Positions 1 through 64,000 of a DNA stretch of 64,000 bases are shown one piece after another (the first letter of the stretch is position 1; each line of letters opens with the position of its first letter). The DNA is from Cognatiluteimonas telluris (GTDB taxonomy: Bacteria; Pseudomonadota; Gammaproteobacteria; Xanthomonadales; Xanthomonadaceae), in contig NZ_JAANOY010000001.1 of NCBI RefSeq assembly GCF_011320095.1, forward strand, positions 1 to 64,000. The letters run 5' to 3'. A program made the translations under genes and the position numbers. Under the pieces are notes generated by a model. It was not told the DNA's origin. It made no database searches and saw only the letters and a program-made list of their open reading frames with translations.

Positions 1-255
1 AGCGCAGCGCACCCGGGGTCGCTGGCCATCGATCGCTCAACCACCCACCGCTCGCCCGCCGCTCGCCGTAGCCCGGGTAAGCGCAGCGCACCCGGGGTCG
101 CTGGCCATCGATCGCTCAACCACCCACCGCTCGCCCGCCGCTCGCCGTAGCCCGGGCAAGCGCAGCGCACCCGGGGTCGCTGGCCATCGATCGCTCAACC
201 ACCCACCGCTCGCCCGCCGCTCGCCGTAGCCCGGGCAAGCGCAGCGCACCCGGGG
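1..255. repeat. 79-bp tandem repeat array built on a Xanthomonad-type palindrome
   Basis: Three complete 79-bp units (1-79, 80-158, 159-237) and an 18-bp partial unit (238-255) follow each other without spacers and are almost identical; the visible difference is cccgggta versus cccgggca at the unit junctions. Each junction forms the palindromic element GTAGCCCGGGTAAGCG followed by CAGCGCACCCGGG, which also occurs at 30537-30619 and 57736-57883. The rest of the unit is non-palindromic sequence that includes ggccatcgatcg. The array probably continues to the left of the window. No gene is visible in 1-331. Confidence 0.9.
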
Positions 256-278
256 CGTCCGCGCCCTGTAACCACACA

Positions 279-307
279 CAAAGGAACGGCCCCATCCGGG
301 GCCGTCC
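279..307 (-). terminator. Rho-independent terminator-like hairpin after the S8 protease gene
   Basis: On the minus strand a 10-11 bp GC-rich stem (ggacggcccc / ggggccgttcc) with a short loop is followed by TTTGTGTGTGG. It lies about 25 bp beyond the stop codon of the protease at 332 and probably ends its transcript. The T-run is short, so termination may be partial. Confidence 0.6.
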
Positions 308-331
308 TCGTGCAACGCATCGCTCTACCAA

Positions 332-2818
332 TCAGTCCTGCGCACTCTGGTAGTCGGCCAGGTAACGCCCGGCGGCGACCGCATACGCGGCGCGCGTCAC
401 CAGCTTGCCCGGGTCGAAATACGCATGCAGCGTCGGCTGCAGGTCGTACGGACCCTGGGTGACGGTGAAGCGCGCATTGATCAGGCCCTGGTCCAACGCG
501 AGCTGCACGTAGCCGCGCAGGGCGACCGGTATCAGCGCCGCATCGGCCAGCGGGATCCGCTGCCCCTGGTAGAACGCGGTCAACGTGCCACTGAACGCAC
601 GCGCCTGGTCCTGCAGCGCCAGGCTCTGCACCAGCGAGTAGGCCAGGCTGACCCGGCTGACGTTGTCGTGGGGACGGAACGCGCCATTGAGCAGACCCAT
701 CACCGGATCCTGTGTCTGCGTCAGGTCGCGCAGCGCCCCGCCGCGCGCCACCGCCGACTCCGCGAACGGATACGCCGGATCGGACGTCGACAGGTCGGTG
801 AACGACGGCTTGTGGTCGAACGGCAGGTGCTGGCGGACGCTGGTGCCCATCAGCAGGTAACGCGCGAGCTCGCTGCGCTTGAGGTACTGGTCCGGACGGA
901 AGTTCTTGTCCGAGTAGCCATCGACGAGCCGGTTGGCGACGGCGAATTCGATCGCCTGGCGCGCCGGATGGTTGGCGACGTCATTGAGCCCGGTATAGCC
1001 CCCGCTGTTGAGGAAACTCACCGTGCCGGTGACCGTGCCCGGCGCGGCGTAGCCGTTGGTGACGCTGAGCGGATCGACATCGGTCCCCGACACCGAGCCG
1101 ATGCCGCGCACGGTGACGCGCCACACGCCAGGCTTGGCCGGCGCACCGGTGGTCACGGTGTCGCCGAGCACCGGCAACGCAATCGCCGATCCATATTGCA
1201 CGCCATCCGGATCGATCAGCACCAGCGCCAGCGTGTTGGCATCGATGGTGGCCTTCGCGCTCACCCACGCCACGTCGGACCCGACGGTGAAGCTCTGTTC
1301 GCCCACCGTGCCGACCGGTGCGAAATCGACCGAGAACGGAATCGGATCCGCGCCCTTGACCAGCAACGCGTTGCTGTTGAACCCGTGCAGCGAATTGACC
1401 GTCGCACCGTAATCGGTGCGCAGGCCGGCCGACGCGGCGATCGCCTCATACACGTTGACGTGGCCGGCGCCGGCTTCCCAGCTGATGCGGCCAGTCATGT
1501 TGGTGGCGGTGCGCTTGAGGATGTCCTTGACCTGCGCCGGGGACAGGTTGGGATTGGCCTCGAGCATGAGTGCGACGATGCCGGCCACGTGCGGCGTCGC
1601 CATCGAGGTCCCGCTCATGTGGGTGTAGAACGGCAGGTAGGCTGGATCCAGCGTGGCGGCGTCGTTCTGCGCTTCCAGCGGCGGCAGCACGCCTTCGAGA
1701 TCGCGGGTGGAGACGATGTCCACGCCCGGGGCGACCACGGTGGGTTCGTTGACGTAGGTCCAGCTCTTGCCGTCGGGCATGGTGAAGGTGCCGGACTCGC
1801 CGCGCTTGCCACGCGAGGAGAACGAGGTCAGCACGGCGTCCTTCTCGCTGGCGCCAACCGAAATCACCCAAGGTGCCTGCGCGTACGGATTGTGCGTGTC
1901 CTCGCCGGGGCCGTCGTTGCCGGCCGCGAACACGCTGACGATGCCGCGTTTGTACAACTCGTAGCTGGCGACGTTGACCGGATCCAGCGGATCGAAGGTG
2001 CCCGAGCTGCCCCAGGAATTGCTGACCACGCGGATCGGATGCGCGTAGCTGAACTGGTTTGTCGCGGCGTAATCCAGCCCGCCGACGGCGTCCAGGATCA
2101 ACAGAACCGCGCCTGATCCATATCCCACCAGGCTCGCGCCGGGCGCGACGCCACGGTACTTGCCGTTGGAGCGCGCGCCGGTGCCACCGACGATGCCGGC
2201 GCAGTGGGTGCCGTGGCCCGAACCCCAGTCGGTGTTGGGCACGCCTTCGACATAGGTGATCGGCAGCATGCTGTCGACCGCGGCCAGGTTGGTCACGCCC
2301 TGCGTGTTCTGCACCACGTGGTTGCCGTATTGCAGGTCGGCGTGGGTGGCGTCGATGCCCGAGTCGTTGATCTCCACGGTCACGCCGGCGCCGCTGTAGG
2401 GGATCGGGCGGCCGTAATCCATCGGGTTCTGGAACATCTTCGTCACGCCCGAGAGCGCATTGGCTTCCTCGTCCATGTAGCGGACCGGGGCGTTGTAGTA
2501 GATCGAGGCGACGTCCGAACGCTGGGCCAGCGCGCGGATTTCGGACGGCGTGGCGAGCGCGCCGGCGATCGGCAACGTGCGCATGGTGATGCCGCGGGTG
2601 ATGCCGAGGGTCTTGAGCGCGGCGACCTGGTTGCTGGTGACCGGGCCGGACTGCTCGTAGCTGATGACGACCTGCAGCTGGTCGGTCGGCGCCGCCTTGG
2701 CCAGGCGGCTGAGCAGTTGCGGATCCAGGTGCGCGTCGGCGAGCGCGACGCCACTGAGCAGAAGGCCGGCGGCCATCGCGGTGATGCGGAAACCGTTACG
2801 TGGGCGGGAGGCGGACAT
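332..2818 (-). CDS. Secreted subtilisin-like (S8) serine protease with C-terminal SLH-like repeats
   Basis: This 828-residue exported protease has the complete S8 triad: Asp in the DSGID motif (about residue 152), His in GHGTHC (about 202) and Ser in SGTSMATPH (about 405). An N-terminal signal peptide (hydrophobic run AAGLLLSGVALA) is followed by an inhibitor-I9-like propeptide region. After the catalytic domain (to about 480) comes a beta-rich segment resembling a pre-peptidase or P-like domain. The last 200 residues hold two to three SLH-like repeats (DVANHPARQAIEFAV, FRPDQYLKRSELARYL). The start was placed at 2818, because the longer ORF adds 43 residues ahead of the signal peptide. It is divergent from the exported protein at 3053 and has a hairpin after the stop. 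It is probably an extracellular protease; the SLH-like end suggests surface attachment, which is inference. Confidence 0.9.
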   Translation of the reverse strand: MSASRPRNGFRITAMAAGLLLSGVALADAHLDPQLLSRLAKAAPTDQLQVVISYEQSGPVTSNQVAALKTLGITRGITMRTLPIAGALATPSEIRALAQRSDVASIYYNAPVRYMDEEANALSGVTKMFQNPMDYGRPIPYSGAGVTVEINDSGIDATHADLQYGNHVVQNTQGVTNLAAVDSMLPITYVEGVPNTDWGSGHGTHCAGIVGGTGARSNGKYRGVAPGASLVGYGSGAVLLILDAVGGLDYAATNQFSYAHPIRVVSNSWGSSGTFDPLDPVNVASYELYKRGIVSVFAAGNDGPGEDTHNPYAQAPWVISVGASEKDAVLTSFSSRGKRGESGTFTMPDGKSWTYVNEPTVVAPGVDIVSTRDLEGVLPPLEAQNDAATLDPAYLPFYTHMSGTSMATPHVAGIVALMLEANPNLSPAQVKDILKRTATNMTGRISWEAGAGHVNVYEAIAASAGLRTDYGATVNSLHGFNSNALLVKGADPIPFSVDFAPVGTVGEQSFTVGSDVAWVSAKATIDANTLALVLIDPDGVQYGSAIALPVLGDTVTTGAPAKPGVWRVTVRGIGSVSGTDVDPLSVTNGYAAPGTVTGTVSFLNSGGYTGLNDVANHPARQAIEFAVANRLVDGYSDKNFRPDQYLKRSELARYLLMGTSVRQHLPFDHKPSFTDLSTSDPAYPFAESAVARGGALRDLTQTQDPVMGLLNGAFRPHDNVSRVSLAYSLVQSLALQDQARAFSGTLTAFYQGQRIPLADAALIPVALRGYVQLALDQGLINARFTVTQGPYDLQPTLHAYFDPGKLVTRAAYAVAAGRYLADYQSAQD

Positions 2819-3052
2819 CGTGGGACTCCGTGGGGTAGCCGCGGGACTTGCGGACACCCCCGTTGTCCCCCGTGTCCGTCCCGCCGCCCATCCGGAACCC
2901 CCATCAGGGCGGTCGGGGAAAACCCCCAGTGCCGTGGCGTATTGCAAAGCCGTTCACCTAACCCGAAAAACAAGCCACGATCACCACACGGCCTTAACAT
3001 GCGGCGTCGTTATCGTCATCGCGATCCGTCTTCCGCCATGCAGGAGCCTGCC

Positions 3053-3922
3053 GTGCGTCGATTCGCCTCCCCGAAGCGGTTGATCAGCGCCGTGCTGCTC
3101 TATGGCTTGTTGGCCTTCGGCAGCGCCTCGGCGCAGAGCGTGTCCGGGCTACCGGTCAATGTCGACCTGCCGATCAACCTCTCGGTGGCCGGGAATGTCG
3201 CGGTTGCACAGATCGGACCGGCATCGCAGCCGATCGCCGAGGTGACGTTGACTTTCGACGACGCCAGCAACCTCAACGTCGCCAGCCTGGGCCTGAGCGC
3301 GCGCCTGGTGGACCTGCAGGATCCCGCGCTGCTGTCGCGCCTGCCCAATGCGAGCCAGGTGCAGCTGGATTCCGCGTTGCCGCTGCTGGTGACGGTTCAG
3401 CCGCCACTGGCGGGCGGGCTCAACTTCCGCCGCACCGGACGCTATGAGCTGCACACCCACCTGCTGCCCTACGCGGTCGGCAGCAACCTGCGCGTGTTCA
3501 AGGCGCCGGTCGGCGGCGCGTTCCGCGATACGACCGAGGAAATCGCGCAGGGCAGCGTGCGTGCGCGCAGCCGCTACGGCGGCTTCTCGCAGTTCCTGGT
3601 CGCGACCGACCTGCGCGAGACCGGGACCGTGGTGGACGCAAAGATCGACTGGCTGCGCGGCCGCGTCGCAACCCTGCCGGCCACGGAGCAGCCTGCATTT
3701 TCGGCCCAGCTGGACGCCCTGCAGTCCGCGCTGGCCCGCGACGACTACGCGACCGCGATCGCCGCCACCGATGCCATCAGCGCGCGCGCGCAGGCACGCG
3801 CAGGCAGTGCGCTGCTCGATACCTGGCGCGCCGGCGGCGCCGACAACCAGGCGGGCGACCTGATCGCGGGTGCCGCGACGCTGAAGTTCAGCCTCGGCTA
3901 CCTGCGCGATTTCGGCCAATAA
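3053..3922 (+). CDS. Exported protein of unknown function, GTG start
   Basis: A 289-residue protein with a clear signal peptide (RRFASPKRLISAVLLYGLL, then cleavage near AFGSASAQS). The mature part has no motif I can name: the first half looks beta-rich and the second half is helical and alanine-rich (about residues 200-270). An ATG lies at 3038, but AGGAG at 3042-3046 sits 6 nt before an in-frame GTG at 3053 that begins directly with the basic n-region, so GTG is preferred. It is divergent from the S8 protease and sits 50 bp upstream of the FHA-GAF gene on the same strand, so it may be co-expressed with the signalling operon. A GC hairpin (gcccggca/tgccgggc, 3928-3947) follows the stop without a T-run. 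Confidence 0.7.
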   Translation: MRRFASPKRLISAVLLYGLLAFGSASAQSVSGLPVNVDLPINLSVAGNVAVAQIGPASQPIAEVTLTFDDASNLNVASLGLSARLVDLQDPALLSRLPNASQVQLDSALPLLVTVQPPLAGGLNFRRTGRYELHTHLLPYAVGSNLRVFKAPVGGAFRDTTEEIAQGSVRARSRYGGFSQFLVATDLRETGTVVDAKIDWLRGRVATLPATEQPAFSAQLDALQSALARDDYATAIAATDAISARAQARAGSALLDTWRAGGADNQAGDLIAGAATLKFSLGYLRDFGQ

Positions 3923-3975
3923 GCAACGCCCGGCATGCCTGCCGGGCGGCACCGGGCGCGCGCTAAGATGCCCGG

Positions 3976-4851
3976 ATGCAGGGGCGCCTGACCGCGTATC
4001 CACCCGACCAAGCCGCCATCGCGTGCCCGCTCGATCCAGCCGCCGCGCTGCGGATCGGTCGCGCCGTCGGCGACGGCCTGCGGCTGGACCACCCGTCGGT
4101 ATCGCGCCACCACGCCGAACTGGCCTATCGCGATGGCGCCTGGCGCCTGCGTGACCTGGGCAGCAAGAACGGCAGTTTCGTCGACGGCATCCGCGTGCAC
4201 GACATGCCCCTGGCGCGCGCCTGCTGGTTGCGGCTAGGCGACATCTACCTGGAGTTCAGCCCGATCAGCGCCGCCGAAGCCGAAGCCGCCGAACGCGGCC
4301 AGCGGGCGCGGCGCGTCAGCGCCCGCACGGCGCGCCTGGACGGGCTGGCGCAACTGGACGACCTGCTGGAGGCCAGCCTGCGTGGGGTGGTCGAGCTGGC
4401 GCAATGCGAACGCGGTTTCGTGCTGCTCGCGCACGACGACCGCTTCGCCGTCCGCGCCAGCCTGGCGCTGACCCCGGCGCAATTGTCGTCCAGTGCGTTC
4501 TCGGGCAGCGTCAGCGCGATCCGGCGCGCGCTGGACCAGCGCCGCAGCGTGGTGGTCAACGACATCGGCCTGGATCCCTGGCTCGCGTCGCGCGCGTCCG
4601 TCGTCGCCGGCGAGATCAGCGCGGTGGTGTGCCTGCCGTTGCTCGAAGGCAGGCAGGCGCTGGGCGCCATCTACGCCGACCGGGTGCGACCGGGACCGGC
4701 GATCACGACGCTGGATCTCGAACTGCTGGAAGCCTTCGCCGAGACCGCCGCGTTGTGGCTTGCGGCACGCCGCACCAGCGACCTGCTCGCCAGCGTCGAG
4801 TCCGGCCTGGACTGGGATGCGATCGTCGCCGCGCACGAGGCCACGCCATGA
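3976..4851 (+). CDS. FHA-GAF domain protein, first gene of a kinase/two-component operon
   Basis: This 291-residue soluble protein has an N-terminal FHA domain (about 20-95) with the phosphothreonine-binding signature: RIGR, then SVSRHHAEL, then LGSKNGSFVDG. A linker follows, then a GAF domain (about 120-280; ...ERGFVLLAHDDRF..., VVCLPLLEGRQALGAIYADR). There is no catalytic domain, transmembrane segment or HTH. FHA domains bind phosphothreonine peptides, and the next gene encodes a Ser/Thr kinase, so it is probably a phospho-dependent adaptor or sensor of that kinase (inference). The stop overlaps the kinase start by 4 nt (ATGA), which indicates translational coupling. Confidence 0.85.
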   Translation: MQGRLTAYPPDQAAIACPLDPAAALRIGRAVGDGLRLDHPSVSRHHAELAYRDGAWRLRDLGSKNGSFVDGIRVHDMPLARACWLRLGDIYLEFSPISAAEAEAAERGQRARRVSARTARLDGLAQLDDLLEASLRGVVELAQCERGFVLLAHDDRFAVRASLALTPAQLSSSAFSGSVSAIRRALDQRRSVVVNDIGLDPWLASRASVVAGEISAVVCLPLLEGRQALGAIYADRVRPGPAITTLDLELLEAFAETAALWLAARRTSDLLASVESGLDWDAIVAAHEATP

Positions 4852-7800
4852 CGCCTCCCGGCCACGACGACGAAAGCGGGCCGGCCAGCGACGCCACCGC
4901 CACCGGTGTCCACGGGCAGGCCGACATCCCCGTCGGCAGCGTGATCGGCGAGCGCTACCGGATCGAGTCCATCCTCGGCATCGGCGGCATGGGCGTGGTC
5001 TACCGCGCGACCGACCTCGCCCTCGGCGTGCCGGTCGCGTTGAAACTGCTGCGTCCGGAACTGGCGCACCGCGCGGACGCCTTCGAACGATTCCGCCAGG
5101 AACTGCTGCTGGCGCGGCAGGTCTCCAGTCCCCGCGTGGTGCGCATCCACGACCTGGCGCGGCACGACCAGCGCTGGCTGATCAGCATGGACCTGGTCGA
5201 CGGGCAGTCGCTCGACCAGCGGCTGGACCACCCCGGCGCGCTGCCCATCGACGAGGCGGTGCGGATCGCGCGCCAGATCGCCGAAGGCCTCGCCGCCGCG
5301 CACGCGCGCGACGTGGTCCACCGCGACCTCAAGCCCGCCAACATCCTGCTCGATGCGCACGGCGACGCCTACATCAGCGACTTCGGCGTCGCGCGCTCGC
5401 TGGCCACCAGCGGCAACACCCGCACCGGCACGGTGGTCGGCACGCCGGATTACCTCGCACCGGAACAGGCGCGCGGCGAAGCCGCCGATGCGCGCAGCGA
5501 CCTGTACGCCCTGGGGCTGATCCTGCACGAGATGCTCGCCGGCCAGCCGCCCTTCGCCGGCGGCACCGTGGCCGAGGTGCTGGCGCAACGCATGCTGCGC
5601 GCACCCGAGCCGGTAACCAAGCGACGCGGCGATACGCCGCCCTGGCTCGCGCGCCTGGTCGACCGCCTGTTGCGTCCGCAGCCGGCGCATCGGCTGCAGA
5701 CCGCGCGCGAGGTGATCACCGCGATCGACACGCGCGAAGTGCCGCGGCGTTGGGCCGACATGTTCGCGCGGCACCGCGGCGCGTGGATGGCATCGGCGGC
5801 CGTCCTGCTGCTCGCTGGCGGTGGCGCGGCATGGTGGCACTGGCGCGCGCACCTGCCGCCGTTGATCGCCTCGCCGCCCCTGGACCGGTTGCTGGTCTTG
5901 CCGATCGAGGCCGGCGGCGCATCCGATGCGCGCGTGGCCGCACTGTCGGCGCACGTGCGCGACGCGCTGGCGCAGGTCCCGGGTTACGCCGTGGTCGACG
6001 GCGATCGCAGCTTGCAGGCCGTGCGGCAGCTCGATCCCGATGGCAACGCCCGCCCGGATCCGGGTGCGTTGCGGCGCGTGGCGGCGGCGCAACGCGTGCT
6101 GCAACTGGGGCTGCACGGCTCCGGGGGACGCTGGCAACTGCTGGCGACGCTCGACGCCGAAGGCCGGCCGCCGCGCGCGCTTCCTGGGCCACAGGCCAAT
6201 GACGCCATCGGCGCGGTGCAGGCCTGGGCGTCGCAACCCGTGGTGCTCGACGCGCTTGGACTGCAGGACCGCACGCTCGACCTGGCGTTGCCGCAGCCCC
6301 GCTCGGCGCTCGACAGCTACGGCGCGGCGCTGATCGCCCGCCGCGAAGGGCACCTGGCCGAGGCGCTGGTGGGCTTCCAGGCTGCTACCAGCGCGGCGCC
6401 GGCGTATGCGGCGGCGTGGCTGGCGCAGGCCGACACCGCGTTGATGATCGGGGAACAGGACGTCGCTTCCGATGCGATCGAGCAGGGCCAGCGCGTCGCC
6501 GCCACGGCACCGCTGCCGCTGCGCGAGCGCTTCGCCGCGCTCCGCGCCGGGATCGAAGGCGATGCGCCGGCGGCGATCGAGCAATGGCGCGCGCTGGTCG
6601 CGGCCACGCCGGACGACACCGAAGCCGCGCTCAACCTCGCGCGCGCCCGCGGCGCCGGCGGCGACTTCGCCACCGCGGTCAAGGAACTGCTGGCACTCTC
6701 GCAGCGCGATGGCAACGATCCGCGGGTCTGGTTCGAACTGGGCAAGTTCTCCATCCTCAGCGGCGACGCGCAGCGTGCGGTCGACGATTACCTGGTGCGC
6801 GCGCTGGTGCAGTACAAGCGCAGCCGCGACCTGTTCGGCGAAGGCGAGACCGTCAACGCACTGGGCATCGGCTACGGCCGCCTGGGCCAGAGCGACGACG
6901 CCGCCGAGCAATACGGCAAGGCCGTGCGGCTGCGGCATGCCGTCGGCAACCTGCGCGGCGAAGCGACCAGCCTGCGCAACCTGGGCAACGCGTTGTCGTT
7001 GACCGGTAAATACGACGACGCGCAGGCGGACTTGCTGCAGGCCCGCGCGCTGTACACCCGTCTTGGCGATCGCGACGGCCTGGCCGCGGTCGAGAACGAC
7101 CTGGGACTGCTCGCCGAGGAACGCGGCAACTATCCGCAGGCGCTGCAGGCCTTCCAGCGCGCGCTCCAGGCCTGGCAGGATGTGGGCGACGCGTTCGGCA
7201 GTGCGCAGGCGCTCAACGACATCGGCTTCGCGCAATACCAGCTCGGCGCCTACAACGACGCCCAGGTCTACCTGCAGCAGGCCGCGGCTGCCTACGAGAA
7301 GCTCGGCGACGAAACCGGGCGCGTGCGCAGCGACCAGGACCTGGGACTGTTGGCGATCGCGCGCGGGCGCTGGGAGGAAGCGCGCCGGCGGCTGCAGGAG
7401 TCGCTTGCGGCCGCCGAACGCCAGCAGATGCCCGAGGAAGCCGCCGTCAGCCGCCGCCACCTGTCCGAACTGGAGTTGCGGCAGGGCCACCTGCAGGCCG
7501 CCATCGACCAGGCGGGAAAAGCGGAAGCCTCGTTCCGGAGCCGCGATGACGCACGTGGCGCCAGCGACGCCGGGCTGCTGCACGTGGAAGCGCTGGTGGC
7601 CGCGCATGCGTTGCCCGAGGCCCGCGCGGCGCTGGCGGCACTCGCCCCGACCCTGGCCGACGCGCCGAGCGAGCAGCGCGCGACCGCGCATCTGCTCGAC
7701 GCGGAAATCGCGCTCGACGCGGGGGATCGGCCGCGGGCGGCGCAGGCGCTGCGCGATGCACGGCACGCCGCCAGTGGTTCCGGCATCCGCCAGTTGCTGT

Positions 7801-8249
7801 TGCGGATCGATCTGCTGCAGGCACGTGTCGACGGGACGCTGGCGCCGGCGCTGGGGGATGCGATCGCATCGCTGGGCCATATCGGCCTTCGCCTGCAATG
7901 GCTCCAGCTGGCGATGCAGCTGGCGCTGTCGTCGCAGGACGCCGCGCGTGCGGCGACGCTGTACAACGAAGCGGCCGCACTGCTGCGCAACGGCGATGCC
8001 TTGCAGGCACCCGCGCTGCATGCGCTCGGCGCCAGGGCGCGCGCCGGGCTTGGCGACGCCGCTGGCGCGCGCGCCGCGACATTGCGCGCGCGGGAGGCGA
8101 CGTCGCGCTTGCGCTCGACGCTGCCACCGGCGTTGCGTTCGCGATGGGACGCCGCGAGTACCACGCCGGCGACGATGGCGCCGCCCGCACCCGCGACAGC
8201 GCCACCGGGTGCCGCGATGACATCACGCGCGCAGCCCGCCACGCCATGA
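4848..8249 (+). CDS. Hanks-type Ser/Thr protein kinase with transmembrane helix and long TPR region
   Basis: A 1133-residue membrane kinase. The kinase domain (about 37-300) keeps all key residues: glycine loop GIGGMG (44-49), VALK Lys66, HRDLKPAN with Asp160, DFG 178-180 and the APE motif near 205. A transmembrane helix lies at about 312-332 (GAWMASAAVLLLAGGGAAWW). A globular segment (340-480) and many TPR-like helical repeats follow (about 488-900, e.g. ALNLARARG, NALGIGYGRLGQ, SLRNLGNALSLTGKYDDAQ), then an Ala-rich helical tail. The activation segment carries several Thr/Ser residues (ATSGNTRTGTVVGT). It overlaps both the FHA-GAF gene upstream and the histidine kinase downstream by 4 nt. 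The longer ORF adds 148 out-of-context residues and was rejected. With one helix, the TPRs should lie across the membrane from the kinase domain, perhaps sensing an envelope ligand (inference). Confidence 0.92.
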   Translation: MTPPGHDDESGPASDATATGVHGQADIPVGSVIGERYRIESILGIGGMGVVYRATDLALGVPVALKLLRPELAHRADAFERFRQELLLARQVSSPRVVRIHDLARHDQRWLISMDLVDGQSLDQRLDHPGALPIDEAVRIARQIAEGLAAAHARDVVHRDLKPANILLDAHGDAYISDFGVARSLATSGNTRTGTVVGTPDYLAPEQARGEAADARSDLYALGLILHEMLAGQPPFAGGTVAEVLAQRMLRAPEPVTKRRGDTPPWLARLVDRLLRPQPAHRLQTAREVITAIDTREVPRRWADMFARHRGAWMASAAVLLLAGGGAAWWHWRAHLPPLIASPPLDRLLVLPIEAGGASDARVAALSAHVRDALAQVPGYAVVDGDRSLQAVRQLDPDGNARPDPGALRRVAAAQRVLQLGLHGSGGRWQLLATLDAEGRPPRALPGPQANDAIGAVQAWASQPVVLDALGLQDRTLDLALPQPRSALDSYGAALIARREGHLAEALVGFQAATSAAPAYAAAWLAQADTALMIGEQDVASDAIEQGQRVAATAPLPLRERFAALRAGIEGDAPAAIEQWRALVAATPDDTEAALNLARARGAGGDFATAVKELLALSQRDGNDPRVWFELGKFSILSGDAQRAVDDYLVRALVQYKRSRDLFGEGETVNALGIGYGRLGQSDDAAEQYGKAVRLRHAVGNLRGEATSLRNLGNALSLTGKYDDAQADLLQARALYTRLGDRDGLAAVENDLGLLAEERGNYPQALQAFQRALQAWQDVGDAFGSAQALNDIGFAQYQLGAYNDAQVYLQQAAAAYEKLGDETGRVRSDQDLGLLAIARGRWEEARRRLQESLAAAERQQMPEEAAVSRRHLSELELRQGHLQAAIDQAGKAEASFRSRDDARGASDAGLLHVEALVAAHALPEARAALAALAPTLADAPSEQRATAHLLDAEIALDAGDRPRAAQALRDARHAASGSGIRQLLLRIDLLQARVDGTLAPALGDAIASLGHIGLRLQWLQLAMQLALSSQDAARAATLYNEAAALLRNGDALQAPALHALGARARAGLGDAAGARAATLRAREATSRLRSTLPPALRSRWDAASTTPATMAPPAPATAPPGAAMTSRAQPATP

Positions 8250-8986
8250 CCACGCCGCCGCCCGACATCGACGCCGCCATGGCCGCCGTCCGCGAGCAGT
8301 ACCAAGGCCTGCTGCGGCGACTGGAAGCCAACGAGCGCGAATTCCGCCGCCTGGGTCGCGCCGTCTGGCGGGTGCAGGAAGACGAGCGTCGGCGACTCGC
8401 CCGCGAGCTGCACGACGGACTGGGGCAGAACCTCACCGCGCTCAAGCATCGGCTCGGGCAGTTCGGCAGCGAACTGCTGCCCGAGCAGTCCGCGCTGCGC
8501 GGGAAGCTCGATGCCGCGCTCGCGTTGTGCTCCGGCGCACTGGAGGACACGCGCAGCCTCTCGCGGCTGCTGCGCCCGCCGATCCTCGACGACCTGGGCC
8601 TGGAACCGGCGCTGCGTTGGCTCGCGCGCAGCACCGGCGAAGCATCCGGCGCCGCGGTGGTGGTCGAGATCGCATTGCTGCCGCCGCTGGACGACGAACT
8701 GCAGACGCTGTTGTTCCGCGTCGCCCAGGAAGCATTCACCAACGCCGCCAAGCACGCCGGCGCGCGCAGCCTGCTGCTGCGGCTGGTGGCGCATGAACGC
8801 GAACTGCAGCTGCAGGTGCTCGACGACGGGCGTGGCTTCGATCCGCAGCAGGCGCTTTGTTCCGGCGGCAGCGGCCTGGGCAGCATGCGCGAACGGCTGC
8901 GGCTGTATGGCGGCCAGCTGGAGTTGCACTCCTCGCCGGGGCAGGGAACCCGGTTGCAGGCGACGGTGCCGCTTGACGCCGGCTGA
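8246..8986 (+). CDS. Soluble NarL-family (HisKA_3) sensor histidine kinase
   Basis: A 246-residue histidine kinase. Residues 10-45 look like a coiled coil; the HisKA_3 phospho-acceptor motif ELHDGLGQ has His56. The HATPase region has an N-box (EAFTNAAKHAG), a G1 box (DDGRGFDP) and a G2-like GGSGLGSMRERL. No signal peptide, transmembrane segment, PAS, GAF or HAMP domain is visible, so sensory input must come from elsewhere, probably from the products of the two coupled upstream genes (inference). It starts in a 4-nt overlap with the TPR-kinase gene. The response regulator follows after 36 bp and is the likely phosphotransfer partner. Confidence 0.92.
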   Translation: MTTPPPDIDAAMAAVREQYQGLLRRLEANEREFRRLGRAVWRVQEDERRRLARELHDGLGQNLTALKHRLGQFGSELLPEQSALRGKLDAALALCSGALEDTRSLSRLLRPPILDDLGLEPALRWLARSTGEASGAAVVVEIALLPPLDDELQTLLFRVAQEAFTNAAKHAGARSLLLRLVAHERELQLQVLDDGRGFDPQQALCSGGSGLGSMRERLRLYGGQLELHSSPGQGTRLQATVPLDAG

Positions 8987-9022
8987 CTGCTCGCGCAGCG
9001 TTGGCCCAAGGGGGCTGTCCAT

Positions 9023-9658
9023 ATGCGCGTGTTGATCGCCGACGACCACACGATGGTCCGCGAAAGCCTGGTGAGCGTGCTGCAGGCCGACGGCGACGTG
9101 CAGGTCGTCGCGCAGGCCAGCGACGGCGTCGAGGCCTTGGAAAAAGCACTGCAGCTGCGCCCGGACGTGGTCGTCGTCGACCTGTCGATGCCGCGCCTCG
9201 GCGGGCTGGAAGTGGTGCGCAGGTTGCGCGCGCAGCTGCCCACCACGCGCGTGCTGGTGCTGACCATGCACCAGGAGGACGAGTACGTGCTGCAGGCCGT
9301 GCGCGCGGGCGCGTCGGGCTACCTGGTCAAGGACAGCGCGGCGGCCGAACTGCTCGCCGCCGTGCGCAGCCTGCATGCCGGGCACGGACATTTCGGCCCG
9401 CAGGCGGCGCGGACGATGGCCGTACAGCTGCAGCATCCCGAGCGCACCCTCGACGACCCCTATGGCCGCCTGACCACCCGCGAACGCGAGGTCCTGCACC
9501 TGATCGCCGAGGGCATGACCACCAAGGAAATCGCGCGCCGCCTGGGCATCAGCGCCAAGACCGCGGAGAACCACCGTGGCCACGTGCTGGAGAAACTCGA
9601 CATGCGCAACACCGCCGAGCTCGTGCGCTACGCGCTGCGCAAGGGCCTGCTGGATTGA
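9023..9658 (+). CDS. LuxR/NarL-family response regulator
   Basis: A 211-residue response regulator. The receiver domain (1-120) has the acidic pair in ADDHT, phospho-acceptor Asp53 in VVDLSMP, the conserved Thr in VLTMH and Lys in YLVKDS. The LuxR-type HTH (about 145-205) reads LTTREREVLHLIAEG, then TTKEIARRLGIS and KTAENHRGHV. It is the last member of the FHA-GAF/Ser-Thr kinase/histidine kinase operon and its DNA-binding output. Candidate targets in the window are the neighbouring exported protein, lipoprotein and protease genes, but no operator was identified. Confidence 0.95.
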   Translation: MRVLIADDHTMVRESLVSVLQADGDVQVVAQASDGVEALEKALQLRPDVVVVDLSMPRLGGLEVVRRLRAQLPTTRVLVLTMHQEDEYVLQAVRAGASGYLVKDSAAAELLAAVRSLHAGHGHFGPQAARTMAVQLQHPERTLDDPYGRLTTREREVLHLIAEGMTTKEIARRLGISAKTAENHRGHVLEKLDMRNTAELVRYALRKGLLD

Positions 9659-9724
9659 GGTCGGGCGATGCAGGCGTCCGCGGCGCGGTTGTATGCTCGA
9701 CCCATCTTCCCGCGGAGAGTCCGG

Positions 9725-10204
9725 ATGACGCGTTTCCCGATGGTGGCCACCGCGCTGTTGACTGCGTGCCTGTTGCTGACAGCCTGCCGCACCGGCCCCG
9801 TGCGGCGCGTGTCGGAGCCTGCGGTCAACATCCAGCAGCTCACCGTGCGCGCCGACGGCAACTGGTCGGTGGACCTGCGCATCAACAATTTCAGCAACGT
9901 GCCGATGCGCTTCGATCGGATGGCGTTGGCGCTGACGGTCGGTGGCGAAGCGGCCGGCACGCTCCAGGGCGAGCCCGCGCTGTCGATCGGTCCCGAATCC
10001 GCGGATGTCGCCACCGTTTCGCTGGCACCGACGCCGGCGGCGAAGATCGCGGTCGCCGATGCGCTGGTGCGCAAGGGCAGCATCGCCTATGCGCTCAAGG
10101 GCACGCTCGATGCCGCCGCCGAGGACAGCCGCGCGCGCAGCTACGACGTCGAGCGCAACAACACATTGTCCGCCGTGCCGGGCATCGCCGGCGTCCTGCG
10201 CTGA
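9725..10204 (+). CDS. Small lipoprotein with LEA14/WHy-like domain
   Basis: A 159-residue protein that starts with a lipoprotein signal (VATALLTACLLLTAC, lipobox LLTAC, Cys near residue 20). The mature domain has the pattern of LEA-type 2 / WHy domains: a beta-sandwich with a hydrophobic N(F/V)-rich strand (LRINNFSNVPMRFDRMAL) and a later ALKGTLDA strand. An upstream ATG at 9668 would add 19 basic residues; the 9725 ATG is preceded by GGAGAG and is better placed. It lies 66 bp after the response regulator on the same strand. The function of such bacterial WHy lipoproteins is not clear; an envelope or stress role is a guess. The fold assignment is by eye. Confidence 0.75.
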   Translation: MTRFPMVATALLTACLLLTACRTGPVRRVSEPAVNIQQLTVRADGNWSVDLRINNFSNVPMRFDRMALALTVGGEAAGTLQGEPALSIGPESADVATVSLAPTPAAKIAVADALVRKGSIAYALKGTLDAAAEDSRARSYDVERNNTLSAVPGIAGVLR

Positions 10205-10279
10205 ACCCCGCATTCCCGTAGCCCTGGGGCTACAAATCAACCGTCCATCTGTACCCCGCCAACGGATCAAGCTGCCTCC

Positions 10280-12070
10280 ATGAGCACCTATCGCGCGCCC
10301 CTGTCCGACATGCGTTTCGTCCTGTTCGACCTGCTCGGGGCCGATGCGCTGTTCGCGCGCCTGGGGTTTGCCGAGGCCACCCGCGACGTGGTCGATGCGG
10401 TGCTCGAGGAAGGCGCGCGGTTTTCCGAAACCGTGCTCGCGCCGCTCAACCGCGTGGGCGACGAGGCCGGTTGCCAGCTCGACCCGGCGACCGGCGACGT
10501 CACCACCCCACCGGGCTTCCGCCAGGCCTACGCGCACTACGTCGACGCCGGCTGGGCCGGGCTCGTGTCGCCGGTCGAATACGGTGGCCAGGGCTTGCCG
10601 CAGACCGTCGGCGTCCCGGTCAAGGAAATGATCGACGCGGGCAACCTGGCGTGGGGCAACTTCCCGCTGCTCACCCATGGCGCCACCGAAGCACTACTGC
10701 ACCACGGCGAGGACTGGCAGCGCGATGCATTCCTGGGCCCGATCGTGGAAGGCCGCTGGACCGGGACGATGTGCCTGACCGAGCCGCATTGCGGCAGCGA
10801 CCTCGGGCTGCTGCGCACCCGGGCAACGCCCAACGACGACGGCAGCCATGCCATCACCGGCACCAAGATCTTCATCACCGCCGGCGAGCACGATTTCACC
10901 GACAACATCGTGCACCTGGTGCTGGCGCGGCTGCCGGACGCGCCCGCGGGGAGCAAAGGCATCTCGATGTTCATCGTGCCGAAGTTCCAGATCGCCCGCG
11001 ATGGCAGCGTTGGCGCACGCAATGCGCTGCGCTGCGGCGCGCTCGAACACAAGATGGGCATCCACGGCTCGGCAACCTGCGTGATGAATTTCGACGGCGC
11101 CCAGGGCTGGCTGATCGGCGAGCCGCACAAGGGACTGGCGGCGATGTTCACCATGATGAACACCGCGCGGCTCGCGGTCGGGTTGCAGGGGCTCGGGCTG
11201 GCCGACCGCGCGTACCAGAATGCCTTGCGCTACAGCCGCGAACGCCTGCAGATGCGCTCGCTGTCGGGCGCCAAGGCGCCGGACAAGCCGGCCGATCCGC
11301 TCATCGTCCATCCCGACGTGCGGCGCATGCTGCTGACCCAGAAGGCGCTGGTCGAAGGCGGTCGCGCGCTGGCCTACCACGCCGCGTCGCTGCTCGACAT
11401 CGCCGCGCATGCCGACGATGCCGGCGAACGCGAGCGCGCCGAAGCGCTGCTCGGCTTCCTCATCCCGATCGTCAAGGCCTGCCTCACCGAGTGGGGCGTG
11501 GAATGCACTTACCACGCGCTGCAGTGCTTCGGCGGCCATGGCTACATCGCCGAGCACGGCATGGAGCAACTGGCGCGCGATGCGCGCATCACCACCCTGT
11601 ACGAAGGCACCACCGGCATCCAGGCGCTGGACCTGGTCGGTCGCAAGCTGCTGCAGCTGCGCGGCGCGGGGCTGAAACAGATGCTGGCGATGATCGAGCA
11701 GTTCTGCATCGAGCAGCAGGGCAATGCCGCCGTGGCCGAATTCATCGCGCCGCTGCGCGACAAGGCCGGCGAATGGCAGCAGCTGTCGCTGGCGATCGCA
11801 CAAAGCGCGCAGGGCGATGCCGACGAGATCGGCGCCGCCGCCTACGATTACCTGTTCCATTCGGGCTACGTCGCGCTGGCCTACTGGTGGGCCCGCAGCG
11901 TGGCGGCGGCCGAAGCGTCCTCGCAGCCGGAGTCGTTCAAGCAGGCCAAGCGCGAAACCGCCCGCTTCTACTTCGCGCGCATCCTGCCGCGCACGCTGGT
12001 GCACCGGCAGGCGATCGAAAGCGGCGCGGCGTCGCTGATGTCGCTGCAGGCGGCGGAGTTCGGCACCTAG
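10280..12070 (+). CDS. Acyl-CoA dehydrogenase with extended C-terminal domain
   Basis: A 596-residue FAD-dependent acyl-CoA dehydrogenase that would catalyse the first dehydrogenation of fatty acyl-CoA beta-oxidation. Visible signatures are MCLTEPHCGSDLG (FAD/substrate loop, about 155-170), HKMGIHGSATC, LQCFGGHGYI and the catalytic-base region TLYEGTTGIQALDLVGRK with its Glu. At about 600 residues it belongs to the longer class with an extra C-terminal helical domain seen in many proteobacteria. It stands alone between the lipoprotein and HNH genes, with about 75 bp before and 140 bp after. The substrate chain length cannot be read from the sequence. Confidence 0.93.
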   Translation: MSTYRAPLSDMRFVLFDLLGADALFARLGFAEATRDVVDAVLEEGARFSETVLAPLNRVGDEAGCQLDPATGDVTTPPGFRQAYAHYVDAGWAGLVSPVEYGGQGLPQTVGVPVKEMIDAGNLAWGNFPLLTHGATEALLHHGEDWQRDAFLGPIVEGRWTGTMCLTEPHCGSDLGLLRTRATPNDDGSHAITGTKIFITAGEHDFTDNIVHLVLARLPDAPAGSKGISMFIVPKFQIARDGSVGARNALRCGALEHKMGIHGSATCVMNFDGAQGWLIGEPHKGLAAMFTMMNTARLAVGLQGLGLADRAYQNALRYSRERLQMRSLSGAKAPDKPADPLIVHPDVRRMLLTQKALVEGGRALAYHAASLLDIAAHADDAGERERAEALLGFLIPIVKACLTEWGVECTYHALQCFGGHGYIAEHGMEQLARDARITTLYEGTTGIQALDLVGRKLLQLRGAGLKQMLAMIEQFCIEQQGNAAVAEFIAPLRDKAGEWQQLSLAIAQSAQGDADEIGAAAYDYLFHSGYVALAYWWARSVAAAEASSQPESFKQAKRETARFYFARILPRTLVHRQAIESGAASLMSLQAAEFGT

Positions 12071-12212
12071 CCGGCCTCGGGCTGACGCACGGGTTGGAAC
12101 CGGCTGGCAGGCGCTGCGGCAGCCAGGCCTCGCGTGCTCCACGTCCCGGCACGCAGCCCCGACCGGTCCTTCGCTACCCAAAGCACCGGCGACCCGGTAT
12201 AAACGGGAGTTG

Positions 12213-12884
12213 ATGGAGACCGACACAGCGAAGCTTCGCTTGGTCCGCACCGGGACGCTCGCCGATCCCGGCCTCGCGCCGGTCACCCCCACCTTGCTCC
12301 CCGCCGCGCCGGCCCGCCTGGATGCCGTCCGCCTGCTGTCGCTGGACGCGCACGGCCGCGTCCTCGACTGGATGAGCTGGCAGGACGCCACCTGCCTGTA
12401 CGTCCGCGGCGCCGTGGCATGGACGCTGGGCGATCCCTGCCTGAGCGTGCATGGCGGCACCAGCCGCGAGAGCGGCCGGCAGAGCGTGCTCGAGCTGCAT
12501 CCGATCGTGGCCGCGCGCGGCCACGCCAGCCCGCGCGCGCTGGATCCCACGCCGGCGTTGACCAATGCCGCCTTGTTCGCCCGCGACCAGCACCTGTGCC
12601 TCTATTGCGGGCGCGATTTCGCGCGCCAGCACCTGACCCGGGACCACGTGGTGCCGCTGTCGCGGGGTGGCCGCGATGTCTGGGAAAACGTGGTGGCCGC
12701 CTGCTTCCACTGCAACTCGCGCAAGGGCGGACGTACCCCGCAGCAGGCGTCGATGCCGCTGCTGGCGGTGCCGTACCGGCCGAGCTGGGTGGAGCACCTG
12801 ATCCTGTCCAACCGCAACATCCTGGCCGACCAGATGGCGTTCCTGAGGAACCACCTGCCCAAGCGCAGTCGTTGCCTGGCCTGA
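12213..12884 (+). CDS. HNH endonuclease domain protein
   Basis: A 223-residue protein with a C-terminal HNH nuclease domain (about 125-175): CLYCGRDF, then LTRDHVVPLSRGG, then WENVVAACFHCNSRKG. The two CxxC pairs form a zinc site and the central His-Asn-His set is complete. The N-terminal half has no recognised domain. The ORF could begin at a TTG (12210), but the ATG at 12213 was taken; GGGAG at 12205-12209 is unusually close to either. Stand-alone proteins of this design are common in proteobacteria and their substrate is mostly unknown. There is no restriction, toxin or phage gene beside it. Confidence 0.85.
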   Translation: METDTAKLRLVRTGTLADPGLAPVTPTLLPAAPARLDAVRLLSLDAHGRVLDWMSWQDATCLYVRGAVAWTLGDPCLSVHGGTSRESGRQSVLELHPIVAARGHASPRALDPTPALTNAALFARDQHLCLYCGRDFARQHLTRDHVVPLSRGGRDVWENVVAACFHCNSRKGGRTPQQASMPLLAVPYRPSWVEHLILSNRNILADQMAFLRNHLPKRSRCLA

Positions 12885-12948
12885 CTGCTCGGCCCGCTGG
12901 CGCGATCAACTTCGCTACACTCGAATTCTTCCCGACGGGATCACGGCA

Positions 12949-14052
12949 ATGGCGTTGACGCTTGGCTTTACCGGCATGGACTCGTCCACGGAGGCTGCCC
13001 TCACGGCCGCCTTCCAGCAAGCCAATGCCCGCGCGGGCAACGCGTGGCAGGTCAAGCCGGACAGCGAGGCCGACCATGTCATCGTCGACATGGACAGCAT
13101 GTACGGGCCCATGAGCTGGCTGCGCCTGCATGCGGCGGGCAAGCAGGTGATCGGCCTGACCTCCGCGCCGCGCACGCAGACGGATTTCCATCTCGCGCGT
13201 CCGTTCGACGCCGACAGCGTCGCGGCGCTGCTTGCTTCCCTGGCCGAGGGGAAGCCCGCCGTCGCCCCGCACCCGACGCCCTCGGGCATGTCGCCCTCGC
13301 CGGTCCCGCAGGATGTCCTGCCCGAGGAACACCCGCTGCCCGTCGACGAGGAAGCCGAGGCTCCTGCCCCCGCGCCGCGATTGCCGCGCTCGGTCGAGGC
13401 CGGAACCCTCGCTCCGGCGACCATCGAACCGCCGACCGCCGCCGTGACGAGCCCGCCACCGGAAGCGCCGCCCGCGCCGCCGCCGCGCGAGCGCTGCTTC
13501 GCCGACTGGCTGGCACCGGGACTGCTGCATGGGCGTTTCCGCTATCGCCGTGCCACCGCGCATCCGGTGCTGATCGATGCCGACGCGCGCCAGTACTTTT
13601 CCACCACCTCGCTCAAGCCGCTGGCGGAATCCCTGGACGGCGTGGTGGCGCGCGATGATTTCCAGCCGGTCGATGCGGCCACCTGGGCCCGGGAGTCCGC
13701 CCCGCTGGGTGCGGCGCAACCATTGAACCGCTTGCAGTGGTTCGGCGGCCTGGTCGCAGGCAAGGGCTCGCTGCTGTCCGAATTCGATCCCGCTGGCCGC
13801 TACCGCCTGGGCAAGTGGCCGCAGACAGAACGCGAGTTTCCCAAGCACTTCCGGATCGCGACCGCGATGATGAAAGGCCCCGCGACGATCGACGAAATCG
13901 CTTCGGCCAGCGGCGTCCCGGCCGCGGACGTGGCCGATTTCGTCAATGCCAGCCTGGTCAGCGGCTATGCCGAGCACGTGCCCGACACCGCCGCCGAGAC
14001 CACGGAGCCGCCGAAGCCGGCTGGGCTGTTCGGCCGCCTGCGCGGGAAATAG
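12949..14052 (+). CDS. Receiver-like / winged-helix protein of unknown function
   Basis: A 367-residue protein with three visible parts. Residues 1-100 have a receiver-like beta/alpha pattern ([35 protein letters not shown]) but lack the paired acidic residues near the N-terminus, so phosphorylation is doubtful. Residues 100-180 form a Pro/Ala-rich linker. Residues 180-355 form a basic and aromatic domain ending in a winged-helix-like segment ([18 protein letters not shown], then [15 protein letters not shown]). It may be a pseudo-receiver linked to a regulatory domain; I do not recognise a named family. It lies 67 bp upstream of dxs on the same strand and may share its transcript. Confidence 0.6.
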
Positions 14053-14119
14053 GCACGCCGGGCAGGCGCCGCCCGCCGTTTTCCTTGCCCGTCACGCCGG
14101 TGGCGGCGAAAATGGGCGG

Positions 14120-16039
14120 ATGACCGAAACCTTCCCGATCGACGCCGCGCGCTACCCGCGCCTGGCGCGAATCGACTCGCCGTCCGACCTGCGCCAGCTT
14201 CCGATCGAAGAACTGCCAGCGGTCGCGGAAGAACTGCGGACGTACCTGATCGAGTCGGTGGGCAAGAGCGGCGGACATTTCGGCGCAGGACTGGGCGTGA
14301 TCGAATTGACGATCGCCCTGCACTATCTGTACGACACGCCGGAAGACCGCATCGTCTGGGACGTCGGCCACCAGAGTTACCCGCACAAGATCCTGACCGG
14401 CCGCCGCGACACCATCCGCACGGTGAAGCAGAAGGATGGCGTTGCGCCGTTCCCGAAACGGGAGGAAAGCGCGTACGACACCTTCGGGGTCGGCCATTCG
14501 TCGACCTCGATCTCCGCAGCGCTCGGCATGGCCATCGCCAATGCCCACGCGGGCAACGACCGCAAGGTCGTGGCCGTGATCGGCGACGGCGCGATGACGG
14601 CGGGCATGGCCTACGAGGCGCTCAACCACGCAGGCGGCATGGACCCCGAACCCAACCTGCTGGTGGTGCTCAACGACAATCGCATGTCGATATCGGAAAA
14701 CGTCGGCGGAATGACGCGCATGCTCGGCCGCATGACCGGCAGCCGTGCGCTGAACGCATTGCGCGAAGGCGGCAAGAAGCTGCTCGGGGACAAGAACAAC
14801 CCGACCGCGCGGTTCGTCCGTCGCTGGGAAGAACACTGGAAAGGCATGTTCGTGCCCTCGACGTTGTTCGAGGAAATGGGTTTCCACTACACCGGCCCGA
14901 TCGACGGCCATGACGTCGAAGCGCTGGTGGCCACGATGCGCACGCTGAAGACGCTCAAGGGGCCGCAGCTGCTGCACGTGATCACCACCAAGGGCAAGGG
15001 TTACGAGCTTGCCGAGGGCGACCAGATCGGCTACCACGCGGTGTCGCCGTTCGACCCGGAGCAAGGTGTCGTCAGCAAGGCGGCGGCAAGGAAACCGACC
15101 TATACCGATGTGTTTGGCGACTGGCTGTGCGACATGGCCGCGGCTGATCCGAAGCTTCTGGCGATCACGCCGGCAATGCGCGAGGGGTCCGGGCTGGTGC
15201 GGTTCAGCAGGGAATACCCCGACCGCTATTTCGACGTCGCGATCGCAGAACAGCACGCGGTGACGCTGGCGGCGGGCATGGCCTGCGAAGGAGCCAAACC
15301 GGTCGTCGCGATCTATTCGACCTTCCTGCAACGCGGATATGACCAGCTGGTGCATGACGTCGCGATCCAGGACCTGGATGTGCTGTTCGCCATCGATCGC
15401 GGTGGCGTGGTCGGCCCGGACGGCGCGACCCATGCCGGCAACCTCGACCTGAGCTTCCTGCGCTGCGTGCCGAACATGGTGCTGATGGCTCCATCCAACG
15501 AGAACGAGTGCCGGCAGATGCTCAGCACCGGCTTCGCGATCGATGGGCCGGCGGCCGTGCGTTATCCGCGCGGGAGCGGCCCTGGCGTGGCGATCGAGCC
15601 CTCACTGGCAACGCTTCCGGTCGGCAAGGCCGAGATTCGCCGGCGTGGGACGCGCATCGCGCTGCTGGCATTCGGAGCGATCGTTCCGGCCGCCGAGCAG
15701 GCAGGTGCCGCACTGGGCCTGACCGTTGTGAACATGCGGTTCGTGAAACCGCTCGATCGCGCGCTGTTGCTGGAGCTGGCGACTTCGCACGAGGGACTGG
15801 TCACGCTGGAAGACAATGTCGTTGCCGGTGGCGCCGGTTCGGGCGTGGCCGAGCTGCTGGCGGCCGAAGGCATCGCCATGCCGATATTGCACCTGGGGCT
15901 GCCCGACGCATTCCAGCACCATGCCAGCCGGGAGCAGTTGCTGGCCGAAGCAGGACTCGACGCCGACGGCATCCGCGCAGCGCTGTCGGCGCGCTGGCCC
16001 GCGCTCGCAAGCATGCCCTCGATGAGTGCGGTTGGCTGA
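14120..16039 (+). CDS. dxs: 1-deoxy-D-xylulose-5-phosphate synthase
   Basis: This 639-residue enzyme condenses pyruvate and glyceraldehyde-3-phosphate into DXP, the first step of the MEP isoprenoid pathway and also a precursor for thiamine and pyridoxal. Signatures are the N-terminal [29 protein letters not shown], the thiamine-diphosphate motif [15 protein letters not shown] with downstream NDN, and the transketolase central domain ([19 protein letters not shown]). The length is standard. The start at 14120 was taken because it fits the family N-terminus; the longer ORF adds 58 unrelated residues. It ends against a bidirectional hairpin and faces the M4 protease gene. Confidence 0.97.
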
Positions 16040-16102
16040 CCAAGCCGGTCTTATGGCCGCTCGATGGATCTTCCGCCCTGGCTTGGGCCATGTCGCCGAG
16101 AA

Positions 16103-16128
16103 AAACGGCCCGCTTGCGCGGGCCGTTT
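16103..16128. terminator. Bidirectional terminator between dxs and the M4 protease gene
   Basis: An 11-bp perfect inverted repeat (aaacggcccgc / gcgggccgttt) with a TTGC loop lies between the convergent genes ending at 16039 and 16149. It is flanked by A-rich sequence on one side and TTTCATT on the other, so it can act in both directions. Confidence 0.85.
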
Positions 16129-16148
16129 CATTCACTGCTGCCGGAAGC

Positions 16149-17822
16149 TCAGCGAAGCGTCGGCGCGGGGGCCGCGACTCCAACCGCATCCCACGCTGCC
16201 GCCACCGCGGCGTACTTGGCCGAACCGAAGCCGTACAGCTCGGTTGCCGCATCGAGCGTCGCCGCACGTGCCCCCGCGTAGTCGGTATTCGACGTCATGT
16301 AATGGGTCATTGCGCGGTACCAGATCTGCTGCGCGGCCTTGCGGCCGATCTTGACCAGACTGGTATTCCCGTTGCACACCAGGTCGGCCACCTTCAGGTT
16401 GGCCCAGGTGCCCGCTCCGAAGCCACTCGGCACCGTCGCGCCCGCGACGAGCAGGTAGTAGAAGTGGTTGGCGACGCCAGAACTGTAATGCACGTCCAGG
16501 TCGCCGATATCGCTGGAGTAGCAGTCCCGCGAACCTCCATCCAGGCTGGGCTTGAACATGTAGCGCAGTGCCTTGGTGCCGTCGTTGTGCGTGAAAATCT
16601 TCTCGCCGATCATGTAGTCGCCCGGGTCTTTGGCGTTGTTCGCGTAGAACTCCACCATGGTGCCCATGATGTCCGAATTGGCCTCGTTCAGTCCGCCCGA
16701 CTCGCCTTCATAGTTGAGATTAGCGGTATTGGACGTGACCCCGTGCGACATTTCATGGCCGGCGACATCCAGCGCGATCAGCGGGTTCGCCGTCACGCCG
16801 TTGTCGCCATCGCCGAAGGTCATGCAGAAGCAGCCGTCAAACCAGAACGCGTTGAAATAGTTGCGCCCGTAATGCACGCGGCTCAGGGCGCCCTGGCCGT
16901 TGTCGGCAATGCCATGGCGGCCGTGGACATCGAGGTAATAGTCCCAGGTCATGGCAACGCCGTAATGGGCGTCGGCGGCGACGGTCTTTGAACTCGTCAA
17001 CGTCCCGGTGCCCCACTTGTTGTCGGCATCCTTGTAGGTGGAACCCATGCCGGCGGTGCGCATTGCCATGTTGGTGGTATAGCCATTCCCGCGCGTCTGG
17101 TCGATCAGCTCGTAGTGACCGCCACAGTTGGTCGTGTTCAATGCCACGGCACCTTCGGTGAGGGTCTTGCCACTGCCGACGGCCGCCGTGGCCGCTACGT
17201 TGCGGGTCTGCTGCGTCACGCTCGAGATGCAGCTGCCATCCGGACCGGGGATGGCCGTTTCAACGGTATCCCATTGCTTCAGGACCCGGCCGCTGGTGGC
17301 ATCGACGAAATAATGCATGTCGGTCGGGGTCTGGTCGCGCTTGATCCCCGAGAAGACGACTTCATACGCCAGCACCGGCTTCGCGCCGAGCGCGTAGACA
17401 ACCAGGTGTGCCTTGGGCGCACCCTTGAAGCCGGCGCCAAACCGGGTCCCGGCTTCGACGATGGCGTGGTTGGCGTCGATGGACGGCACCAGCCCGGGAC
17501 GCGCGGTGGTGGTCAGGGTCTGGCTGACGCCGACGACCTTGCCGTTGCGCGAGTGCAGGACGAAATCCCCGCCAATCACCGGCAGGCCGCGATAGGTGCG
17601 CTGGAACCTGACGTGTTCCGTGCCCTTGGCATCGATATCGGCATCGGAGGCACGGAATGCATCCGCCGAGGCACGCCGCACGACCTTCGCCGCGGGCCCG
17701 TCGATCAGCGCCTTCGCGCGAACCACCGCCGAGGAATGCAGCGCGTTGCCGGCGAATGCCGGCGCGGAAGCAGCGAGCGCGGACACGATCGCAATGGTTA
17801 ACAAACGGGACTGCAGTTGCAT
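16149..17822 (-). CDS. Secreted M4 (thermolysin-like) zinc metalloprotease
   Basis: A 557-residue preproprotease. A signal peptide (LLTIAIVSALAASAPAFA) is followed by an FTP/PepSY-type propeptide (about 27-195; RGLPVIGGDFVLH, then LAYEVVFSG) and the M4 catalytic domain. Zinc ligands are in HEMSH (356-360, with catalytic Glu357), and Glu380 in GGLNEANSDIMG is the third ligand. The proton-donor His region is DVHYSSGVANHFYYLL. The start at 17822 has a GGGGGA Shine-Dalgarno; the longer ORF adds 44 residues that do not belong to a signal peptide. It is the last gene of the minus-strand secretion region, 162 bp after the acetyltransferase-like gene, and ends at a strong terminator. It should be an extracellular broad-specificity endopeptidase. 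Confidence 0.95.
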   Translation of the reverse strand: MQLQSRLLTIAIVSALAASAPAFAGNALHSSAVVRAKALIDGPAAKVVRRASADAFRASDADIDAKGTEHVRFQRTYRGLPVIGGDFVLHSRNGKVVGVSQTLTTTARPGLVPSIDANHAIVEAGTRFGAGFKGAPKAHLVVYALGAKPVLAYEVVFSGIKRDQTPTDMHYFVDATSGRVLKQWDTVETAIPGPDGSCISSVTQQTRNVAATAAVGSGKTLTEGAVALNTTNCGGHYELIDQTRGNGYTTNMAMRTAGMGSTYKDADNKWGTGTLTSSKTVAADAHYGVAMTWDYYLDVHGRHGIADNGQGALSRVHYGRNYFNAFWFDGCFCMTFGDGDNGVTANPLIALDVAGHEMSHGVTSNTANLNYEGESGGLNEANSDIMGTMVEFYANNAKDPGDYMIGEKIFTHNDGTKALRYMFKPSLDGGSRDCYSSDIGDLDVHYSSGVANHFYYLLVAGATVPSGFGAGTWANLKVADLVCNGNTSLVKIGRKAAQQIWYRAMTHYMTSNTDYAGARAATLDAATELYGFGSAKYAAVAAAWDAVGVAAPAPTLR

Positions 17823-17984
17823 GGATTTTCCCCCAGTGAATGATGATGCCCCGAAGGCGGAGCGAGACGGCTTTGACGCGAATTGGCGATGACCCTTGCC
17901 AGGCCACTTGGCGATCCTTGACTCCGCGGATGCCATCGCCGGCTCCGCTTCCACGAAATTTCGCTTGAACGCTTCCCTCCCGAG

Positions 17985-18524
17985 CTAACCCCGCACTGCC
18001 TGGCGCCCGCCCGGCGATGCCGCGCGCCTTTGGATGACGGTCGGCGGCAGCAGCAGTGCGCCCTCGAAGTACGAGACACGCAATTGCAGGCCCCGCGGCG
18101 AATAACCGATGAATGTCGTGGCGGCACTCTGGGCCATGTTGTAACGCGCCGCGAGCTGCGCGTTCTCCAACTCCAGTAGGATGCCAAGGCTCTCCGGCGC
18201 GGCCAGTGAAGCGTTATAGGCCTGCAGGACGCCTTTCGCGGATTCGAAGAACGGCCGCGTCTGGTTCTGTCCCCGGACCTCGGGCGTGAAGAACTGCCGG
18301 TAGTAGTACATCGGCTGGCGCAACCGCGGCAGTACCCGCAACACCGCGGTCCCGACGCCGCAGAGCGCACCATTCGTGCCGCGGGCGACACAGACGGCCT
18401 GGTCGGCGCGCGTGGCGGCCGATGCTGGGTCGGGCATGGCCTGGCCCCGCTGCCACATCGCCACGAGCTCTGCCTTCAGCTCGGGGGTGACCTGCTTCCA
18501 GACGGGGATGATCTCCATTGCCAC
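17985..18524 (-). CDS. Uncharacterised protein, possibly GNAT-fold (acetyltransferase-like)
   Basis: A 179-residue cytoplasmic protein starting MEIIPVWKQVTPELKAELV after a short VA. The sequence ALCGVGTAVLRVLPRL, then YYYRQFFTPEVRGQ, then a helix and FIGYSPRGLQLRVSYFEG resembles the strand/helix order of GNAT N-acyltransferases, but the acetyl-CoA loop is not canonical, so this is tentative. GAGG at 18531-18534 lies 6 nt before a GTG at 18524, favouring that start over the ATG at 18518 and over the longer ORF to 18566. It follows the EF-hand gene by 38 bp and probably shares an operon with it and the TIGR03032-like gene. Confidence 0.6.
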   Translation of the reverse strand: MAMEIIPVWKQVTPELKAELVAMWQRGQAMPDPASAATRADQAVCVARGTNGALCGVGTAVLRVLPRLRQPMYYYRQFFTPEVRGQNQTRPFFESAKGVLQAYNASLAAPESLGILLELENAQLAARYNMAQSAATTFIGYSPRGLQLRVSYFEGALLLPPTVIQRRAASPGGRQAVRG

Positions 18525-18562
18525 GGCTGACCTCGGTTCGGGACTGCGAGCCATGCTCGAAG

Positions 18563-19036
18563 TCACGGTGCTTTGCGTGGGGCAGGCGTCGCCGCCTGCG
18601 AGGACACCATGCGGCGCACCAGTTCCACGTATTCGTCGAACTCCAGGCGCTGGTCCCGGTTGCGATCGAAGGTGGACAAGGGCTGCGCCGAGGCGCCGGC
18701 GCGCTTGACGAGCGCCAGGCTTGCGTACTCGCCGGCATCGATGGCGTCGTTGTGGTTGGCATCGACCGCCTGGAATTGACCATGCAGGCGGGCCTGGATT
18801 TCACCCGCCCGCCGCAATGCCTTCCAGCCCTGCTGGAATTCGGCAAGCGACAGCACGTGGTTGTGGTCGTTGTCCCACCTGCCGAAGACAACCCCCGCTT
18901 CACTGCTGGCCGCTCCGCCCTGCGGCGCTTTCGCCGTCGCGGCGGCGGGCGCTGGAGCCTGGGCGAAAGCGGGAGCGCAAAGCAGCACGCACAGCGCGCC
19001 GGAAGCAACCATTGCAGGTGCGCCCATCCGGATCAT
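18563..19036 (-). CDS. Exported EF-hand calcium-binding protein
   Basis: A 157-residue protein with a signal peptide (ASGALCVLLCAPAFA) and three EF-hand loops, each starting with Asp and ending with an acidic residue at position 12: DNDHNHVLSLAE (55-66), DANHNDAIDAGE (92-103) and DRNRDQRLEFDE (124-135). The third is the most canonical. It should bind calcium in the periplasm or outside the cell. Its start overlaps the stop of the TIGR03032-like gene by 4 nt (ATGA), so the two are translationally coupled. What it regulates is unknown; the neighbouring calcium-type exoproteins (M4 protease, autotransporter) are possible partners (inference). Confidence 0.85.
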   Translation of the reverse strand: MIRMGAPAMVASGALCVLLCAPAFAQAPAPAAATAKAPQGGAASSEAGVVFGRWDNDHNHVLSLAEFQQGWKALRRAGEIQARLHGQFQAVDANHNDAIDAGEYASLALVKRAGASAQPLSTFDRNRDQRLEFDEYVELVRRMVSSQAATPAPRKAP

Positions 19037-20241
19037 GGTGTCGGAACCTCGCTGGCAATATCGGATTCGAAGGTGATCAGGTCGCGTATTTCGGGCGTGC
19101 GCAGCCCGATCATCATCGGGTTGCGCACGTTGGGCAGGAAACTGATGTCGAAGATCTCGCTGATGTCGCCTTCGAACCGGATCCAGTTAAGTACATCGCC
19201 ATTGGTCAGCGACACGATCTGCACTCCGCACCACGGATCGGCGTCGCGCTTGCGAAGCTCTTCGTCCAGCGGCAGGCCTTCGAACCGCTGGTTGCGCGGC
19301 TTCGACAGGCCAACGGCAGCAACGTTGCCGATGATCGAAAGCCCGCGCAGGAACCCCGGGCAGAATGCCAGCGGCACGAACTTCTTCTTCTCGAAATCCA
19401 CCCAGCCAAGGTGGCCGCTACCGGCCTCGAGGACCCACAGCCGGCCGTTCGCCCAACGCGGCGAGTGCGGCATCGAGAGGCCTTCGCAGACGATCTCGTC
19501 CGTCTCGATGTCGATCACCACGCCGCCATCGTGCCTGCGGTCGCGCCAGCCATCGACCGCGTCGCTCCGGCAAACGGCCGTCACGTATTTCGGGCGGCCA
19601 TCGACCATCGCCAGGCCATTGAGGTGGCAGCGATCCTCCGGCGCGAGCTTGCTGATGAACTTCGGCTTCCAGATCGCCTTGAAGCTGTGCGTCTGGCTCA
19701 ACTCGGCCAGGCACGAATACTTGGTGTTGACGAAGACCACCTTGCCGTCGCTTCGGATCCCCAGCTCGTGGATGTCGAGGTCGCCGATGGTCTGTGCATT
19801 GCGCGGCACATAGCATTTGTCGAACTGGCCGTGGATCACCTCGTTCGAACGCAGGACGTTCTCGAAACGCCACAGCTGGTACAGCCCACCAAGGTAGATG
19901 CGCTGGGCGTTGCCGACGATGCCCATCGCGCGCTCGAAGATCCGCTCGAAGAACGATACCCGTCCCTGCTTGTCGCTACCGACCAGGTACACGCGCCCGG
20001 TCTGGTAGGAGGAGATCGCGAGCGAGATGCGATTGCTGGCCAGCCACCCGGCCAGGCCACGCGAGCAGGTCTTTTCCACCTTCAGCTGGGTAAGGTTCTT
20101 CGGTGCCGCCGGGCCCGCGGCCGGAGCCTGCGGACCGGGTGCCGCCTGCCCGGCGGAAACCGCGTCCAACCCGGTTTCCAACTGCGCCTTGTCGCCGACC
20201 TCATCGATGGAACCGGCTTCGGGATTTTTCTCAACTGACAC
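19033..20241 (-). CDS. TIGR03032 / DUF4915-like protein
   Basis: A 402-residue protein that I recognise as the uncharacterised TIGR03032 family by its run of conserved motifs: WLASNRISLAISSYQ, DIHELGIRSDG, VFVNTKYSCLA, CHLNGLAMVDG, GLSMPHSPRW and GFLRGLSIIGN. The repeated strand pattern suggests a beta-propeller. The N-terminal 50 residues are a Pro/Ala-rich extension with no signal peptide. The longest ORF starts at TTG (20253), but GGAG there lies 6 nt before a GTG at 20241, which is the better start. It is coupled to the exported EF-hand gene and lies 129 bp downstream of the autotransporter gene on the same strand. The function of the family is unknown. Confidence 0.75.
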   Translation of the reverse strand: MSVEKNPEAGSIDEVGDKAQLETGLDAVSAGQAAPGPQAPAAGPAAPKNLTQLKVEKTCSRGLAGWLASNRISLAISSYQTGRVYLVGSDKQGRVSFFERIFERAMGIVGNAQRIYLGGLYQLWRFENVLRSNEVIHGQFDKCYVPRNAQTIGDLDIHELGIRSDGKVVFVNTKYSCLAELSQTHSFKAIWKPKFISKLAPEDRCHLNGLAMVDGRPKYVTAVCRSDAVDGWRDRRHDGGVVIDIETDEIVCEGLSMPHSPRWANGRLWVLEAGSGHLGWVDFEKKKFVPLAFCPGFLRGLSIIGNVAAVGLSKPRNQRFEGLPLDEELRKRDADPWCGVQIVSLTNGDVLNWIRFEGDISEIFDISFLPNVRNPMMIGLRTPEIRDLITFESDIASEVPTP

Positions 20242-20307
20242 GACTGGCTCCAACCGCCCGGGCGATGCAGCCCAAGCCTACCTGCAAACGCACGATGGCA
20301 CATCGGA

Positions 20308-20334
20308 CTTCCAGCGGCGGTTTGCCGCTGGAAG
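20308..20334 (-). terminator. Hairpin downstream of the autotransporter gene
   Basis: A perfect 11-bp inverted repeat (cttccagcggc / gccgctggaag) with a 5-nt loop lies 37 bp beyond the autotransporter stop codon and 66 bp before the start of the TIGR03032-like gene. There is no T-run, so it may act as a processing or attenuation hairpin rather than a full terminator. Confidence 0.5.
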
Positions 20335-20370
20335 ATGTCATGCCTGCATGTCCCGTCGACCTGCGACGGG

Positions 20371-23300
20371 TTACCAGCTGTAGCGCATGACCAGCTGGCC
20401 GCCGACGACGCCCTGGAGGGCACCGCCGTCGGTCCAGTTCGCGCCGCCGGTGACGGAGAACCCGCCCTGCTGCGCGCCCAGGCCCAATTCCACCATCGCA
20501 CTGGTGCCCTTGGTGCTGGTGAAGCCACTGAACGGGCCTACCGTGTAGTTGCTCTCGCCGTCGAACTCGCGGACGGCATTCACGGAACCGTATGGAGTCA
20601 ACGACCAGCTTCCCGCCTGCATCGCCTTGCTGAACTGGACGCCGAGGCGGCCGCGGGTTGAAGCTCCGCCGTTGGGCTGGAAGCTGATTCCCGCACCCTG
20701 GATCGCGCTGAAATCGCCGACGCGGCTGCGGGTGTACTGGACCTCAGGCGTGATCGCGATCCCGCCGGCATTCCAGGCCGTGTAGCCCGCCTCCAGGTTG
20801 AAGGAGCCGCCATTGCCCTTGGTGTCCTGCGCTCCGCCCGCCGACTGGAAGTCGGCATCGAAGTCCAGCCAGCGATAGGACGCGTCGATGTAGAAGTTCG
20901 GCGCGATCCATGTGGCGTACATGCCGAATGCGTTGCTCTCCAGATGGTCGGTACCCGCCCCCGCGCCCGTCAGGCGCTGCGTTCCCGTCGTCTTGGCCGT
21001 CAGCAGGCCGATGTTGAGGTCGCTGAAGATGTTCACGTTCAAGCCGAACTCAGTTCCGTCGTTGCTCTGGTCGTAACCGAACGAGCCATTCGAGCCGAAA
21101 TTGGACGACTGGTGCGCCAGCTTGACCGAACCGCTGTCGCCGAACGCACGCACCCACGGGCTCAGCCCGATCTGGTCGTCGCGTCTGGCTGGCATCACGC
21201 CCATCCGCTGGCGCCAAGTCCCGGTCTGGCTGGTGATCAGGCCGTGCGCCACCGCGGCCACCGAGGCACCCAGTGAACCAGAGTCGTTCAGGCCATTGAC
21301 GTCCAGGCCCACCGAGAAGATGTCGGCATCGGCATTGCTCGGATCGATCTGGCTGATGACGTTGACCGTGAGGTCCAGGAAGCTGCTGTCGTCATAACCG
21401 ACGACATGCCCCCCGACGAAGGACGCTTCGCTGGAATCGCCCGAGATCTGCGCGAACTGGATCGGATCGACGTGCGCGGAAAGCGGCACGCCGTTCAGAC
21501 CGACATCGACCGACTGCGACCCGACCACGCTGCCATTGACGATCAACTGGTCGGCCGATCCGGTCACGGGATTGATGTCGACCGCGACCGAACCCGTGCC
21601 GCCAAGATTGCCATTGATGGTCAGTGCGTCGTCGGTCGCCGCATCGACCATGTCGAGCACGCCGTTGTTGGCAAGCGGCAGCGCGTTGGGTCCCGCCACC
21701 AGTGCGACCGCGTAGCCCATGTCGATCACGCCCGCGCCCTTGACGAGGATGCGGCCGTCGTTGACGAAGCTGTTGCCCGCACCGCCACTGGCGTCGAGGT
21801 CGATCGCGCCATGCGCGAGCACGATGGTGCCACCCGACGCATTGACGAACGCGTCGTCGCCGGCGCCAGTGTGGAGCTCGCTGGTATTGGAGAGCAGGAT
21901 CGTGCCACCCGTGCCGTTGGTGATGGCATCTTCGCCGGCGCCGAAGTCGGTCGTGCGATTGATGACATGCCAGACGCCGCCATCGCCATTGAACATGGCG
22001 TCGTCGCCGCCGGCCGTGATGATCGCCCCGAAGACGTCTCCGTAGTTGGCGACCTGCTGCACGCCATCGCCACCGCTGATCGCCACCTTGCCCTGGAGCG
22101 TGGAGAAGCTGCGCAGCAGGCCACTGTTGACCACCGTGGCCACGCCCGTGGCCGAATCGGCCCGGATGGCGACCGCATAGTCGCTATCGGTGGAGTTGAC
22201 CTGGCCGGAGTTCTCGACCAGGACGTCGCCATAAGCCTGTGCGCTGACGCCGATCGCGATGGCGCCGTCGACCGATTCGGCAGTGATCAATCCGCCGTTG
22301 TGGACCTGGGCCGCACCGTCGCTCTCCACTGCGACGCCGGTCGCCGTGGCGCCCACGTACGCGGTGGAGGCATCGATGTTGCCGATGTTGACGACCGAGG
22401 CAATGCCGCCGGTGGCCTCCGCCTTGGCGCCCGTGGCCTTGCCGTCCGAACTGTAGGCATGAATCGTGCCGCTGTTGCTGATCGTGGCGTCGCCTGCGTA
22501 AGTGATGGCCAACGCACCGAAACCGGAGCCGTAAGCCTGCGCCTGTACGCCGCCGGCGTTGTCGATCACCACGTTGCCGGCGATTGAAATCCCCAGCACG
22601 CCAGCCGCGAAATCATAGGCCGACACGGCCTCGATATCGCCGGATCCCAGGTTGCTGATCCCCACGTCGCCCTGGCCGGACGTTGCCGAGATGCCGTAGG
22701 CATACTTTGCTTCGACCGAGATCGAGCCGCTGTTGGTCACCATCGCACCGGTGTTGCCGCTCACCTGGATGCCCGTGGCCAGATACATGGGCGCCGTCGC
22801 GACGATCGATCCGGTGTTGCCTGCGAAGGCCGCTCCGTTGGCCGAAGCGGACACGATGCCGATCGCGCTGTAGTAACGCATGGCCGTGGATGATGCGTCG
22901 ATGTGGCTGGAGTTGGTGACGTTGGCATCGCCGTTGAAGGCAAGCGCCATCGCACCGTAGCTGTTTCCCGCCGAAACCGTGGTTATCGATCCGGCATTGC
23001 TGATGTTCGCGTAGCCGTCCGACGCAGCGACGATGCCGATCGCGTTGTAGCCGTACATGTTGCCCTGCTGGGCATAGATGCTGCCGCTGTTGGCGACCGA
23101 AGCCGAACCGCCTTCGCCCCTGGACGACACGTCGATGCCGGTGGCGCCGTAGTAGGCGATCGCGGCGATGTCGCCGCTGTTGGTCACGGCGACGTTGGCG
23201 CCATCGTGTTCGCTTGCGGCACGGATGCCGGTTGCGAGCAGGATGTAGCTGTTGTCCGCACCGCCCGCCGAAATGCCGGCGGTATTGCTGACCGAGACCG

Positions 23301-26300
23301 ATCCGTCGCCGCTGGCGTAGATGCCGGTGGCATAGGTGCCGACGACATTGATGGTGCCGCCATTGGCGACCGTTGTTCCGCCTGCACCGCCGGTGGCGAA
23401 AATGCCGTAGCCGGTGCTGCCATAGTAGGCAACCACATCGATCGAACCGGTGTTGGTGACGCTGGCGCGGTCCGATCCCTGCGCCTCGATGCCCGCCGCC
23501 CAATGGTAACCATTGGCATAGATGCTGCCGGCGTTGGCTACATGGACCGAACTGCCCGATGCGAAGATGCCGTCGGCCGGCGCGTAATACGAATAGACGC
23601 TGATGTCCCCGTCGACCGTGTTGTCGATTCCGACGTCGCCCGCGGACGCGTAGCCGTACATGCCGATCGAGTGGCCACCGTAGGAATACGTCTCGATCGA
23701 GCCGCTATTGGTCATCGAGACCGAACCGCCCCCCGAATAACCCTGCATGCCGATCGCATCGCCGCCGTAGGCACCTGCGTAGATCGATCCGCTGTTGACG
23801 GCCGTCGCATCGCCATCACCCGAGGACGCCACCAGGCCAAGGGCCCTGTAGTAGCCGCCCGAGTACACATTGATGTCGCTACTGTTGGAAACGCTGACGT
23901 TGCCGCTTGCCGAATAGCCGGCCATGCCCACGGCGACGCCATAGTCCGCGGTGACGTCGATCGAACCGGTGTTGCTCAGGCTAAGGGCGCCGTCCTCGGT
24001 GACCAGCGCGATGCCAACGGCGGTACCGTACTTGGATCGGGCGTCCACGGAGTAGCTGCTGGTCATCGTCGCCGAACCGGCGCCATCGGCACCGACGAAC
24101 GCGCCGATCGCACCATATTGGCCATAAGCCTGGATTTCGCCCGCATTGTCGACATCGACCGAGCCGCCGGACGTAAAGGCGTACAACCCCATGGCATAGC
24201 CACTGGGTGCCACTGCTCCAATCAGGCCTTCGCTGCCGTTGGTGATCGAAATATCGCCGCCAGACGTCGCGGAGATGCCATAGGCGTGTCCGTACTGGCC
24301 GTACTTGTTGACGCCAGCGCTCAGCCCCTCGTTGGAAATGGTGAGCGAATCGCCACCGTAGGCCTGGATGCCGACGGCCTTGGAGCCGAAGCTCGTCCCG
24401 CCAATGGCGACCCCGTAATTGGTCACGGTGGTCGTTGCACCCGTCGCGAGGATGCCGATGCCATCGCCGTATTGCGACAGCCCCGCGGAGTATTTCCCGT
24501 TGACTACCGAAACATCACCCGAAGCGGCCCGCGCGAACATCCCGATGCCGGGGCCGACGTAGCCATAGCCGTAAGCGGTGCCGGTATTGAGAGAGTAAAC
24601 GTCGCCGTTACTGCTGCTGGCGAATGTTCCAACCCCCTCGGCGAATCCATAGCCCTTGCTCGAGCCGGCGTTGTTGATGGAAACGTCGCCATAGGTCGAG
24701 ATGCCGATCACCCCGATGCCGTAATAGCCATTGGCGACGATTTCGCCCGTCTGGGCGTTGGTGATCTGGGCCAGCCCGTTCCCCGATTCCGCGAACGCAC
24801 CGTAGGCGAATGCGGCTCTTGCATACACGCTGCCGCTATTGGTGAGCGTCGCCCCGGCGACGCCGTTTGCAACGAGCGCCTGGCCGAAATAATTCCCGTA
24901 CACGCTCACGCCGCCGCTGTTGTCGAGCACGGCGGTGCCATTGGACGATGAAGCCACGGCTCCAAAGGCGTTGTAGCCGAGTGCCTCGATACCGCCGCTG
25001 TTGCTGACGCTGGCTTCGCCATTGAAGGCAAGCGCCTGCACGCCATACGCCGTTCCACTCGTGGCAGCGTAGATGCTGCCGGAATTGCCGATGCTGGCGT
25101 CGTCGTAGCCCGAAGCGAGGATGCCGGTTGCGCCATAACCGTACGGGGTATACGCAACCGCCGTCACCCCGCCGGAATTGCTGACGCTGGCGGAGCTCGC
25201 GTCCCCGATTGCTGAGACGCTGATCCCGAACGAACCGTAGTTGCTGATGGCCGTGATGCCACCATCGTTGACGACGGTGATGTCTGCCGCGCCATAGTTG
25301 GTGGCGGCGTAGATCCCGGTCGCCAAACCGGCCGAGCCATTACCAGCGCTGATGCCGCCGGTGTTGGTGATATCGGTTTCGCCATCGGCCATCACCTGGA
25401 TGCCGGTGGAGTAATAGCCGGTCGCGGTGATGCCGCCCGCATTGGTGACGGCAACGCCGCCTTGGCCACCCGTCGCGTAAATGCCGAACGCCTGGCCGTA
25501 ATACCCCGTGGCCGCTACCGAGATTCCACCGTTGTTGACGACGGTGGTGAGGTCGGTGGACTGGGCCTCGATGCCCGCCGCCCAGGTGCCCCCCGTGGCG
25601 GTGATGCCAGCAGTATTTGCCACTCCCACATCCAGGCCGCTGGCGAAGATCCCGTCCGCGATGCCATCGCTGGACGTTGCCGTCACGGAGCCGCCGTTGC
25701 TGATGAAGACTGTGCCTGCGGCTGCGTAGCCGTACATGCCGGTTGCGGTGCCGTATTGGGCACTGGCAGCGATACCGCCACTGTTGTCGAGGTTGACATT
25801 ACCAGTGGTGGAATAGCCAAGCACGCCGATCGCAGTGCCATAACCCGCGGCGGAGACGTCGATGCCCCCCGCATTGTTCGCCACCGCCGAAGCATAGGCG
25901 TCCGCCTCGATGCCGATCGCAAGGCCGGAATAGCCAGTCGCATCGACCGTGATGGCGCTGGTGTTCTGGGCGTAGGCGTCCCCGTAGGCCGAAATCGCGA
26001 TGGCGCCAACCGCGGTGCCGTACTCGCCGCTCGCCGAGGCGTCGATGACGGCGGTGTTGACGGCCGCCGCCTGCCCGTAAGCCGTCGCTTCGATGCCGAC
26101 CGCCAAGCCGTACGTACCGCTGGCGCCCGCGTTGATCGACCCGTTGTTCGTAACGGTCGCGTCGCCGTTGGTCGAGGCGCCGTAAAGCCCGGTGGCCGTG
26201 CCATACGTTCCGGTGGCCTGCGCGTTGATCGCACCATTGTTGGCAATGGACACGTCGCCGCCGCCCAAGGCGTAGATGCCCCAGGACTGGCCATTGTCAC

Positions 26301-26973
26301 CGGTCGCCGTCGACGTGATCGTGTGGTCGTTGCGGACGTCATTGATATAGCCGGCCGACTCGACCTCGATCCCTGCCGCCCACGTGTAACCGGTCGCGTT
26401 GATGTCGCCCGTGGTGTAGCCGGTCCAGACATTACCGGCGGTGAAAAACGCGCCATCGGCCAATCCATCGGTCGAGGTGACCGTGTTCGCGCCCACCCAA
26501 AAACCGTAGGTCACGCCCGGGTAGCTGCCATACCAGCCGATGGCGTCATCGGAGCCGGAGACACCGCCGGGGCCCGGCGTGGCCGCGACCACGGTGGTCA
26601 GGTCGGCGACATCACCCGCGGAGGCCGAGACCGGCATCGACCCGGCGTGGAGCATGATCGCGTTCGGCGCTGCAACCCGCGACCAGCCCTCGCTCGCGCT
26701 GGATGCGTAGACGCTGGTCGGGGCGAAGTCGTCATGGACGGTCGTGAGATCGACGACCGGCTGCAATGCATCGCGCCTGGCGAGGTCGTAATGGATGGCC
26801 GTGGTTGCGGGGATCGCAAGATTGGCTGCAAGCACGCCGCCGCTGGCGGTCAGGGCCAGCGTGGTGGCCGAGATGGCCAGGGCGCTGCGGATGGCACGGG
26901 TGACAGGTGCAACCTTGATGACGCGCGCATGCCGACGCTTGGCCAAACCAGCCCGGTTCTTCGAGTCGCTCAT
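20371..26973 (-). CDS. Giant type Va autotransporter with beta-helical repeat passenger
   Basis: A 2200-residue outer-membrane/surface protein. It begins with a long basic N-region (KNRAGLAKRRHARVIKV) and a hydrophobic signal core (ALAISATTLALTASGGVLAA), reminiscent of extended autotransporter signals. The passenger (about 75-1900) is a long series of short Gly/Ser/Asn-rich repeats of the form SNSGSIxAxxxxGxAxGI, typical of pectin-lyase-like beta-helices. The last 280 or so residues form the autotransporter beta-barrel (from about SPWVRAFGD), ending MRYSW with an aromatic terminal residue. The start at 26973 is preceded by GGGGATCC. The passenger has few charged residues, no Cys in the repeats and no visible protease triad, so it is more likely an adhesin or surface-layer-type protein (inference). 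Large internal duplications are described in the findings. Confidence 0.92.
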   Translation of the reverse strand: MSDSKNRAGLAKRRHARVIKVAPVTRAIRSALAISATTLALTASGGVLAANLAIPATTAIHYDLARRDALQPVVDLTTVHDDFAPTSVYASSASEGWSRVAAPNAIMLHAGSMPVSASAGDVADLTTVVAATPGPGGVSGSDDAIGWYGSYPGVTYGFWVGANTVTSTDGLADGAFFTAGNVWTGYTTGDINATGYTWAAGIEVESAGYINDVRNDHTITSTATGDNGQSWGIYALGGGDVSIANNGAINAQATGTYGTATGLYGASTNGDATVTNNGSINAGASGTYGLAVGIEATAYGQAAAVNTAVIDASASGEYGTAVGAIAISAYGDAYAQNTSAITVDATGYSGLAIGIEADAYASAVANNAGGIDVSAAGYGTAIGVLGYSTTGNVNLDNSGGIAASAQYGTATGMYGYAAAGTVFISNGGSVTATSSDGIADGIFASGLDVGVANTAGITATGGTWAAGIEAQSTDLTTVVNNGGISVAATGYYGQAFGIYATGGQGGVAVTNAGGITATGYYSTGIQVMADGETDITNTGGISAGNGSAGLATGIYAATNYGAADITVVNDGGITAISNYGSFGISVSAIGDASSASVSNSGGVTAVAYTPYGYGATGILASGYDDASIGNSGSIYAATSGTAYGVQALAFNGEASVSNSGGIEALGYNAFGAVASSSNGTAVLDNSGGVSVYGNYFGQALVANGVAGATLTNSGSVYARAAFAYGAFAESGNGLAQITNAQTGEIVANGYYGIGVIGISTYGDVSINNAGSSKGYGFAEGVGTFASSSNGDVYSLNTGTAYGYGYVGPGIGMFARAASGDVSVVNGKYSAGLSQYGDGIGILATGATTTVTNYGVAIGGTSFGSKAVGIQAYGGDSLTISNEGLSAGVNKYGQYGHAYGISATSGGDISITNGSEGLIGAVAPSGYAMGLYAFTSGGSVDVDNAGEIQAYGQYGAIGAFVGADGAGSATMTSSYSVDARSKYGTAVGIALVTEDGALSLSNTGSIDVTADYGVAVGMAGYSASGNVSVSNSSDINVYSGGYYRALGLVASSGDGDATAVNSGSIYAGAYGGDAIGMQGYSGGGSVSMTNSGSIETYSYGGHSIGMYGYASAGDVGIDNTVDGDISVYSYYAPADGIFASGSSVHVANAGSIYANGYHWAAGIEAQGSDRASVTNTGSIDVVAYYGSTGYGIFATGGAGGTTVANGGTINVVGTYATGIYASGDGSVSVSNTAGISAGGADNSYILLATGIRAASEHDGANVAVTNSGDIAAIAYYGATGIDVSSRGEGGSASVANSGSIYAQQGNMYGYNAIGIVAASDGYANISNAGSITTVSAGNSYGAMALAFNGDANVTNSSHIDASSTAMRYYSAIGIVSASANGAAFAGNTGSIVATAPMYLATGIQVSGNTGAMVTNSGSISVEAKYAYGISATSGQGDVGISNLGSGDIEAVSAYDFAAGVLGISIAGNVVIDNAGGVQAQAYGSGFGALAITYAGDATISNSGTIHAYSSDGKATGAKAEATGGIASVVNIGNIDASTAYVGATATGVAVESDGAAQVHNGGLITAESVDGAIAIGVSAQAYGDVLVENSGQVNSTDSDYAVAIRADSATGVATVVNSGLLRSFSTLQGKVAISGGDGVQQVANYGDVFGAIITAGGDDAMFNGDGGVWHVINRTTDFGAGEDAITNGTGGTILLSNTSELHTGAGDDAFVNASGGTIVLAHGAIDLDASGGAGNSFVNDGRILVKGAGVIDMGYAVALVAGPNALPLANNGVLDMVDAATDDALTINGNLGGTGSVAVDINPVTGSADQLIVNGSVVGSQSVDVGLNGVPLSAHVDPIQFAQISGDSSEASFVGGHVVGYDDSSFLDLTVNVISQIDPSNADADIFSVGLDVNGLNDSGSLGASVAAVAHGLITSQTGTWRQRMGVMPARRDDQIGLSPWVRAFGDSGSVKLAHQSSNFGSNGSFGYDQSNDGTEFGLNVNIFSDLNIGLLTAKTTGTQRLTGAGAGTDHLESNAFGMYATWIAPNFYIDASYRWLDFDADFQSAGGAQDTKGNGGSFNLEAGYTAWNAGGIAITPEVQYTRSRVGDFSAIQGAGISFQPNGGASTRGRLGVQFSKAMQAGSWSLTPYGSVNAVREFDGESNYTVGPFSGFTSTKGTSAMVELGLGAQQGGFSVTGGANWTDGGALQGVVGGQLVMRYSW

Positions 26974-27073
26974 TGGATCCCCACGGAATGAAAGTACTGT
27001 CCGCGCTTCCGATGGATGCGCGGCGCCCCCTGTTACTTCAGCGTGCCGGCCACATGGGCCCGCATGCACCTGA

Positions 27074-27104
27074 AGTATAAACACGGCGTGAAGGGGGAAT
27101 GCAA
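27074..27104 (-). promoter_or_regulatory. Candidate sigma-70-like promoter of the autotransporter gene
   Basis: On the minus strand TTGCAT (27099-27104) and TATACT (27074-27079) are separated by 19 bp, about 100 bp upstream of the start codon. The -10 matches well; the spacer is longer than the 17-bp optimum, so this is only a candidate. The rest of 26974-27224 contains no gene. Confidence 0.35.
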
Positions 27105-27224
27105 TTCCTTGACGGCGATCCCGCATTGAACAGGGCGCAGTCTGGCTGAATCGTATATATGCGCTGCCGCTTGCCACGACGGCCATCGGCGATGGCCCGC
27201 GCCCGGATTGCCCGGGCGTGAAAT

Positions 27225-27301
27225 TGGTCGGGACGGCCGGATTTGAACCGACGACCCTCTGCCCCCCAGGCAGATGCGCTACCAGGCTGCGCTACGCCCC
27301 G
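27225..27301 (-). tRNA. tRNA-Pro (anticodon GGG)
   Basis: A 77-nt cloverleaf with encoded CCA. The acceptor stem is CGGGGCG/CGTCCCG, the anticodon stem TCTGC/GCAGA encloses the loop CTGGGGG (anticodon GGG), and the T-arm contains GGTTCAAATCC. It lies downstream of merR on the same strand. A small GC hairpin (gcccgg/ccgggc near 27200-27218) follows and may end the transcript. Confidence 0.96.
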
Positions 27302-27418
27302 ACATCGGGAAAGTATAGCCGGCATCGGCCGTTCGACGGGAGCCGCGCGTGATGATTTCAGGATTCGCCCACGGATCGATGCGCTCCAGCGCGCCGCCGG
27401 CCTGGAAAACCGGCTTGA

Positions 27419-27775
27419 TCAGCGCCGCAGCAACAGCAGCACTTCTTCCAGCTCCATCCGCACCTGGCGCACGATCTGCGAGCTCAGCGCGGATTCCTGC
27501 CTGGCGCCCTCGCCTTCCAGCCGCAGGCGCGCGCCGCCGATGGTGTAGCCCTGTTCGTACAGCAGGCCGCGGATCTGGCGCACCATCAGCACGTCATGGC
27601 GCTGGTAGTAGCGGCGGTTGCCACGGCGCTTGACCGGCTTGAGCGAGGGGAATTCGGTTTCCCAGTAACGCAGCACGTGCGGCTTGACGTCGCACAGCTC
27701 GCTGACCTCGCCGATGGTGAAGTAGCGCTTGGCCGGGATCGCCGGCAGTTCGCGGTTGCTGCCCGGATCAAGCAT
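27419..27775 (-). CDS. MerR-family transcriptional regulator
   Basis: A 118-residue protein with an N-terminal winged HTH of the MerR type: [28 protein letters not shown], continuing into the [13 protein letters not shown] wing and the [16 protein letters not shown] dimerisation-helix start. The C-terminal effector region is short and ends in a leucine-rich helix, with no cysteine pattern for metal binding. The ATG at 27775 has GGAGG 5 nt upstream, so it is preferred to the GTG at 27781. It overlaps the end of ihfA by 8 nt. This small MerR protein directly after ihfA is a conserved gammaproteobacterial arrangement whose target is unclear. Confidence 0.9.
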
Positions 27776-28085
27776 GGACACCTCCGGCCGCGCCGACGCC
27801 GGCGAAGGCTTCGACGCGTTCCTTCAGTTTCTGCCCCGGACGGAAGGTCACCACCGTGCGCGCGGAAATCGGGATCTCCTGGCCGGTCTTGGGATTGCGG
27901 CCGGGTCGCTGGTTCTTGCGGCGCAGGTCGAAGTTGCCGAACCCGGACAGCTTGACCTGGCGGCCAGCCTCCAGCGCCTCGCGCAGGGCATCGAAGAACG
28001 CATCGACGAATTCCTTCGCCTCGCGCTTGTTGAGGCCGACGTCCTCGTACAGGCGCTCAGCCATTTCCGCCTTGGTCAACGCCAC
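27768..28085 (-). CDS. ihfA: Integration host factor, alpha subunit
   Basis: A 105-residue HU/IHF-family DNA-bending protein: [27 protein letters not shown], then [11 protein letters not shown], then the beta-arm [14 protein letters not shown] with the intercalating Pro and the [16 protein letters not shown] end. The ORF could begin at an ATG (28112), but AGGGGA precedes an in-frame GTG at 28085 that gives exactly the usual N-terminus (ALTKAEM), so GTG is used. It follows pheT by 45 bp and is part of the phenylalanyl-tRNA synthetase operon, as in other gammaproteobacteria. It works as a heterodimer with IhfB, which is not in this window. Confidence 0.95.
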
Positions 28086-28130
28086 ATCGTTCCCCTGTAA
28101 ACGATCCGCCATTGGTTGCTTGGGAATCCG

Positions 28131-30521
28131 CTATTCACGGATCCGCGCGCCATGTTCGCGTTGCAGGGCGGCGGTCACCCCGGCCACCACCACGTCCACG
28201 TCGCGGTCGGTCAGGGTGCGCGAATCCTCCTGCAGAATCAAGCCCATAGCGAGACTCTTGAACCCCGTTTCCACCCCCTTGCCGGCATAGCGGTCGAACA
28301 GCCGCAACTCCCGCAGGGCGCCGCCAGCAGCCGCTTTCACGGTCGCCTCCACCGCGGCCCAAGGCAGGGCATCGGCGACGACGAACGCGAGGTCGCGGCG
28401 GACGGACGGATAACGCGACAGCGGCTGCGCCCGGGCGACCGAGCGCTGCGCGAGCGGCTCAAGATCGAGTTCGAAGGCGACCACCGTCGCGTCGATCCCG
28501 AGCGCCTGCTGCAGCTGCGGGTGCAACTGCCCGATCCAGCCCAGCGCCTGGCCGTTGCGGAAAACATCGGCCGAACGCCCCGGGTGCCCCCACGGCGCCT
28601 GCGACGGTCGGTACTCGAGGGTCGCGCCGGACAGCGCCGCGAGGCTGTCGAGGTCGCCGCGCAGGTCGTGGAAGTCGACCTCGCGCGCGGCGATGCCCCA
28701 TTGCTCGGCTGCGGCATCGCCGCAGGCGACGCCTGCCACGCGCGTCGTCTCCAGCGGCGCCGCGCCGGCCCCAGCCGCGGCGGCGAACACGCGCCCCAGC
28801 TCGAACAGGCGCACCCGCGGCTGCTGGCGCGCGAGGTTGCGCGCAAGCGAGGCCACCAGCCCCGGCAGCAGGCTGGTGCGCATCACGGCAAGTTCGGCGC
28901 TCAGCGGATTGGCCAGCGCCACCGCGCCATCGCCCAGCGTCCATGTCGCGAGCAGGCCGGCGTCGACGAAGGCGTAATTGATCGCCTCCAGGAAATCGCG
29001 CGACGCCAGCTGGCCGCGCAGCGCGGCATCGGCCACCCGCGTCTGGCTCGGCGCCGACAGGCGCGTGGCGCCACCCGGCAACGTCGCGGGGATCGCGTCG
29101 TAGCCATGGATGCGGGCGACCTCTTCGACCAGGTCTTCCTCGATCGCAAGGTCGAAGCGGCGCGTCGGCGGCGTCACGCGCCAACCCTCGGCGATCGCGT
29201 CGACCGCCAGGCCGAGCGCGCTGAGGATGCGCTGCACCTCGCCGTCCGCGATGGCGGCGCCGAGCACGCGCTGCAGGCGCGCGCGGCGCAGCAGGATCGG
29301 ACGCGGCGTGGGCAGGTGTGCGGCGAGCACGGCTTCGGTCACCGGCCCCGGCACGCCGCCGGCGATGTCCAGGATCAATCGCGTCGCGCGCTCGACCGCC
29401 ACGCGTGGCAACTCGGGATCCACGCCGCGCTCGAAGCGATGCCCGGCGTCGGTGTGCAGGCCCAGCCGCCGGCCGCGGCCGATGATGGCGGCCGGCGCGA
29501 AATGCGCGGCTTCGAGGAAGACGTTGCGAGTGCTGTCGGTCACGCGCGTGTCGTGGCCGCCCATGATCCCGGCCAGCGCCAGCGGCCGGCCTTCCGCAGC
29601 GGCGCCATCGACGACCAGCAGGTCACCGGCCTGCAAGGCCACGTCGCGGCCGTCGAGCAGCTTCAGCGCCTCGCCAGCGCGCGCATGGCGCACGCCGACC
29701 GGGCCGTGCAGCAGGTCGCGGTCGAACGCGTGCATCGGCTGCCCGAGTTCGAGCATCACGTACTGGGTCACGTCGACCAGCAGGCTGACCGGGCGTATGC
29801 CACTGCGTCGCAGGCGCTCGGCCATCCACGCCGGTGTCGCGCGCGAGGCGTCGACGCCTTCGATGACGCGGCCGACGTAACGCGGTGCATCGGCGCCGGC
29901 CCGCAACTCGATCGCAATGCTGGCGTCGCTCGCCGCTGGGACCGGCGCCGCGTCGAAAATGGCGACCTGGCTCCCGCAGGCGGCGGCCACGTCGTAGGCG
30001 ATGCCGCGCACGCTGAAGCAGTCGGCGCGATTGGGCGTGAGCTTGAGTTCGATGCTGGCGTCGGGAAGGCCGAGGTACGCCGCAAGCGGTTCCCCGATCG
30101 GCGCATCGTCCGGCAGTTCGAGCAGCCCGGAGGCGTCGGCGTCGATGCCCAGCTCCCTGGCCGAGCACAGCATGCCGTTGGATTCGACGCCCCTGAGTTT
30201 GGCCGCCTTGATCGTGAGATCGCCGATGCGCGTGCCGATCGTCGCCAGCGGCGCGACCAGGCCGGGCCGCGCGTTGGGCGCGCCGCAGACGATTTGCAAT
30301 CGTTGCCCTGCCCCGGCGTCGACCTGGCAGACCTGCAGGCGATCGGCTTCCGGGTGTTTGGCGCACTCGACGATGCGCGCGACGACGACGCCATCGAGCC
30401 CGGCGCCGACGACGGTCATGTCTTCGACCTCCAGCCCGATCGCCGTCAGCGTCGCCGCGAGTTGATCGCGGCCGGCCGTGATGGCGACATGTTCGCGGAG
30501 CCAGTTTTCAGGGAATTTCAT
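28131..30521 (-). CDS. pheT: Phenylalanyl-tRNA synthetase, beta subunit
   Basis: A 796-residue subunit of the alpha2-beta2 enzyme that charges tRNA-Phe; the beta chain carries tRNA-binding and editing domains. Visible parts are the N-terminal MKFPENWLREHV, the tRNA-binding (EMAP-like) domain with NARPGLVAPLATIG, the B3/4 editing domain (about 210-385; RGIAYDVAAA), the B5 domain, the catalytic-like domain (MRTSLLPGLVASLARN) and the C-terminal FDX-ACB domain (YPSVRRDLAFVV). The length is normal. The start at 30521 gives the family N-terminus. It is separated from pheS by 111 bp containing a palindromic repeat pair, which is unusual for these normally close genes. Confidence 0.97.
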   Translation of the reverse strand: MKFPENWLREHVAITAGRDQLAATLTAIGLEVEDMTVVGAGLDGVVVARIVECAKHPEADRLQVCQVDAGAGQRLQIVCGAPNARPGLVAPLATIGTRIGDLTIKAAKLRGVESNGMLCSARELGIDADASGLLELPDDAPIGEPLAAYLGLPDASIELKLTPNRADCFSVRGIAYDVAAACGSQVAIFDAAPVPAASDASIAIELRAGADAPRYVGRVIEGVDASRATPAWMAERLRRSGIRPVSLLVDVTQYVMLELGQPMHAFDRDLLHGPVGVRHARAGEALKLLDGRDVALQAGDLLVVDGAAAEGRPLALAGIMGGHDTRVTDSTRNVFLEAAHFAPAAIIGRGRRLGLHTDAGHRFERGVDPELPRVAVERATRLILDIAGGVPGPVTEAVLAAHLPTPRPILLRRARLQRVLGAAIADGEVQRILSALGLAVDAIAEGWRVTPPTRRFDLAIEEDLVEEVARIHGYDAIPATLPGGATRLSAPSQTRVADAALRGQLASRDFLEAINYAFVDAGLLATWTLGDGAVALANPLSAELAVMRTSLLPGLVASLARNLARQQPRVRLFELGRVFAAAAGAGAAPLETTRVAGVACGDAAAEQWGIAAREVDFHDLRGDLDSLAALSGATLEYRPSQAPWGHPGRSADVFRNGQALGWIGQLHPQLQQALGIDATVVAFELDLEPLAQRSVARAQPLSRYPSVRRDLAFVVADALPWAAVEATVKAAAGGALRELRLFDRYAGKGVETGFKSLAMGLILQEDSRTLTDRDVDVVVAGVTAALQREHGARIRE

Positions 30522-30536
30522 CGATGTCCATCTCGC

Positions 30537-30619
30537 GTGGCCCGGATAAGCCCAGCGCATCCGGGGCGTTGCAGCAGCGTGCGGAACAACCCCCGGGTGC
30601 GCTGCGCTTACCCGGGCTA
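30537..30619. repeat. Inverted pair of GTAGCCCGGG-type palindromic elements between pheS and pheT
   Basis: Two copies of the same dispersed element as in the 1-255 array face each other: gtggcccggataagcccagc... (30537-30566) and ...gtgcgctgcgcttacccggg (30590-30619). Each is itself imperfectly palindromic and the pair can form a larger stem. They fill the 111-bp gap between pheS and pheT. Confidence 0.85.
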
Positions 30620-30632
30620 ACGTGGCGATCGG

Positions 30633-31733
<1,101 letters not shown>

Positions 31734-31758
31734 TCAAGCCATGGCCCCCGAAAACGAA

Positions 31759-31788
31759 CATGGGGAAGGACTTGCGCCCTTCCCCATG
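31759..31788 (-). terminator. Terminator or attenuator between rplT and pheS
   Basis: On the minus strand an 11-bp stem (catggggaagg / ccttccccatg) is followed by GTTCGTTTTC. It lies 53 bp after rplT and 116 bp before pheS. In enterobacteria pheST is controlled by attenuation at this place; here the hairpin is clear, but a convincing Phe-rich leader peptide is not. Confidence 0.65.
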
Positions 31789-31840
31789 CGTGTACTGCAT
31801 TGTCACGACCACGACGCGAACGCCGTGGGCGGCAACGAAC

Positions 31841-32200
31841 TTACGCTGCGAGCGCGCCCTTGGCCTTTTCCGCCAGCGCCGCAAAACCCGCGGCGTCGTG
31901 CACGGCGATGTCCGCCAGCACCTTGCGGTCGAGGGTGATGCCGGCCTTCATCAGGCCGTTCATGAAGCGGCTGTAGCTGATGCCGTTGATGCGGGCGGCG
32001 GCGTTGATGCGCGCGATCCACAGCGTGCGGAACTGGCGCTTGCGCTGCTTGCGGCCGATGTAGGCGTACTGCAGGGCCTTCGTCACCGCCTGTTTGGCGA
32101 CGCGGAAGACCTTGCGGCGGGCGTGGTAGTAGCCCTTGGCCTGCTTCAGGATTTTCTTGTGGCGCCGACGCGCCTGTACACCACGTTTGACTCGTGCCAT
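31841..32200 (-). CDS. rplT: 50S ribosomal protein L20
   Basis: A 119-residue, strongly basic r-protein with the standard L20 sequence ([18 protein letters not shown], then [20 protein letters not shown], then [21 protein letters not shown]). It binds 23S rRNA early in 50S assembly and in enterobacteria represses the rpmI-rplT part of the infC operon. It is 11 bp downstream of rpmI. Confidence 0.98.
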
Positions 32201-32211
32201 GTCTTATCTCC

Positions 32212-32409
32212 TCACAGGTACGGAAGCATGCGGTCCAGACGGCCTGCATCCTCGGGACGAACATGGTTCGTCTGCCGCAGGTTGCGCTTCCGCTTGGTCG
32301 CTTTCTTCGTGAGGATGTGGCTCTTGTTGGCGTGGCCGCACTTGTACTTGCCGGAAGCGGTCTTCCGGAAGCGCTTGGCCGCCGCCCGATTGGTCTTGAT
32401 CTTGGGCAT
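32212..32409 (-). CDS. rpmI: 50S ribosomal protein L35
   Basis: A 65-residue r-protein starting [20 protein letters not shown] and ending near [15 protein letters not shown], the normal L35 length. The start was moved from the longest ORF (32463) to the family start. It lies 11 bp before rplT and, unusually, 282 bp after infC. Confidence 0.98.
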
Positions 32410-32691
32410 TGCGGGAGGGTCCTTGTCGTTTCTGTCACTGGCTGGGCGGTGGTCATGGACCACGCTTTCCGTCCTGCCCTTGCCGGTCGTAAGTCGTTGA
32501 TCCCCAAGGATTGACGACAGGTTCCTGGTAGTGCGGGTACAGCACCCGGCGAACCGGGCCGCGCATTATGCGGGCCAGACGGCCAGGTTGCAAATAAAAC
32601 CTTGGGAATCAGCGGGTTTGCCGGGGTTTGTCGCATGTCGCCGCCCCCACCCCAACCCTCCCCCGCTGCGCGGAGGAGGGAGCCGCCCAGG
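32410..32691 (-). other. infC-rpmI intergenic region
   Basis: No gene is visible. It contains a dispersed GC-rich palindrome directly after infC (32645-32690). Nearer to rpmI are several short GC inverted repeats, including tgcgggtacagcacccggcg near 32532. In enterobacteria the L20 repressor binds mRNA at this junction; a structured leader here is plausible, but I could not fold it. Confidence 0.4.
32645..32690. repeat. GC-rich dispersed palindrome (CCCCAACCCTCCCCCGCTGCGCGG type)
   Basis: The element reads ccaaccctcccccgctgcgc followed by ggaggagggagcc, with the two CCCTCC/GGAGGG arms forming a hairpin. It is a common intergenic element type in Xanthomonadaceae and Burkholderiales. It abuts the infC stop codon and could act as a transcript-end stabiliser. 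Confidence 0.65.
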
Positions 32692-33216
32692 TCAGGTCTT
32701 CTTCTTGGGGGCGATCATCATCACCATCTGCCGGCCTTCCAGGCGCGGACGAGATTCGATGACGATGTCCTCGCCCAGGTCGGCCTCGATCCGGTTGGCC
32801 ATCTCGCGGCCGAGCTCCTGGTGGCTCATCTCGCGGCCACGGAAGCGGATGTTGACCTTGATCTTGTCGCCCTCTTCCAGGAAGCGGCGCATGTTGCGCA
32901 GCTTGATCTGGTAATCGCCCTCGTCGGTGACGGGGCGGAACTTCATTTCCTTGATCTCGACCTGGCGGGTCTTCTTCTTGGCTTCGTTGGCCTTCTTCTG
33001 CTGCTCGAAGCGGAACTTGCCGAAGTCCATGATCTTGCAGACCGGCGGATCGGCATTGGGCTGGATTTCAACCAGGTCCAGGCCTTCCTCCTCGGCCTTG
33101 GCGAGGGCTTCGTCGCGCGACAGCACGCCGACCATTTCGCCATCGCTGCCGATCACGCGCACACGGGGTACGCGGATTTCGTTGTTCTTGCGGTTCTGCT
33201 TTTCAGGGGTGCTGAT
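32692..33216 (-). CDS. infC: Translation initiation factor IF-3, ATC start codon
   Basis: A 174-residue factor that binds the 30S subunit, prevents premature joining with 50S and checks start-codon pairing. The canonical-start ORF (GTG at 33162) truncates the protein. Reading upstream in frame gives [20 protein letters not shown], the usual IF-3 N-terminus, beginning at ATC (33214-33216) with GGAG 8 nt upstream. Rare AUU/AUC starts in infC are known and make its translation self-limiting, because IF-3 rejects them. Other signatures are [20 protein letters not shown] and the C-terminal domain ([17 protein letters not shown]). It lies 53 bp after thrS on the same strand. Confidence 0.95.
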
Positions 33217-33269
33217 GTTGCGATCTCCGGAGTGGAACGTGCCGGTCGCGACGCGGCCGGGCCAAGTGT

Positions 33270-35174
33270 TCAGCTAGGGACGTGCTCGTCATGTAAACGC
33301 GCGGCGAAATCGGAGACGGACATCGTCCCCAGATCCTCCCCCGAACGCGAGCGCACGGCCACTGCGCCATTGTCCTTCTCGCGATCCCCGACCACCAGCA
33401 GGTATGGCACCCGCTGCAGCGTGTGCTCGCGGATCTTATAGCCGATCTTCTCGTTCCGCAAATCGGCGGCGACGCGGAAGCCTTGATTTGCAAGGGTTTT
33501 CCGGACCTCCTCGGCCCAATCGGCCTGGGCGTCGGTGATATTCAGGACCACGGCCTGGACCGGTGCCAGCCAGGCCGGGAAATTGCCGGCGTGGTGCTCG
33601 ATCAGGATGCCGATGAAGCGCTCCATCGAGCCCACGATGGCGCGGTGCAGCATGACGGGGTGGCGCTTCTGGCTGGTCTCGTCGACGTATTCGGCGCCCA
33701 GCCGGCCCGGCATCATGAAATCGACCTGCATCGTGCCCAGCTGCCAGGTACGGCCGATGGCGTCGCGCAGGTGGTATTCGATTTTCGGCCCGTAGAAGGC
33801 GCCCTCGCCCGGCAGCTCCTCCCATTCGACGCCGCAGGCGCGCAGGGCATTGCGCAGCGCCGCCTCGGCCTTGTCCCAGGTCGCATCGTCGCCCAGTCGC
33901 GGCTCCGGACGCAGCGCAAGCTTGAGCTGGACGTCGGTGAAGCCGAAGTCGGCGTAGACCTTCATGGCCTGCTGGTGGAAGGCGGTGACCTCGGACTCGA
34001 TCTGGTCCTCGGTGCAGAACACGTGGCCGTCGTCCTGGGTGAAGCCGCGCACGCGCAGGATCCCGTGCAGCGCGCCCGATGGCTCGTTGCGATGGCAGGC
34101 GCCGAACTCGCCGTAGCGGATCGGAAGGTCGCGGTAGCTGTGCAGCCCCTGGTTGAACACCTGCACGTGGCCCGGGCAGTTCATCGGCTTGAGCGCGTAG
34201 GTGCGCTTCTCCGACTCGGTGAAGAACATGTTGTCCTTGTAGTTGTCCCAGTGCCCTGACTTCTTCCACAGCTCGACGTCGAGGATCTGCGGGCAGCGGA
34301 CCTCGCCATAGCCGGTCTGCCGGTACACCTTGCGCATGTACTGCTCGACCACCTGCCACACCGACCAGCCCTTCGGGTGCCAGAACACCAGGCCCGGCGC
34401 TTCTTCCTGCAGGTGGAACAGGTCCTGCTGCCGGGCGATCTTGCGATGGTCGCGCTTCTCGGCTTCCTCGAGCTGCGTCAGGTACGCCTTGAGGTCCTTG
34501 TCATTCAACCAGGCGGTGCCGTAGATGCGGCTGAGCATCTGGTTGTTGTGGTCGCCGCGCCAGTACGCGCCCGCGACTTTCATCAGCTTGAACGCGCGCA
34601 GCTTGTCGGTACCGGGCACGTGCGGGCCGCGGCACAGGTCGGTGAATTCGCCCTGCGTGTAGAGCGAAAGCTCCTGGTCGGCGGGGATCGACTCGATGAT
34701 CTGCGCCTTGTACTCCTCGCCGATGCCGCGGAAGAACTGCGTCGCCTCGTCGCGCGATTTCACGCTGCGCGAGACCGGCATGGCTTCCTTGACGATCTTC
34801 TGCATCTCCGCCTCGATCGCCGGCAGGTCCTCCGGCGTGAACGGGCGCTCGAAGGCAAAGTCGTAATAGAAGCCGTTGTCGATCACCGGGCCGATGGTGA
34901 CCTGCGCACCGGGGTACAGCCGCTGCACGGCCTGCGCGAGCAGGTGCGCGGTTGAATGGCGCAGCACGTCGAGTGCGTCGGGATGCTTGTCGGTGACGAT
35001 CTCCAGCGCCGCGTCCTGGTCGATGCGGAAGCTGGTGTCGACGAGCCTGCCGTCGACCTTGCCGGCCAGCGCGGCCTTGGCCAGGCCGGGGCCGATGGAC
35101 GTGGCGATTTCGGCAACGGAAACGGGCTGGTCGAATTCGCGGCGCGAGCCGTCGGGGAGCGTGATGGCGATCAT
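33270..35174 (-). CDS. thrS: Threonyl-tRNA synthetase
   Basis: A 634-residue class II synthetase with the normal domain order: an N-terminal TGS domain ([15 protein letters not shown]), an editing domain with the zinc-type [11 protein letters not shown] motif, a catalytic core ([10 protein letters not shown]; motif 2 in [26 protein letters not shown]), and a C-terminal anticodon-binding domain ([20 protein letters not shown]). It is first in the thrS-infC-rpmI-rplT-pheS-pheT-ihfA-merR series. No leader or T-box is visible in the 272 bp upstream, which hold only the tRNA-Val terminator. Confidence 0.98.
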
Positions 35175-35296
35175 GGGTCCGATGTTCTAATGGGATCGAC
35201 GTGGGCAGCGGACGGTGCGTTGAGCCTGGATTGTCCTGGCGCGCGGCGGCGCGGCCATCGACTCATCGCACCCGTCATCGCCGGCAGCGAGACAAC

Positions 35297-35317
35297 AAAA
35301 AAGCGCCACGAGGGCGC
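35297..35317 (-). terminator. Rho-independent terminator of the tRNA-Val transcript
   Basis: On the minus strand a short GC stem (ggcgc / gcgcc, loop ctcgt) is followed by TTTTTTG. It is 130 bp beyond tRNA-Val and 120 bp before thrS. The region 35175-35447 contains no gene. Confidence 0.85.
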
Positions 35318-35447
35318 CTGGACAGTTCAGCCTTCGTGGACGGATCAGCAGTGGGCCGTGGTAGTGCTCATGTCGCACGCTCGGCCGGCGTTTCCGCGGG
35401 CCACCTGTCTGGATTGATGTCTGCCGAAGCCGCCACGCATCGCTGCG

Positions 35448-35522
35448 TGGTGGGCGGTACAGGGTTCGAACCTGTGACCCCTACCATGTCAAGGTAGTGC
35501 TCTACCGCTGAGCTAACCGCCC
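35448..35522 (-). tRNA. tRNA-Val (anticodon GAC)
   Basis: A 75-nt cloverleaf with encoded CCA. The acceptor stem is GGGCGGT/ACCGCCC, the anticodon stem CTACC/GGTAG encloses the loop TTGACAT (anticodon GAC), and the T-arm contains GGTTCGAACC. A small inverted repeat (gcccgca/tgcgggc, about 35519-35541) touches its 5' end. Confidence 0.96.
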
Positions 35523-35708
35523 GCAGATCCCCTTGCGGGCGCGCAGTCTAGCCGATGGCGGCGGCAGCGGACAACCGAGGCCGACGGCGCCGCCCGCCCT
35601 TCCGGGGTCTGGCGGGCACACAGTCGACATCCCGATGCCGCGGCGACGGTCGCGCGGGCATCCCGCATCCGGCGCAATCCAGGGCACCTGCCCGCGCGGC
35701 GCGCCGGC

Positions 35709-37739
<2,031 letters not shown>

Positions 37740-38112
37740 CGGCGGCGGAACATGGGGGATCGGTCAGTTTATCCCGACCGGCCGGGGCAGCCTGACTGGG
37801 TGCTGTCGGCAAGGGGGATGCGAATGCGCGCTCGATCCGTCCACCCTCGGCTCGGCCGGGCCAGGTGATGGCGAAGCCGACCGGCGCGGCCTGCCCCCCG
37901 GAGCCGCCCGCATGGACCCCGCCATGGACCCGTCGCCGGACCCATGTCCTTGCCGTGATCGTCGCCGGCGCTGCAGGCATCTTCCAGGCTGTCGCCGCCG
38001 CCCCCCACGCGCTCGCGCGGTGGTTTCCTACCGGGAACACACCAGGCCGCCGATCGCGGCGATCGCGTGGGCTGCCTAAGGTGTGCCCTCCATCTGCGCA
38101 AGGAAGCGCGAC
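37740..38112. other. Intergenic region between uvrB and fimT
   Basis: This 373-bp stretch separates two divergent genes. It is GC-rich and has no ORF that looks coding. It should hold both promoters, but no convincing -10/-35 pair was found. A small palindrome (gatcgcggcgatcgcg, about 38054-38069) lies 45 bp before the fimT start. Confidence 0.5.
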
Positions 38113-38652
38113 ATGCCGGGCCGGAATGCTGGATTCACGTTGATCGAAGCGATGATCGTGCTGGTCGTGGGGTGCCTGCTGGTCGGGATCGCGGTCCCGG
38201 CGTGGAGTGCCGCCCTGGAAAGCGCCCATGCCATCTCCGCGAAGGCCGACCTGGCTACCACCCTGACGCGCTCAATCACCCACGCGACGTTGGCCGGCAG
38301 CGAAGTCGTCCTCTGTCCCGGAGACGCCAGCGGCTGCCGGGGCACCCCGGATTGGAGCCATGGCTGGATCGCCTATGCCGATATCGACGGCAACCGCCAG
38401 CGCGGGGCCAACGAGACGCTGCTGCAGCTTGAAAAGCCGCTCGATGGCAAGGTCCACCTGCGCAGCACGGCCGGGCGCACGCGGCTGGTGTTCCAGCCCA
38501 ATGGCGGCAACGCCGGATCCAACGTCACCTTCACCCTGTGCGACGGGCGCGGCCGGGCCAGGGCCACGACATTGGTGCTGGCCAACGACGGACGCTTGCG
38601 CACGGGCGTGCCCAGCGCCGCCGCCGCGGACGCCTGCATGCAGCCGATGTGA
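38113..38652 (+). CDS. fimT: GspH/FimT-family pseudopilin
   Basis: A 179-residue prepilin-like protein with the very short leader MPGRNAG and the class III signal G|FTLIEAMIVLVV: cleavage after Gly7, Phe at +1 and Glu at +5. A hydrophobic helix is followed by a GspH/FimT-type globular domain (ADLATTLTRSITHATLAGSEVVLCPG). AAGGAAG precedes the ATG at 38113. Pseudopilins of this type prime type IV pilus assembly and some FimT proteins bind DNA during uptake; the DNA-binding role is not shown here. It is separated from the main pilin operon by tRNA-Asn. A GspH-like protein of another system cannot be excluded. Confidence 0.88.
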   Translation: MPGRNAGFTLIEAMIVLVVGCLLVGIAVPAWSAALESAHAISAKADLATTLTRSITHATLAGSEVVLCPGDASGCRGTPDWSHGWIAYADIDGNRQRGANETLLQLEKPLDGKVHLRSTAGRTRLVFQPNGGNAGSNVTFTLCDGRGRARATTLVLANDGRLRTGVPSAAAADACMQPM

Positions 38653-38699
38653 TGCCGCCGGTTGCGTGACGCGGGCGGCCTCGGCACAATGACGCCCCC

Positions 38700-38776
38700 G
38701 CCCGAATAGCTCAGCTGGTTAGAGCACTTGACTGTTAATCAGGGGGTCGTTGGTTCGAGTCCAACTTCGGGCGCCA
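38700..38776 (+). tRNA. tRNA-Asn (anticodon GTT)
   Basis: A 77-nt cloverleaf with encoded CCA. The acceptor stem is GCCCGAA/TTCGGGC, the anticodon loop is CTGTTAA (anticodon GTT), and the T-arm contains GGTTCGAGTCC. A strong terminator follows. Confidence 0.96.
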
Positions 38777-38790
38777 GATCAGGATCCAGC

Positions 38791-38818
38791 AAAAAGCCCG
38801 CCTTTCGGCGGGCTTTTT
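38791..38818. terminator. Bidirectional terminator between tRNA-Asn and the PilV-like gene
   Basis: A perfect stem (aaaaagcccgcc / ggcgggcttttt, loop TTTC) with A-run and T-run on both sides. It serves tRNA-Asn on the plus strand and the pilus operon ending at 38835 on the minus strand. Confidence 0.95.
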
Positions 38819-38834
38819 GTTTGGTCCGGCCTCA

Positions 38835-41252
38835 TCAGGGGCAGTCGTCCGCCGTCACGCTGTAAGTGATCGTGCAATTGCTGCTGTTCCCCTTGCACAC
38901 CTTCGAGGAAGAACAGGTCGATGGCTGAGTGGTGTCGACCGGCGTGCCGAAAATGATACCAACGACATCCGTGTTGTTGATGAGCGGCGAGCTGATCGTC
39001 GTGGTTTCAGCCTTGGATCCATCCGTTCCGTTCTGGGTCAAGGTCGGTGAAATCACCGCTCCGTTCAGCGTCACGCTGGTCACCGCGTAATTGCGGCATA
39101 CCTTTGTTGCGTAAGGCTTCTGCGCGTCAGGCAACGCCGTAGTGGTGGTGCCATCGAAGCAGCTGAGCGCGTCGGAACTGGTGCCGGCGGTCTGGTAGTT
39201 GTAGTTGCCGACCGTCAACGTCTGGCCGACACCCAGGGCGCTGGACGACGTGCAGGTATAGGTATTCCCCGCCGTTGCCGGGTTGCAGGTCACGCCCGAC
39301 AGGCTGCTGTTGATGAATGGCGTCAGCACGTTCGCGGTGAATGGATAGGCGGTCGTGCTGGATCCGACATAGAAGTTGCCGTAGAACGTGCCGCCGGTCG
39401 AGCCGCCGGACGAGCCCGAACCCACGATCTTGTATGGCTGGGTCGCCGTCCAGGTCGCCGGGGTATCCCCGATGCCGTCCGAGTCGGCATCCGCGGTTGC
39501 ATCGTCAGAATCGATGCCGCCTATCAGCGTCGTCAAGCCGGAATTCGAGCGGCGCAGGATGCCCAGCGCGTTGGTGACCTGGTTTGCCGTCGGACTGGTG
39601 CCGCGCGTGACCTTGCCTCGGACCGGTGCGCTGGACGACAGGGTGTCGAGGAAGTTGTTGTTGGCCACGACGATCTGGTCGCCTTCCTTGGGGGTGTATT
39701 TCCCAAGCTCGGTCAGGTTGATCGAGGTGAACGGCAGCACCTTGAGGACGCATGACTCCAGGTCCGAGGTGCTTGGCGCGGATCCGTCCGCCGCGGTGCA
39801 GGTGGACTTGGCGTCGGCGATGGCCTGCCTGGCCTTGTCCTCGAGGTAATCGATGTACAGGCCACGCAGGTGCAGCCACTTGGCGGTGTCCGAGGCCTGG
39901 AAGTCGATCGCATCGGGCTGCGTGTAATAGATGGAATTCGTGGTCTCCAGGTTGGTCACGGCCGCGCCGTTGCTGATCGGCAGCACGTCGTTCCAGTTCG
40001 ACTGCGAAGCCTGGTTGACGATGCGCAGGTCGAGGTACGCCTTGACGAAGTTCTGGTAATTGGTCGTGGCCGTGGTGGTCGGCAGGTAGCCCGTGGTGGA
40101 GTTGTCGTTCTTGGTCGCGAGGAAGTTCTGGTAGTCGTCGTACATGTCGGCGGCAACTCGGAACAGGCCGTTCACGCGGATGACGCGGCATGCCTCGGTG
40201 TACTTGCCGCTGGTCACGGGACCGGTCAACGCGCCGGTCGTCGAATTCAGCAGGTAATGGCTGTGCGTGCTGCGGCGCGGGTCGAACTTCGCGGCACCCG
40301 CCGGGAGGCTGGACGGATCATGGTGGTCACGGCAGCAGATCGTGCACAGGGCACTCTGCGTGGTGGCGGAGGAATCCGCGCCTGCCGGGGGCACATAACT
40401 GGCACCGATCACCGCGGTGGCATCTTCCGGCTCGGTATAGCGGGTTCCATCCCAGTAGCTGGGACGCTTGGCGCCGCTGGTCGCAGCCGTCGCCGTGTTG
40501 CACGAACAGCCCACCAGCGAGGTCTCCGTACGGGCCTGTGCAAGGGCCGTGCCATCGTCGGTCGCATCGGTGTAGGTCAGGACGTCGAAGCGGGTTTCGA
40601 TGGCGCTGCTGCCATTGACCAGCGGCTTGGGGTTGGTCGCGGCGGTGTCCGTCCCCTCGCTGATGGCGATCGGGATTACGCCCTGCTGCTGCTTGGACGG
40701 GTCATAGATGCGCACCTGCGGGCCACGCGGCAGCGTCCCGGTCGTCAGCTTGCCGATCTTGGCGCTGTCGCTGGGATCCAGGGCGGCCACGGCCTCCTCG
40801 AGGGACACCCGTTGGCCAACACCCTGCGCGTCGGACCAGGTGACGTTGACGGTGATCTTCTTGAACTCGTTGTTCTGGGTATAGGTTTTCGAATCCAGCG
40901 CACCCGTATTGGCAACATCGCAATCGAAGACCGAGGTGGCGGTCTTCAACGCGCAGCGATCGACCGTCCAGGTGCGGCTATAGGTGACCCCGCCTTCGGG
41001 AATCGATTCCGCGGCCGCACTGGTGTCGATGGCCAGGTAGGTGGCCATGTCCTGGAAGCCACGGAGGTATTCGAGCTTCTCCTGCGCCAGCGCAAGCCCG
41101 GCCGACTGCGCCTTGGCCTCGGAGGAGTTCTTGAACAACGAGCCCTGCAGCGCGGACAGCGCCAGCAGACCGAAGCTGAGGATGACGACCGCAACCAGCA
41201 CTTCGAGCAGGCTGAAGCCGGATGGACGCGTCGATCGCGAATGGGTCTTCAT
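38835..41252 (-). CDS. Giant PilV-like minor pseudopilin with large C-terminal ectodomain
   Basis: An 805-residue protein beginning with a prepilin signal: cleavage after Gly12 in PSG|FSLLEVLVAVVILS, Glu at +5, then the ALSALQGSLFKNSSEAKAQSA helix typical of PilV. Ordinary PilV proteins have 150-200 residues; this one carries about 650 extra residues, rich in Thr, Ser, Asn and Asp. There are Cys clusters (LVGCSC 247-251; CTICCRDHHD 303-312), a region rich in short Asp motifs (DSDDATADADSDG) and a Cys-containing C-terminus. It is the last gene of the fimU-pilW-pilX operon, 12 bp after pilX, where other clusters place the tip adhesin pilY1. It may be a pilin-anchored tip adhesin (inference). 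The assignment of the N-terminus is firm; that of the rest is open. Confidence 0.85.
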   Translation of the reverse strand: MKTHSRSTRPSGFSLLEVLVAVVILSFGLLALSALQGSLFKNSSEAKAQSAGLALAQEKLEYLRGFQDMATYLAIDTSAAAESIPEGGVTYSRTWTVDRCALKTATSVFDCDVANTGALDSKTYTQNNEFKKITVNVTWSDAQGVGQRVSLEEAVAALDPSDSAKIGKLTTGTLPRGPQVRIYDPSKQQQGVIPIAISEGTDTAATNPKPLVNGSSAIETRFDVLTYTDATDDGTALAQARTETSLVGCSCNTATAATSGAKRPSYWDGTRYTEPEDATAVIGASYVPPAGADSSATTQSALCTICCRDHHDPSSLPAGAAKFDPRRSTHSHYLLNSTTGALTGPVTSGKYTEACRVIRVNGLFRVAADMYDDYQNFLATKNDNSTTGYLPTTTATTNYQNFVKAYLDLRIVNQASQSNWNDVLPISNGAAVTNLETTNSIYYTQPDAIDFQASDTAKWLHLRGLYIDYLEDKARQAIADAKSTCTAADGSAPSTSDLESCVLKVLPFTSINLTELGKYTPKEGDQIVVANNNFLDTLSSSAPVRGKVTRGTSPTANQVTNALGILRRSNSGLTTLIGGIDSDDATADADSDGIGDTPATWTATQPYKIVGSGSSGGSTGGTFYGNFYVGSSTTAYPFTANVLTPFINSSLSGVTCNPATAGNTYTCTSSSALGVGQTLTVGNYNYQTAGTSSDALSCFDGTTTTALPDAQKPYATKVCRNYAVTSVTLNGAVISPTLTQNGTDGSKAETTTISSPLINNTDVVGIIFGTPVDTTQPSTCSSSKVCKGNSSNCTITYSVTADDCP

Positions 41253-41264
41253 GGCGTCACGTCC

Positions 41265-43064
41265 TCAGAAGGAAGTCTTGGCGTCCAGCCACGAACCCGG
41301 CACGAGACCGAACTTGGCACTGCTCGGGATCTCGTTGGTATTGGCGCTCGACGACGTGCTGTCGTAAACGATGGTGAAACCACCCGTCATCTTGATGTTC
41401 CCTTCAACCACCAGCGCGCCGTAGACCTGGGCGTTGGTCCCACCGACATCCACGGGGTTGGTCTTGGGGTTGTCGCTATGCAGGAACAGCATTCCATACA
41501 TCACGAGCCCTTTCTTGAGGTCGATGCTGGTCCCGCCCTGGTTGATCACGACGATCGCCGGGTTGTCGGGGCTGCCGATCTGCGTGGCGAGCGACGCACA
41601 GGGGCCAGACACATAGTAGATGCCGCTGGATCCACTGCCGAGCGATGAGCAATCGGTCAGTTCCGTGGCGGCGAATTCCTCGGTCATCGCGTACTCGACA
41701 CAATTCTGGTCGGCTGTCGTGCCGCAGTTCTGCATCGTCGCGCCGTCGGGATTTGTGCCGGCAGATCCGTCCGTCTTCTTGTCCCAGACGACTTCATAAT
41801 CGACGTTGAAGATGTATTCGAAAATCGAGTCGTCCGAGTCGACGTCGGCATCATCCATTCGCACGCCGGCACTATTGAGGCCCGGGAAGAAGGTGATGTC
41901 CGGAAGCGTCCTGCACTTGTCGGTGATTTCATTCTTGCTCGAATCGCACTTCACTTCCTTGGTCCAGTCAGCGACATCCAGGATGTCGTTGCCCTTGTGC
42001 AAGGTGCTGCCGCCGCCGGTACCATGTCCTGACCAGTCCTCCTTTGAAGTCAGGTTTGGATTAGGTGCTTTTGGGCAATTACAGGGCGGACTGTTGCCGG
42101 TCGCCGAGGGGCAATCATTCTTGACGTCCAGCATCGTCATTTCGGGCAGGCCGGACAGCTGCCCGGTGAATTCGCTGAACTGGCAGGTGATGAAACTGCC
42201 TGCTCCACCGCCCGACCCATCGACACTGACGTTGTTGGGCGACCAGATGGAAGCGACCACATTGGTCCCATTGGACGCCGAATCGGAGTTCGCGACGATC
42301 TGGCCGTTACCCAGGCCCTGGACCAACCCGCTCGCAACCAGCGGCACCGATGCCGAAGGTACGAACGCGCTGTAACTGGCCCAGGTCGCCTTGACCGCGC
42401 CGGTGGCGCCATCCTCGTTGGTGAGCGACGCATCCGCGATGAGCGTCAGCGCCACGCGGTTCCCGGCGGTCGGCGTGATCCTGCACTCCGCCGGCGTCAG
42501 GCTCGTATCCAGCCGGCACAGCAGCGCGCGTACGTTGGAGGTGGCGGCGAATGCGGACGTGCCACCCATCCCGTTCTCGACCCGGACGGCGGCGGGGATC
42601 ATGGCGGCGTAGGACGGATCGTCCGCGAGCAGCTGCGATCCAGTCTTGGTCCCGTCCTTGGTCCAGAAGTACAGCTGCGCACGACGCGAGTCGACACGCT
42701 CTGACCTGCAGGGATGCCCCGCCGGGAAATCGGCCAGCACGGCGCCGACATCCGAACACTTGACCCAGTGCGCGGCCGTGCTCGGCGGCAGCCAGCCGCC
42801 TTTCGCGGTGTCGTTGGCGATGATCTTGGCTCGATTGGCCTTGAGGTATTCGCCAGCGACGTTGAGCGCGTATTCGGCCGCCTGCTGGCTGATGCGCGCG
42901 CGGTTCTCGTTGGTCGTGGTCTTCTGTTCGAAGAAGCCGACATTGGCCGAAAACAGCACCAGGATGGTCACGATCACCAGCAGGATGATGGTGACCGTCA
43001 GGGTCGCCATGCCCTTCTGTCGCAGGGGCAGGCGCGAGAGGAGCGATTTGACTGTGGGCTTCAT
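41265..43064 (-). CDS. pilX: PilX-like minor pilin of unusual length
   Basis: A 599-residue protein with the PilX/GspK-type N-terminus: a basic leader, then RQKG|MATLTVTIILLVIVTIL and FEQKTTTNENRARISQQAAEYAL. The +5 position is Thr instead of Glu, as in the non-Glu pseudopilins that cap the pilus tip. PilX proteins usually have about 150-200 residues; here some 400 more follow, with Asp-rich (DADVDSDDSIF) and Cys-containing (SPPCNCP) segments and a beta-rich C-terminus. It sits 12 bp after pilW and 12 bp before the giant PilV-like gene, so the three are clearly co-transcribed. The function is inferred from position and N-terminus. Confidence 0.8.
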   Translation of the reverse strand: MKPTVKSLLSRLPLRQKGMATLTVTIILLVIVTILVLFSANVGFFEQKTTTNENRARISQQAAEYALNVAGEYLKANRAKIIANDTAKGGWLPPSTAAHWVKCSDVGAVLADFPAGHPCRSERVDSRRAQLYFWTKDGTKTGSQLLADDPSYAAMIPAAVRVENGMGGTSAFAATSNVRALLCRLDTSLTPAECRITPTAGNRVALTLIADASLTNEDGATGAVKATWASYSAFVPSASVPLVASGLVQGLGNGQIVANSDSASNGTNVVASIWSPNNVSVDGSGGGAGSFITCQFSEFTGQLSGLPEMTMLDVKNDCPSATGNSPPCNCPKAPNPNLTSKEDWSGHGTGGGSTLHKGNDILDVADWTKEVKCDSSKNEITDKCRTLPDITFFPGLNSAGVRMDDADVDSDDSIFEYIFNVDYEVVWDKKTDGSAGTNPDGATMQNCGTTADQNCVEYAMTEEFAATELTDCSSLGSGSSGIYYVSGPCASLATQIGSPDNPAIVVINQGGTSIDLKKGLVMYGMLFLHSDNPKTNPVDVGGTNAQVYGALVVEGNIKMTGGFTIVYDSTSSSANTNEIPSSAKFGLVPGSWLDAKTSF

Positions 43065-43076
43065 GGTCTGTTCCCG

Positions 43077-43886
43077 TCAGGGTGCCGGTGCGACATCGCA
43101 GCTTGCGGTGGTGTTGGGGCGCAGGCAGTCCGCCCTCACCTTGATGTTGGAGCGCACCGTCTTGGACGTCGTGGGATCGCTGCGCAGCCGTCCGATCAGC
43201 GTGATCTGCAACTCGCGCTGCTCGAGGGCATTGAACGTGGAGCCGCCGATGGATGTCCGCCTGCCGTTGGACTGGTTCGCGGTGCCGGCGATGTTGATCG
43301 CAAATGCCTCGGCCCCGTTGGTGTCGGTGATGTCGATGATCTTGGGATCGCTGAGCGGGCACCAACCGCTATCCGTGTTGCAGGTCACCGGATATTCGCT
43401 GTAGTCCGGTTGGTCGCCATCGCAGGCAGGCGTCACCGCGTCGCTGCTTTCCGCCACCTCGATGACGCCTACCGTCGCGCCGTCGACAGTGGCGGTCTTG
43501 CGCCTGATGCCCCTGATCTCGGCATTCCCCACGTCGATCACACCGGCGCTGCCAGGATCGCGATCGTAGGCGTAGATGATGCAGTTCGCGCCCGCGGTGG
43601 TGTCGATCAGCATGGGTGCGAACGCCGATACGGCAGTGGACGTGGGATTGCCAACGTAGCTCATCGCATCCTCGTCGTATCCGGCGCGCTTGAGCTCGGT
43701 CGTGATGAAATTGGTGATGTTGCGCAGCTCCTGCATCAGGCGCGTGGCCCGGACGTAATCGGAGTTGGCGCGGACGCTGGCGACGGTGAATGCGAGCACG
43801 GCACCGACGACGATCATCCCGGCCACCAGCGCGACCATCATCTCCAGCAGCGAGAATCCGCCCATCCGCTTCGGCGATCGATTCAT
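43077..43886 (-). CDS. pilW: PilW-like minor pilin
   Basis: A 269-residue protein with leader MNRSPKRMGG and signal G|FSLLEMMVALVAGMIVVG (Glu at +5). It continues with the PilW pattern (VRATRLMQELRNITNFITTELKRAGY). The C-terminal part is beta-rich with several Cys. PilW belongs to the priming complex of type IV pili. The start at 43886 overlaps the fimU stop by 4 nt (ATGA); the longer ORF was rejected. It lies where fimU-pilV-pilW order would be expected, but with no small pilV between. Confidence 0.88.
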   Translation of the reverse strand: MNRSPKRMGGFSLLEMMVALVAGMIVVGAVLAFTVASVRANSDYVRATRLMQELRNITNFITTELKRAGYDEDAMSYVGNPTSTAVSAFAPMLIDTTAGANCIIYAYDRDPGSAGVIDVGNAEIRGIRRKTATVDGATVGVIEVAESSDAVTPACDGDQPDYSEYPVTCNTDSGWCPLSDPKIIDITDTNGAEAFAINIAGTANQSNGRRTSIGGSTFNALEQRELQITLIGRLRSDPTTSKTVRSNIKVRADCLRPNTTASCDVAPAP

Positions 43887-44488
43887 GGCGCGCAGGTCCT
43901 GGTGGTGTAGTCGGACAGAATCCGGGGCGAATCGGTCGGCGCGCACAGGTAGGGCCGTGACCAGCGATCGACGTAAAGGCGCAGACGGAAATGGCCGGCG
44001 GAAGACTGGATGGTGGCACCACCGACATCCATGCCGTCGGTCAGGTAGCCGCGCTTGGGATCGATGGTGGCCAGCCCGACGTCGTCGTCATCGGTCGGGC
44101 CGAGGGTCGGCTGGCCGACCATCGTGATGCCGCGCCATTCGGCCTGGTCGGACGCATCCGAACTGGTCGGAAACTGGCCAACGTCGCACGCCGCGGCCGC
44201 CGTCTTGGCAAAACAGTCGCAGCCGGCGGCGACCGTCGTCGCTCCGATGCACATGTTGGTGCCGGACTTGCGGATGTTCACGGTGATCGGCCGGTCCCGC
44301 TTGAGCGCTTCCAGCTTGGCATTGGCGAAGAACGACACGAGTTGGTCGCCTGCTCCCCGGACGGCCACGCGCTCGCGGAAGTCGACGAACGAAGGAATCG
44401 CGAGCGCCACCAGGATCGCGAGGACGGTCACCGTCACCATCAATTCGATGAGTGTTACCCCGGTCACGTTTTTTGGCGAACCGCGCAT
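43883..44488 (-). CDS. fimU: FimU/GspH-type minor pilin
   Basis: A 201-residue protein with leader MRGSPKNVTG and signal G|VTLIELMVTVTVLAILV (Val at +1, Glu at +5). It is followed by the FimU/FimT-type helix (IPSFVDFRERVAVRGAGDQLVSFFANAKLEALKR). GGAGG lies 6 nt before the ATG at 44488, so this start replaces the longer ORF to 44623. It is the first gene of the minor-pilin operon and is divergent from the pilE-like gene; the 161 bp between them should hold both promoters. Confidence 0.88.
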   Translation of the reverse strand: MRGSPKNVTGVTLIELMVTVTVLAILVALAIPSFVDFRERVAVRGAGDQLVSFFANAKLEALKRDRPITVNIRKSGTNMCIGATTVAAGCDCFAKTAAAACDVGQFPTSSDASDQAEWRGITMVGQPTLGPTDDDDVGLATIDPKRGYLTDGMDVGGATIQSSAGHFRLRLYVDRWSRPYLCAPTDSPRILSDYTTRTCAP

Positions 44489-44649
44489 CTGCTGCCTCCT
44501 GTCGGCCCAGCGATTGGACAAGCACGGCCCCCAGGCCGCAAGCGGAAACATGACCAACGGAAGCATCCCCGGGACAGGTGGCCCCCCGCCGCCCCTGGCG
44601 GCGTCCACCCATGGTGATAGCATCCTCCCGCAAACCCGGGGAGTCTGCC

Positions 44650-45096
44650 ATGCGCCGTGTCCGAGGATTCACCCTGATCGAGCTGATGATCGTGGTGACG
44701 ATCGTGGCGATCATCGCCGCTGTCGCCATTCCGGCGTTCACCAAGCAGATCCGCAGGAGCCACCGCGCTGATGCCGTCAAGAGCCTGAGCGATCTCCAGC
44801 TCAGGCAGGAACGCTGGCGGGCGAGCAACGCCACCTATGCCTCCACGCTGGGCACGCTGCTGGGCAGCGCCGGGGCCGCCACTTCCTACAACAGTGCCAG
44901 CCCCTACTACAATTTCACGGTCACCAACGTGGCGACCACTACCGCGACGTGTACGTGCACCACGGCATCCTGCTTCAAGCTGACCGCAGCGGCGAAGGGC
45001 ACCCAGACCGCCGACGGCGACTGCGCAAGCATGGTCCTGACCAACACCTGCGGGAGCATCGCCAAGACGCCGACGACCAATCGCTGCTGGAACTGA
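44650..45096 (+). CDS. pilE: Type IV pilin, PilE-like
   Basis: A 148-residue prepilin with the short leader MRRVRG and signal G|FTLIELMIVVTIVAIIAAVAIPAF. The pilin helix continues IRRSHRADAVKSLSDLQLRQERWR, and Cys residues near the C-terminus suggest a disulfide loop (CTCTTASC, then CGS...CW). GGGGAG precedes the ATG at 44650. PilE-type proteins are minor pilins close to the major pilin; here it faces away from the fimU operon instead of ending it. Confidence 0.88.
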   Translation: MRRVRGFTLIELMIVVTIVAIIAAVAIPAFTKQIRRSHRADAVKSLSDLQLRQERWRASNATYASTLGTLLGSAGAATSYNSASPYYNFTVTNVATTTATCTCTTASCFKLTAAAKGTQTADGDCASMVLTNTCGSIAKTPTTNRCWN

Positions 45097-45102
45097 TTCC
45101 CG

Positions 45103-46500
45103 CTAGGCGACGATCTCGTAACACGGCTTGTAATCCCCCGCGATCTTCATCCTGCGCTGGTCGACGAAGGCGCGCAGCAGCGCGTCGAGCGCCTGCATCA
45201 TGTCGGCGTCGCCGTGGATGCGGAACTTGCCGTGTTGTTCGATCTCGCGGATGCCTTCCTCCTTGACGTTGCCCGAGACGATGCCCGAGAAGGCGCGTCG
45301 CAGGTCGGCGGCGAGTTCCGAGGGCTTGCGGCCGTGGTGCAGGTCCAGCGCCGCCATCGCCTCATGGGTCGGGACGAAGGGCTGCTGGAACGGCAGCGGG
45401 ATGTCCAGCGACCAGTTGAAGTAGAACGAATCACGCTGGGCGACGCGGTATTCGCGCACCTTCTGGATGCCTTCCTTGATCAGCCGGCCGACCTCGCCGG
45501 CGTCGCCGGTCACGATCCGGTAGCGGCTGGTCGCGGCTTCGCCCAGGGTCAGGCGCAGGAAGCGGTCGATCTGCTCGAAGTACGGTGCCGCTGACGTCGG
45601 GCCCGTGAAGACCAGCGGGAACGGCAGGTGCGCGTTCTCGTCGCGCAGCAGGATCCCGAGCAGGTAGAGGATCTCCTCGCAGGTGCCGACGCCGCCGGGG
45701 AACACCACGAATCCGTGGCCCATGCGCACGAACGATTCGAGCCGTTTCTCGATGTCCGGCATGATCACCAGGTGGTTCACGATCGGGTTGGGCGACTCGG
45801 CGGCGATGATCCCGGGCTCGGTGATGCCGATGTAGCGGCGCGGGTGCCGACGCTGCTTGGCGTGCGCGATGGTCGCGCCCTTCATCGGGCCTTTCATCGC
45901 GCCCGGCCCGCAGCCGGTGCAGATGTCCAGGCCGCGCAGGCCGAGTTCGTAACCGACTTGCTTGGTATAGCTGTACTCGTCGCGGTTGATCGAGTGGCCA
46001 CCCCAGCACACGGCGAGGTTGGGCTCCTGCGGCTTGAGCACGCGCGCGTTGCGCAGCAGGCGGAAGACGGCGTCGGTGATGCCGGCCGAGGTGCCCAGTT
46101 CGCTGGCGTAGTCCGGCGCGAGTTCGACCGAGGTGTAGACCAGGTCGCGCACGACGGCGAACAGCAGCTCGGCGACGCCGCGGATGATCTGGCCATCGAC
46201 GAAGGCCATCGCCGGTGCCGACTTCAGATCCAGCCGCAGGCCACGGTCCTGCTGGGTGACCAGGATGTCGAAATCCGGGTACAGCTCGCGCGCGGCGCGC
46301 GGATCGTCGGCGGTGCTGCCGGTGGTGAGCACGGCCAACGCGCAGCGGCGCAGCAGGTCGTGCATGCCGCCGGCGGAGGCGTCTCGCAGGCGCATGACTT
46401 CCTCGCGCGAAAGCACGTCCAGGCCGCCGCGCGGATAGATGCTGACGTCCAGGGTCGGCAGCGAGGTGGTGTGGATGGCTTCGATCGCGGCGCTGTCCAT
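45103..46500 (-). CDS. ppnN: Nucleotide 5'-monophosphate nucleosidase PpnN (LOG-like family)
   Basis: A 465-residue enzyme of the PpnN/YgdH type, which hydrolyses nucleoside monophosphates to base and ribose-5-phosphate and in E. coli is stimulated by (p)ppGpp. Signatures are the Rossmann-like LOG motif PGGVGTCEEILYLLGILL and the strongly conserved block LDICTGCGPGAMKGPMKGA, then GITEPGIIAAESPNPIVN, then MPDIEKRLESFVRMGHG. N- and C-terminal extensions flank the core as in the family. It is convergent with pilE, only 6 bp away, with no room for a separate terminator hairpin. Confidence 0.95.
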   Translation of the reverse strand: MDSAAIEAIHTTSLPTLDVSIYPRGGLDVLSREEVMRLRDASAGGMHDLLRRCALAVLTTGSTADDPRAARELYPDFDILVTQQDRGLRLDLKSAPAMAFVDGQIIRGVAELLFAVVRDLVYTSVELAPDYASELGTSAGITDAVFRLLRNARVLKPQEPNLAVCWGGHSINRDEYSYTKQVGYELGLRGLDICTGCGPGAMKGPMKGATIAHAKQRRHPRRYIGITEPGIIAAESPNPIVNHLVIMPDIEKRLESFVRMGHGFVVFPGGVGTCEEILYLLGILLRDENAHLPFPLVFTGPTSAAPYFEQIDRFLRLTLGEAATSRYRIVTGDAGEVGRLIKEGIQKVREYRVAQRDSFYFNWSLDIPLPFQQPFVPTHEAMAALDLHHGRKPSELAADLRRAFSGIVSGNVKEEGIREIEQHGKFRIHGDADMMQALDALLRAFVDQRRMKIAGDYKPCYEIVA

Positions 46501-46556
46501 GACTGGGATCCTTGCAGGCTGGCGCCGACTTTAGCGCGCGCGGGGCGTGCGCCGCG

Positions 46557-47159
46557 TCAGCCGCCCACCGGCGGCAGGCGCATGTAGGCGGTGAGTCCGT
46601 CGAGGAACATCTGCACCGAGATCGCCACGATCACCATGCCCATCAGCCGCTCGATCGCGGTCAGCACCCGCGAGCCCAGCCATTTGTAGAGATAGGTGGA
46701 CGAAAACAGGATCGCCGCGGTCGCCACCCAGGCGATCATCAGCGCCAGGCTCCAGGCGCCCATGCGCGTGGGTTCCTGGCTGCCCATCAGCATCACCGCG
46801 GCCATGCCCGACGGGCCGGCGACCAGCGGGATCGCCATCGGCACGATGAACGGCTCGCCTTCCGGCAGTTCGCCCATCAGCCCTTCCGGCGGCGGGAAGA
46901 TCATCCGCAGGCCGATCAGGAACAGCACGATGCCGCCGGCGATCGACACCGACTCCTGGCGCAGGTGCATCAGGTTCAATGCATAACGTCCGCCCCACAG
47001 GAACAGCATCAGCACGCCCAGCGCGATCAGCATTTCGCGCGCGAGCACCACACGCTGGCGCTGCGGCGGCAAGGTGCGCAGCAGGCTCAGGAACACCGGG
47101 ATGTTGCCCAGGGGGTCCAGGATCAGGAACAGCAGCAGCGCGGCGGACGCGATCGTCAC
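46557..47159 (-). CDS. MarC-family integral membrane protein
   Basis: A 200-residue protein with six hydrophobic segments and the MarC signatures LDPLGNIPVFLSLL near the N-terminus and VPMAIPLVAGPSGMAAVML in the middle. The function of the family is not established; the original link with multidrug resistance was not confirmed. The GTG start at 47159 overlaps the SDR stop by 4 nt (GTGA), so the 160-residue N-terminal extension of the longest ORF is false. It is the last gene of the grxD-SDR-marC operon. Confidence 0.9.
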   Translation of the reverse strand: MTIASAALLLFLILDPLGNIPVFLSLLRTLPPQRQRVVLAREMLIALGVLMLFLWGGRYALNLMHLRQESVSIAGGIVLFLIGLRMIFPPPEGLMGELPEGEPFIVPMAIPLVAGPSGMAAVMLMGSQEPTRMGAWSLALMIAWVATAAILFSSTYLYKWLGSRVLTAIERLMGMVIVAISVQMFLDGLTAYMRLPPVGG

Positions 47160-47938
47160 GTGGGCCGCGCACCCAGGACCGGGAACGGGGATGCCACGCC
47201 ATCGGCCTTCCAAACCGTGCCGCGGTGCACGCTGCCCGCTGGCGACAACAGCTGCACGCAGGCGTCGGCATACAGCGCCGGCTCGCGCGCGACCTGGTCG
47301 TCTTCCTCGACGAAGGCCATGGCCCGCAGACCGGTGCGCATCGGGCCCGGCTGCAGGCCGCTCACGCGCACGGGGCTGTTGGCGAGTTCGGCGTGCAGGA
47401 TCGCCACCAGTGCCGACAACCCGTGCTGGGCGACCCCGTAGCCACCCCAGTACGCCTGCCGCACCTGCGCCAGGTCGTTGAGCGCGAAGACCACGGCGGC
47501 GTCGCTGGCCTGCATCAGCAGCGGCAGGCAGGCCTGCGTGAGCCACCACGGCGCGGTGAGGTTGACGTGCAAGGCGCGCGCGAAGGCGGCCGGATCGGTG
47601 TGCAGCAACGGCGTCAGGCCACGGAAGGTGGCCGCGCAATGCAGCACCCCGTCGAGCCGGCCGAGTTCATCGCCGATGCGCTGGGCGAGCTCGGCGTAGT
47701 CGTCGGGCGAGGCGCCTTCGAGATCCAGCGGATACAGCAGCGCGTGGCCGCCATCGGCGACGATGCGGTCGTACAGGCGGTTCAATTTCGGTACCTTGCG
47801 GCCGAGCAATACGACCGTGGCGCCTGCGCGCGCGCAGGCCAGCGACGCCGCCTGGCCAAGGCCACCATGCGCACCGGACACCAGCATGACGCGCCGGTCG
47901 AGCACGCCGGCGTCTGCAAGCGGAGTCGCCGCGCTCAC
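47156..47938 (-). CDS. YciK-like SDR protein lacking its catalytic residues
   Basis: A 260-residue Rossmann-fold protein of the short-chain dehydrogenase family, closest in pattern to YciK. The cofactor loop is intact (SGAHGGLGQ, then LGRK), but the active site is not: the NAG motif is CAA (VLHCAATF), the catalytic Ser region is FALNDLAQ, and the YxxxK motif is YGVAQ with Gln for Lys. Each change removes a residue thought essential for catalysis, so it is probably a binding or regulatory SDR, not an active oxidoreductase (inference). It overlaps grxD and marC by 4 nt each. Confidence 0.88.
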   Translation of the reverse strand: MSAATPLADAGVLDRRVMLVSGAHGGLGQAASLACARAGATVVLLGRKVPKLNRLYDRIVADGGHALLYPLDLEGASPDDYAELAQRIGDELGRLDGVLHCAATFRGLTPLLHTDPAAFARALHVNLTAPWWLTQACLPLLMQASDAAVVFALNDLAQVRQAYWGGYGVAQHGLSALVAILHAELANSPVRVSGLQPGPMRTGLRAMAFVEEDDQVAREPALYADACVQLLSPAGSVHRGTVWKADGVASPFPVLGARPT

Positions 47939-48255
47939 GCCTTCTGCATCTCCGTGATCATGCGCGCCAGCTCGCCGGATTCGTAAAGCTCAAGGGTGAT
48001 GTCGCAGCCACCGATCAGTTCGCCGTTGATGAACAACTGCGGGAAGGTCGGCCAGTTGGAATAGCGCGGCAGGTTGGCGCGGATCTCCGGCTCCTCCAGC
48101 ACGTTGACCGAATGCAGCCCGGTCGCGCCGGCGGCCTTGAGCGCCTGCACGGTGCGGCTGGAGAACCCGCACATCGGGAACTGCGGGGTGCCTTTCATGA
48201 ACAACACGATCGGGTGGCTCTCGACTTGTTCGCGGATCTGGTCCAGCACTGCCAT
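47935..48255 (-). CDS. grxD: Monothiol glutaredoxin, Grx4 family
   Basis: A 106-residue protein with the CGFS active site (PMCGFSSR), the conserved KGTP, the TVP-like WPTFPQLFINGELIGGCD segment and the glutathione-binding Asp. Grx4 proteins bind [2Fe-2S] clusters with glutathione and deliver iron-sulfur clusters. It is the first gene of a three-gene operon with overlapping SDR and marC, and diverges from sodB across about 200 bp. Confidence 0.96.
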   Translation of the reverse strand: MAVLDQIREQVESHPIVLFMKGTPQFPMCGFSSRTVQALKAAGATGLHSVNVLEEPEIRANLPRYSNWPTFPQLFINGELIGGCDITLELYESGELARMITEMQKA

Positions 48256-48462
48256 CGCACGATCTCCGGCAAGGCCCGCCGCGGCTTGATCGGCCGGTGA
48301 CGGGCAGGGGTTAGAATGAACGCTGCAAGCCCGTCATTGTAAGCCTTTGCCCCAGCGGCGATCGGCTGTTTTCCGCGGTACACGGCCACGGAACGGCTCG
48401 ACGGCGGCGGCGTTTCCAGCCACCGCGCAGCTTGGGGCGCCCCTCCAACAAGGAACCCCACC

Positions 48463-49041
48463 ATGGCCATCGAGCTTCCTCCCCTGCCCTTCGAACGCAC
48501 CGCCCTGGAGCCGCACATCTCCGGCGAAACGATCGACTTCCACTACGGCAAGCACCACAAGGCCTACGTCGACAACCTCAACAAGATGATCGCCGGCACC
48601 GAATTCGAGTCGATGCCGCTGGAGGAGATCATTCGCAAGTCGCAGGGCGCGATGTTCAACAACGCCGCGCAGGTGTGGAACCACACGTTCTACTGGAACT
48701 GCCTCACCGGTTCCGGCGGCGGTGAACCGGCCGGCAAGCTCGGCGAGATGATCACCAAGTCGTTCGGCAGCTTCGCCAGGTTCAAGGAACAGTTCAGCGA
48801 CCTGGCGGTCAAGACCTTCGGCTCCGGCTGGGCCTGGCTGGTGCAGCGCCAGGACGGTTCGCTGGCGCTGGTGAGCACGCCCAACGCGGTCACCCCGCTC
48901 ACCAGCGACGACACCGCACTGCTGACCTGCGACGTGTGGGAGCACGCGTACTACATCGATTACCGCAATGCGCGGCCCAAGTACGTCGAGGGCTTCTGGA
49001 ACCTGGTCAACTGGGACTTCGCGGCGTCGAACCTGCGCTGA
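48463..49041 (+). CDS. sodB: Superoxide dismutase [Fe]
   Basis: A 192-residue enzyme that dismutates superoxide. Metal ligands are visible: His in the [15 protein letters not shown] region and in NHTFYWN, then Asp and His in [12 protein letters not shown]. The [12 protein letters not shown] and GSGWAWLV motifs indicate the iron type. AAGGA lies upstream of the ATG at 48463. A terminator follows the stop. Its neighbour across the divergent promoter region is the Fe-S delivery glutaredoxin. Confidence 0.97.
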
Positions 49042-49057
49042 AGGCCTTCGAAGTTGC

Positions 49058-49085
49058 GAAAACGGCCGGGAAACCGGCCGTTTTC
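49058..49085 (+). terminator. Terminator after sodB
   Basis: A perfect 12-bp stem (gaaaacggccgg / ccggccgttttc) with a GAAA loop and flanking T-run (ttttcgttt). It may also serve purK, which ends at 49131 on the other strand. Confidence 0.92.
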
Positions 49086-49130
49086 GTTTGGAACGCGTGG
49101 CGCCCGGCGCGGCGCACCGCGACCCGACGC

Positions 49131-50276
49131 TCAGCCTTCGCGCAGGCGCGCGATCACGGGGGCGACCTGCGCCGGACGATCGAGCGCCGCACCGATGCGG
49201 GACAGCGCTTCGGCCAGCGCCGGCGCCGAATCCTCGCGCAGCGTCGCATGGCCGACCTTGCGGCCGGCGCGCGATGACTTGCCGTAGTCGTGCCAATGGC
49301 CACCCGCTTCGCGAAGCACTGCATCGGGATCGGGCATCGCGCCGATCCAGTTGAGCATGCACGCCGTGCCCACCATGCGGGTATCACCCAGCGGCAGGCC
49401 GAGCACGGCGCGCAGGTGGTTCTGGAACTGGCTGCTCTCGCTGCCTTCGATCGTCCAATGCCCGGAGTTGTGCACGCGCGGGGCAAGTTCGTTGGCCAGC
49501 AACCCGCCTCCCTTGCAGAACAGCTCCAGCGCGAACACGCCGACGTAATCCAGCGCGGTCGCCAGCCGGCGCGCGTAGTCGTAGGCGGTCGCGGCCAGCG
49601 CGGGATCCACGCGCGCCGGCGCCAGGCTTGCCGAGAGGACGCCGTCGACGTGCCAGTTTTCGGTCAGCGGCCAGGCGCGGAATTCGCCGTCGCGGCCGCG
49701 CACGGCGACCACGGACAACTCGCGGTCGAACGGGACGAAGGCTTCCAGGATCAGCCCCACCGTTTCGGCCTGCGGACCGAGCGCAGCCCATGCGGCATCG
49801 GCATCGGAGGCGGCCTTGAGGCGGAACTGGCCCTTGCCGTCGTAGCCCAGCCGCCGCGTCTTCAGGACCGCCGGCGCGCCGATCCCGGCAATGGCCGCAT
49901 CGAGCTCCGCGCGCGAGGCGACCGCGGCGAACGCCGGCACCGGGATGCCGAGTTCGCGGAACAGCGTCTTTTCCGCCAACCGGTCCTGCGCCGTCGCCAG
50001 CGCGCGCGGGCTGGGGAATACCGGCACCCGTGCGCTCAACCACTGCGCCGACTCGGCCGGGACGTTCTCGAAGTCGAAGGTGGCCACGTCGATCCGCGAT
50101 GCGAACTCGGCCAGTGCCGCTTCATCGCGGTAGTCGCCGACCACCATCGGTGCGAACTGCCCGGCGCAGGCGTCGCCGGTCACGTCCATGACCAGGAAGC
50201 GCAGGCCCAGCGGCGCGCCGGAGAGCGCGAGCATGCGGGCCAGCTGCCCGCCACCGAGGATGCCGACCGTGGTCAT
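49131..50276 (-). CDS. purK: N5-carboxyaminoimidazole ribonucleotide synthase
   Basis: A 381-residue ATP-grasp enzyme that carboxylates AIR with bicarbonate in purine synthesis, giving N5-CAIR for PurE. Signatures are the N-terminal GILGGGQLARMLALSGAPLG, the ATP-grasp KTRRLGYDGKGQF and the core ELFCKGGGLLANELAPRVHNSGHWT. The start at 50276 gives the family N-terminus; the longer ORF runs into purE in another frame. It follows purE by 40 bp. Confidence 0.96.
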   Translation of the reverse strand: MTTVGILGGGQLARMLALSGAPLGLRFLVMDVTGDACAGQFAPMVVGDYRDEAALAEFASRIDVATFDFENVPAESAQWLSARVPVFPSPRALATAQDRLAEKTLFRELGIPVPAFAAVASRAELDAAIAGIGAPAVLKTRRLGYDGKGQFRLKAASDADAAWAALGPQAETVGLILEAFVPFDRELSVVAVRGRDGEFRAWPLTENWHVDGVLSASLAPARVDPALAATAYDYARRLATALDYVGVFALELFCKGGGLLANELAPRVHNSGHWTIEGSESSQFQNHLRAVLGLPLGDTRMVGTACMLNWIGAMPDPDAVLREAGGHWHDYGKSSRAGRKVGHATLREDSAPALAEALSRIGAALDRPAQVAPVIARLREG

Positions 50277-50316
50277 GCGCGGGCGCGGGTCGTGCGGCGG
50301 AAGGACGTGCCCGGTG

Positions 50317-50850
50317 TCATTTGCGCGGATCGTCGTTGGCGGCGACATCGGCGGTCTGACGGGCGCGGAAGCCCGCCAGCGCGGCGGCGATGCCGGCATC
50401 GTCGGCGGCCAGCATCGCGGCGGCGAAGATCGCCGCATTGCTGGCGCCTGCATTGCCGATGGCGAAGGTCGCCACCGGGATCCCGGCCGGCATCTGCACG
50501 ATCGACAGCAGCGAATCCATGCCGTTGAGCGACTTCGACTGCACCGGCACGCCGAGCACGGGGACCATCGTCTTGGCCGCCAGCATGCCCGGCAGGTGCG
50601 CCGCGCCGCCGGCACCGGCGATGATCGCGCGCAGGCCGCGCGCCTGCGCCGACGCGGCATAGTCGAAGAGCACGTCGGGCGTGCGGTGCGCAGACACCAC
50701 CCGGACTTCGTACGCCACGCCGAGCGTGTCCAGCATCGCGGCGGCGTGCTGCATCGTCTCCCAGTCCGAGCGCGAACCCATCACCACGCCCACGCGCGGC
50801 GTGATGCCGGCGTTGCCGTCCTGCGCGGTGCGTGTCGAGTTGGCAGCCAT
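50317..50850 (-). CDS. purE: N5-carboxyaminoimidazole ribonucleotide mutase
   Basis: A 177-residue class I PurE that converts N5-CAIR to CAIR. The family signatures are [13 protein letters not shown] near the N-terminus, [26 protein letters not shown] and [15 protein letters not shown]. The ATG at 50850 has GGGGA in front of it; an upstream start (50868) is possible. It is divergent from the Trm112-like gene over about 65 bp. Confidence 0.96.
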
Positions 50851-50914
50851 GGTCGTCCCCGGTCGCAAACACGTATTCTACCGGCCTGTCGCACGTGTCC
50901 GGTACTGACTCGCC

Positions 50915-51184
50915 ATGGATCGCAAACTGCTCGACATCCTCGCCTGCCCCGCCACGCGCCAGCCGCTGGCGTTGCTGGAGGCGCGCGGGCTGGGCGCGCT
51001 GAACCAGGCGATCGCCGGCGGCACCATCCGCCGCGTCGACGGTGCCGCGCAGACGACGGCGCTGCGCGAGGCCCTGGTGACCCGCGACCGCAAGCTCGCC
51101 TACCGCATCGATGACGGGATCCCGGTGCTGCTGGTCGAGGAAGGCATCGCGCTGGGCCAGGTGCCGGATTTTCCCCCGCCGTGA
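50915..51184 (+). CDS. Trm112 / UPF0434 family protein
   Basis: An 89-residue protein starting MDRKLLDILACPATRQPLALL, with the single LACP-type motif and C-terminal IDDGIPVLLVEEG. Bacterial Trm112-like proteins are thought to act as methyltransferase partners, but the family role here is not known. It overlaps nadC by 4 nt (GTGA). Confidence 0.9.
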   Translation: MDRKLLDILACPATRQPLALLEARGLGALNQAIAGGTIRRVDGAAQTTALREALVTRDRKLAYRIDDGIPVLLVEEGIALGQVPDFPPP

Positions 51185-52059
51185 GCACGTCCGACGACAG
51201 CATCGGCGCGCCGGATCCGGACGCAGTCCGCGAGGATGTGCTGCGCGCGCTGGCCGAGGACATCGGCAGCGGCGACGTCACCGCGGCCCTGCTGCCCGAT
51301 GCGGCGGACGACGCCTACCTGCTGTGCAAGCAGGATGCCGTGGTTTGCGGGCGGCCGTGGTTCGACGCCTGCCATCGCGCGCTGGATCCCGACGTGCGCA
51401 TCGATTGGCGCGTGGCCGAAGGCGACCGGGTCGCCGCCGGGACGGTGCTTGCCACCCTGCGCGGGCGCAGTCGCGCCCTGGTCAGCGCCGAGCGCACGGC
51501 ATTGAACTTCCTGCAGACGCTGTGCGGCACGGCGACCACGACCGTCCGCTACGTGGATGCGGTGCGCGGCACCGGCACCCGCATCCTGGACACCCGCAAG
51601 ACCATCCCCGGACTGCGCATGGCGCAGAAATACGCGGTCCGCACCGGCGGCGGCTGCAACCACCGCATGGGGCTGCACGACGCGGTGATGCTGAAGGAGA
51701 ACCACGTGCGCGCCGCGGGTTCGATCCCGGCGGCGATCCAGGCGGCGCGCGCGATGTGGCCGGCGCTGCCGTTAATCGTCGAGGTCGAGACGCTCGCGCA
51801 GTTGCAACAGGCGCTCGACGCCGGTTGCGACCGGATCCTGATCGACGACTTCGACATCGCGACCCGCCGCGAAGCGGTGCGCATCGCGGCGGCGGCGCCC
51901 CATGCGGGCTCGATCCCGCTGGAAGTCTCCGGCGGCGTCGACCTCGACGGCCTGCGCGCGATCGCGGAGGATGGCGTCGACTACATCTCGGTGGGCGCGC
52001 TGACCAAGCACGTCAGCGCGATCGACCTGTCCATGAAACTGGGTCCTCCACCCGCCTGA
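51181..52059 (+). CDS. nadC: Nicotinate-nucleotide pyrophosphorylase (carboxylating)
   Basis: A 292-residue enzyme that converts quinolinate and PRPP to nicotinate mononucleotide in NAD synthesis. Signatures are LAEDIGSGDVTAALL, SAERTALNFLQTLCGTAT, DTRKTIPGLRMAQKYAV and the C-terminal EVSGGVDLDGLRAIAEDGVD. It starts at GTG 51181 within the stop of the Trm112-like gene, so the two are translationally coupled. No nadA or nadB is present in the window. Confidence 0.96.
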   Translation: MSTSDDSIGAPDPDAVREDVLRALAEDIGSGDVTAALLPDAADDAYLLCKQDAVVCGRPWFDACHRALDPDVRIDWRVAEGDRVAAGTVLATLRGRSRALVSAERTALNFLQTLCGTATTTVRYVDAVRGTGTRILDTRKTIPGLRMAQKYAVRTGGGCNHRMGLHDAVMLKENHVRAAGSIPAAIQAARAMWPALPLIVEVETLAQLQQALDAGCDRILIDDFDIATRREAVRIAAAAPHAGSIPLEVSGGVDLDGLRAIAEDGVDYISVGALTKHVSAIDLSMKLGPPPA

Positions 52060-52148
52060 GCGTCGGTGGCTGGAGGGTCATCCCGCGGCGGCTTGCCTGG
52101 TGCCCGGACGCGAACGCTCCGTGGCCCGGAACCGCCCATCACGCCGCC

Positions 52149-52931
52149 TCAGCGCAGCAGCGCCACCAGCCAGATCGCCACCAGCCCGGCACCGGCCACG
52201 CTCACCCACAGCCAGGGCGACAGGCTGCGGCGCTTGGCGACGGTGGGCGCGATGGCTGGCGTCGGCGACTCCTGCTGCGTCGGCGCGGTCAGACGGAACC
52301 GCAGGGTGTCAAAGCCGATCTCGTCGCCCGGCCGCGCCAGGTCGCGCTGCACGCGCTTGCCATTGATGAAGCTGCCGTTGGTCGAGCCGAGGTCTTCGAC
52401 CTGCACGCCATCGTCGGTGGGCACCAGCCGCGCGTGCTGGCGGGACAGGCCGGACTCGTCCAGCCGCAGCGCGCATTCGGGCGCGCGGCCGACGACGGTG
52501 GGGCCGACCAGCGGATAGCTGCGGCCGAACCCCTGGCCGGAAACGCCCCGCAGGACGAATTTCGGCAGCACCGGGCGGACCGCGGTGGCGCCGGGATCGT
52601 CGTTGGCAGGGGTCGGGAAATGGGCCACGCCGCGCGTGAGTGGCGACGCCGCTTCGATCGACGCCAGCCGCGCGAGCACGTGGTCGAAGGCGACGCTGTC
52701 GTCCGGGCGCAGCGCGATCAGGCCGTCAACCGCGCGGCCGTTGACGCTCACCGTGGTGCCGGTGGGCACGTGCAGGGTCACGCCGTGCGCGGTGACGTGC
52801 AGCTCGCAGTGCTGCGGCAGCACGCCCGGGCGGTCGATGACGATGTTGGCGTGCGGATCGGAGCCGACGCGGTTGACGCCCGGGCCAAGCAGGACCTGCG
52901 GGTGTTCACCACCTGGGAAGACGAGTTTCAT
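52149..52931 (-). CDS. Membrane-anchored protein with two FHA domains
   Basis: A 260-residue protein. The N-terminal half (1-90) has a divergent FHA-like fold (VNRVGSDPHANIVIDRPG, LPQHCELHV). The second FHA domain (about 120-210) is canonical: VVGRAPECALRL, SGLSRQHARLV, LGSTNGSFINGKRV. A C-terminal transmembrane helix (LWVSVAGAGLVAIWLVALL) anchors the protein, with the FHA domains in the cytoplasm. It should read Ser/Thr phosphorylation, possibly by the TPR kinase at 4848, though it is far from that locus. The start at 52931 was preferred to the longer ORF. Confidence 0.88.
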   Translation of the reverse strand: MKLVFPGGEHPQVLLGPGVNRVGSDPHANIVIDRPGVLPQHCELHVTAHGVTLHVPTGTTVSVNGRAVDGLIALRPDDSVAFDHVLARLASIEAASPLTRGVAHFPTPANDDPGATAVRPVLPKFVLRGVSGQGFGRSYPLVGPTVVGRAPECALRLDESGLSRQHARLVPTDDGVQVEDLGSTNGSFINGKRVQRDLARPGDEIGFDTLRFRLTAPTQQESPTPAIAPTVAKRRSLSPWLWVSVAGAGLVAIWLVALLR

Positions 52932-53032
52932 GCGGCAAGCTCGACAGGAGACGGGCGGAGGGTGTGGGCGCGGATGTGAAGATCGTGGCAAGTTTACTTG
53001 CCGTCAAGCCGCGGCGCCCGCACCTACCTTCC

Positions 53033-53389
53033 ATGCCGACCATGTTGCTGCTGATGATCCTGCTGGCGCTGGGCTTTGCCCTGTGGAGTGCCTCGCGTGC
53101 CGCCGCCGAACGCGCCGACCAGGTGGGCCGGGATGCCTGCCGGGCAGCCGGCGTGCAATGGCTGGACGAAACCGTGCACGCCAACGGCCTGCGCCTGTGC
53201 CGGGATGACGATGGGCGGCTGGGCTTCGAGCGGACGTTCCGCTTCGAGTACTCGGAAGACGGCCGCGACCGCCATATCGGCCGCCTGGTGCTGCGCGGGG
53301 ACCGGCTGGTGGGATTCAGCGGGCCGGTGCGGGCGACCCCGACGGTGTCTTTCGAGCGCCGTCACGACCTGGATGGCAGCGATTCGTAG
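53033..53389 (+). CDS. DUF3301-like single-pass membrane protein
   Basis: A 118-residue protein with an N-terminal membrane helix (LLLMILLALGFALWSASRAAA) and a short domain with DACRAAGVQWLDETVHANGL, RTFRFEYSEDG and GRLVLRGDRLVGFSGPV, characteristic of DUF3301. It has no assigned function. It is divergent from the FHA gene. Its stop codon TAG lies inside the first bases of the dispersed repeat at 53386-53462, so the gene may have been trimmed by insertion of the repeat (inference). Confidence 0.8.
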   Translation: MPTMLLLMILLALGFALWSASRAAAERADQVGRDACRAAGVQWLDETVHANGLRLCRDDDGRLGFERTFRFEYSEDGRDRHIGRLVLRGDRLVGFSGPVRATPTVSFERRHDLDGSDS

Positions 53390-53462
53390 GAGCGGCTTCA
53401 GCCGCGAGCGTTTGGGGCGCTCGGGGGTGCAGGAAACAGCTCGCGGCTGAAGCCGCTCCTAC
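53386..53462. repeat. Dispersed inverted repeat of the GTAGGAGCGGCTTCAGCCGCG type
   Basis: Arms of about 23 bp (gtaggagcggcttcagccgc and its complement ending ggctgaagccgctcctac) enclose a 30-bp variable centre. The same element occurs at 60400-60493. Such elements are widespread in Xanthomonadaceae intergenic regions. Confidence 0.88.
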
Positions 53463-53497
53463 CGGGGGCCGTGGCCCATGCGGCAGCGACGTCGGGG

Positions 53498-53932
53498 TTA
53501 TTTGACGATCCGCAGGTGGCCGCCACGCTTGGGCGGCGCGGGCTCGTCGCCGTCGGGACCGGAGGGCGGCATCGGCGGCTCGTCGCCGGCGTCGGTCGGC
53601 CCGGTGTCCTCGGGCAGGGCCATGCCCTGGCCGGTTTCGCGGGCGTAGATCGCCAGCACCGCCGAGATCGGCACGCTCACCGGATGGCTCACGCCGCCGA
53701 AGCGCGCGGTGAAGCGCACGGCGTCGTTGTCCAGTTCCAGCGTGGCCACCGCCCGGGCGGCGATGTTGAGCACGACCTTGCCGTCGCGGATCGTGTGCGG
53801 AGGCACCTGCACGCCGGGCTGGCCGGCATCGACCAGCAGGTGCGGCGTCATTTCGTTGTCCGAAATCCATTCGTACAGCGCCCGCAGCAGGTACGGGCGG
53901 TGGCTGGACATGCTGGGGACGTCATCGGTCAT
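53498..53932 (-). CDS. sspB: Stringent starvation protein B, ClpXP adaptor
   Basis: A 144-residue protein with the SspB core (PYLLRALYEWISDNEMTPHLLVD, then VVLNIAARAV, then ARFGGVSHPVSVPISAVLAIYARE) and a charged tail. It ends with HLRIVK, resembling the ClpX-binding tail at the end of E. coli SspB. It delivers ssrA-tagged proteins to ClpXP. It follows sspA, from which a strong terminator separates it. Confidence 0.93.
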   Translation of the reverse strand: MTDDVPSMSSHRPYLLRALYEWISDNEMTPHLLVDAGQPGVQVPPHTIRDGKVVLNIAARAVATLELDNDAVRFTARFGGVSHPVSVPISAVLAIYARETGQGMALPEDTGPTDAGDEPPMPPSGPDGDEPAPPKRGGHLRIVK

Positions 53933-54010
53933 GCGGGGGATTTTAAGGGACGCCGGGGCCAGCGTCGGAAAACGGGTACCGATCCGGGTGCTGGATCACG
54001 GCCAGGCAAG

Positions 54011-54034
54011 AAAAAAGGCCCGCCAAGGCGGGCC
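54011..54034 (-). terminator. Terminator between sspA and sspB
   Basis: On the minus strand an 8-bp GC stem (ggcccgcc / ggcgggcc) is followed by TTTTTTCTTG. It lies directly after sspA, so sspB, 79 bp further on, probably has its own promoter or depends on read-through. Confidence 0.9.
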
Positions 54035-54066
54035 TGCAGAGCCAGGCGAGCCGGGCTGCCGCGGCC

Positions 54067-54705
54067 TCAGGCCGGGACTTCGCGCAGGTTCTTTTCCTGC
54101 GGGGTCAGGCTGCGGGTGAACCCGGGATTGCGGAAGATCCGGTTGCCGTAATCCTCGATCGCCTTGCCGTCCTTCGGCAGCCCGACACCCAGCGAATCCA
54201 GACGCCAGATGATCGGTGCCATCGCGCAGTCGGCCAGGCTCATCTCCGGATTGAGGAAGAACTTGCTGGCCTTGAACAGCGGCACCGCCGCGATCAGCAG
54301 TTCCTTCAGGCGCTTGCGTCCGGCTTCGGCCTGCTGCTTGTTGCCCAGCTGGATCGCCTGCACCTGCGGCACCCAGTCGTGCTCGATGCGCAGCATCGCC
54401 AGCCGCAGGCGCGCGCGCGAAAGCGGGTCGACCGGCATCAGCGGCGGATGCGGATAGCGTTCGTCGAGGTATTCGCTGACCACCGAGGCGGCGTACAGCA
54501 CCAGCTCGCGCTCGACCAGGGTCGGCACCGAGTGGTAGGGGTTGAGGTCGATGAGATCTTCGGGCGGGTTCTGCGGATCGACCGGGATCAGGTCGTAGGT
54601 GACGCCCTTGGCGGCCAGCACCAGGCGCACGCGGTGGCACAACACGTCGTCGACGGAAGAGAACAGGGTCAGGGCGTTACGCATGCGCGGACTCGTAGCC
54701 ATCAT
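54067..54705 (-). CDS. sspA: Stringent starvation protein A (glutathione S-transferase fold)
   Basis: A 212-residue GST-like transcription factor. The N-terminal thioredoxin-like domain (NALTLFSSVDDVLCHRVRLVLAAKGV, then VDPQNPPEDLIDLNPYHSVPTLVE) and the helical C-terminal domain with MSLADCAMAPIIWRL are typical of SspA, which binds RNA polymerase. AGGAG lies 6 nt before the ATG at 54705, so the longer ORF is not used. It follows the cytochrome bc1 genes, an arrangement known in many beta- and gammaproteobacteria. Confidence 0.93.
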   Translation of the reverse strand: MMATSPRMRNALTLFSSVDDVLCHRVRLVLAAKGVTYDLIPVDPQNPPEDLIDLNPYHSVPTLVERELVLYAASVVSEYLDERYPHPPLMPVDPLSRARLRLAMLRIEHDWVPQVQAIQLGNKQQAEAGRKRLKELLIAAVPLFKASKFFLNPEMSLADCAMAPIIWRLDSLGVGLPKDGKAIEDYGNRIFRNPGFTRSLTPQEKNLREVPA

Positions 54706-54870
54706 CGGCATCTCCTGCGATTGGAATCCGCCAATCGCATCGACGCCGCCTGCCCCTTGCAGACGGTCGCCACGGTTTCCCCGGCACCCTCGCCCATCCC
54801 CGGAAGCGCAAGAGGCGCGCTTCCCCCGGTTGCGCTGCATTGAACACGCGACCGGATGGCGAGGCTGGTG

Positions 54871-55644
54871 CTAGTGCACGTCGCGCCAGTAATCCTTTTT
54901 CAGCAACCAGGCGAGGAACGTGAAGAACGCCAGGAACAGGATCACCCACACGCCCATGGTCTGGCGCTTGAGGGCGACCGGCTCACCGGCGTACTCGAGG
55001 AAAGCGGTGATGTCGCGCGCGGTCTGGTCGAACTGCGCGGCGTCCTGGCTGCCCGGCTGCGCGAGCACCAGCTTTTCGACCGGACGTTCGCCACTGGCGT
55101 CGGCCTTGCCGTATTCGGCGTGCTGCAGGCCCTGCAGCTGCCACAGCGGATTGGGCATCGACGCGTTCGGGAAGACCGTGTTGTTCCAGCCCACCGGACG
55201 CGTCTCGTCCAGGTAGAAGGACTTCAGGTAGTTGTAGATCCAGTCGCTGCCGCGCACGCGGGCGATCAGGCTCAGGTCCGGCGGCATCTTGCCGAAGAAC
55301 TGCTTGCCTTCATCCTCGCTGAGGGCGACCTGGATGTGCTCGCCGAACTTGGCGCCGGTGAAGTTGAGGTTGTCCTGCACCTGCTCCTCGGTCAGCCCGA
55401 GGTCGTCGGCCATGCGCGAGTAGCGCAGGTATTTCAGCGAGTGGCAGCCCGAGCAGTAGTTCATGAACAACGCCGCGCCGCGCTGCAGCGATGCGGTGTC
55501 GGACAGGTCGGTGCCGGCGTGCGGCAGGTCGCCGCCCTCCGCCGCGAACACCGGCGAGGCCAGCAGCAGGCCACCGACCAGGGTGCCGGTCGCGAACAGG
55601 CGGGCAAACGTCGAAAGGATCTTGGGCATGGCGGACTTAGTCAT
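54871..55644 (-). CDS. petC: Cytochrome bc1 complex, cytochrome c1
   Basis: A 257-residue haem c protein with a signal peptide, the CSGCH haem-binding motif (near residue 64), the axial-ligand Met region (PLWQLQGLQ and MPPDLSLIARVRG) and a C-terminal membrane anchor (MGVWVILFLAFFTFLAWLLK). It passes electrons from the Rieske centre to cytochrome c. It starts inside the last 8 nt of petB (ATG at 55644), with GGTGA in front. It is the third gene of petABC. Confidence 0.96.
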   Translation of the reverse strand: MTKSAMPKILSTFARLFATGTLVGGLLLASPVFAAEGGDLPHAGTDLSDTASLQRGAALFMNYCSGCHSLKYLRYSRMADDLGLTEEQVQDNLNFTGAKFGEHIQVALSEDEGKQFFGKMPPDLSLIARVRGSDWIYNYLKSFYLDETRPVGWNNTVFPNASMPNPLWQLQGLQHAEYGKADASGERPVEKLVLAQPGSQDAAQFDQTARDITAFLEYAGEPVALKRQTMGVWVILFLAFFTFLAWLLKKDYWRDVH

Positions 55645-56908
55645 GCGTCGTCACCCGTTCCGGCATCGGCCTGGTCTTGTCGAACCGGGTCCACAGCGGC
55701 ATGGTGATGAAGAACGCGAAGTAGAGGAAGGTCAGCAGGCGGCCGATGATGACTTCGGACGGATCCGTGCCCGGGCCGGAGCCGATCTTGCCCAGCCACA
55801 GGAAGCAGAACGCCAGCATCCCCAGCATCGCCCACGACAGCTTGCCGCGGTAGCGATACGACTTGACCGGGCTCTTGTCCAGCCACGGCACCAGGAACAG
55901 CATCACGATCGCGCCGAACATCACCAGCACGCCCCACAGCTTGATCGCGAAGAACGACGGAATCACCCGCAGCATCGCGTAGTACGGGGTGAAGTACCAC
56001 ACCGGCTTGATGTGCTCCGGCGTCACCAGGCGATTGGCCTCGGTGAAGTTGTCGTGCTCCAGGAACATGCCGCCGAAGGTGGGCGCGAAGAAGATGATGA
56101 ACGCCGCCAGCAGCAGGAAGAAGCCGACGCCGACCAGGTCCTTGACCGTGTAGTACGGATGGAACGGGATCGCGTCCGCCGGCGCCGTCGGCGACCAGCG
56201 GTTGCCCTTCGGGCCCTTCTTGACGTCGATGCCGTCGGGGTTGTTCGACCCGACCTCATGCAGCGCGCCCAGGTGCAGCACCACCAGCAACAGCAGCACC
56301 AGCGGCAGCGCGATCACGTGCAGCGCGAAGAAGCGGTTGAGGGTGGCGTCGCTGGGCAGGTAGTCGCCCATGATCCATTCGGTCAGGCCCTGGCCGATGA
56401 CCGGGATCGCGCCGAACAGCGAGATGATCACCTTCGCGCCCCAGAACGACATCTGGCCCCAGGGCAGCACGTAGCCCATGAAGGCTTCGGCCATCAGCAC
56501 GAGGTAGATCACCATGCCCAGCAGCCACACCAGCTCGCGCGGCTTCTGGTAGGAGCCGTACAGCAGCCCGCGGAACATGTGCAGGTACACGACGATGAAG
56601 AACAGCGAGGCGCCGGTCGTGTGCATGTAGCGGATCAGCCAGCCCCACTCCACGTCGCGCATGATGTATTCGATCGACGAGAACGCATCGGCCGCGCTGG
56701 GCTTGAAATGCATCGTCAGGAAGATGCCGGTGACGATCTGGTTGACCAGCACCAGCAGCGCGAGCGAACCGAAGTAGTACCAGACGTTGAAATTCTTCGG
56801 CGCGTAGTACTCGGTCATGTGCTTGCGGTACGCCGGCATCATGCCGGGCGCGCGCGCGTTGACCCAGTCCATCACGTCCGTGGCGGTGCGCGTGAGGATA
56901 TTCGCCAT
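55637..56908 (-). CDS. petB: Cytochrome bc1 complex, cytochrome b
   Basis: A 423-residue membrane protein with eight or more hydrophobic segments and the haem-ligand pattern (RYMHTTGASLFFIVVYLHMFRG with His pairs, then NRFFALHVIALPLVLLLLVVLHL). The Qo-site PEWY-like motif is at TPEHIKPVWYFTPYYAML. It oxidises ubiquinol and drives the Q cycle. It lies between petA (3 bp) and petC (8-nt overlap). Confidence 0.97.
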   Translation of the reverse strand: MANILTRTATDVMDWVNARAPGMMPAYRKHMTEYYAPKNFNVWYYFGSLALLVLVNQIVTGIFLTMHFKPSAADAFSSIEYIMRDVEWGWLIRYMHTTGASLFFIVVYLHMFRGLLYGSYQKPRELVWLLGMVIYLVLMAEAFMGYVLPWGQMSFWGAKVIISLFGAIPVIGQGLTEWIMGDYLPSDATLNRFFALHVIALPLVLLLLVVLHLGALHEVGSNNPDGIDVKKGPKGNRWSPTAPADAIPFHPYYTVKDLVGVGFFLLLAAFIIFFAPTFGGMFLEHDNFTEANRLVTPEHIKPVWYFTPYYAMLRVIPSFFAIKLWGVLVMFGAIVMLFLVPWLDKSPVKSYRYRGKLSWAMLGMLAFCFLWLGKIGSGPGTDPSEVIIGRLLTFLYFAFFITMPLWTRFDKTRPMPERVTTHD

Positions 56909-56911
56909 GGC

Positions 56912-57547
56912 TTATGCGGCTCCCGTCTTGGCGGCGCCCGGATCCACGCCGATCACGATCGTGTTGTCGTCGGCGTAGTGATGCGGCGGCACCAGCAGGT
57001 TGAACGGCGCGGGGACGCCGTCGAACACGCGCCCGGACATGTCGTAGCGCGACTTGTGGCAGGGGCAGAAATAGCCGCCCTTCCAGTCCGGATCGAATGG
57101 CTCGGGCTTGATCTCGGCGACCATTTCCGGCGCGCAGCCCAGGTGGGTGCAGATGCCGACCAGCACGGAAATCTGCGGCTTGATCGAGCGGAAGTGGTAG
57201 TCGCCCTTGAGGACGTAGTCGGGCTGCTGGTCGGCATTTGCCGACTTGGGATCGCGCAGGCGCGGATCCAGGCTCGGCAGCAGGTCGAGGATCTGCTTGG
57301 TGCGCTTGACGATCCAGATCGGCTGCCCGCGCCACTCGAACACCAGGCGCTGGCCTTCGGCCAGGGCGCTGATGTCGGCCGTGACCGGCGCGCCGGCCAG
57401 CTTGGCCTTGGCGCTCGGATTCCACGACTTGATGAAGGGAACCGCCACGAATCCGACCCCGACCGCGCCCACCACCGCCGTGGTGGCGGTCAGGAACCGG
57501 CGCCGGCCCTGGTTTTCCAGATGATCATCGACCGCATCACTGCCCAT
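56912..57547 (-). CDS. petA: Cytochrome bc1 complex, Rieske iron-sulfur subunit
   Basis: A 211-residue protein with a Tat-like signal (RRRFLTATTAVVGAVGVGF) that also anchors it, and the two [2Fe-2S] binding boxes CTHLGC and CPCHKS. GGAG lies 6 nt before the ATG at 57547; the longer ORF runs through dispersed repeats and was rejected. It is the first gene of petABC. Confidence 0.97.
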   Translation of the reverse strand: MGSDAVDDHLENQGRRRFLTATTAVVGAVGVGFVAVPFIKSWNPSAKAKLAGAPVTADISALAEGQRLVFEWRGQPIWIVKRTKQILDLLPSLDPRLRDPKSANADQQPDYVLKGDYHFRSIKPQISVLVGICTHLGCAPEMVAEIKPEPFDPDWKGGYFCPCHKSRYDMSGRVFDGVPAPFNLLVPPHHYADDNTIVIGVDPGAAKTGAA

Positions 57548-57735
57548 CAGGCACTCCGCAAAGACCGCTATTCGACTGTTCACCGGCCCCGCGCAGTGCG
57601 CAGGCGGCCAGCGCCGCAAAGACGGGGAAGTGTAACGGAACGCTGAATCGGCCGACAATGTTTGCGCGCCCGCGCCCCGGCCGTGGCGTCCGGTGGGCCG
57701 TTGGGGGCGCCATTGCTCGCGCGGATGCGAAGCGG

Positions 57736-57883
57736 CCCCGGGTGCGCTTCGCTTACCCGGGCTACGCGACACGCGGCATGTCCGGACGCCGTGGCCCGGG
57801 TAAGGCCAAAGGCCGCACCCGGGAGTGAACGGGATTCCACGGGATTCCATGCGTCCCGGGTGCGCTTCGCTTACCCGGGCTAC
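57736..57883. repeat. Three GTAGCCCGGG-type palindromic elements in alternating orientation
   Basis: Copies at 57736-57765 and 57853-57883 read gtgcgcttcgcttacccggg...; the middle copy at 57791-57823 lies the other way and has a diverged loop (gtaaggccaaaggccgcacc). A 10-bp direct repeat (gggattccac/gggattccat) lies at 57831-57850. The elements occupy most of the 356-bp gap between petA and the lytic transglycosylase gene; no gene is visible there. Confidence 0.88.
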
Positions 57884-57903
57884 GACTGGCGCCAGGGGCC
57901 TGC

Positions 57904-58806
57904 TCAGCGCGAGGCGAAACCGCCGCGGTAGCGCTGCGCCAGCAGGTTCACCCGCTGCACGTAGCGCTGGGTCTCGCTGTAGGGCGGCACACCCTTGTAC
58001 TTGTCCACCGCGCCTTCGCCGGCGTTGTAACCGGCGGCGACCAGGCTGAGGTTGCCGTTGAAGCGCTTGAGCAGGAAAGCCAGGTACTGCACCCCACCGC
58101 GGATGTTCTGCCCGGCGTCGAACGCATTGGAGACGCCGAACCGCCGTGCCGTCGCCGGCATCAGCTGCATCAGCCCCTGCGCGCCGACCCGCGACAGCGC
58201 GGTCGGGTTGAAGGCGGATTCGGCATGGATGATCGCGCGCACGATCGCCTCGTCCACGCCGTAATCGCGCGACGCGGCGCTGATCTCGGCCTGGTAGGCG
58301 CTGGTGTTGAGGCGCAGGGTGTTGAAGTTCAGCCCCGGCTTGGCCCCGCAGGCGTAGCAGGTTTCCATGAAGCTGTAGCGGATGGTCCGCATCGCGCTGA
58401 CGCCCGCCCCACCCTTGGGCGCGCGGCTGGTGTAGTGGCGCACGCCATCCTGGATGTAGGAATAGACCTGCCCCTGCACCAGGTGCGGCGCGCGATACGG
58501 CATCGAGACGGGCGCCGAGACCGCGGGCGCCGGCAACGCAGCCGGCGATCCCTGCACCAGGTTGGCCGGGATGGCGCTGCCGACGGCGGCGCCCGCAGGC
58601 GTTGTGGCAGGCCGGGTGGAAGGCGCGACCGCGCGGTTGCGACTGGCGCGGTAGCTGCTCACCGCCACGCAGCCGGCGCCGGCGATGCGCTTGCTGGAAT
58701 AGTTGCGCACGCCGTCGGCGCCATTGCAGCGATACACCGTGCCGGCCACGGCGGGAGCCGCTGCCAGCAGGATGAGCATCGCCAGAATTCCCCGGGCCCC
58801 TTTCAT
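57904..58806 (-). CDS. Lytic transglycosylase (SLT family 1)
   Basis: A 300-residue exported enzyme that cleaves peptidoglycan. After a signal peptide ([17 protein letters not shown]) there are two short DUF4124-like segments ([28 protein letters not shown]) and a Pro/Ala-rich linker. The C-terminal SLT domain has catalytic Glu in [10 protein letters not shown], then [18 protein letters not shown] and the YNAGEGAV motif. The start at 58806 was chosen to give the signal peptide. It is divergent from miaB. Confidence 0.93.
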
Positions 58807-58951
58807 GGACGTGACGGTACCGTCATGGAATTGGCTTGACAAGTGCTTGATTTATATGAACGGGGGCCACGGCGGGCCGCCGTTTGGCGAGGTGAATTAC
58901 ACTCCCGCCACCGGCGCGGAATCAGCTCCGCCCTCCCGGAGCCACACGCGC

Positions 58952-60361
58952 ATGGACACCTTCGACACCCCGCCCGGCCTGGAGCCGGCCGCCGACGCCG
59001 GCCCCGCCCCGCGCGGGAAGCTCTTCATCCGTACCCACGGCTGCCAGATGAACGAGTACGACTCGTCGCGGATGGCCGATGTGCTGGCCGCCTCCGATGG
59101 GCTGGAATTGACCGAAAACGTCGAGGAAGCCGACGTGATCCTGGTCAATACCTGCTCGATCCGCGAAAAAGCCCAGGAGAAGGTCTTTAGCCAGCTCGGC
59201 CGCTGGCGCGCGCTCAAGCAGGGAGGCAAACCGGTGTTGATCGGCGTCGGCGGCTGCGTCGCTTCGCAGGAAGGGGCCGCGATCGTCAAGCGCGCGCCTT
59301 ACGTCGACCTGGTGTTCGGCCCGCAGACCCTGCACCGGCTGCCGGAACTGATCCGCGCCCGTCGCGACAGCGGCCAGCCGCAGGTCGACATCAGCTTCCC
59401 CGAGATCGAGAAGTTCGACCGCCTGCCCGAGCCGCGCGCCGATGGTCCCAGCGCCTTCGTCTCGATCATGGAAGGCTGCTCGAAGTACTGCTCGTTCTGC
59501 GTGGTGCCCTACACGCGCGGCGAGGAGGTCAGCCGGCCCTTTGAGGACGTGCTGGTCGAGGTCGCCCAGCTCGCCGCGCAGGGCGTGCGCGAGGTCAACC
59601 TGCTGGGGCAGAACGTCAACGCCTATCGCGGCCCGATCGCGCCCGTCGATGGCGACCGGGATGGCGAAGCCGATGTCGCGGACCTGGCACTGCTGATCCG
59701 CGCCATCGCCCGCATCGAGGGCATCGACCGCATCCGCTTCACCACCTCGCATCCGCTGGAGTTTTCCGATGCGCTGGTCGAGGCCTACCGCGACGTGCCG
59801 CAACTGGCCAACTACCTGCACCTGCCGGTGCAGTCCGGCAGCGACCGCGTGCTGTCGGCGATGAAGCGCGGCTACACCGCGCTGGAGTTCAAGCAGAAGA
59901 TCCGCAAGCTGCGCGCGGTGCGGCCGGACATCTCGATTTCGTCGGACTTCATCGTCGGCTTCCCGGGCGAGACCGATGCCGACTTCGACAAGACAATGAA
60001 GCTGATCGAGGACGTCGGCTTCGACCAGTCGTTCTCCTTCATCTATTCGCGCCGGCCCGGCACGCCGGCGGCCGACCTCCCCGACGACACGCCGGACGCC
60101 GTCAAGCATGCGCGGCTGGAACGCCTGCAGGCGCACATCACCGCCCTCGCGGCGACGATTTCGCAAGCGATGGTCGGCAGCGTGCAGCGGGTGCTGGTCG
60201 AAGGCCCGTCGCGCAAGGATCCCAACGAGCTCACCGGCAAGACCGAGAACATGCGCTCGGTGAATTTCGCCGGGCCAGCGCGGCTGGTCGGGCAGTTCGT
60301 GGACGTGGTGATCACCGAGGCAATGGCCAATTCGCTGCGCGGACGGGTCGTTGCCGCCTAG
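58952..60361 (+). CDS. miaB: tRNA-2-methylthio-N6-dimethylallyladenosine synthase
   Basis: A 469-residue radical-SAM methylthiotransferase that modifies A37 of tRNAs. The N-terminal UPF0004 domain has the first cluster cysteines ([27 protein letters not shown]), the radical-SAM motif is CSKYCSFC, and a TRAM domain ends the protein ([12 protein letters not shown]). GGAG precedes the ATG at 58952; the longest ORF adds 83 unrelated residues. In relatives phoH follows directly; here an exporter operon on the other strand lies between them. Confidence 0.97.
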
Positions 60362-60399
60362 GGCTTGCTGGAGCGCCCTCCGCCAGCAGCGGTGCCCCG

Positions 60400-60493
60400 G
60401 TAGGAACGGCTTCAGCCGCGAGCTCTTGGCATTTCGAGCTCCTGGCACTTCTTGTCGCGATGCGGGAAAGCTCGCGGCTGAAGCCGCTCCTAC
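60400..60493. repeat. Dispersed inverted repeat of the GTAGGAGCGG type after miaB
   Basis: Arms gtaggaacggcttcagccgc and the complement ending ggctgaagccgctcctac surround a central part of about 45 bp that carries a further tandem-like piece (cgagctcttggca / cgagctcctggca). It lies between the convergent miaB and ABC permease genes and could serve as a transcription end. Confidence 0.85.
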
Positions 60494-60503
60494 GGGTGGT
60501 TTT

Positions 60504-61631
60504 TCAATCCAGGCGCTTGCGGAAGCGCAGGATCGCCAGCGTCATCATCACCGCGGTGAAGGCCACCAGCGCCAGCACCTCCGGCCATAGTTCGAACAAG
60601 CCCGCGCCGCGCAGCATCACGCCGCGGATGATGCGCAGGAAATGGGTCAGCGGCAGGAGCTCGGCCAGCCAGCGCACCGCCACCGGCATGCCGGCGAACG
60701 GAAACATGAAACCCGACAGCAGGATCGACGGCAGGAAGACGAAGAACGTCATCTGCATCGCCTGGAACTGCGACTGCGCGCGCGTGGAGATCAGCAGCCC
60801 GAGCGTCAGGTTGGCGAGGATCAGCAGCACCGCGGCAATGTAGACATCGAGCACCCCGCCGCGTACCGGCACCTGGAACAGCCACACCCCGAGTGCGAGC
60901 ACCACGGTCGTCTGCAGCAGGCCGATCGCCGCATAAGGCAGCACCTTGCCCAGCATCAGCTCGCTGCGCGTCACTGGCGTTGCGATCAGCAACTCCATGT
61001 TGCCGCGCTCGCGCTCGCGCACGATGGCGACACCGGTGAACAACACCATGGTCATGGTCAGGATCACGCCGATCAGCCCGGGGACGATGTTGATCGCCGA
61101 GCGCCGCTCGGGGTTGTAGAAGGCGACCACGCGGATCTGCCCCGGTACCGCCTGGTCCGGACCCAGGCGCTGTTGCGCAAGCGCTGTCGCCGCGGCCGAC
61201 GACGACGCGTCCAGTGGCACCTGCGCCAGTTGCATCGCCGCGCCCTGCACCACGGTGTCGCTGCCGTCGACCAGCACCTGCACCGCTTCACGACCGTCGA
61301 GGCGACGACGCTCGAAGTCCGGCGGAATCACGACGCCGATGCTGATCTTCCCCCGCCGCAGCAGCGTCATCAGTTCCTGCGGTGTATCGGCCTTCGCCAC
61401 CGGCCGGATGACACCGGTGGCGAGCATGTCCATCACCAGCGCGCGCGATCCGGCCGTCCCCGCCTGGTCGGCGATCGCGGCCGACAGCCCGCGCAGGTTG
61501 AGGTTGATCGCATAGCCGAACAGCACCAGCTGCAGCACCGGGATGCCGATGATCATCGCCAGCGTGATGCGGTCGCGGCGCAGCTGGCGCAGTTCCTTGA
61601 CCACGATCGCCATCAGCCGGCGTGCTTTCAT
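60504..61631 (-). CDS. ABC-2 type transporter permease
   Basis: A 375-residue membrane protein with one N-terminal helix (RDRITLAMIIGIPVLQLVLFGYAI), a large extracytoplasmic domain and about five C-terminal helices, including the ABC-2 signature region (RERERGNMELLIATPVTRSELMLGK). It matches the YhhJ/YbhS-type permeases of drug and lipid-like exporters. It overlaps the ATPase gene by 4 nt; the longer ORF is a shadow of the ATPase. The substrate is unknown. Confidence 0.9.
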   Translation of the reverse strand: MKARRLMAIVVKELRQLRRDRITLAMIIGIPVLQLVLFGYAINLNLRGLSAAIADQAGTAGSRALVMDMLATGVIRPVAKADTPQELMTLLRRGKISIGVVIPPDFERRRLDGREAVQVLVDGSDTVVQGAAMQLAQVPLDASSSAAATALAQQRLGPDQAVPGQIRVVAFYNPERRSAINIVPGLIGVILTMTMVLFTGVAIVRERERGNMELLIATPVTRSELMLGKVLPYAAIGLLQTTVVLALGVWLFQVPVRGGVLDVYIAAVLLILANLTLGLLISTRAQSQFQAMQMTFFVFLPSILLSGFMFPFAGMPVAVRWLAELLPLTHFLRIIRGVMLRGAGLFELWPEVLALVAFTAVMMTLAILRFRKRLD

Positions 61632-62608
61632 CCGTCCTCCGAGCGACGTGCGTTTCCGTCGTTGCCGCAGGCCGCTCGGCGCTGCGTGGCCGCGACGAAG
61701 ACATCCTCCAGGTTGGGCGCGACGGATTCGACCCCGGCCTCGACGCCAGCGTTGCGCAGCGCTTCGCGCAGCCGATCCACGCCCGCCGTCGCCGGCTCGG
61801 ACAGCACGCGCAAGGCATTGCCGACCTGCGCCACGCTGAGCACTCCGGGCACCGAGAGCAGCGCCTGGTGCGCGCGCCGCGGCTGGCGCGCGTGCACCAG
61901 CACGGTGCGGCCTTGCAACTGCGCGGACAACGCATCGGGCGTGCCGTCGGCGACCAGCCGGCCGTGGTCGAGGATCGACAGCCGGTGGCAACGTTCGGCT
62001 TCGTCCATCAAGTGCGTCGAGACCAGGATCGTGGTGCCGGCGTCGACCAGCTCGAATAGTTTCTCCCAGAAATCCCGGCGCGACTCGGGATCCACCGCGC
62101 TGGTCGGCTCGTCCAGGAACAGCAGTTCGGGCCGGTGGATCACCGCGCCGGCGAGCGCGAGCCGTTGTTTCTGCCCACCGCTGAGCGTTCCGGCCAGCTG
62201 CGCCTGGCGGTCGCCGAAGTTGTATTCGTCGACCAGTTCGTCCACGCGCTGGCGCGCCGCGGCGCGTGGCAAATCCTGGATCGCGGCGAGGAACTCGAGG
62301 TTCTCGCGCACGCTCAGGTCGTCGAACAGCGAGAACTTCTGGGTCATGTAGCCCACGCGCCGGCGCAGTGCGTCGGCCTGTTCGGGGATGCGCAGGCCCA
62401 GCACGTCGATGTCGCCGGCCGTCGGCGTCAGCAGGCCGCACAGCATGCGGATCGAGGTCGACTTGCCCGAGCCGTTCGGGCCGAGGAAGCCGTGCACCCG
62501 CGCCTTGTACACGGTGAGATCGACATGGTCGACGGCCACCAGCGCACCGAAGCGCCGGGTCATCCCGCGCGCGCGGATGGCGATGTCGCCGCTCTCGTCC
62601 GAAGTCAT
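61628..62608 (-). CDS. ABC transporter ATP-binding protein (YbhF-like, single domain)
   Basis: A 326-residue ATPase with Walker A (FLGPNGSGKSTSIRML), Q-loop (GYMTQKFSLF), signature LSGGQKQRLALAGA, Walker B (LLFLDEPTSAVD) and H-loop (VSTHLMDEAE), all intact. A C-terminal extension (about 235-310) resembles that of DrrA/CcmA-type exporters. YbhF itself has two ATPase domains; here only one exists, so the transporter would work as a homodimer. It starts 7 bp after the HlyD-family gene. Confidence 0.94.
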   Translation of the reverse strand: MTSDESGDIAIRARGMTRRFGALVAVDHVDLTVYKARVHGFLGPNGSGKSTSIRMLCGLLTPTAGDIDVLGLRIPEQADALRRRVGYMTQKFSLFDDLSVRENLEFLAAIQDLPRAAARQRVDELVDEYNFGDRQAQLAGTLSGGQKQRLALAGAVIHRPELLFLDEPTSAVDPESRRDFWEKLFELVDAGTTILVSTHLMDEAERCHRLSILDHGRLVADGTPDALSAQLQGRTVLVHARQPRRAHQALLSVPGVLSVAQVGNALRVLSEPATAGVDRLREALRNAGVEAGVESVAPNLEDVFVAATQRRAACGNDGNARRSEDG

Positions 62609-62615
62609 CCCGTCG

Positions 62616-63584
62616 TCATCGGTCGGCCGTCGCACCGGCGAGATCGACCTGCACCGGCAAGCCTGGCGGCAGCCGCGCGGCATCCGCGTCCAGTGCGACT
62701 TCGGCCAGGTAACTCAGGCGCGCCGCGTCCTCGCCACTCAGGGCGTAGTACGGGGTGAAGCTGGGTTCGCTGCGCAGCATGCGCACGCGACCAGTGAGGA
62801 CCTGCGCGCGCCCCTCGACATGCACGCGCACGCGATCGCCCACGTGCACGCCGGCGCGTTGCTGCTCGGGGATATAGATGCGCGCGTAGGGCGCGTCGCC
62901 CACCAGCAGCAGCGCCAGCGGCGCACCGACCGGCGCCTGGTCGCCGAGCCGGTACGGCAGGCTGTCGACCTGTCCGTCGCGCGGCGCCTTGACCTCGAGC
63001 TTGCCCAGCGTCACCGCCTGCACCGCCGCCTGCGCCTGCGTGGCAGCGAAAGCCGCCTCGCCCTGCGCCAGCTCCTCGCTGCGCGTGCCGTGTTCGAGCT
63101 CGGCCAGCGCGGCGGTCGCGGCGCGAACCTGGGCGTCGGCGTTCCCGGCCGCGGCGCGCGCCCGGTCGACATCGGCGGCGGCGACGAGCTGGCGGCGACC
63201 CAGCGGCTGCAGCCGCGCGTAATACGCACGCGCATCGCGTGCCTGGGCCTGGGCCGCGGAAAGCTGCGCACGCGCCTGCGCGATCGCTTCCTGGCGGGGA
63301 CCTGCGCGCAGCTCGGCCACCGCGGCGGCCTGTTGCCGCGACTGCGCGCGCGCGGCTTCGAGCTGCGATTGCATGCGATCGGTTTCCAGTCGCAGCAGCA
63401 CCTGGCCGGCATGGACGCGCTCGCCCTCGCGCACGTCGATGGCGACGATGCGCTCGGCGGCCGGCGACGGCAGCGCGATGCGGTCGTATTCCAGCGTGCC
63501 GAGCGCCCGTGGCGGCGCGCGATGGCAGGCGACCATCGCCAGGGCCAGCAGCGACACCATCAACGCGCGTGCGCAATCCCGCAT
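62616..63584 (-). CDS. HlyD-family periplasmic adaptor of the ABC exporter
   Basis: A 322-residue lipoprotein-like adaptor. The N-terminal hydrophobic run LMVSLLALAMVAC has a lipobox-type Cys. Two biotinyl-lipoyl-like halves (ERIVAIDVREGERVHAGQVLLRLE and GKLEVKAPRDGQVDSLPYRLGD) flank an Ala/Gln-rich coiled coil. The barrel-like end (GVHVGDRVRVHVEG) is typical. It would link the permease to an outer-membrane channel, which is not in the window. The start is uncertain; ATGs at 63632 and 63635 are alternatives, none with a good Shine-Dalgarno. Confidence 0.88.
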   Translation of the reverse strand: MRDCARALMVSLLALAMVACHRAPPRALGTLEYDRIALPSPAAERIVAIDVREGERVHAGQVLLRLETDRMQSQLEAARAQSRQQAAAVAELRAGPRQEAIAQARAQLSAAQAQARDARAYYARLQPLGRRQLVAAADVDRARAAAGNADAQVRAATAALAELEHGTRSEELAQGEAAFAATQAQAAVQAVTLGKLEVKAPRDGQVDSLPYRLGDQAPVGAPLALLLVGDAPYARIYIPEQQRAGVHVGDRVRVHVEGRAQVLTGRVRMLRSEPSFTPYYALSGEDAARLSYLAEVALDADAARLPPGLPVQVDLAGATADR

Positions 63585-63772
63585 CGGGCGGCCGTGTCCG
63601 CGCCCGGAGCCCTGCGACCTTGATGCCGGCATCATCACCGTCGGCCACACTAGCGATCCCACGGTTCGCATTGCCGCTTCCCCGGCCAGCCCGCACCGAC
63701 TTTGCGAAAATTCCACCACCGGCGCAAGCTGCGGCCCCACGCGGCGCCAGCGCCGCCGCACGACAGCCCCCG

Positions 63773-64000
63773 ATGCCCCCGAGCTCCGTCCCCACCATCG
63801 CCTCGGAATTCGCGCTCGATCCCGATGACGCCGAGCGCCTGGCCAACCTCACCGGTCCGTTCGACGCGCACCTGCGCCTGCTGGAACTGCGCAACGGCGT
63901 GGAGATCGCCAACCGCGGCAACATCTTCCGCATCAGCGGCGACGATGCCTCGGTGGCGCGCACCGAGAAGTTGCTGCGCCAGCTCTGGGACGATGCCGGG
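63773..64000 (+). CDS. phoH: PhoH-family protein, N-terminal part, cut by the window edge
   Basis: The reading frame from ATG 63773 is open to the last base and gives 76 residues. The start FALDPDDAERLANLTGPFDA, then LRNGVEIANRGNIFRISG matches the N-terminal KH-like domain of PhoH, an ATPase linked to RNA metabolism. The Walker motifs lie beyond the window. In relatives miaB and phoH are neighbours, supporting the call. It is divergent from the exporter operon. Confidence 0.85.
   Translation, partial: MPPSSVPTIASEFALDPDDAERLANLTGPFDAHLRLLELRNGVEIANRGNIFRISGDDASVARTEKLLRQLWDDAG

Follow-up and report, generated by a model that had tools for sequence, protein, structure and literature searches.

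Ser/Thr kinases and two-component systems are known to be connected mostly through cross-talk, the systems involved being encoded separately. Stk1 reportedly acts on the two-component regulator VraR, and the membrane kinase PknH is said to pair with the FHA protein EmbR. In PknH-DosR and Stk1-VraR the histidine kinases possess sensors of their own and, to our knowledge, the genes do not lie in one conserved operon and no FHA adaptor is involved. We likewise know of no histidine kinase or response regulator in the PpkA-Fha1-PppA system of P. aeruginosa. The source consulted on that system lists the FHA protein as a Ser/Thr kinase substrate and places its action on Hcp1 secretion (PMC6213207). 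In Myxococcus, PktA5 and a second kinase are thought to act with the EspA/EspB histidine kinase pathway (PMC4320627). In the GarA/OdhI switch of actinobacteria, an FHA domain is described as reading paired N-terminal threonines (in OdhI, Thr14 and Thr15) that several Ser/Thr kinases phosphorylate (PMC2784874), and the membrane kinase PknQ and MupFHA, encoded on one plasmid, are described with an FHA-dependent contact modelled at the activation loop (PMC4238996). Neither the gene set reported here nor a named equivalent was found in the open-access PMC literature searched. This set lies in a 64,000-nucleotide stretch of Cognatiluteimonas telluris DNA (the window) and comprises the following features.

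332-2818, minus strand: predicted secreted S8 subtilase with an SLH domain (Peptidase_S8 9.5e-45, SLH 7.4e-13)
2912-2929, plus strand: palindromic box GTCGGGGAAAACCCCCAG, a candidate response-regulator site (PWM 23.1 bits; two mismatches to CTGRGKGAAAWCMCCYAG)
3038-3922, plus strand: predicted secreted DUF6689 protein (PF20396, Pfam 1.8e-99; signal-peptide-like N-terminus; AlphaFold pLDDT 88.8)
3964-3969, plus strand: TAAGAT, the -10-like element of a leaderless-type promoter, 12 nt ahead of the FHA start
3976-4851, plus strand: FHA-GAF protein, 291 aa (Pfam FHA 2.9e-15, GAF_2 2.9e-12)
4848-8249, plus strand: membrane Ser/Thr kinase with a TPR ectodomain, 1133 aa (Pfam Pkinase 2.9e-50, TPR_12 7.6e-32)
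4896-4907, plus strand: TxTG motif codons (T17-A-T19-G20) in the N-terminal tail of the kinase, a candidate FHA docking site
8246-8986, plus strand: soluble HisKA_3 histidine kinase, 246 aa (His56, D57-Q61; Pfam HisKA_3 1.8e-14, HATPase_c 1.2e-12)
9023-9658, plus strand: NarL/LuxR response regulator, 211 aa (Asp53; Pfam Response_reg 1e-29, GerE 8.8e-20)

The sequence-only reading of this DNA had described a continuous four-gene operon, and open reading frames and Pfam confirm that all four signalling genes are intact and on the same strand. The 4-nt ATGA overlaps it claimed among the first three genes are present at 4848-4851 (FHA-GAF/kinase) and 8246-8249 (kinase/histidine kinase), and a 36-nt gap without overlap separates the histidine kinase and regulator genes. 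Pfam and conserved residues also bear out the FHA and GAF domains, the intact kinase, His56 and Asp53. The four genes are thus real, but the extent given to the unit, 3976-9658, was too narrow: the upstream DUF6689 gene is part of it and the divergent subtilase most likely is as well, and these two genes had been overlooked, as had the candidate promoter box and the leaderless-type promoter that the signalling genes have to themselves.

Whether homologues of these genes are rarely neighbours elsewhere had been named as the check on the idea, which survived it: in 77 of 89 DUF6689 loci all five genes stand in the order DUF6689, FHA-GAF, kinase, histidine kinase and regulator, though the loci are mutually related and counts across them are therefore not independent. 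Ten of the 12 incomplete loci are cut by contig ends and two are exceptions. In this count L137 was complete only after its FHA-GAF protein was recognised by eye, and the regulators of L126, L129 and L148 were scored as present though cut by contig or locus ends; L035, L042 and L058 (no DUF6689) and 31 duplicates had been left out before the 88 fetched loci, and the duplicate L139, the tandem second DUF6689 of genome G008, has no separate count. The histidine kinase accompanies the other unit genes in 77/79 loci not cut by contig ends. DUF6689 and a close orthologue of the histidine kinase (E <= 7.9e-63; next best genome 1.4e-43) occur in an identical set of 30 of the 119 family genomes. One orphan DUF6689, in locus L109, stands without signalling system and box. 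Among loci readable at both ends, window included, the FHA/kinase 4-nt overlap recurs in 53/85 and that of kinase and histidine kinase in 45/78, with start codons picked by script; because these overlaps recur across loci, the arrangement is not due to chance. Long open frames around the histidine kinase matches were rejected as kinase-histidine kinase fusions, being alternative frames of high-GC DNA, and no such fusion was found there; one would have spoken for coupling. The linkage might also mean that the genes are only inherited together, as a mobile or neutral block, and form no single pathway, as the patchy spread could imply: in the sample, FHA-GAF, DUF6689 and the close histidine kinase orthologue are missing from all four other genomes of the genus to which the window belongs. 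We regard this as very improbable, as the order is constant across nine named genera and eight family labels and is kept even where ectodomain identity among unit kinases falls to 24%, and as the box and the tail motif are conserved along with it and two of the proteins co-vary, as detailed below.

The unit kinases carry the catalytic Lys, HRDxKPxN, DFG and membrane span of Hanks-type enzymes, with K66 in 77/78 and D160, K162, N165, D178 and G180 in all 78. At least one segment exceeds the hydropathy cut in 68/78 kinases, a few of these segments lying inside the kinase domain and the window kinase's own span falling below the cut. The N-side of the membrane segment is the more positively charged in 63 of these 68, a bias that favours a cytoplasmic kinase and a periplasmic TPR part. 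A PASTA ectodomain was not found in the window kinase, which has TPRs instead and scored 280 bits with NCBIfam PknB_PASTA against a cut-off of 450. The predicted ectodomain model is confident (pLDDT 93.7), and the Foldseek matches listed for it, TPR and other helical-repeat proteins such as LGN and O-GlcNAc transferase, are uninformative on the ligand.

At the other end of the protein, a variable cytosolic tail keeps T17 in 76/78, T19 in 73/78 and G20 in 65/78 unit kinases, and Ser occurs at position 17 or 19 in none of the 78. Activation-loop threonines are less conserved than this pair (T191 67/78, T193 30/78), with the exception of T199 ahead of the PDY stretch (75/78). The TxTG motif is present in 11/11 unit kinases read and in 1/58 other kinases of the same 12 genomes, a comparison that omitted three of 72 kinase matches, namely two partial matches and the unit kinase of genome G040 (L062), whose tail reads TATG. 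On the partner protein, the FHA ligand residues G28, R29, S43, R44, H46, S63, N65 and G66 are each present in at least 83 of 85 FHA-GAF proteins, from which binding of phosphothreonine is predicted. Only S41, S43, S63, S178 and S208 of FHA-GAF are Ser or Thr in at least 90% of the 85; a phosphorylatable Thr pair is absent from its own N-terminal tail in this alignment, the pair residing in the kinase tail. All four kinases without an intact Thr pair occur with altered FHA ligand residues, compared with 2/72 of those with both Thr (Fisher 1e-5), where two of the cases (L130 and L143) share one genus label (g344), L137 was judged by eye, and two loci were dropped, L053 for a lost frame in the kinase N-lobe and L064 for an FHA start that the script had misassigned. 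Because the Thr pair is conserved and co-varies with the FHA ligand residues, and TxTG is rare in other kinases, these data suggest that the TxTG tail is a candidate docking site for the FHA domain. The earlier proposal that the kinase and FHA protein together act as the sensor gains from the motif and the co-variation, its phosphorylation and binding steps being predictions.

Docking at the tail would fit a brake as well as a relay. FHA-GAF might chiefly be a feedback inhibitor of the kinase, leaving the two-component pair as a separate, co-regulated output module, and MupFHA is indeed described as binding PknQ and suppressing its autophosphorylation (PMC4238996). We consider this unlikely for the present unit, in which the histidine kinase lacks a membrane sensor, stays with the other genes in 77/79 uncut loci and overlaps the kinase gene by 4 nt in 45/78.

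The two-component pair bears the hallmarks of the HisKA_3/NarL type, namely the HisKA_3 histidine, ATP-binding N box, receiver Asp and GerE DNA-binding domain; H56 and N166 are present in 77/77 histidine kinases and D53 in 74/74 regulators. None of the 77 histidine kinases has a membrane segment and Pfam found no sensor domain in that of the window, in agreement with the earlier description of a soluble enzyme without a sensor of its own; it is probably bifunctional (kinase/phosphatase). An alternative in which the Ser/Thr kinase restrains the regulator by phosphorylating its DNA-binding domain at Thr197, with the histidine kinase fed otherwise and FHA-GAF a mere scaffold, bears on this pair. 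Position 197 is T in 63/74, S in 8/74 and A in 3/74 regulators, which is weak evidence because a Thr at the matching position is common in LuxR-type domains. DosR is itself of the NarL/LuxR type. PknH is described as acting on DosR at Thr198 and Thr205 (PMC12919924), and Thr197 of the window regulator matches the Thr198 site by eye (RNTAELVRYA vs RTQAAVFATE). Restraint of this kind would account neither for a TxTG tail that has Thr only nor for the way this tail co-varies with FHA residues, and we doubt that it is the main function.

The output of the favoured relay is suggested by the palindromic box, found upstream of DUF6689 in 71/87 loci and in none of five shuffled sets; the remaining 16/87 passed no box threshold. 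Its enrichment there (76 boxes in 36.7 kb vs 18 in 1367 kb) follows in part from the training of the matrix on those same regions. Independent tests were provided by subtilase upstream regions, by control genes and random windows, and by -10 spacing. Boxes of at least 15 bits lie upstream of 12/28 independent subtilases, compared with 0/58 control genes and, among 3314 random windows, 1.4%; the subtilase count was 14/30 before two cases were dropped, L111 (DUF6689 start misassigned, its subtilase being the divergent one) and L045 (its subtilase, at -1980, lies next to a second copy of DUF6689). A -10-like TANNNT follows the box by 18-19 nt in 32/49 loci, and the window's own box has no such element at this usual spacing. 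Taken together, the box is probably the site of the regulator, whose DNA binding is predicted. As a genome-wide marker of the system the box was rejected at this laxness: the two-mismatch pattern gives 0-10 sites per genome, in 107/119 genomes with and without the system, and exceeds its read-backwards control (0-3 sites per genome) in both groups. No box of at least 15 bits precedes the FHA gene in any of 85 loci, so direct autoregulation through that promoter is not indicated, and TAAGAT lies within 20 nt before the FHA start in 41/85.

The subtilase gene runs divergently from DUF6689, with an ATG at 2818 followed by signal-peptide-like sequence; subtilase matches reach 200 bits or more in 64/88 fetched DUF6689 loci and are lacking in 24/88, in a few owing to contig ends. 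A full-text search of the open-access PMC literature did not return the name DUF6689, and the unit described here gives it a first genomic context. Its profile found nothing below E 0.11 among PDB sequences. Foldseek matched the model to ankyrin ZU5 (E 6.8e-3, TM 0.32), and VIA-align to ZU5 (Z 6.4, rmsd 3.3, 131 aligned) and GAIN (Z 5.0-5.7), all rows being under Z 8 and these being outscored by two unrelated matches that cover other parts, 7nsn (Z 7.3) and 1x91 (Z 6.9); the likeness is a lead only. Across 53 sequences F182-S183 is invariant, with Gly just before it in the majority. A GAIN-type autoproteolytic His/Cys was not seen at the cleavage site, there being no invariant Cys or His in the 53; H138, in at least 90% of them, lies away from F182-S183.

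From the conserved unit, the tail motif, the co-variation, the box and the promoter geometry in relatives, all of them computational results, we infer a dedicated hybrid relay, to which we give about an even chance (roughly 0.5) and in which the signal and every phosphorylation, docking, contact and DNA-binding step are predicted. The TPR ectodomain would respond to a signal from the envelope, which may be DUF6689 itself or a subtilase product, and the kinase would then phosphorylate the T-x-T-G motif in its cytosolic tail. FHA-GAF would dock on the tail phosphothreonine with its FHA domain and, via its GAF domain, would switch the sensorless, probably bifunctional histidine kinase. This would phosphorylate Asp53 of the regulator, which would then bind the box CTGRGKGAAAWCMCCYAG and activate DUF6689 and subtilase genes; in many relatives this box covers the -35 region of the DUF6689 promoter, and it occurs upstream of subtilases too. 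The pathway probably turns on secreted proteases and DUF6689 in Lysobacter-like bacteria. A more elaborate version, in which FHA-GAF replaces the sensor of the histidine kinase and ZU5/GAIN-like DUF6689 and the subtilases feed back on the TPR ectodomain in an envelope protease-sensing loop, is put forward tentatively, as a possibility we think somewhat improbable. The block supplies a motif that is a candidate for docking, together with a predicted adaptor, DNA site and set of secreted targets, and how a threonine kinase could drive a histidine kinase thereby becomes directly testable in non-pathogenic Lysobacter.

Our findings place this unit beside several described systems, from which it differs in that both types of signalling are locked in one gene block over nine named genera. 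As in PpkA-Fha1-PppA, a Ser/Thr kinase occurs together with an FHA protein, though the PP2C phosphatase partner described for that system has no counterpart by Pfam among the window's four genes. As in PknH-DosR (PMC12919924) and Stk1-VraR, a Ser/Thr kinase would act on the regulator of a two-component pathway. The pairing of a membrane kinase with an FHA protein recalls PknQ-MupFHA, where the contact was modelled at the activation loop and the part of the account consulted mentions no histidine kinase (PMC4238996). The predicted reading of paired N-terminal threonines by an FHA domain resembles GarA/OdhI, in which the threonines are described as lying within the FHA protein and the targets as metabolic enzymes, whereas the pair here lies in the kinase tail. 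EspA/EspB-PktA5 shares the proposed coupling of a Ser/Thr kinase complex to a histidine kinase pathway. The window's FHA protein failed the NCBIfam EspA model, which it matches weakly over the FHA part (E 9.1e-6, 24 bits, cut-off 1400). EspA is described as a single hybrid histidine kinase that includes a receiver and has MrpC turnover as its output (PMC4320627), whereas the FHA-GAF protein, soluble histidine kinase and DNA-binding regulator of this unit are separate proteins, encoded beside DUF6689 and protease genes.

The four signalling genes lie where the sequence-only reading had placed them, with each domain backed by Pfam, and the conserved unit extends beyond them to an upstream DUF6689 gene and most likely to a divergent subtilase gene. 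The features in the window are as follows.

332-2818, minus strand: S8 subtilase with an SLH domain (E 7.4e-13), start at 2818, divergent from DUF6689
2912-2929: candidate operator (the box, 23.1 bits) between subtilase and DUF6689, without the 18-19 nt spacing to TANNNT
3038-3922, plus strand: DUF6689 (PF20396; Pfam E 1.8e-99), with a signal-peptide-like start, directly upstream of FHA-GAF
3964-3969: TAAGAT, some 12 nt upstream of the FHA start codon, present in 41/85 loci, nearly all within the family
3976-4851, plus strand: FHA-GAF protein
4848-8249, plus strand: Ser/Thr kinase
8246-8986, plus strand: histidine kinase (HK)
9023-9658, plus strand: NarL/LuxR-type regulator

The ATGA overlaps claimed for the first three genes are present at both junctions (FHA-GAF/kinase and kinase/HK), and a gap of 36 nt separates the HK and regulator genes. 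When the four-gene order was sought across genomes, in 88 fetched DUF6689 loci after duplicate removal (89 including the window), FHA-GAF, kinase, HK and regulator followed DUF6689 on the same strand in 77 of the 89, with 4-nt overlaps of FHA/kinase in 53/85 and of kinase/HK in 45/78 loci; many loci come from related species, and these counts are not independent events. The complete loci comprise 76 found by script and L137, whose divergent FHA-GAF was read by eye. Ten of the remaining 12 reach a contig end, nine of them already showing FHA-GAF and kinase and the tenth (L164) having just 96 nt left. The two true exceptions are L142, a partial DUF6689 match, and L109 (10001-10756, Lysobacter sp. 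Root494), a second DUF6689 copy without signalling genes or box in a genome that has the full unit elsewhere. Two tandem DUF6689 copies occur in another genome, G008 (C7:692017-692799).

DUF6689 was found in 30 of 119 family genomes, 39 of 299 in the order sample and 3 of 369 in the class sample, and a pattern-based contig scan gave 57 loci in unnamed MAGs and nine named genera (Lysobacter, Luteimonas, Vulcaniibacterium, Rhodanobacter, Xanthomonas, Arenimonas, Silanimonas, Pseudoxanthomonas and Rehaibacterium). The same 30 family genomes hold a close HK orthologue (E <=7.9e-63; next best genome 1.4e-43) and match FHA-GAF along most of the protein (in G090 as two pieces); in ten further genomes the FHA-GAF match is weak or covers the FHA part only. 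The closest FHA-GAF match among the 119 has 72% identity (G024), and FHA-GAF, DUF6689 and the close HK orthologue are all absent from four genomes that share the window's genus. One genome (G026) carries a near full-length FHA-GAF alone (locus L058, 4758-5654, oriented), adjoining the usual LEA/acyl-CoA dehydrogenase flank, with DUF6689, subtilase, kinase, HK and regulator matches all missing; it is probably the remnant of a lost unit.

In orthologues of all four proteins, the residues needed for catalysis and binding are preserved. FHA residues G28, R29, S43, R44, H46, S63, N65 and G66 are each kept in at least 83/85 orthologues, every position of the kinase HRDxKPxN and DFG motifs in at least 76/78, HK H56 and N166 in 77/77, and regulator D53 in 74/74. 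The DxxxQ motif of histidine kinases, which has a phosphatase role, is present (D57-Q61) in 75/77. By hydropathy, none of the 77 HK orthologues has a membrane span, and membrane-like segments, one or more per protein, are seen in 68 of 78 kinases, the first scored one falling inside the kinase domain in a few; the span of the window kinase itself scores under the cut. Arginine plus lysine is more abundant on the N-terminal side of the segment in 63 of the 68 (equal in 3, fewer in 2), and a topology with the kinase domain inside and the TPR part outside is therefore favoured. The ectodomain model, of high confidence (pLDDT 93.7), shows a small alpha/beta domain and then a long TPR solenoid.

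The cytosolic N-tail of the kinase is variable in length and sequence save for a T-x-T-G motif, in which T17 is kept in 76/78 kinases, T19 in 73/78 and G20 in 65/78, with serine at neither threonine position in any of the 78. FHA domains read phosphothreonine (PMC2784874), and threonine without serine at both positions is thus what would be expected of FHA docking. Across 12 genomes, TxTG was found in the 40 residues that precede the kinase domain in 11/11 unit kinases read vs 1/58 other kinases (TxT in 3/58), with 3 of 72 kinase matches left out, one of them a unit kinase (G040) that also has the motif. All four kinases without an intact Thr pair (L063, L130, L137, L143) accompany an FHA protein with a changed ligand residue, vs 2 of 72 loci with both threonines (L065, L158); Fisher's test gives 1e-5, the true weight being lower since at most three independent lineages are involved, L130 and L143 sharing one genus label and L137 being judged by eye. 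We regard the tail as a candidate FHA docking site. One of the 78 kinases, L053 (G101), lacks the tail: its N-lobe frame is lost, through frameshift or sequencing error, the match starting at residue 109 and the frame beginning 354 nt past FHA-GAF.

The most economical reading, in which we infer every phosphorylation and binding step, is that the kinase would place phosphothreonine on its tail, from which the signal would pass through FHA-GAF to the HK, the regulator, the box and the secreted proteins. The present data separate this poorly from two rivals drawn by analogy: FHA-GAF may be a brake on the kinase, as MupFHA is reported to be on PknQ (PMC4238996), or the kinase may phosphorylate the regulator directly, as PknH does DosR at Thr198 (PMC12919924).

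The candidate operator at the output end of this proposed chain, the box, is an 18-bp near-palindrome (CTGRGKGAAAWCMCCYAG). A fit was obtained for 71 of the 87 regions upstream of DUF6689, and the same fitting on five shuffled sets gave none. Outside the training regions, a site of at least 15 bits lies within 600 nt upstream of 12 of 28 subtilases (14/30 before two non-independent rows were left out), several of the 12 being from close relatives (L056, L059, L168). Such a site occurs in 1.4% of 3314 random windows, in none of the upstream regions of two neighbouring gene families (0/28 and 0/30), and in none of those of the kinase (0/86), HK (0/78), regulator (0/77) or FHA (0/85) genes. Of 49 loci whose box is strong, 32 have a TANNNT hexamer beginning 18 or 19 nt past it, which would place the box over the -35 region, an activator geometry. 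Genome-wide, CTGRGKGAAAWCMCCYAG with two mismatches does not separate genomes with the system from those without; it is clearly commoner than the reversed pattern in the 119 family genomes, including those without the system. TAAGAT recurs though the rest of the FHA upstream region differs among loci, and is probably part of a promoter from which the signalling genes would be transcribed without a leader. Because the box lies near DUF6689 and the subtilase and this separate element lies at the FHA gene, DUF6689 and the subtilase appear to be the outputs, and the genes from FHA-GAF to the regulator appear to form the signalling set. A strong GC hairpin without a T run lies between the DUF6689 and FHA genes (window 3919-3976; stretch -33.6 kcal/mol).

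To our knowledge, an SLH domain on an S8 subtilase is unusual for a proteobacterium. Four loci without the subtilase (L140, L151, L133, L144) have an opposite-strand, secreted-looking protein past the regulator, about 6.6-8 kb from the DUF6689 start and FG-GAP-like by eye, which suggests that output genes differ by lineage. The DUF6689 model (pLDDT 88.8) is a beta-sandwich followed by a helical bundle. The sandwich resembles ankyrin ZU5 (Foldseek E 6.8e-3, TM 0.32; VIA-align Z 6.4, rmsd 3.3, 131 aligned) as well as GAIN domains (VIA-align Z 5.0-5.7). VIA-align scores two other proteins highest: a GH92 mannosidase, matched from residue 176 on with Z 7.3, and, from residue 146 on with Z 6.9, a pectin methylesterase inhibitor. 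Z below 8 counts as weak throughout. One superfamily groups ZU5 with GPS/GAIN, bacterial surface proteins included (PMC3482391). No conserved His or Cys is found among the DUF6689 residues preceding the invariant F182-S183, and we take the predicted ZU5/GAIN likeness as a lead only.

Searches of the open PMC literature found nothing on this gene set. The nearest described joining of a Ser/Thr kinase to a histidine kinase that we found is that of PktA5 with EspA in Myxococcus (PMC4320627); EspA is a hybrid kinase, unlike the HK of the unit, and the window FHA protein fails the EspA model. OdhI and GarA share the logic of paired threonines and an FHA domain, although there (PMC2784874) the phosphorylated Thr14/Thr15 belong to the FHA protein itself, whereas in the unit the pair is in the kinase.
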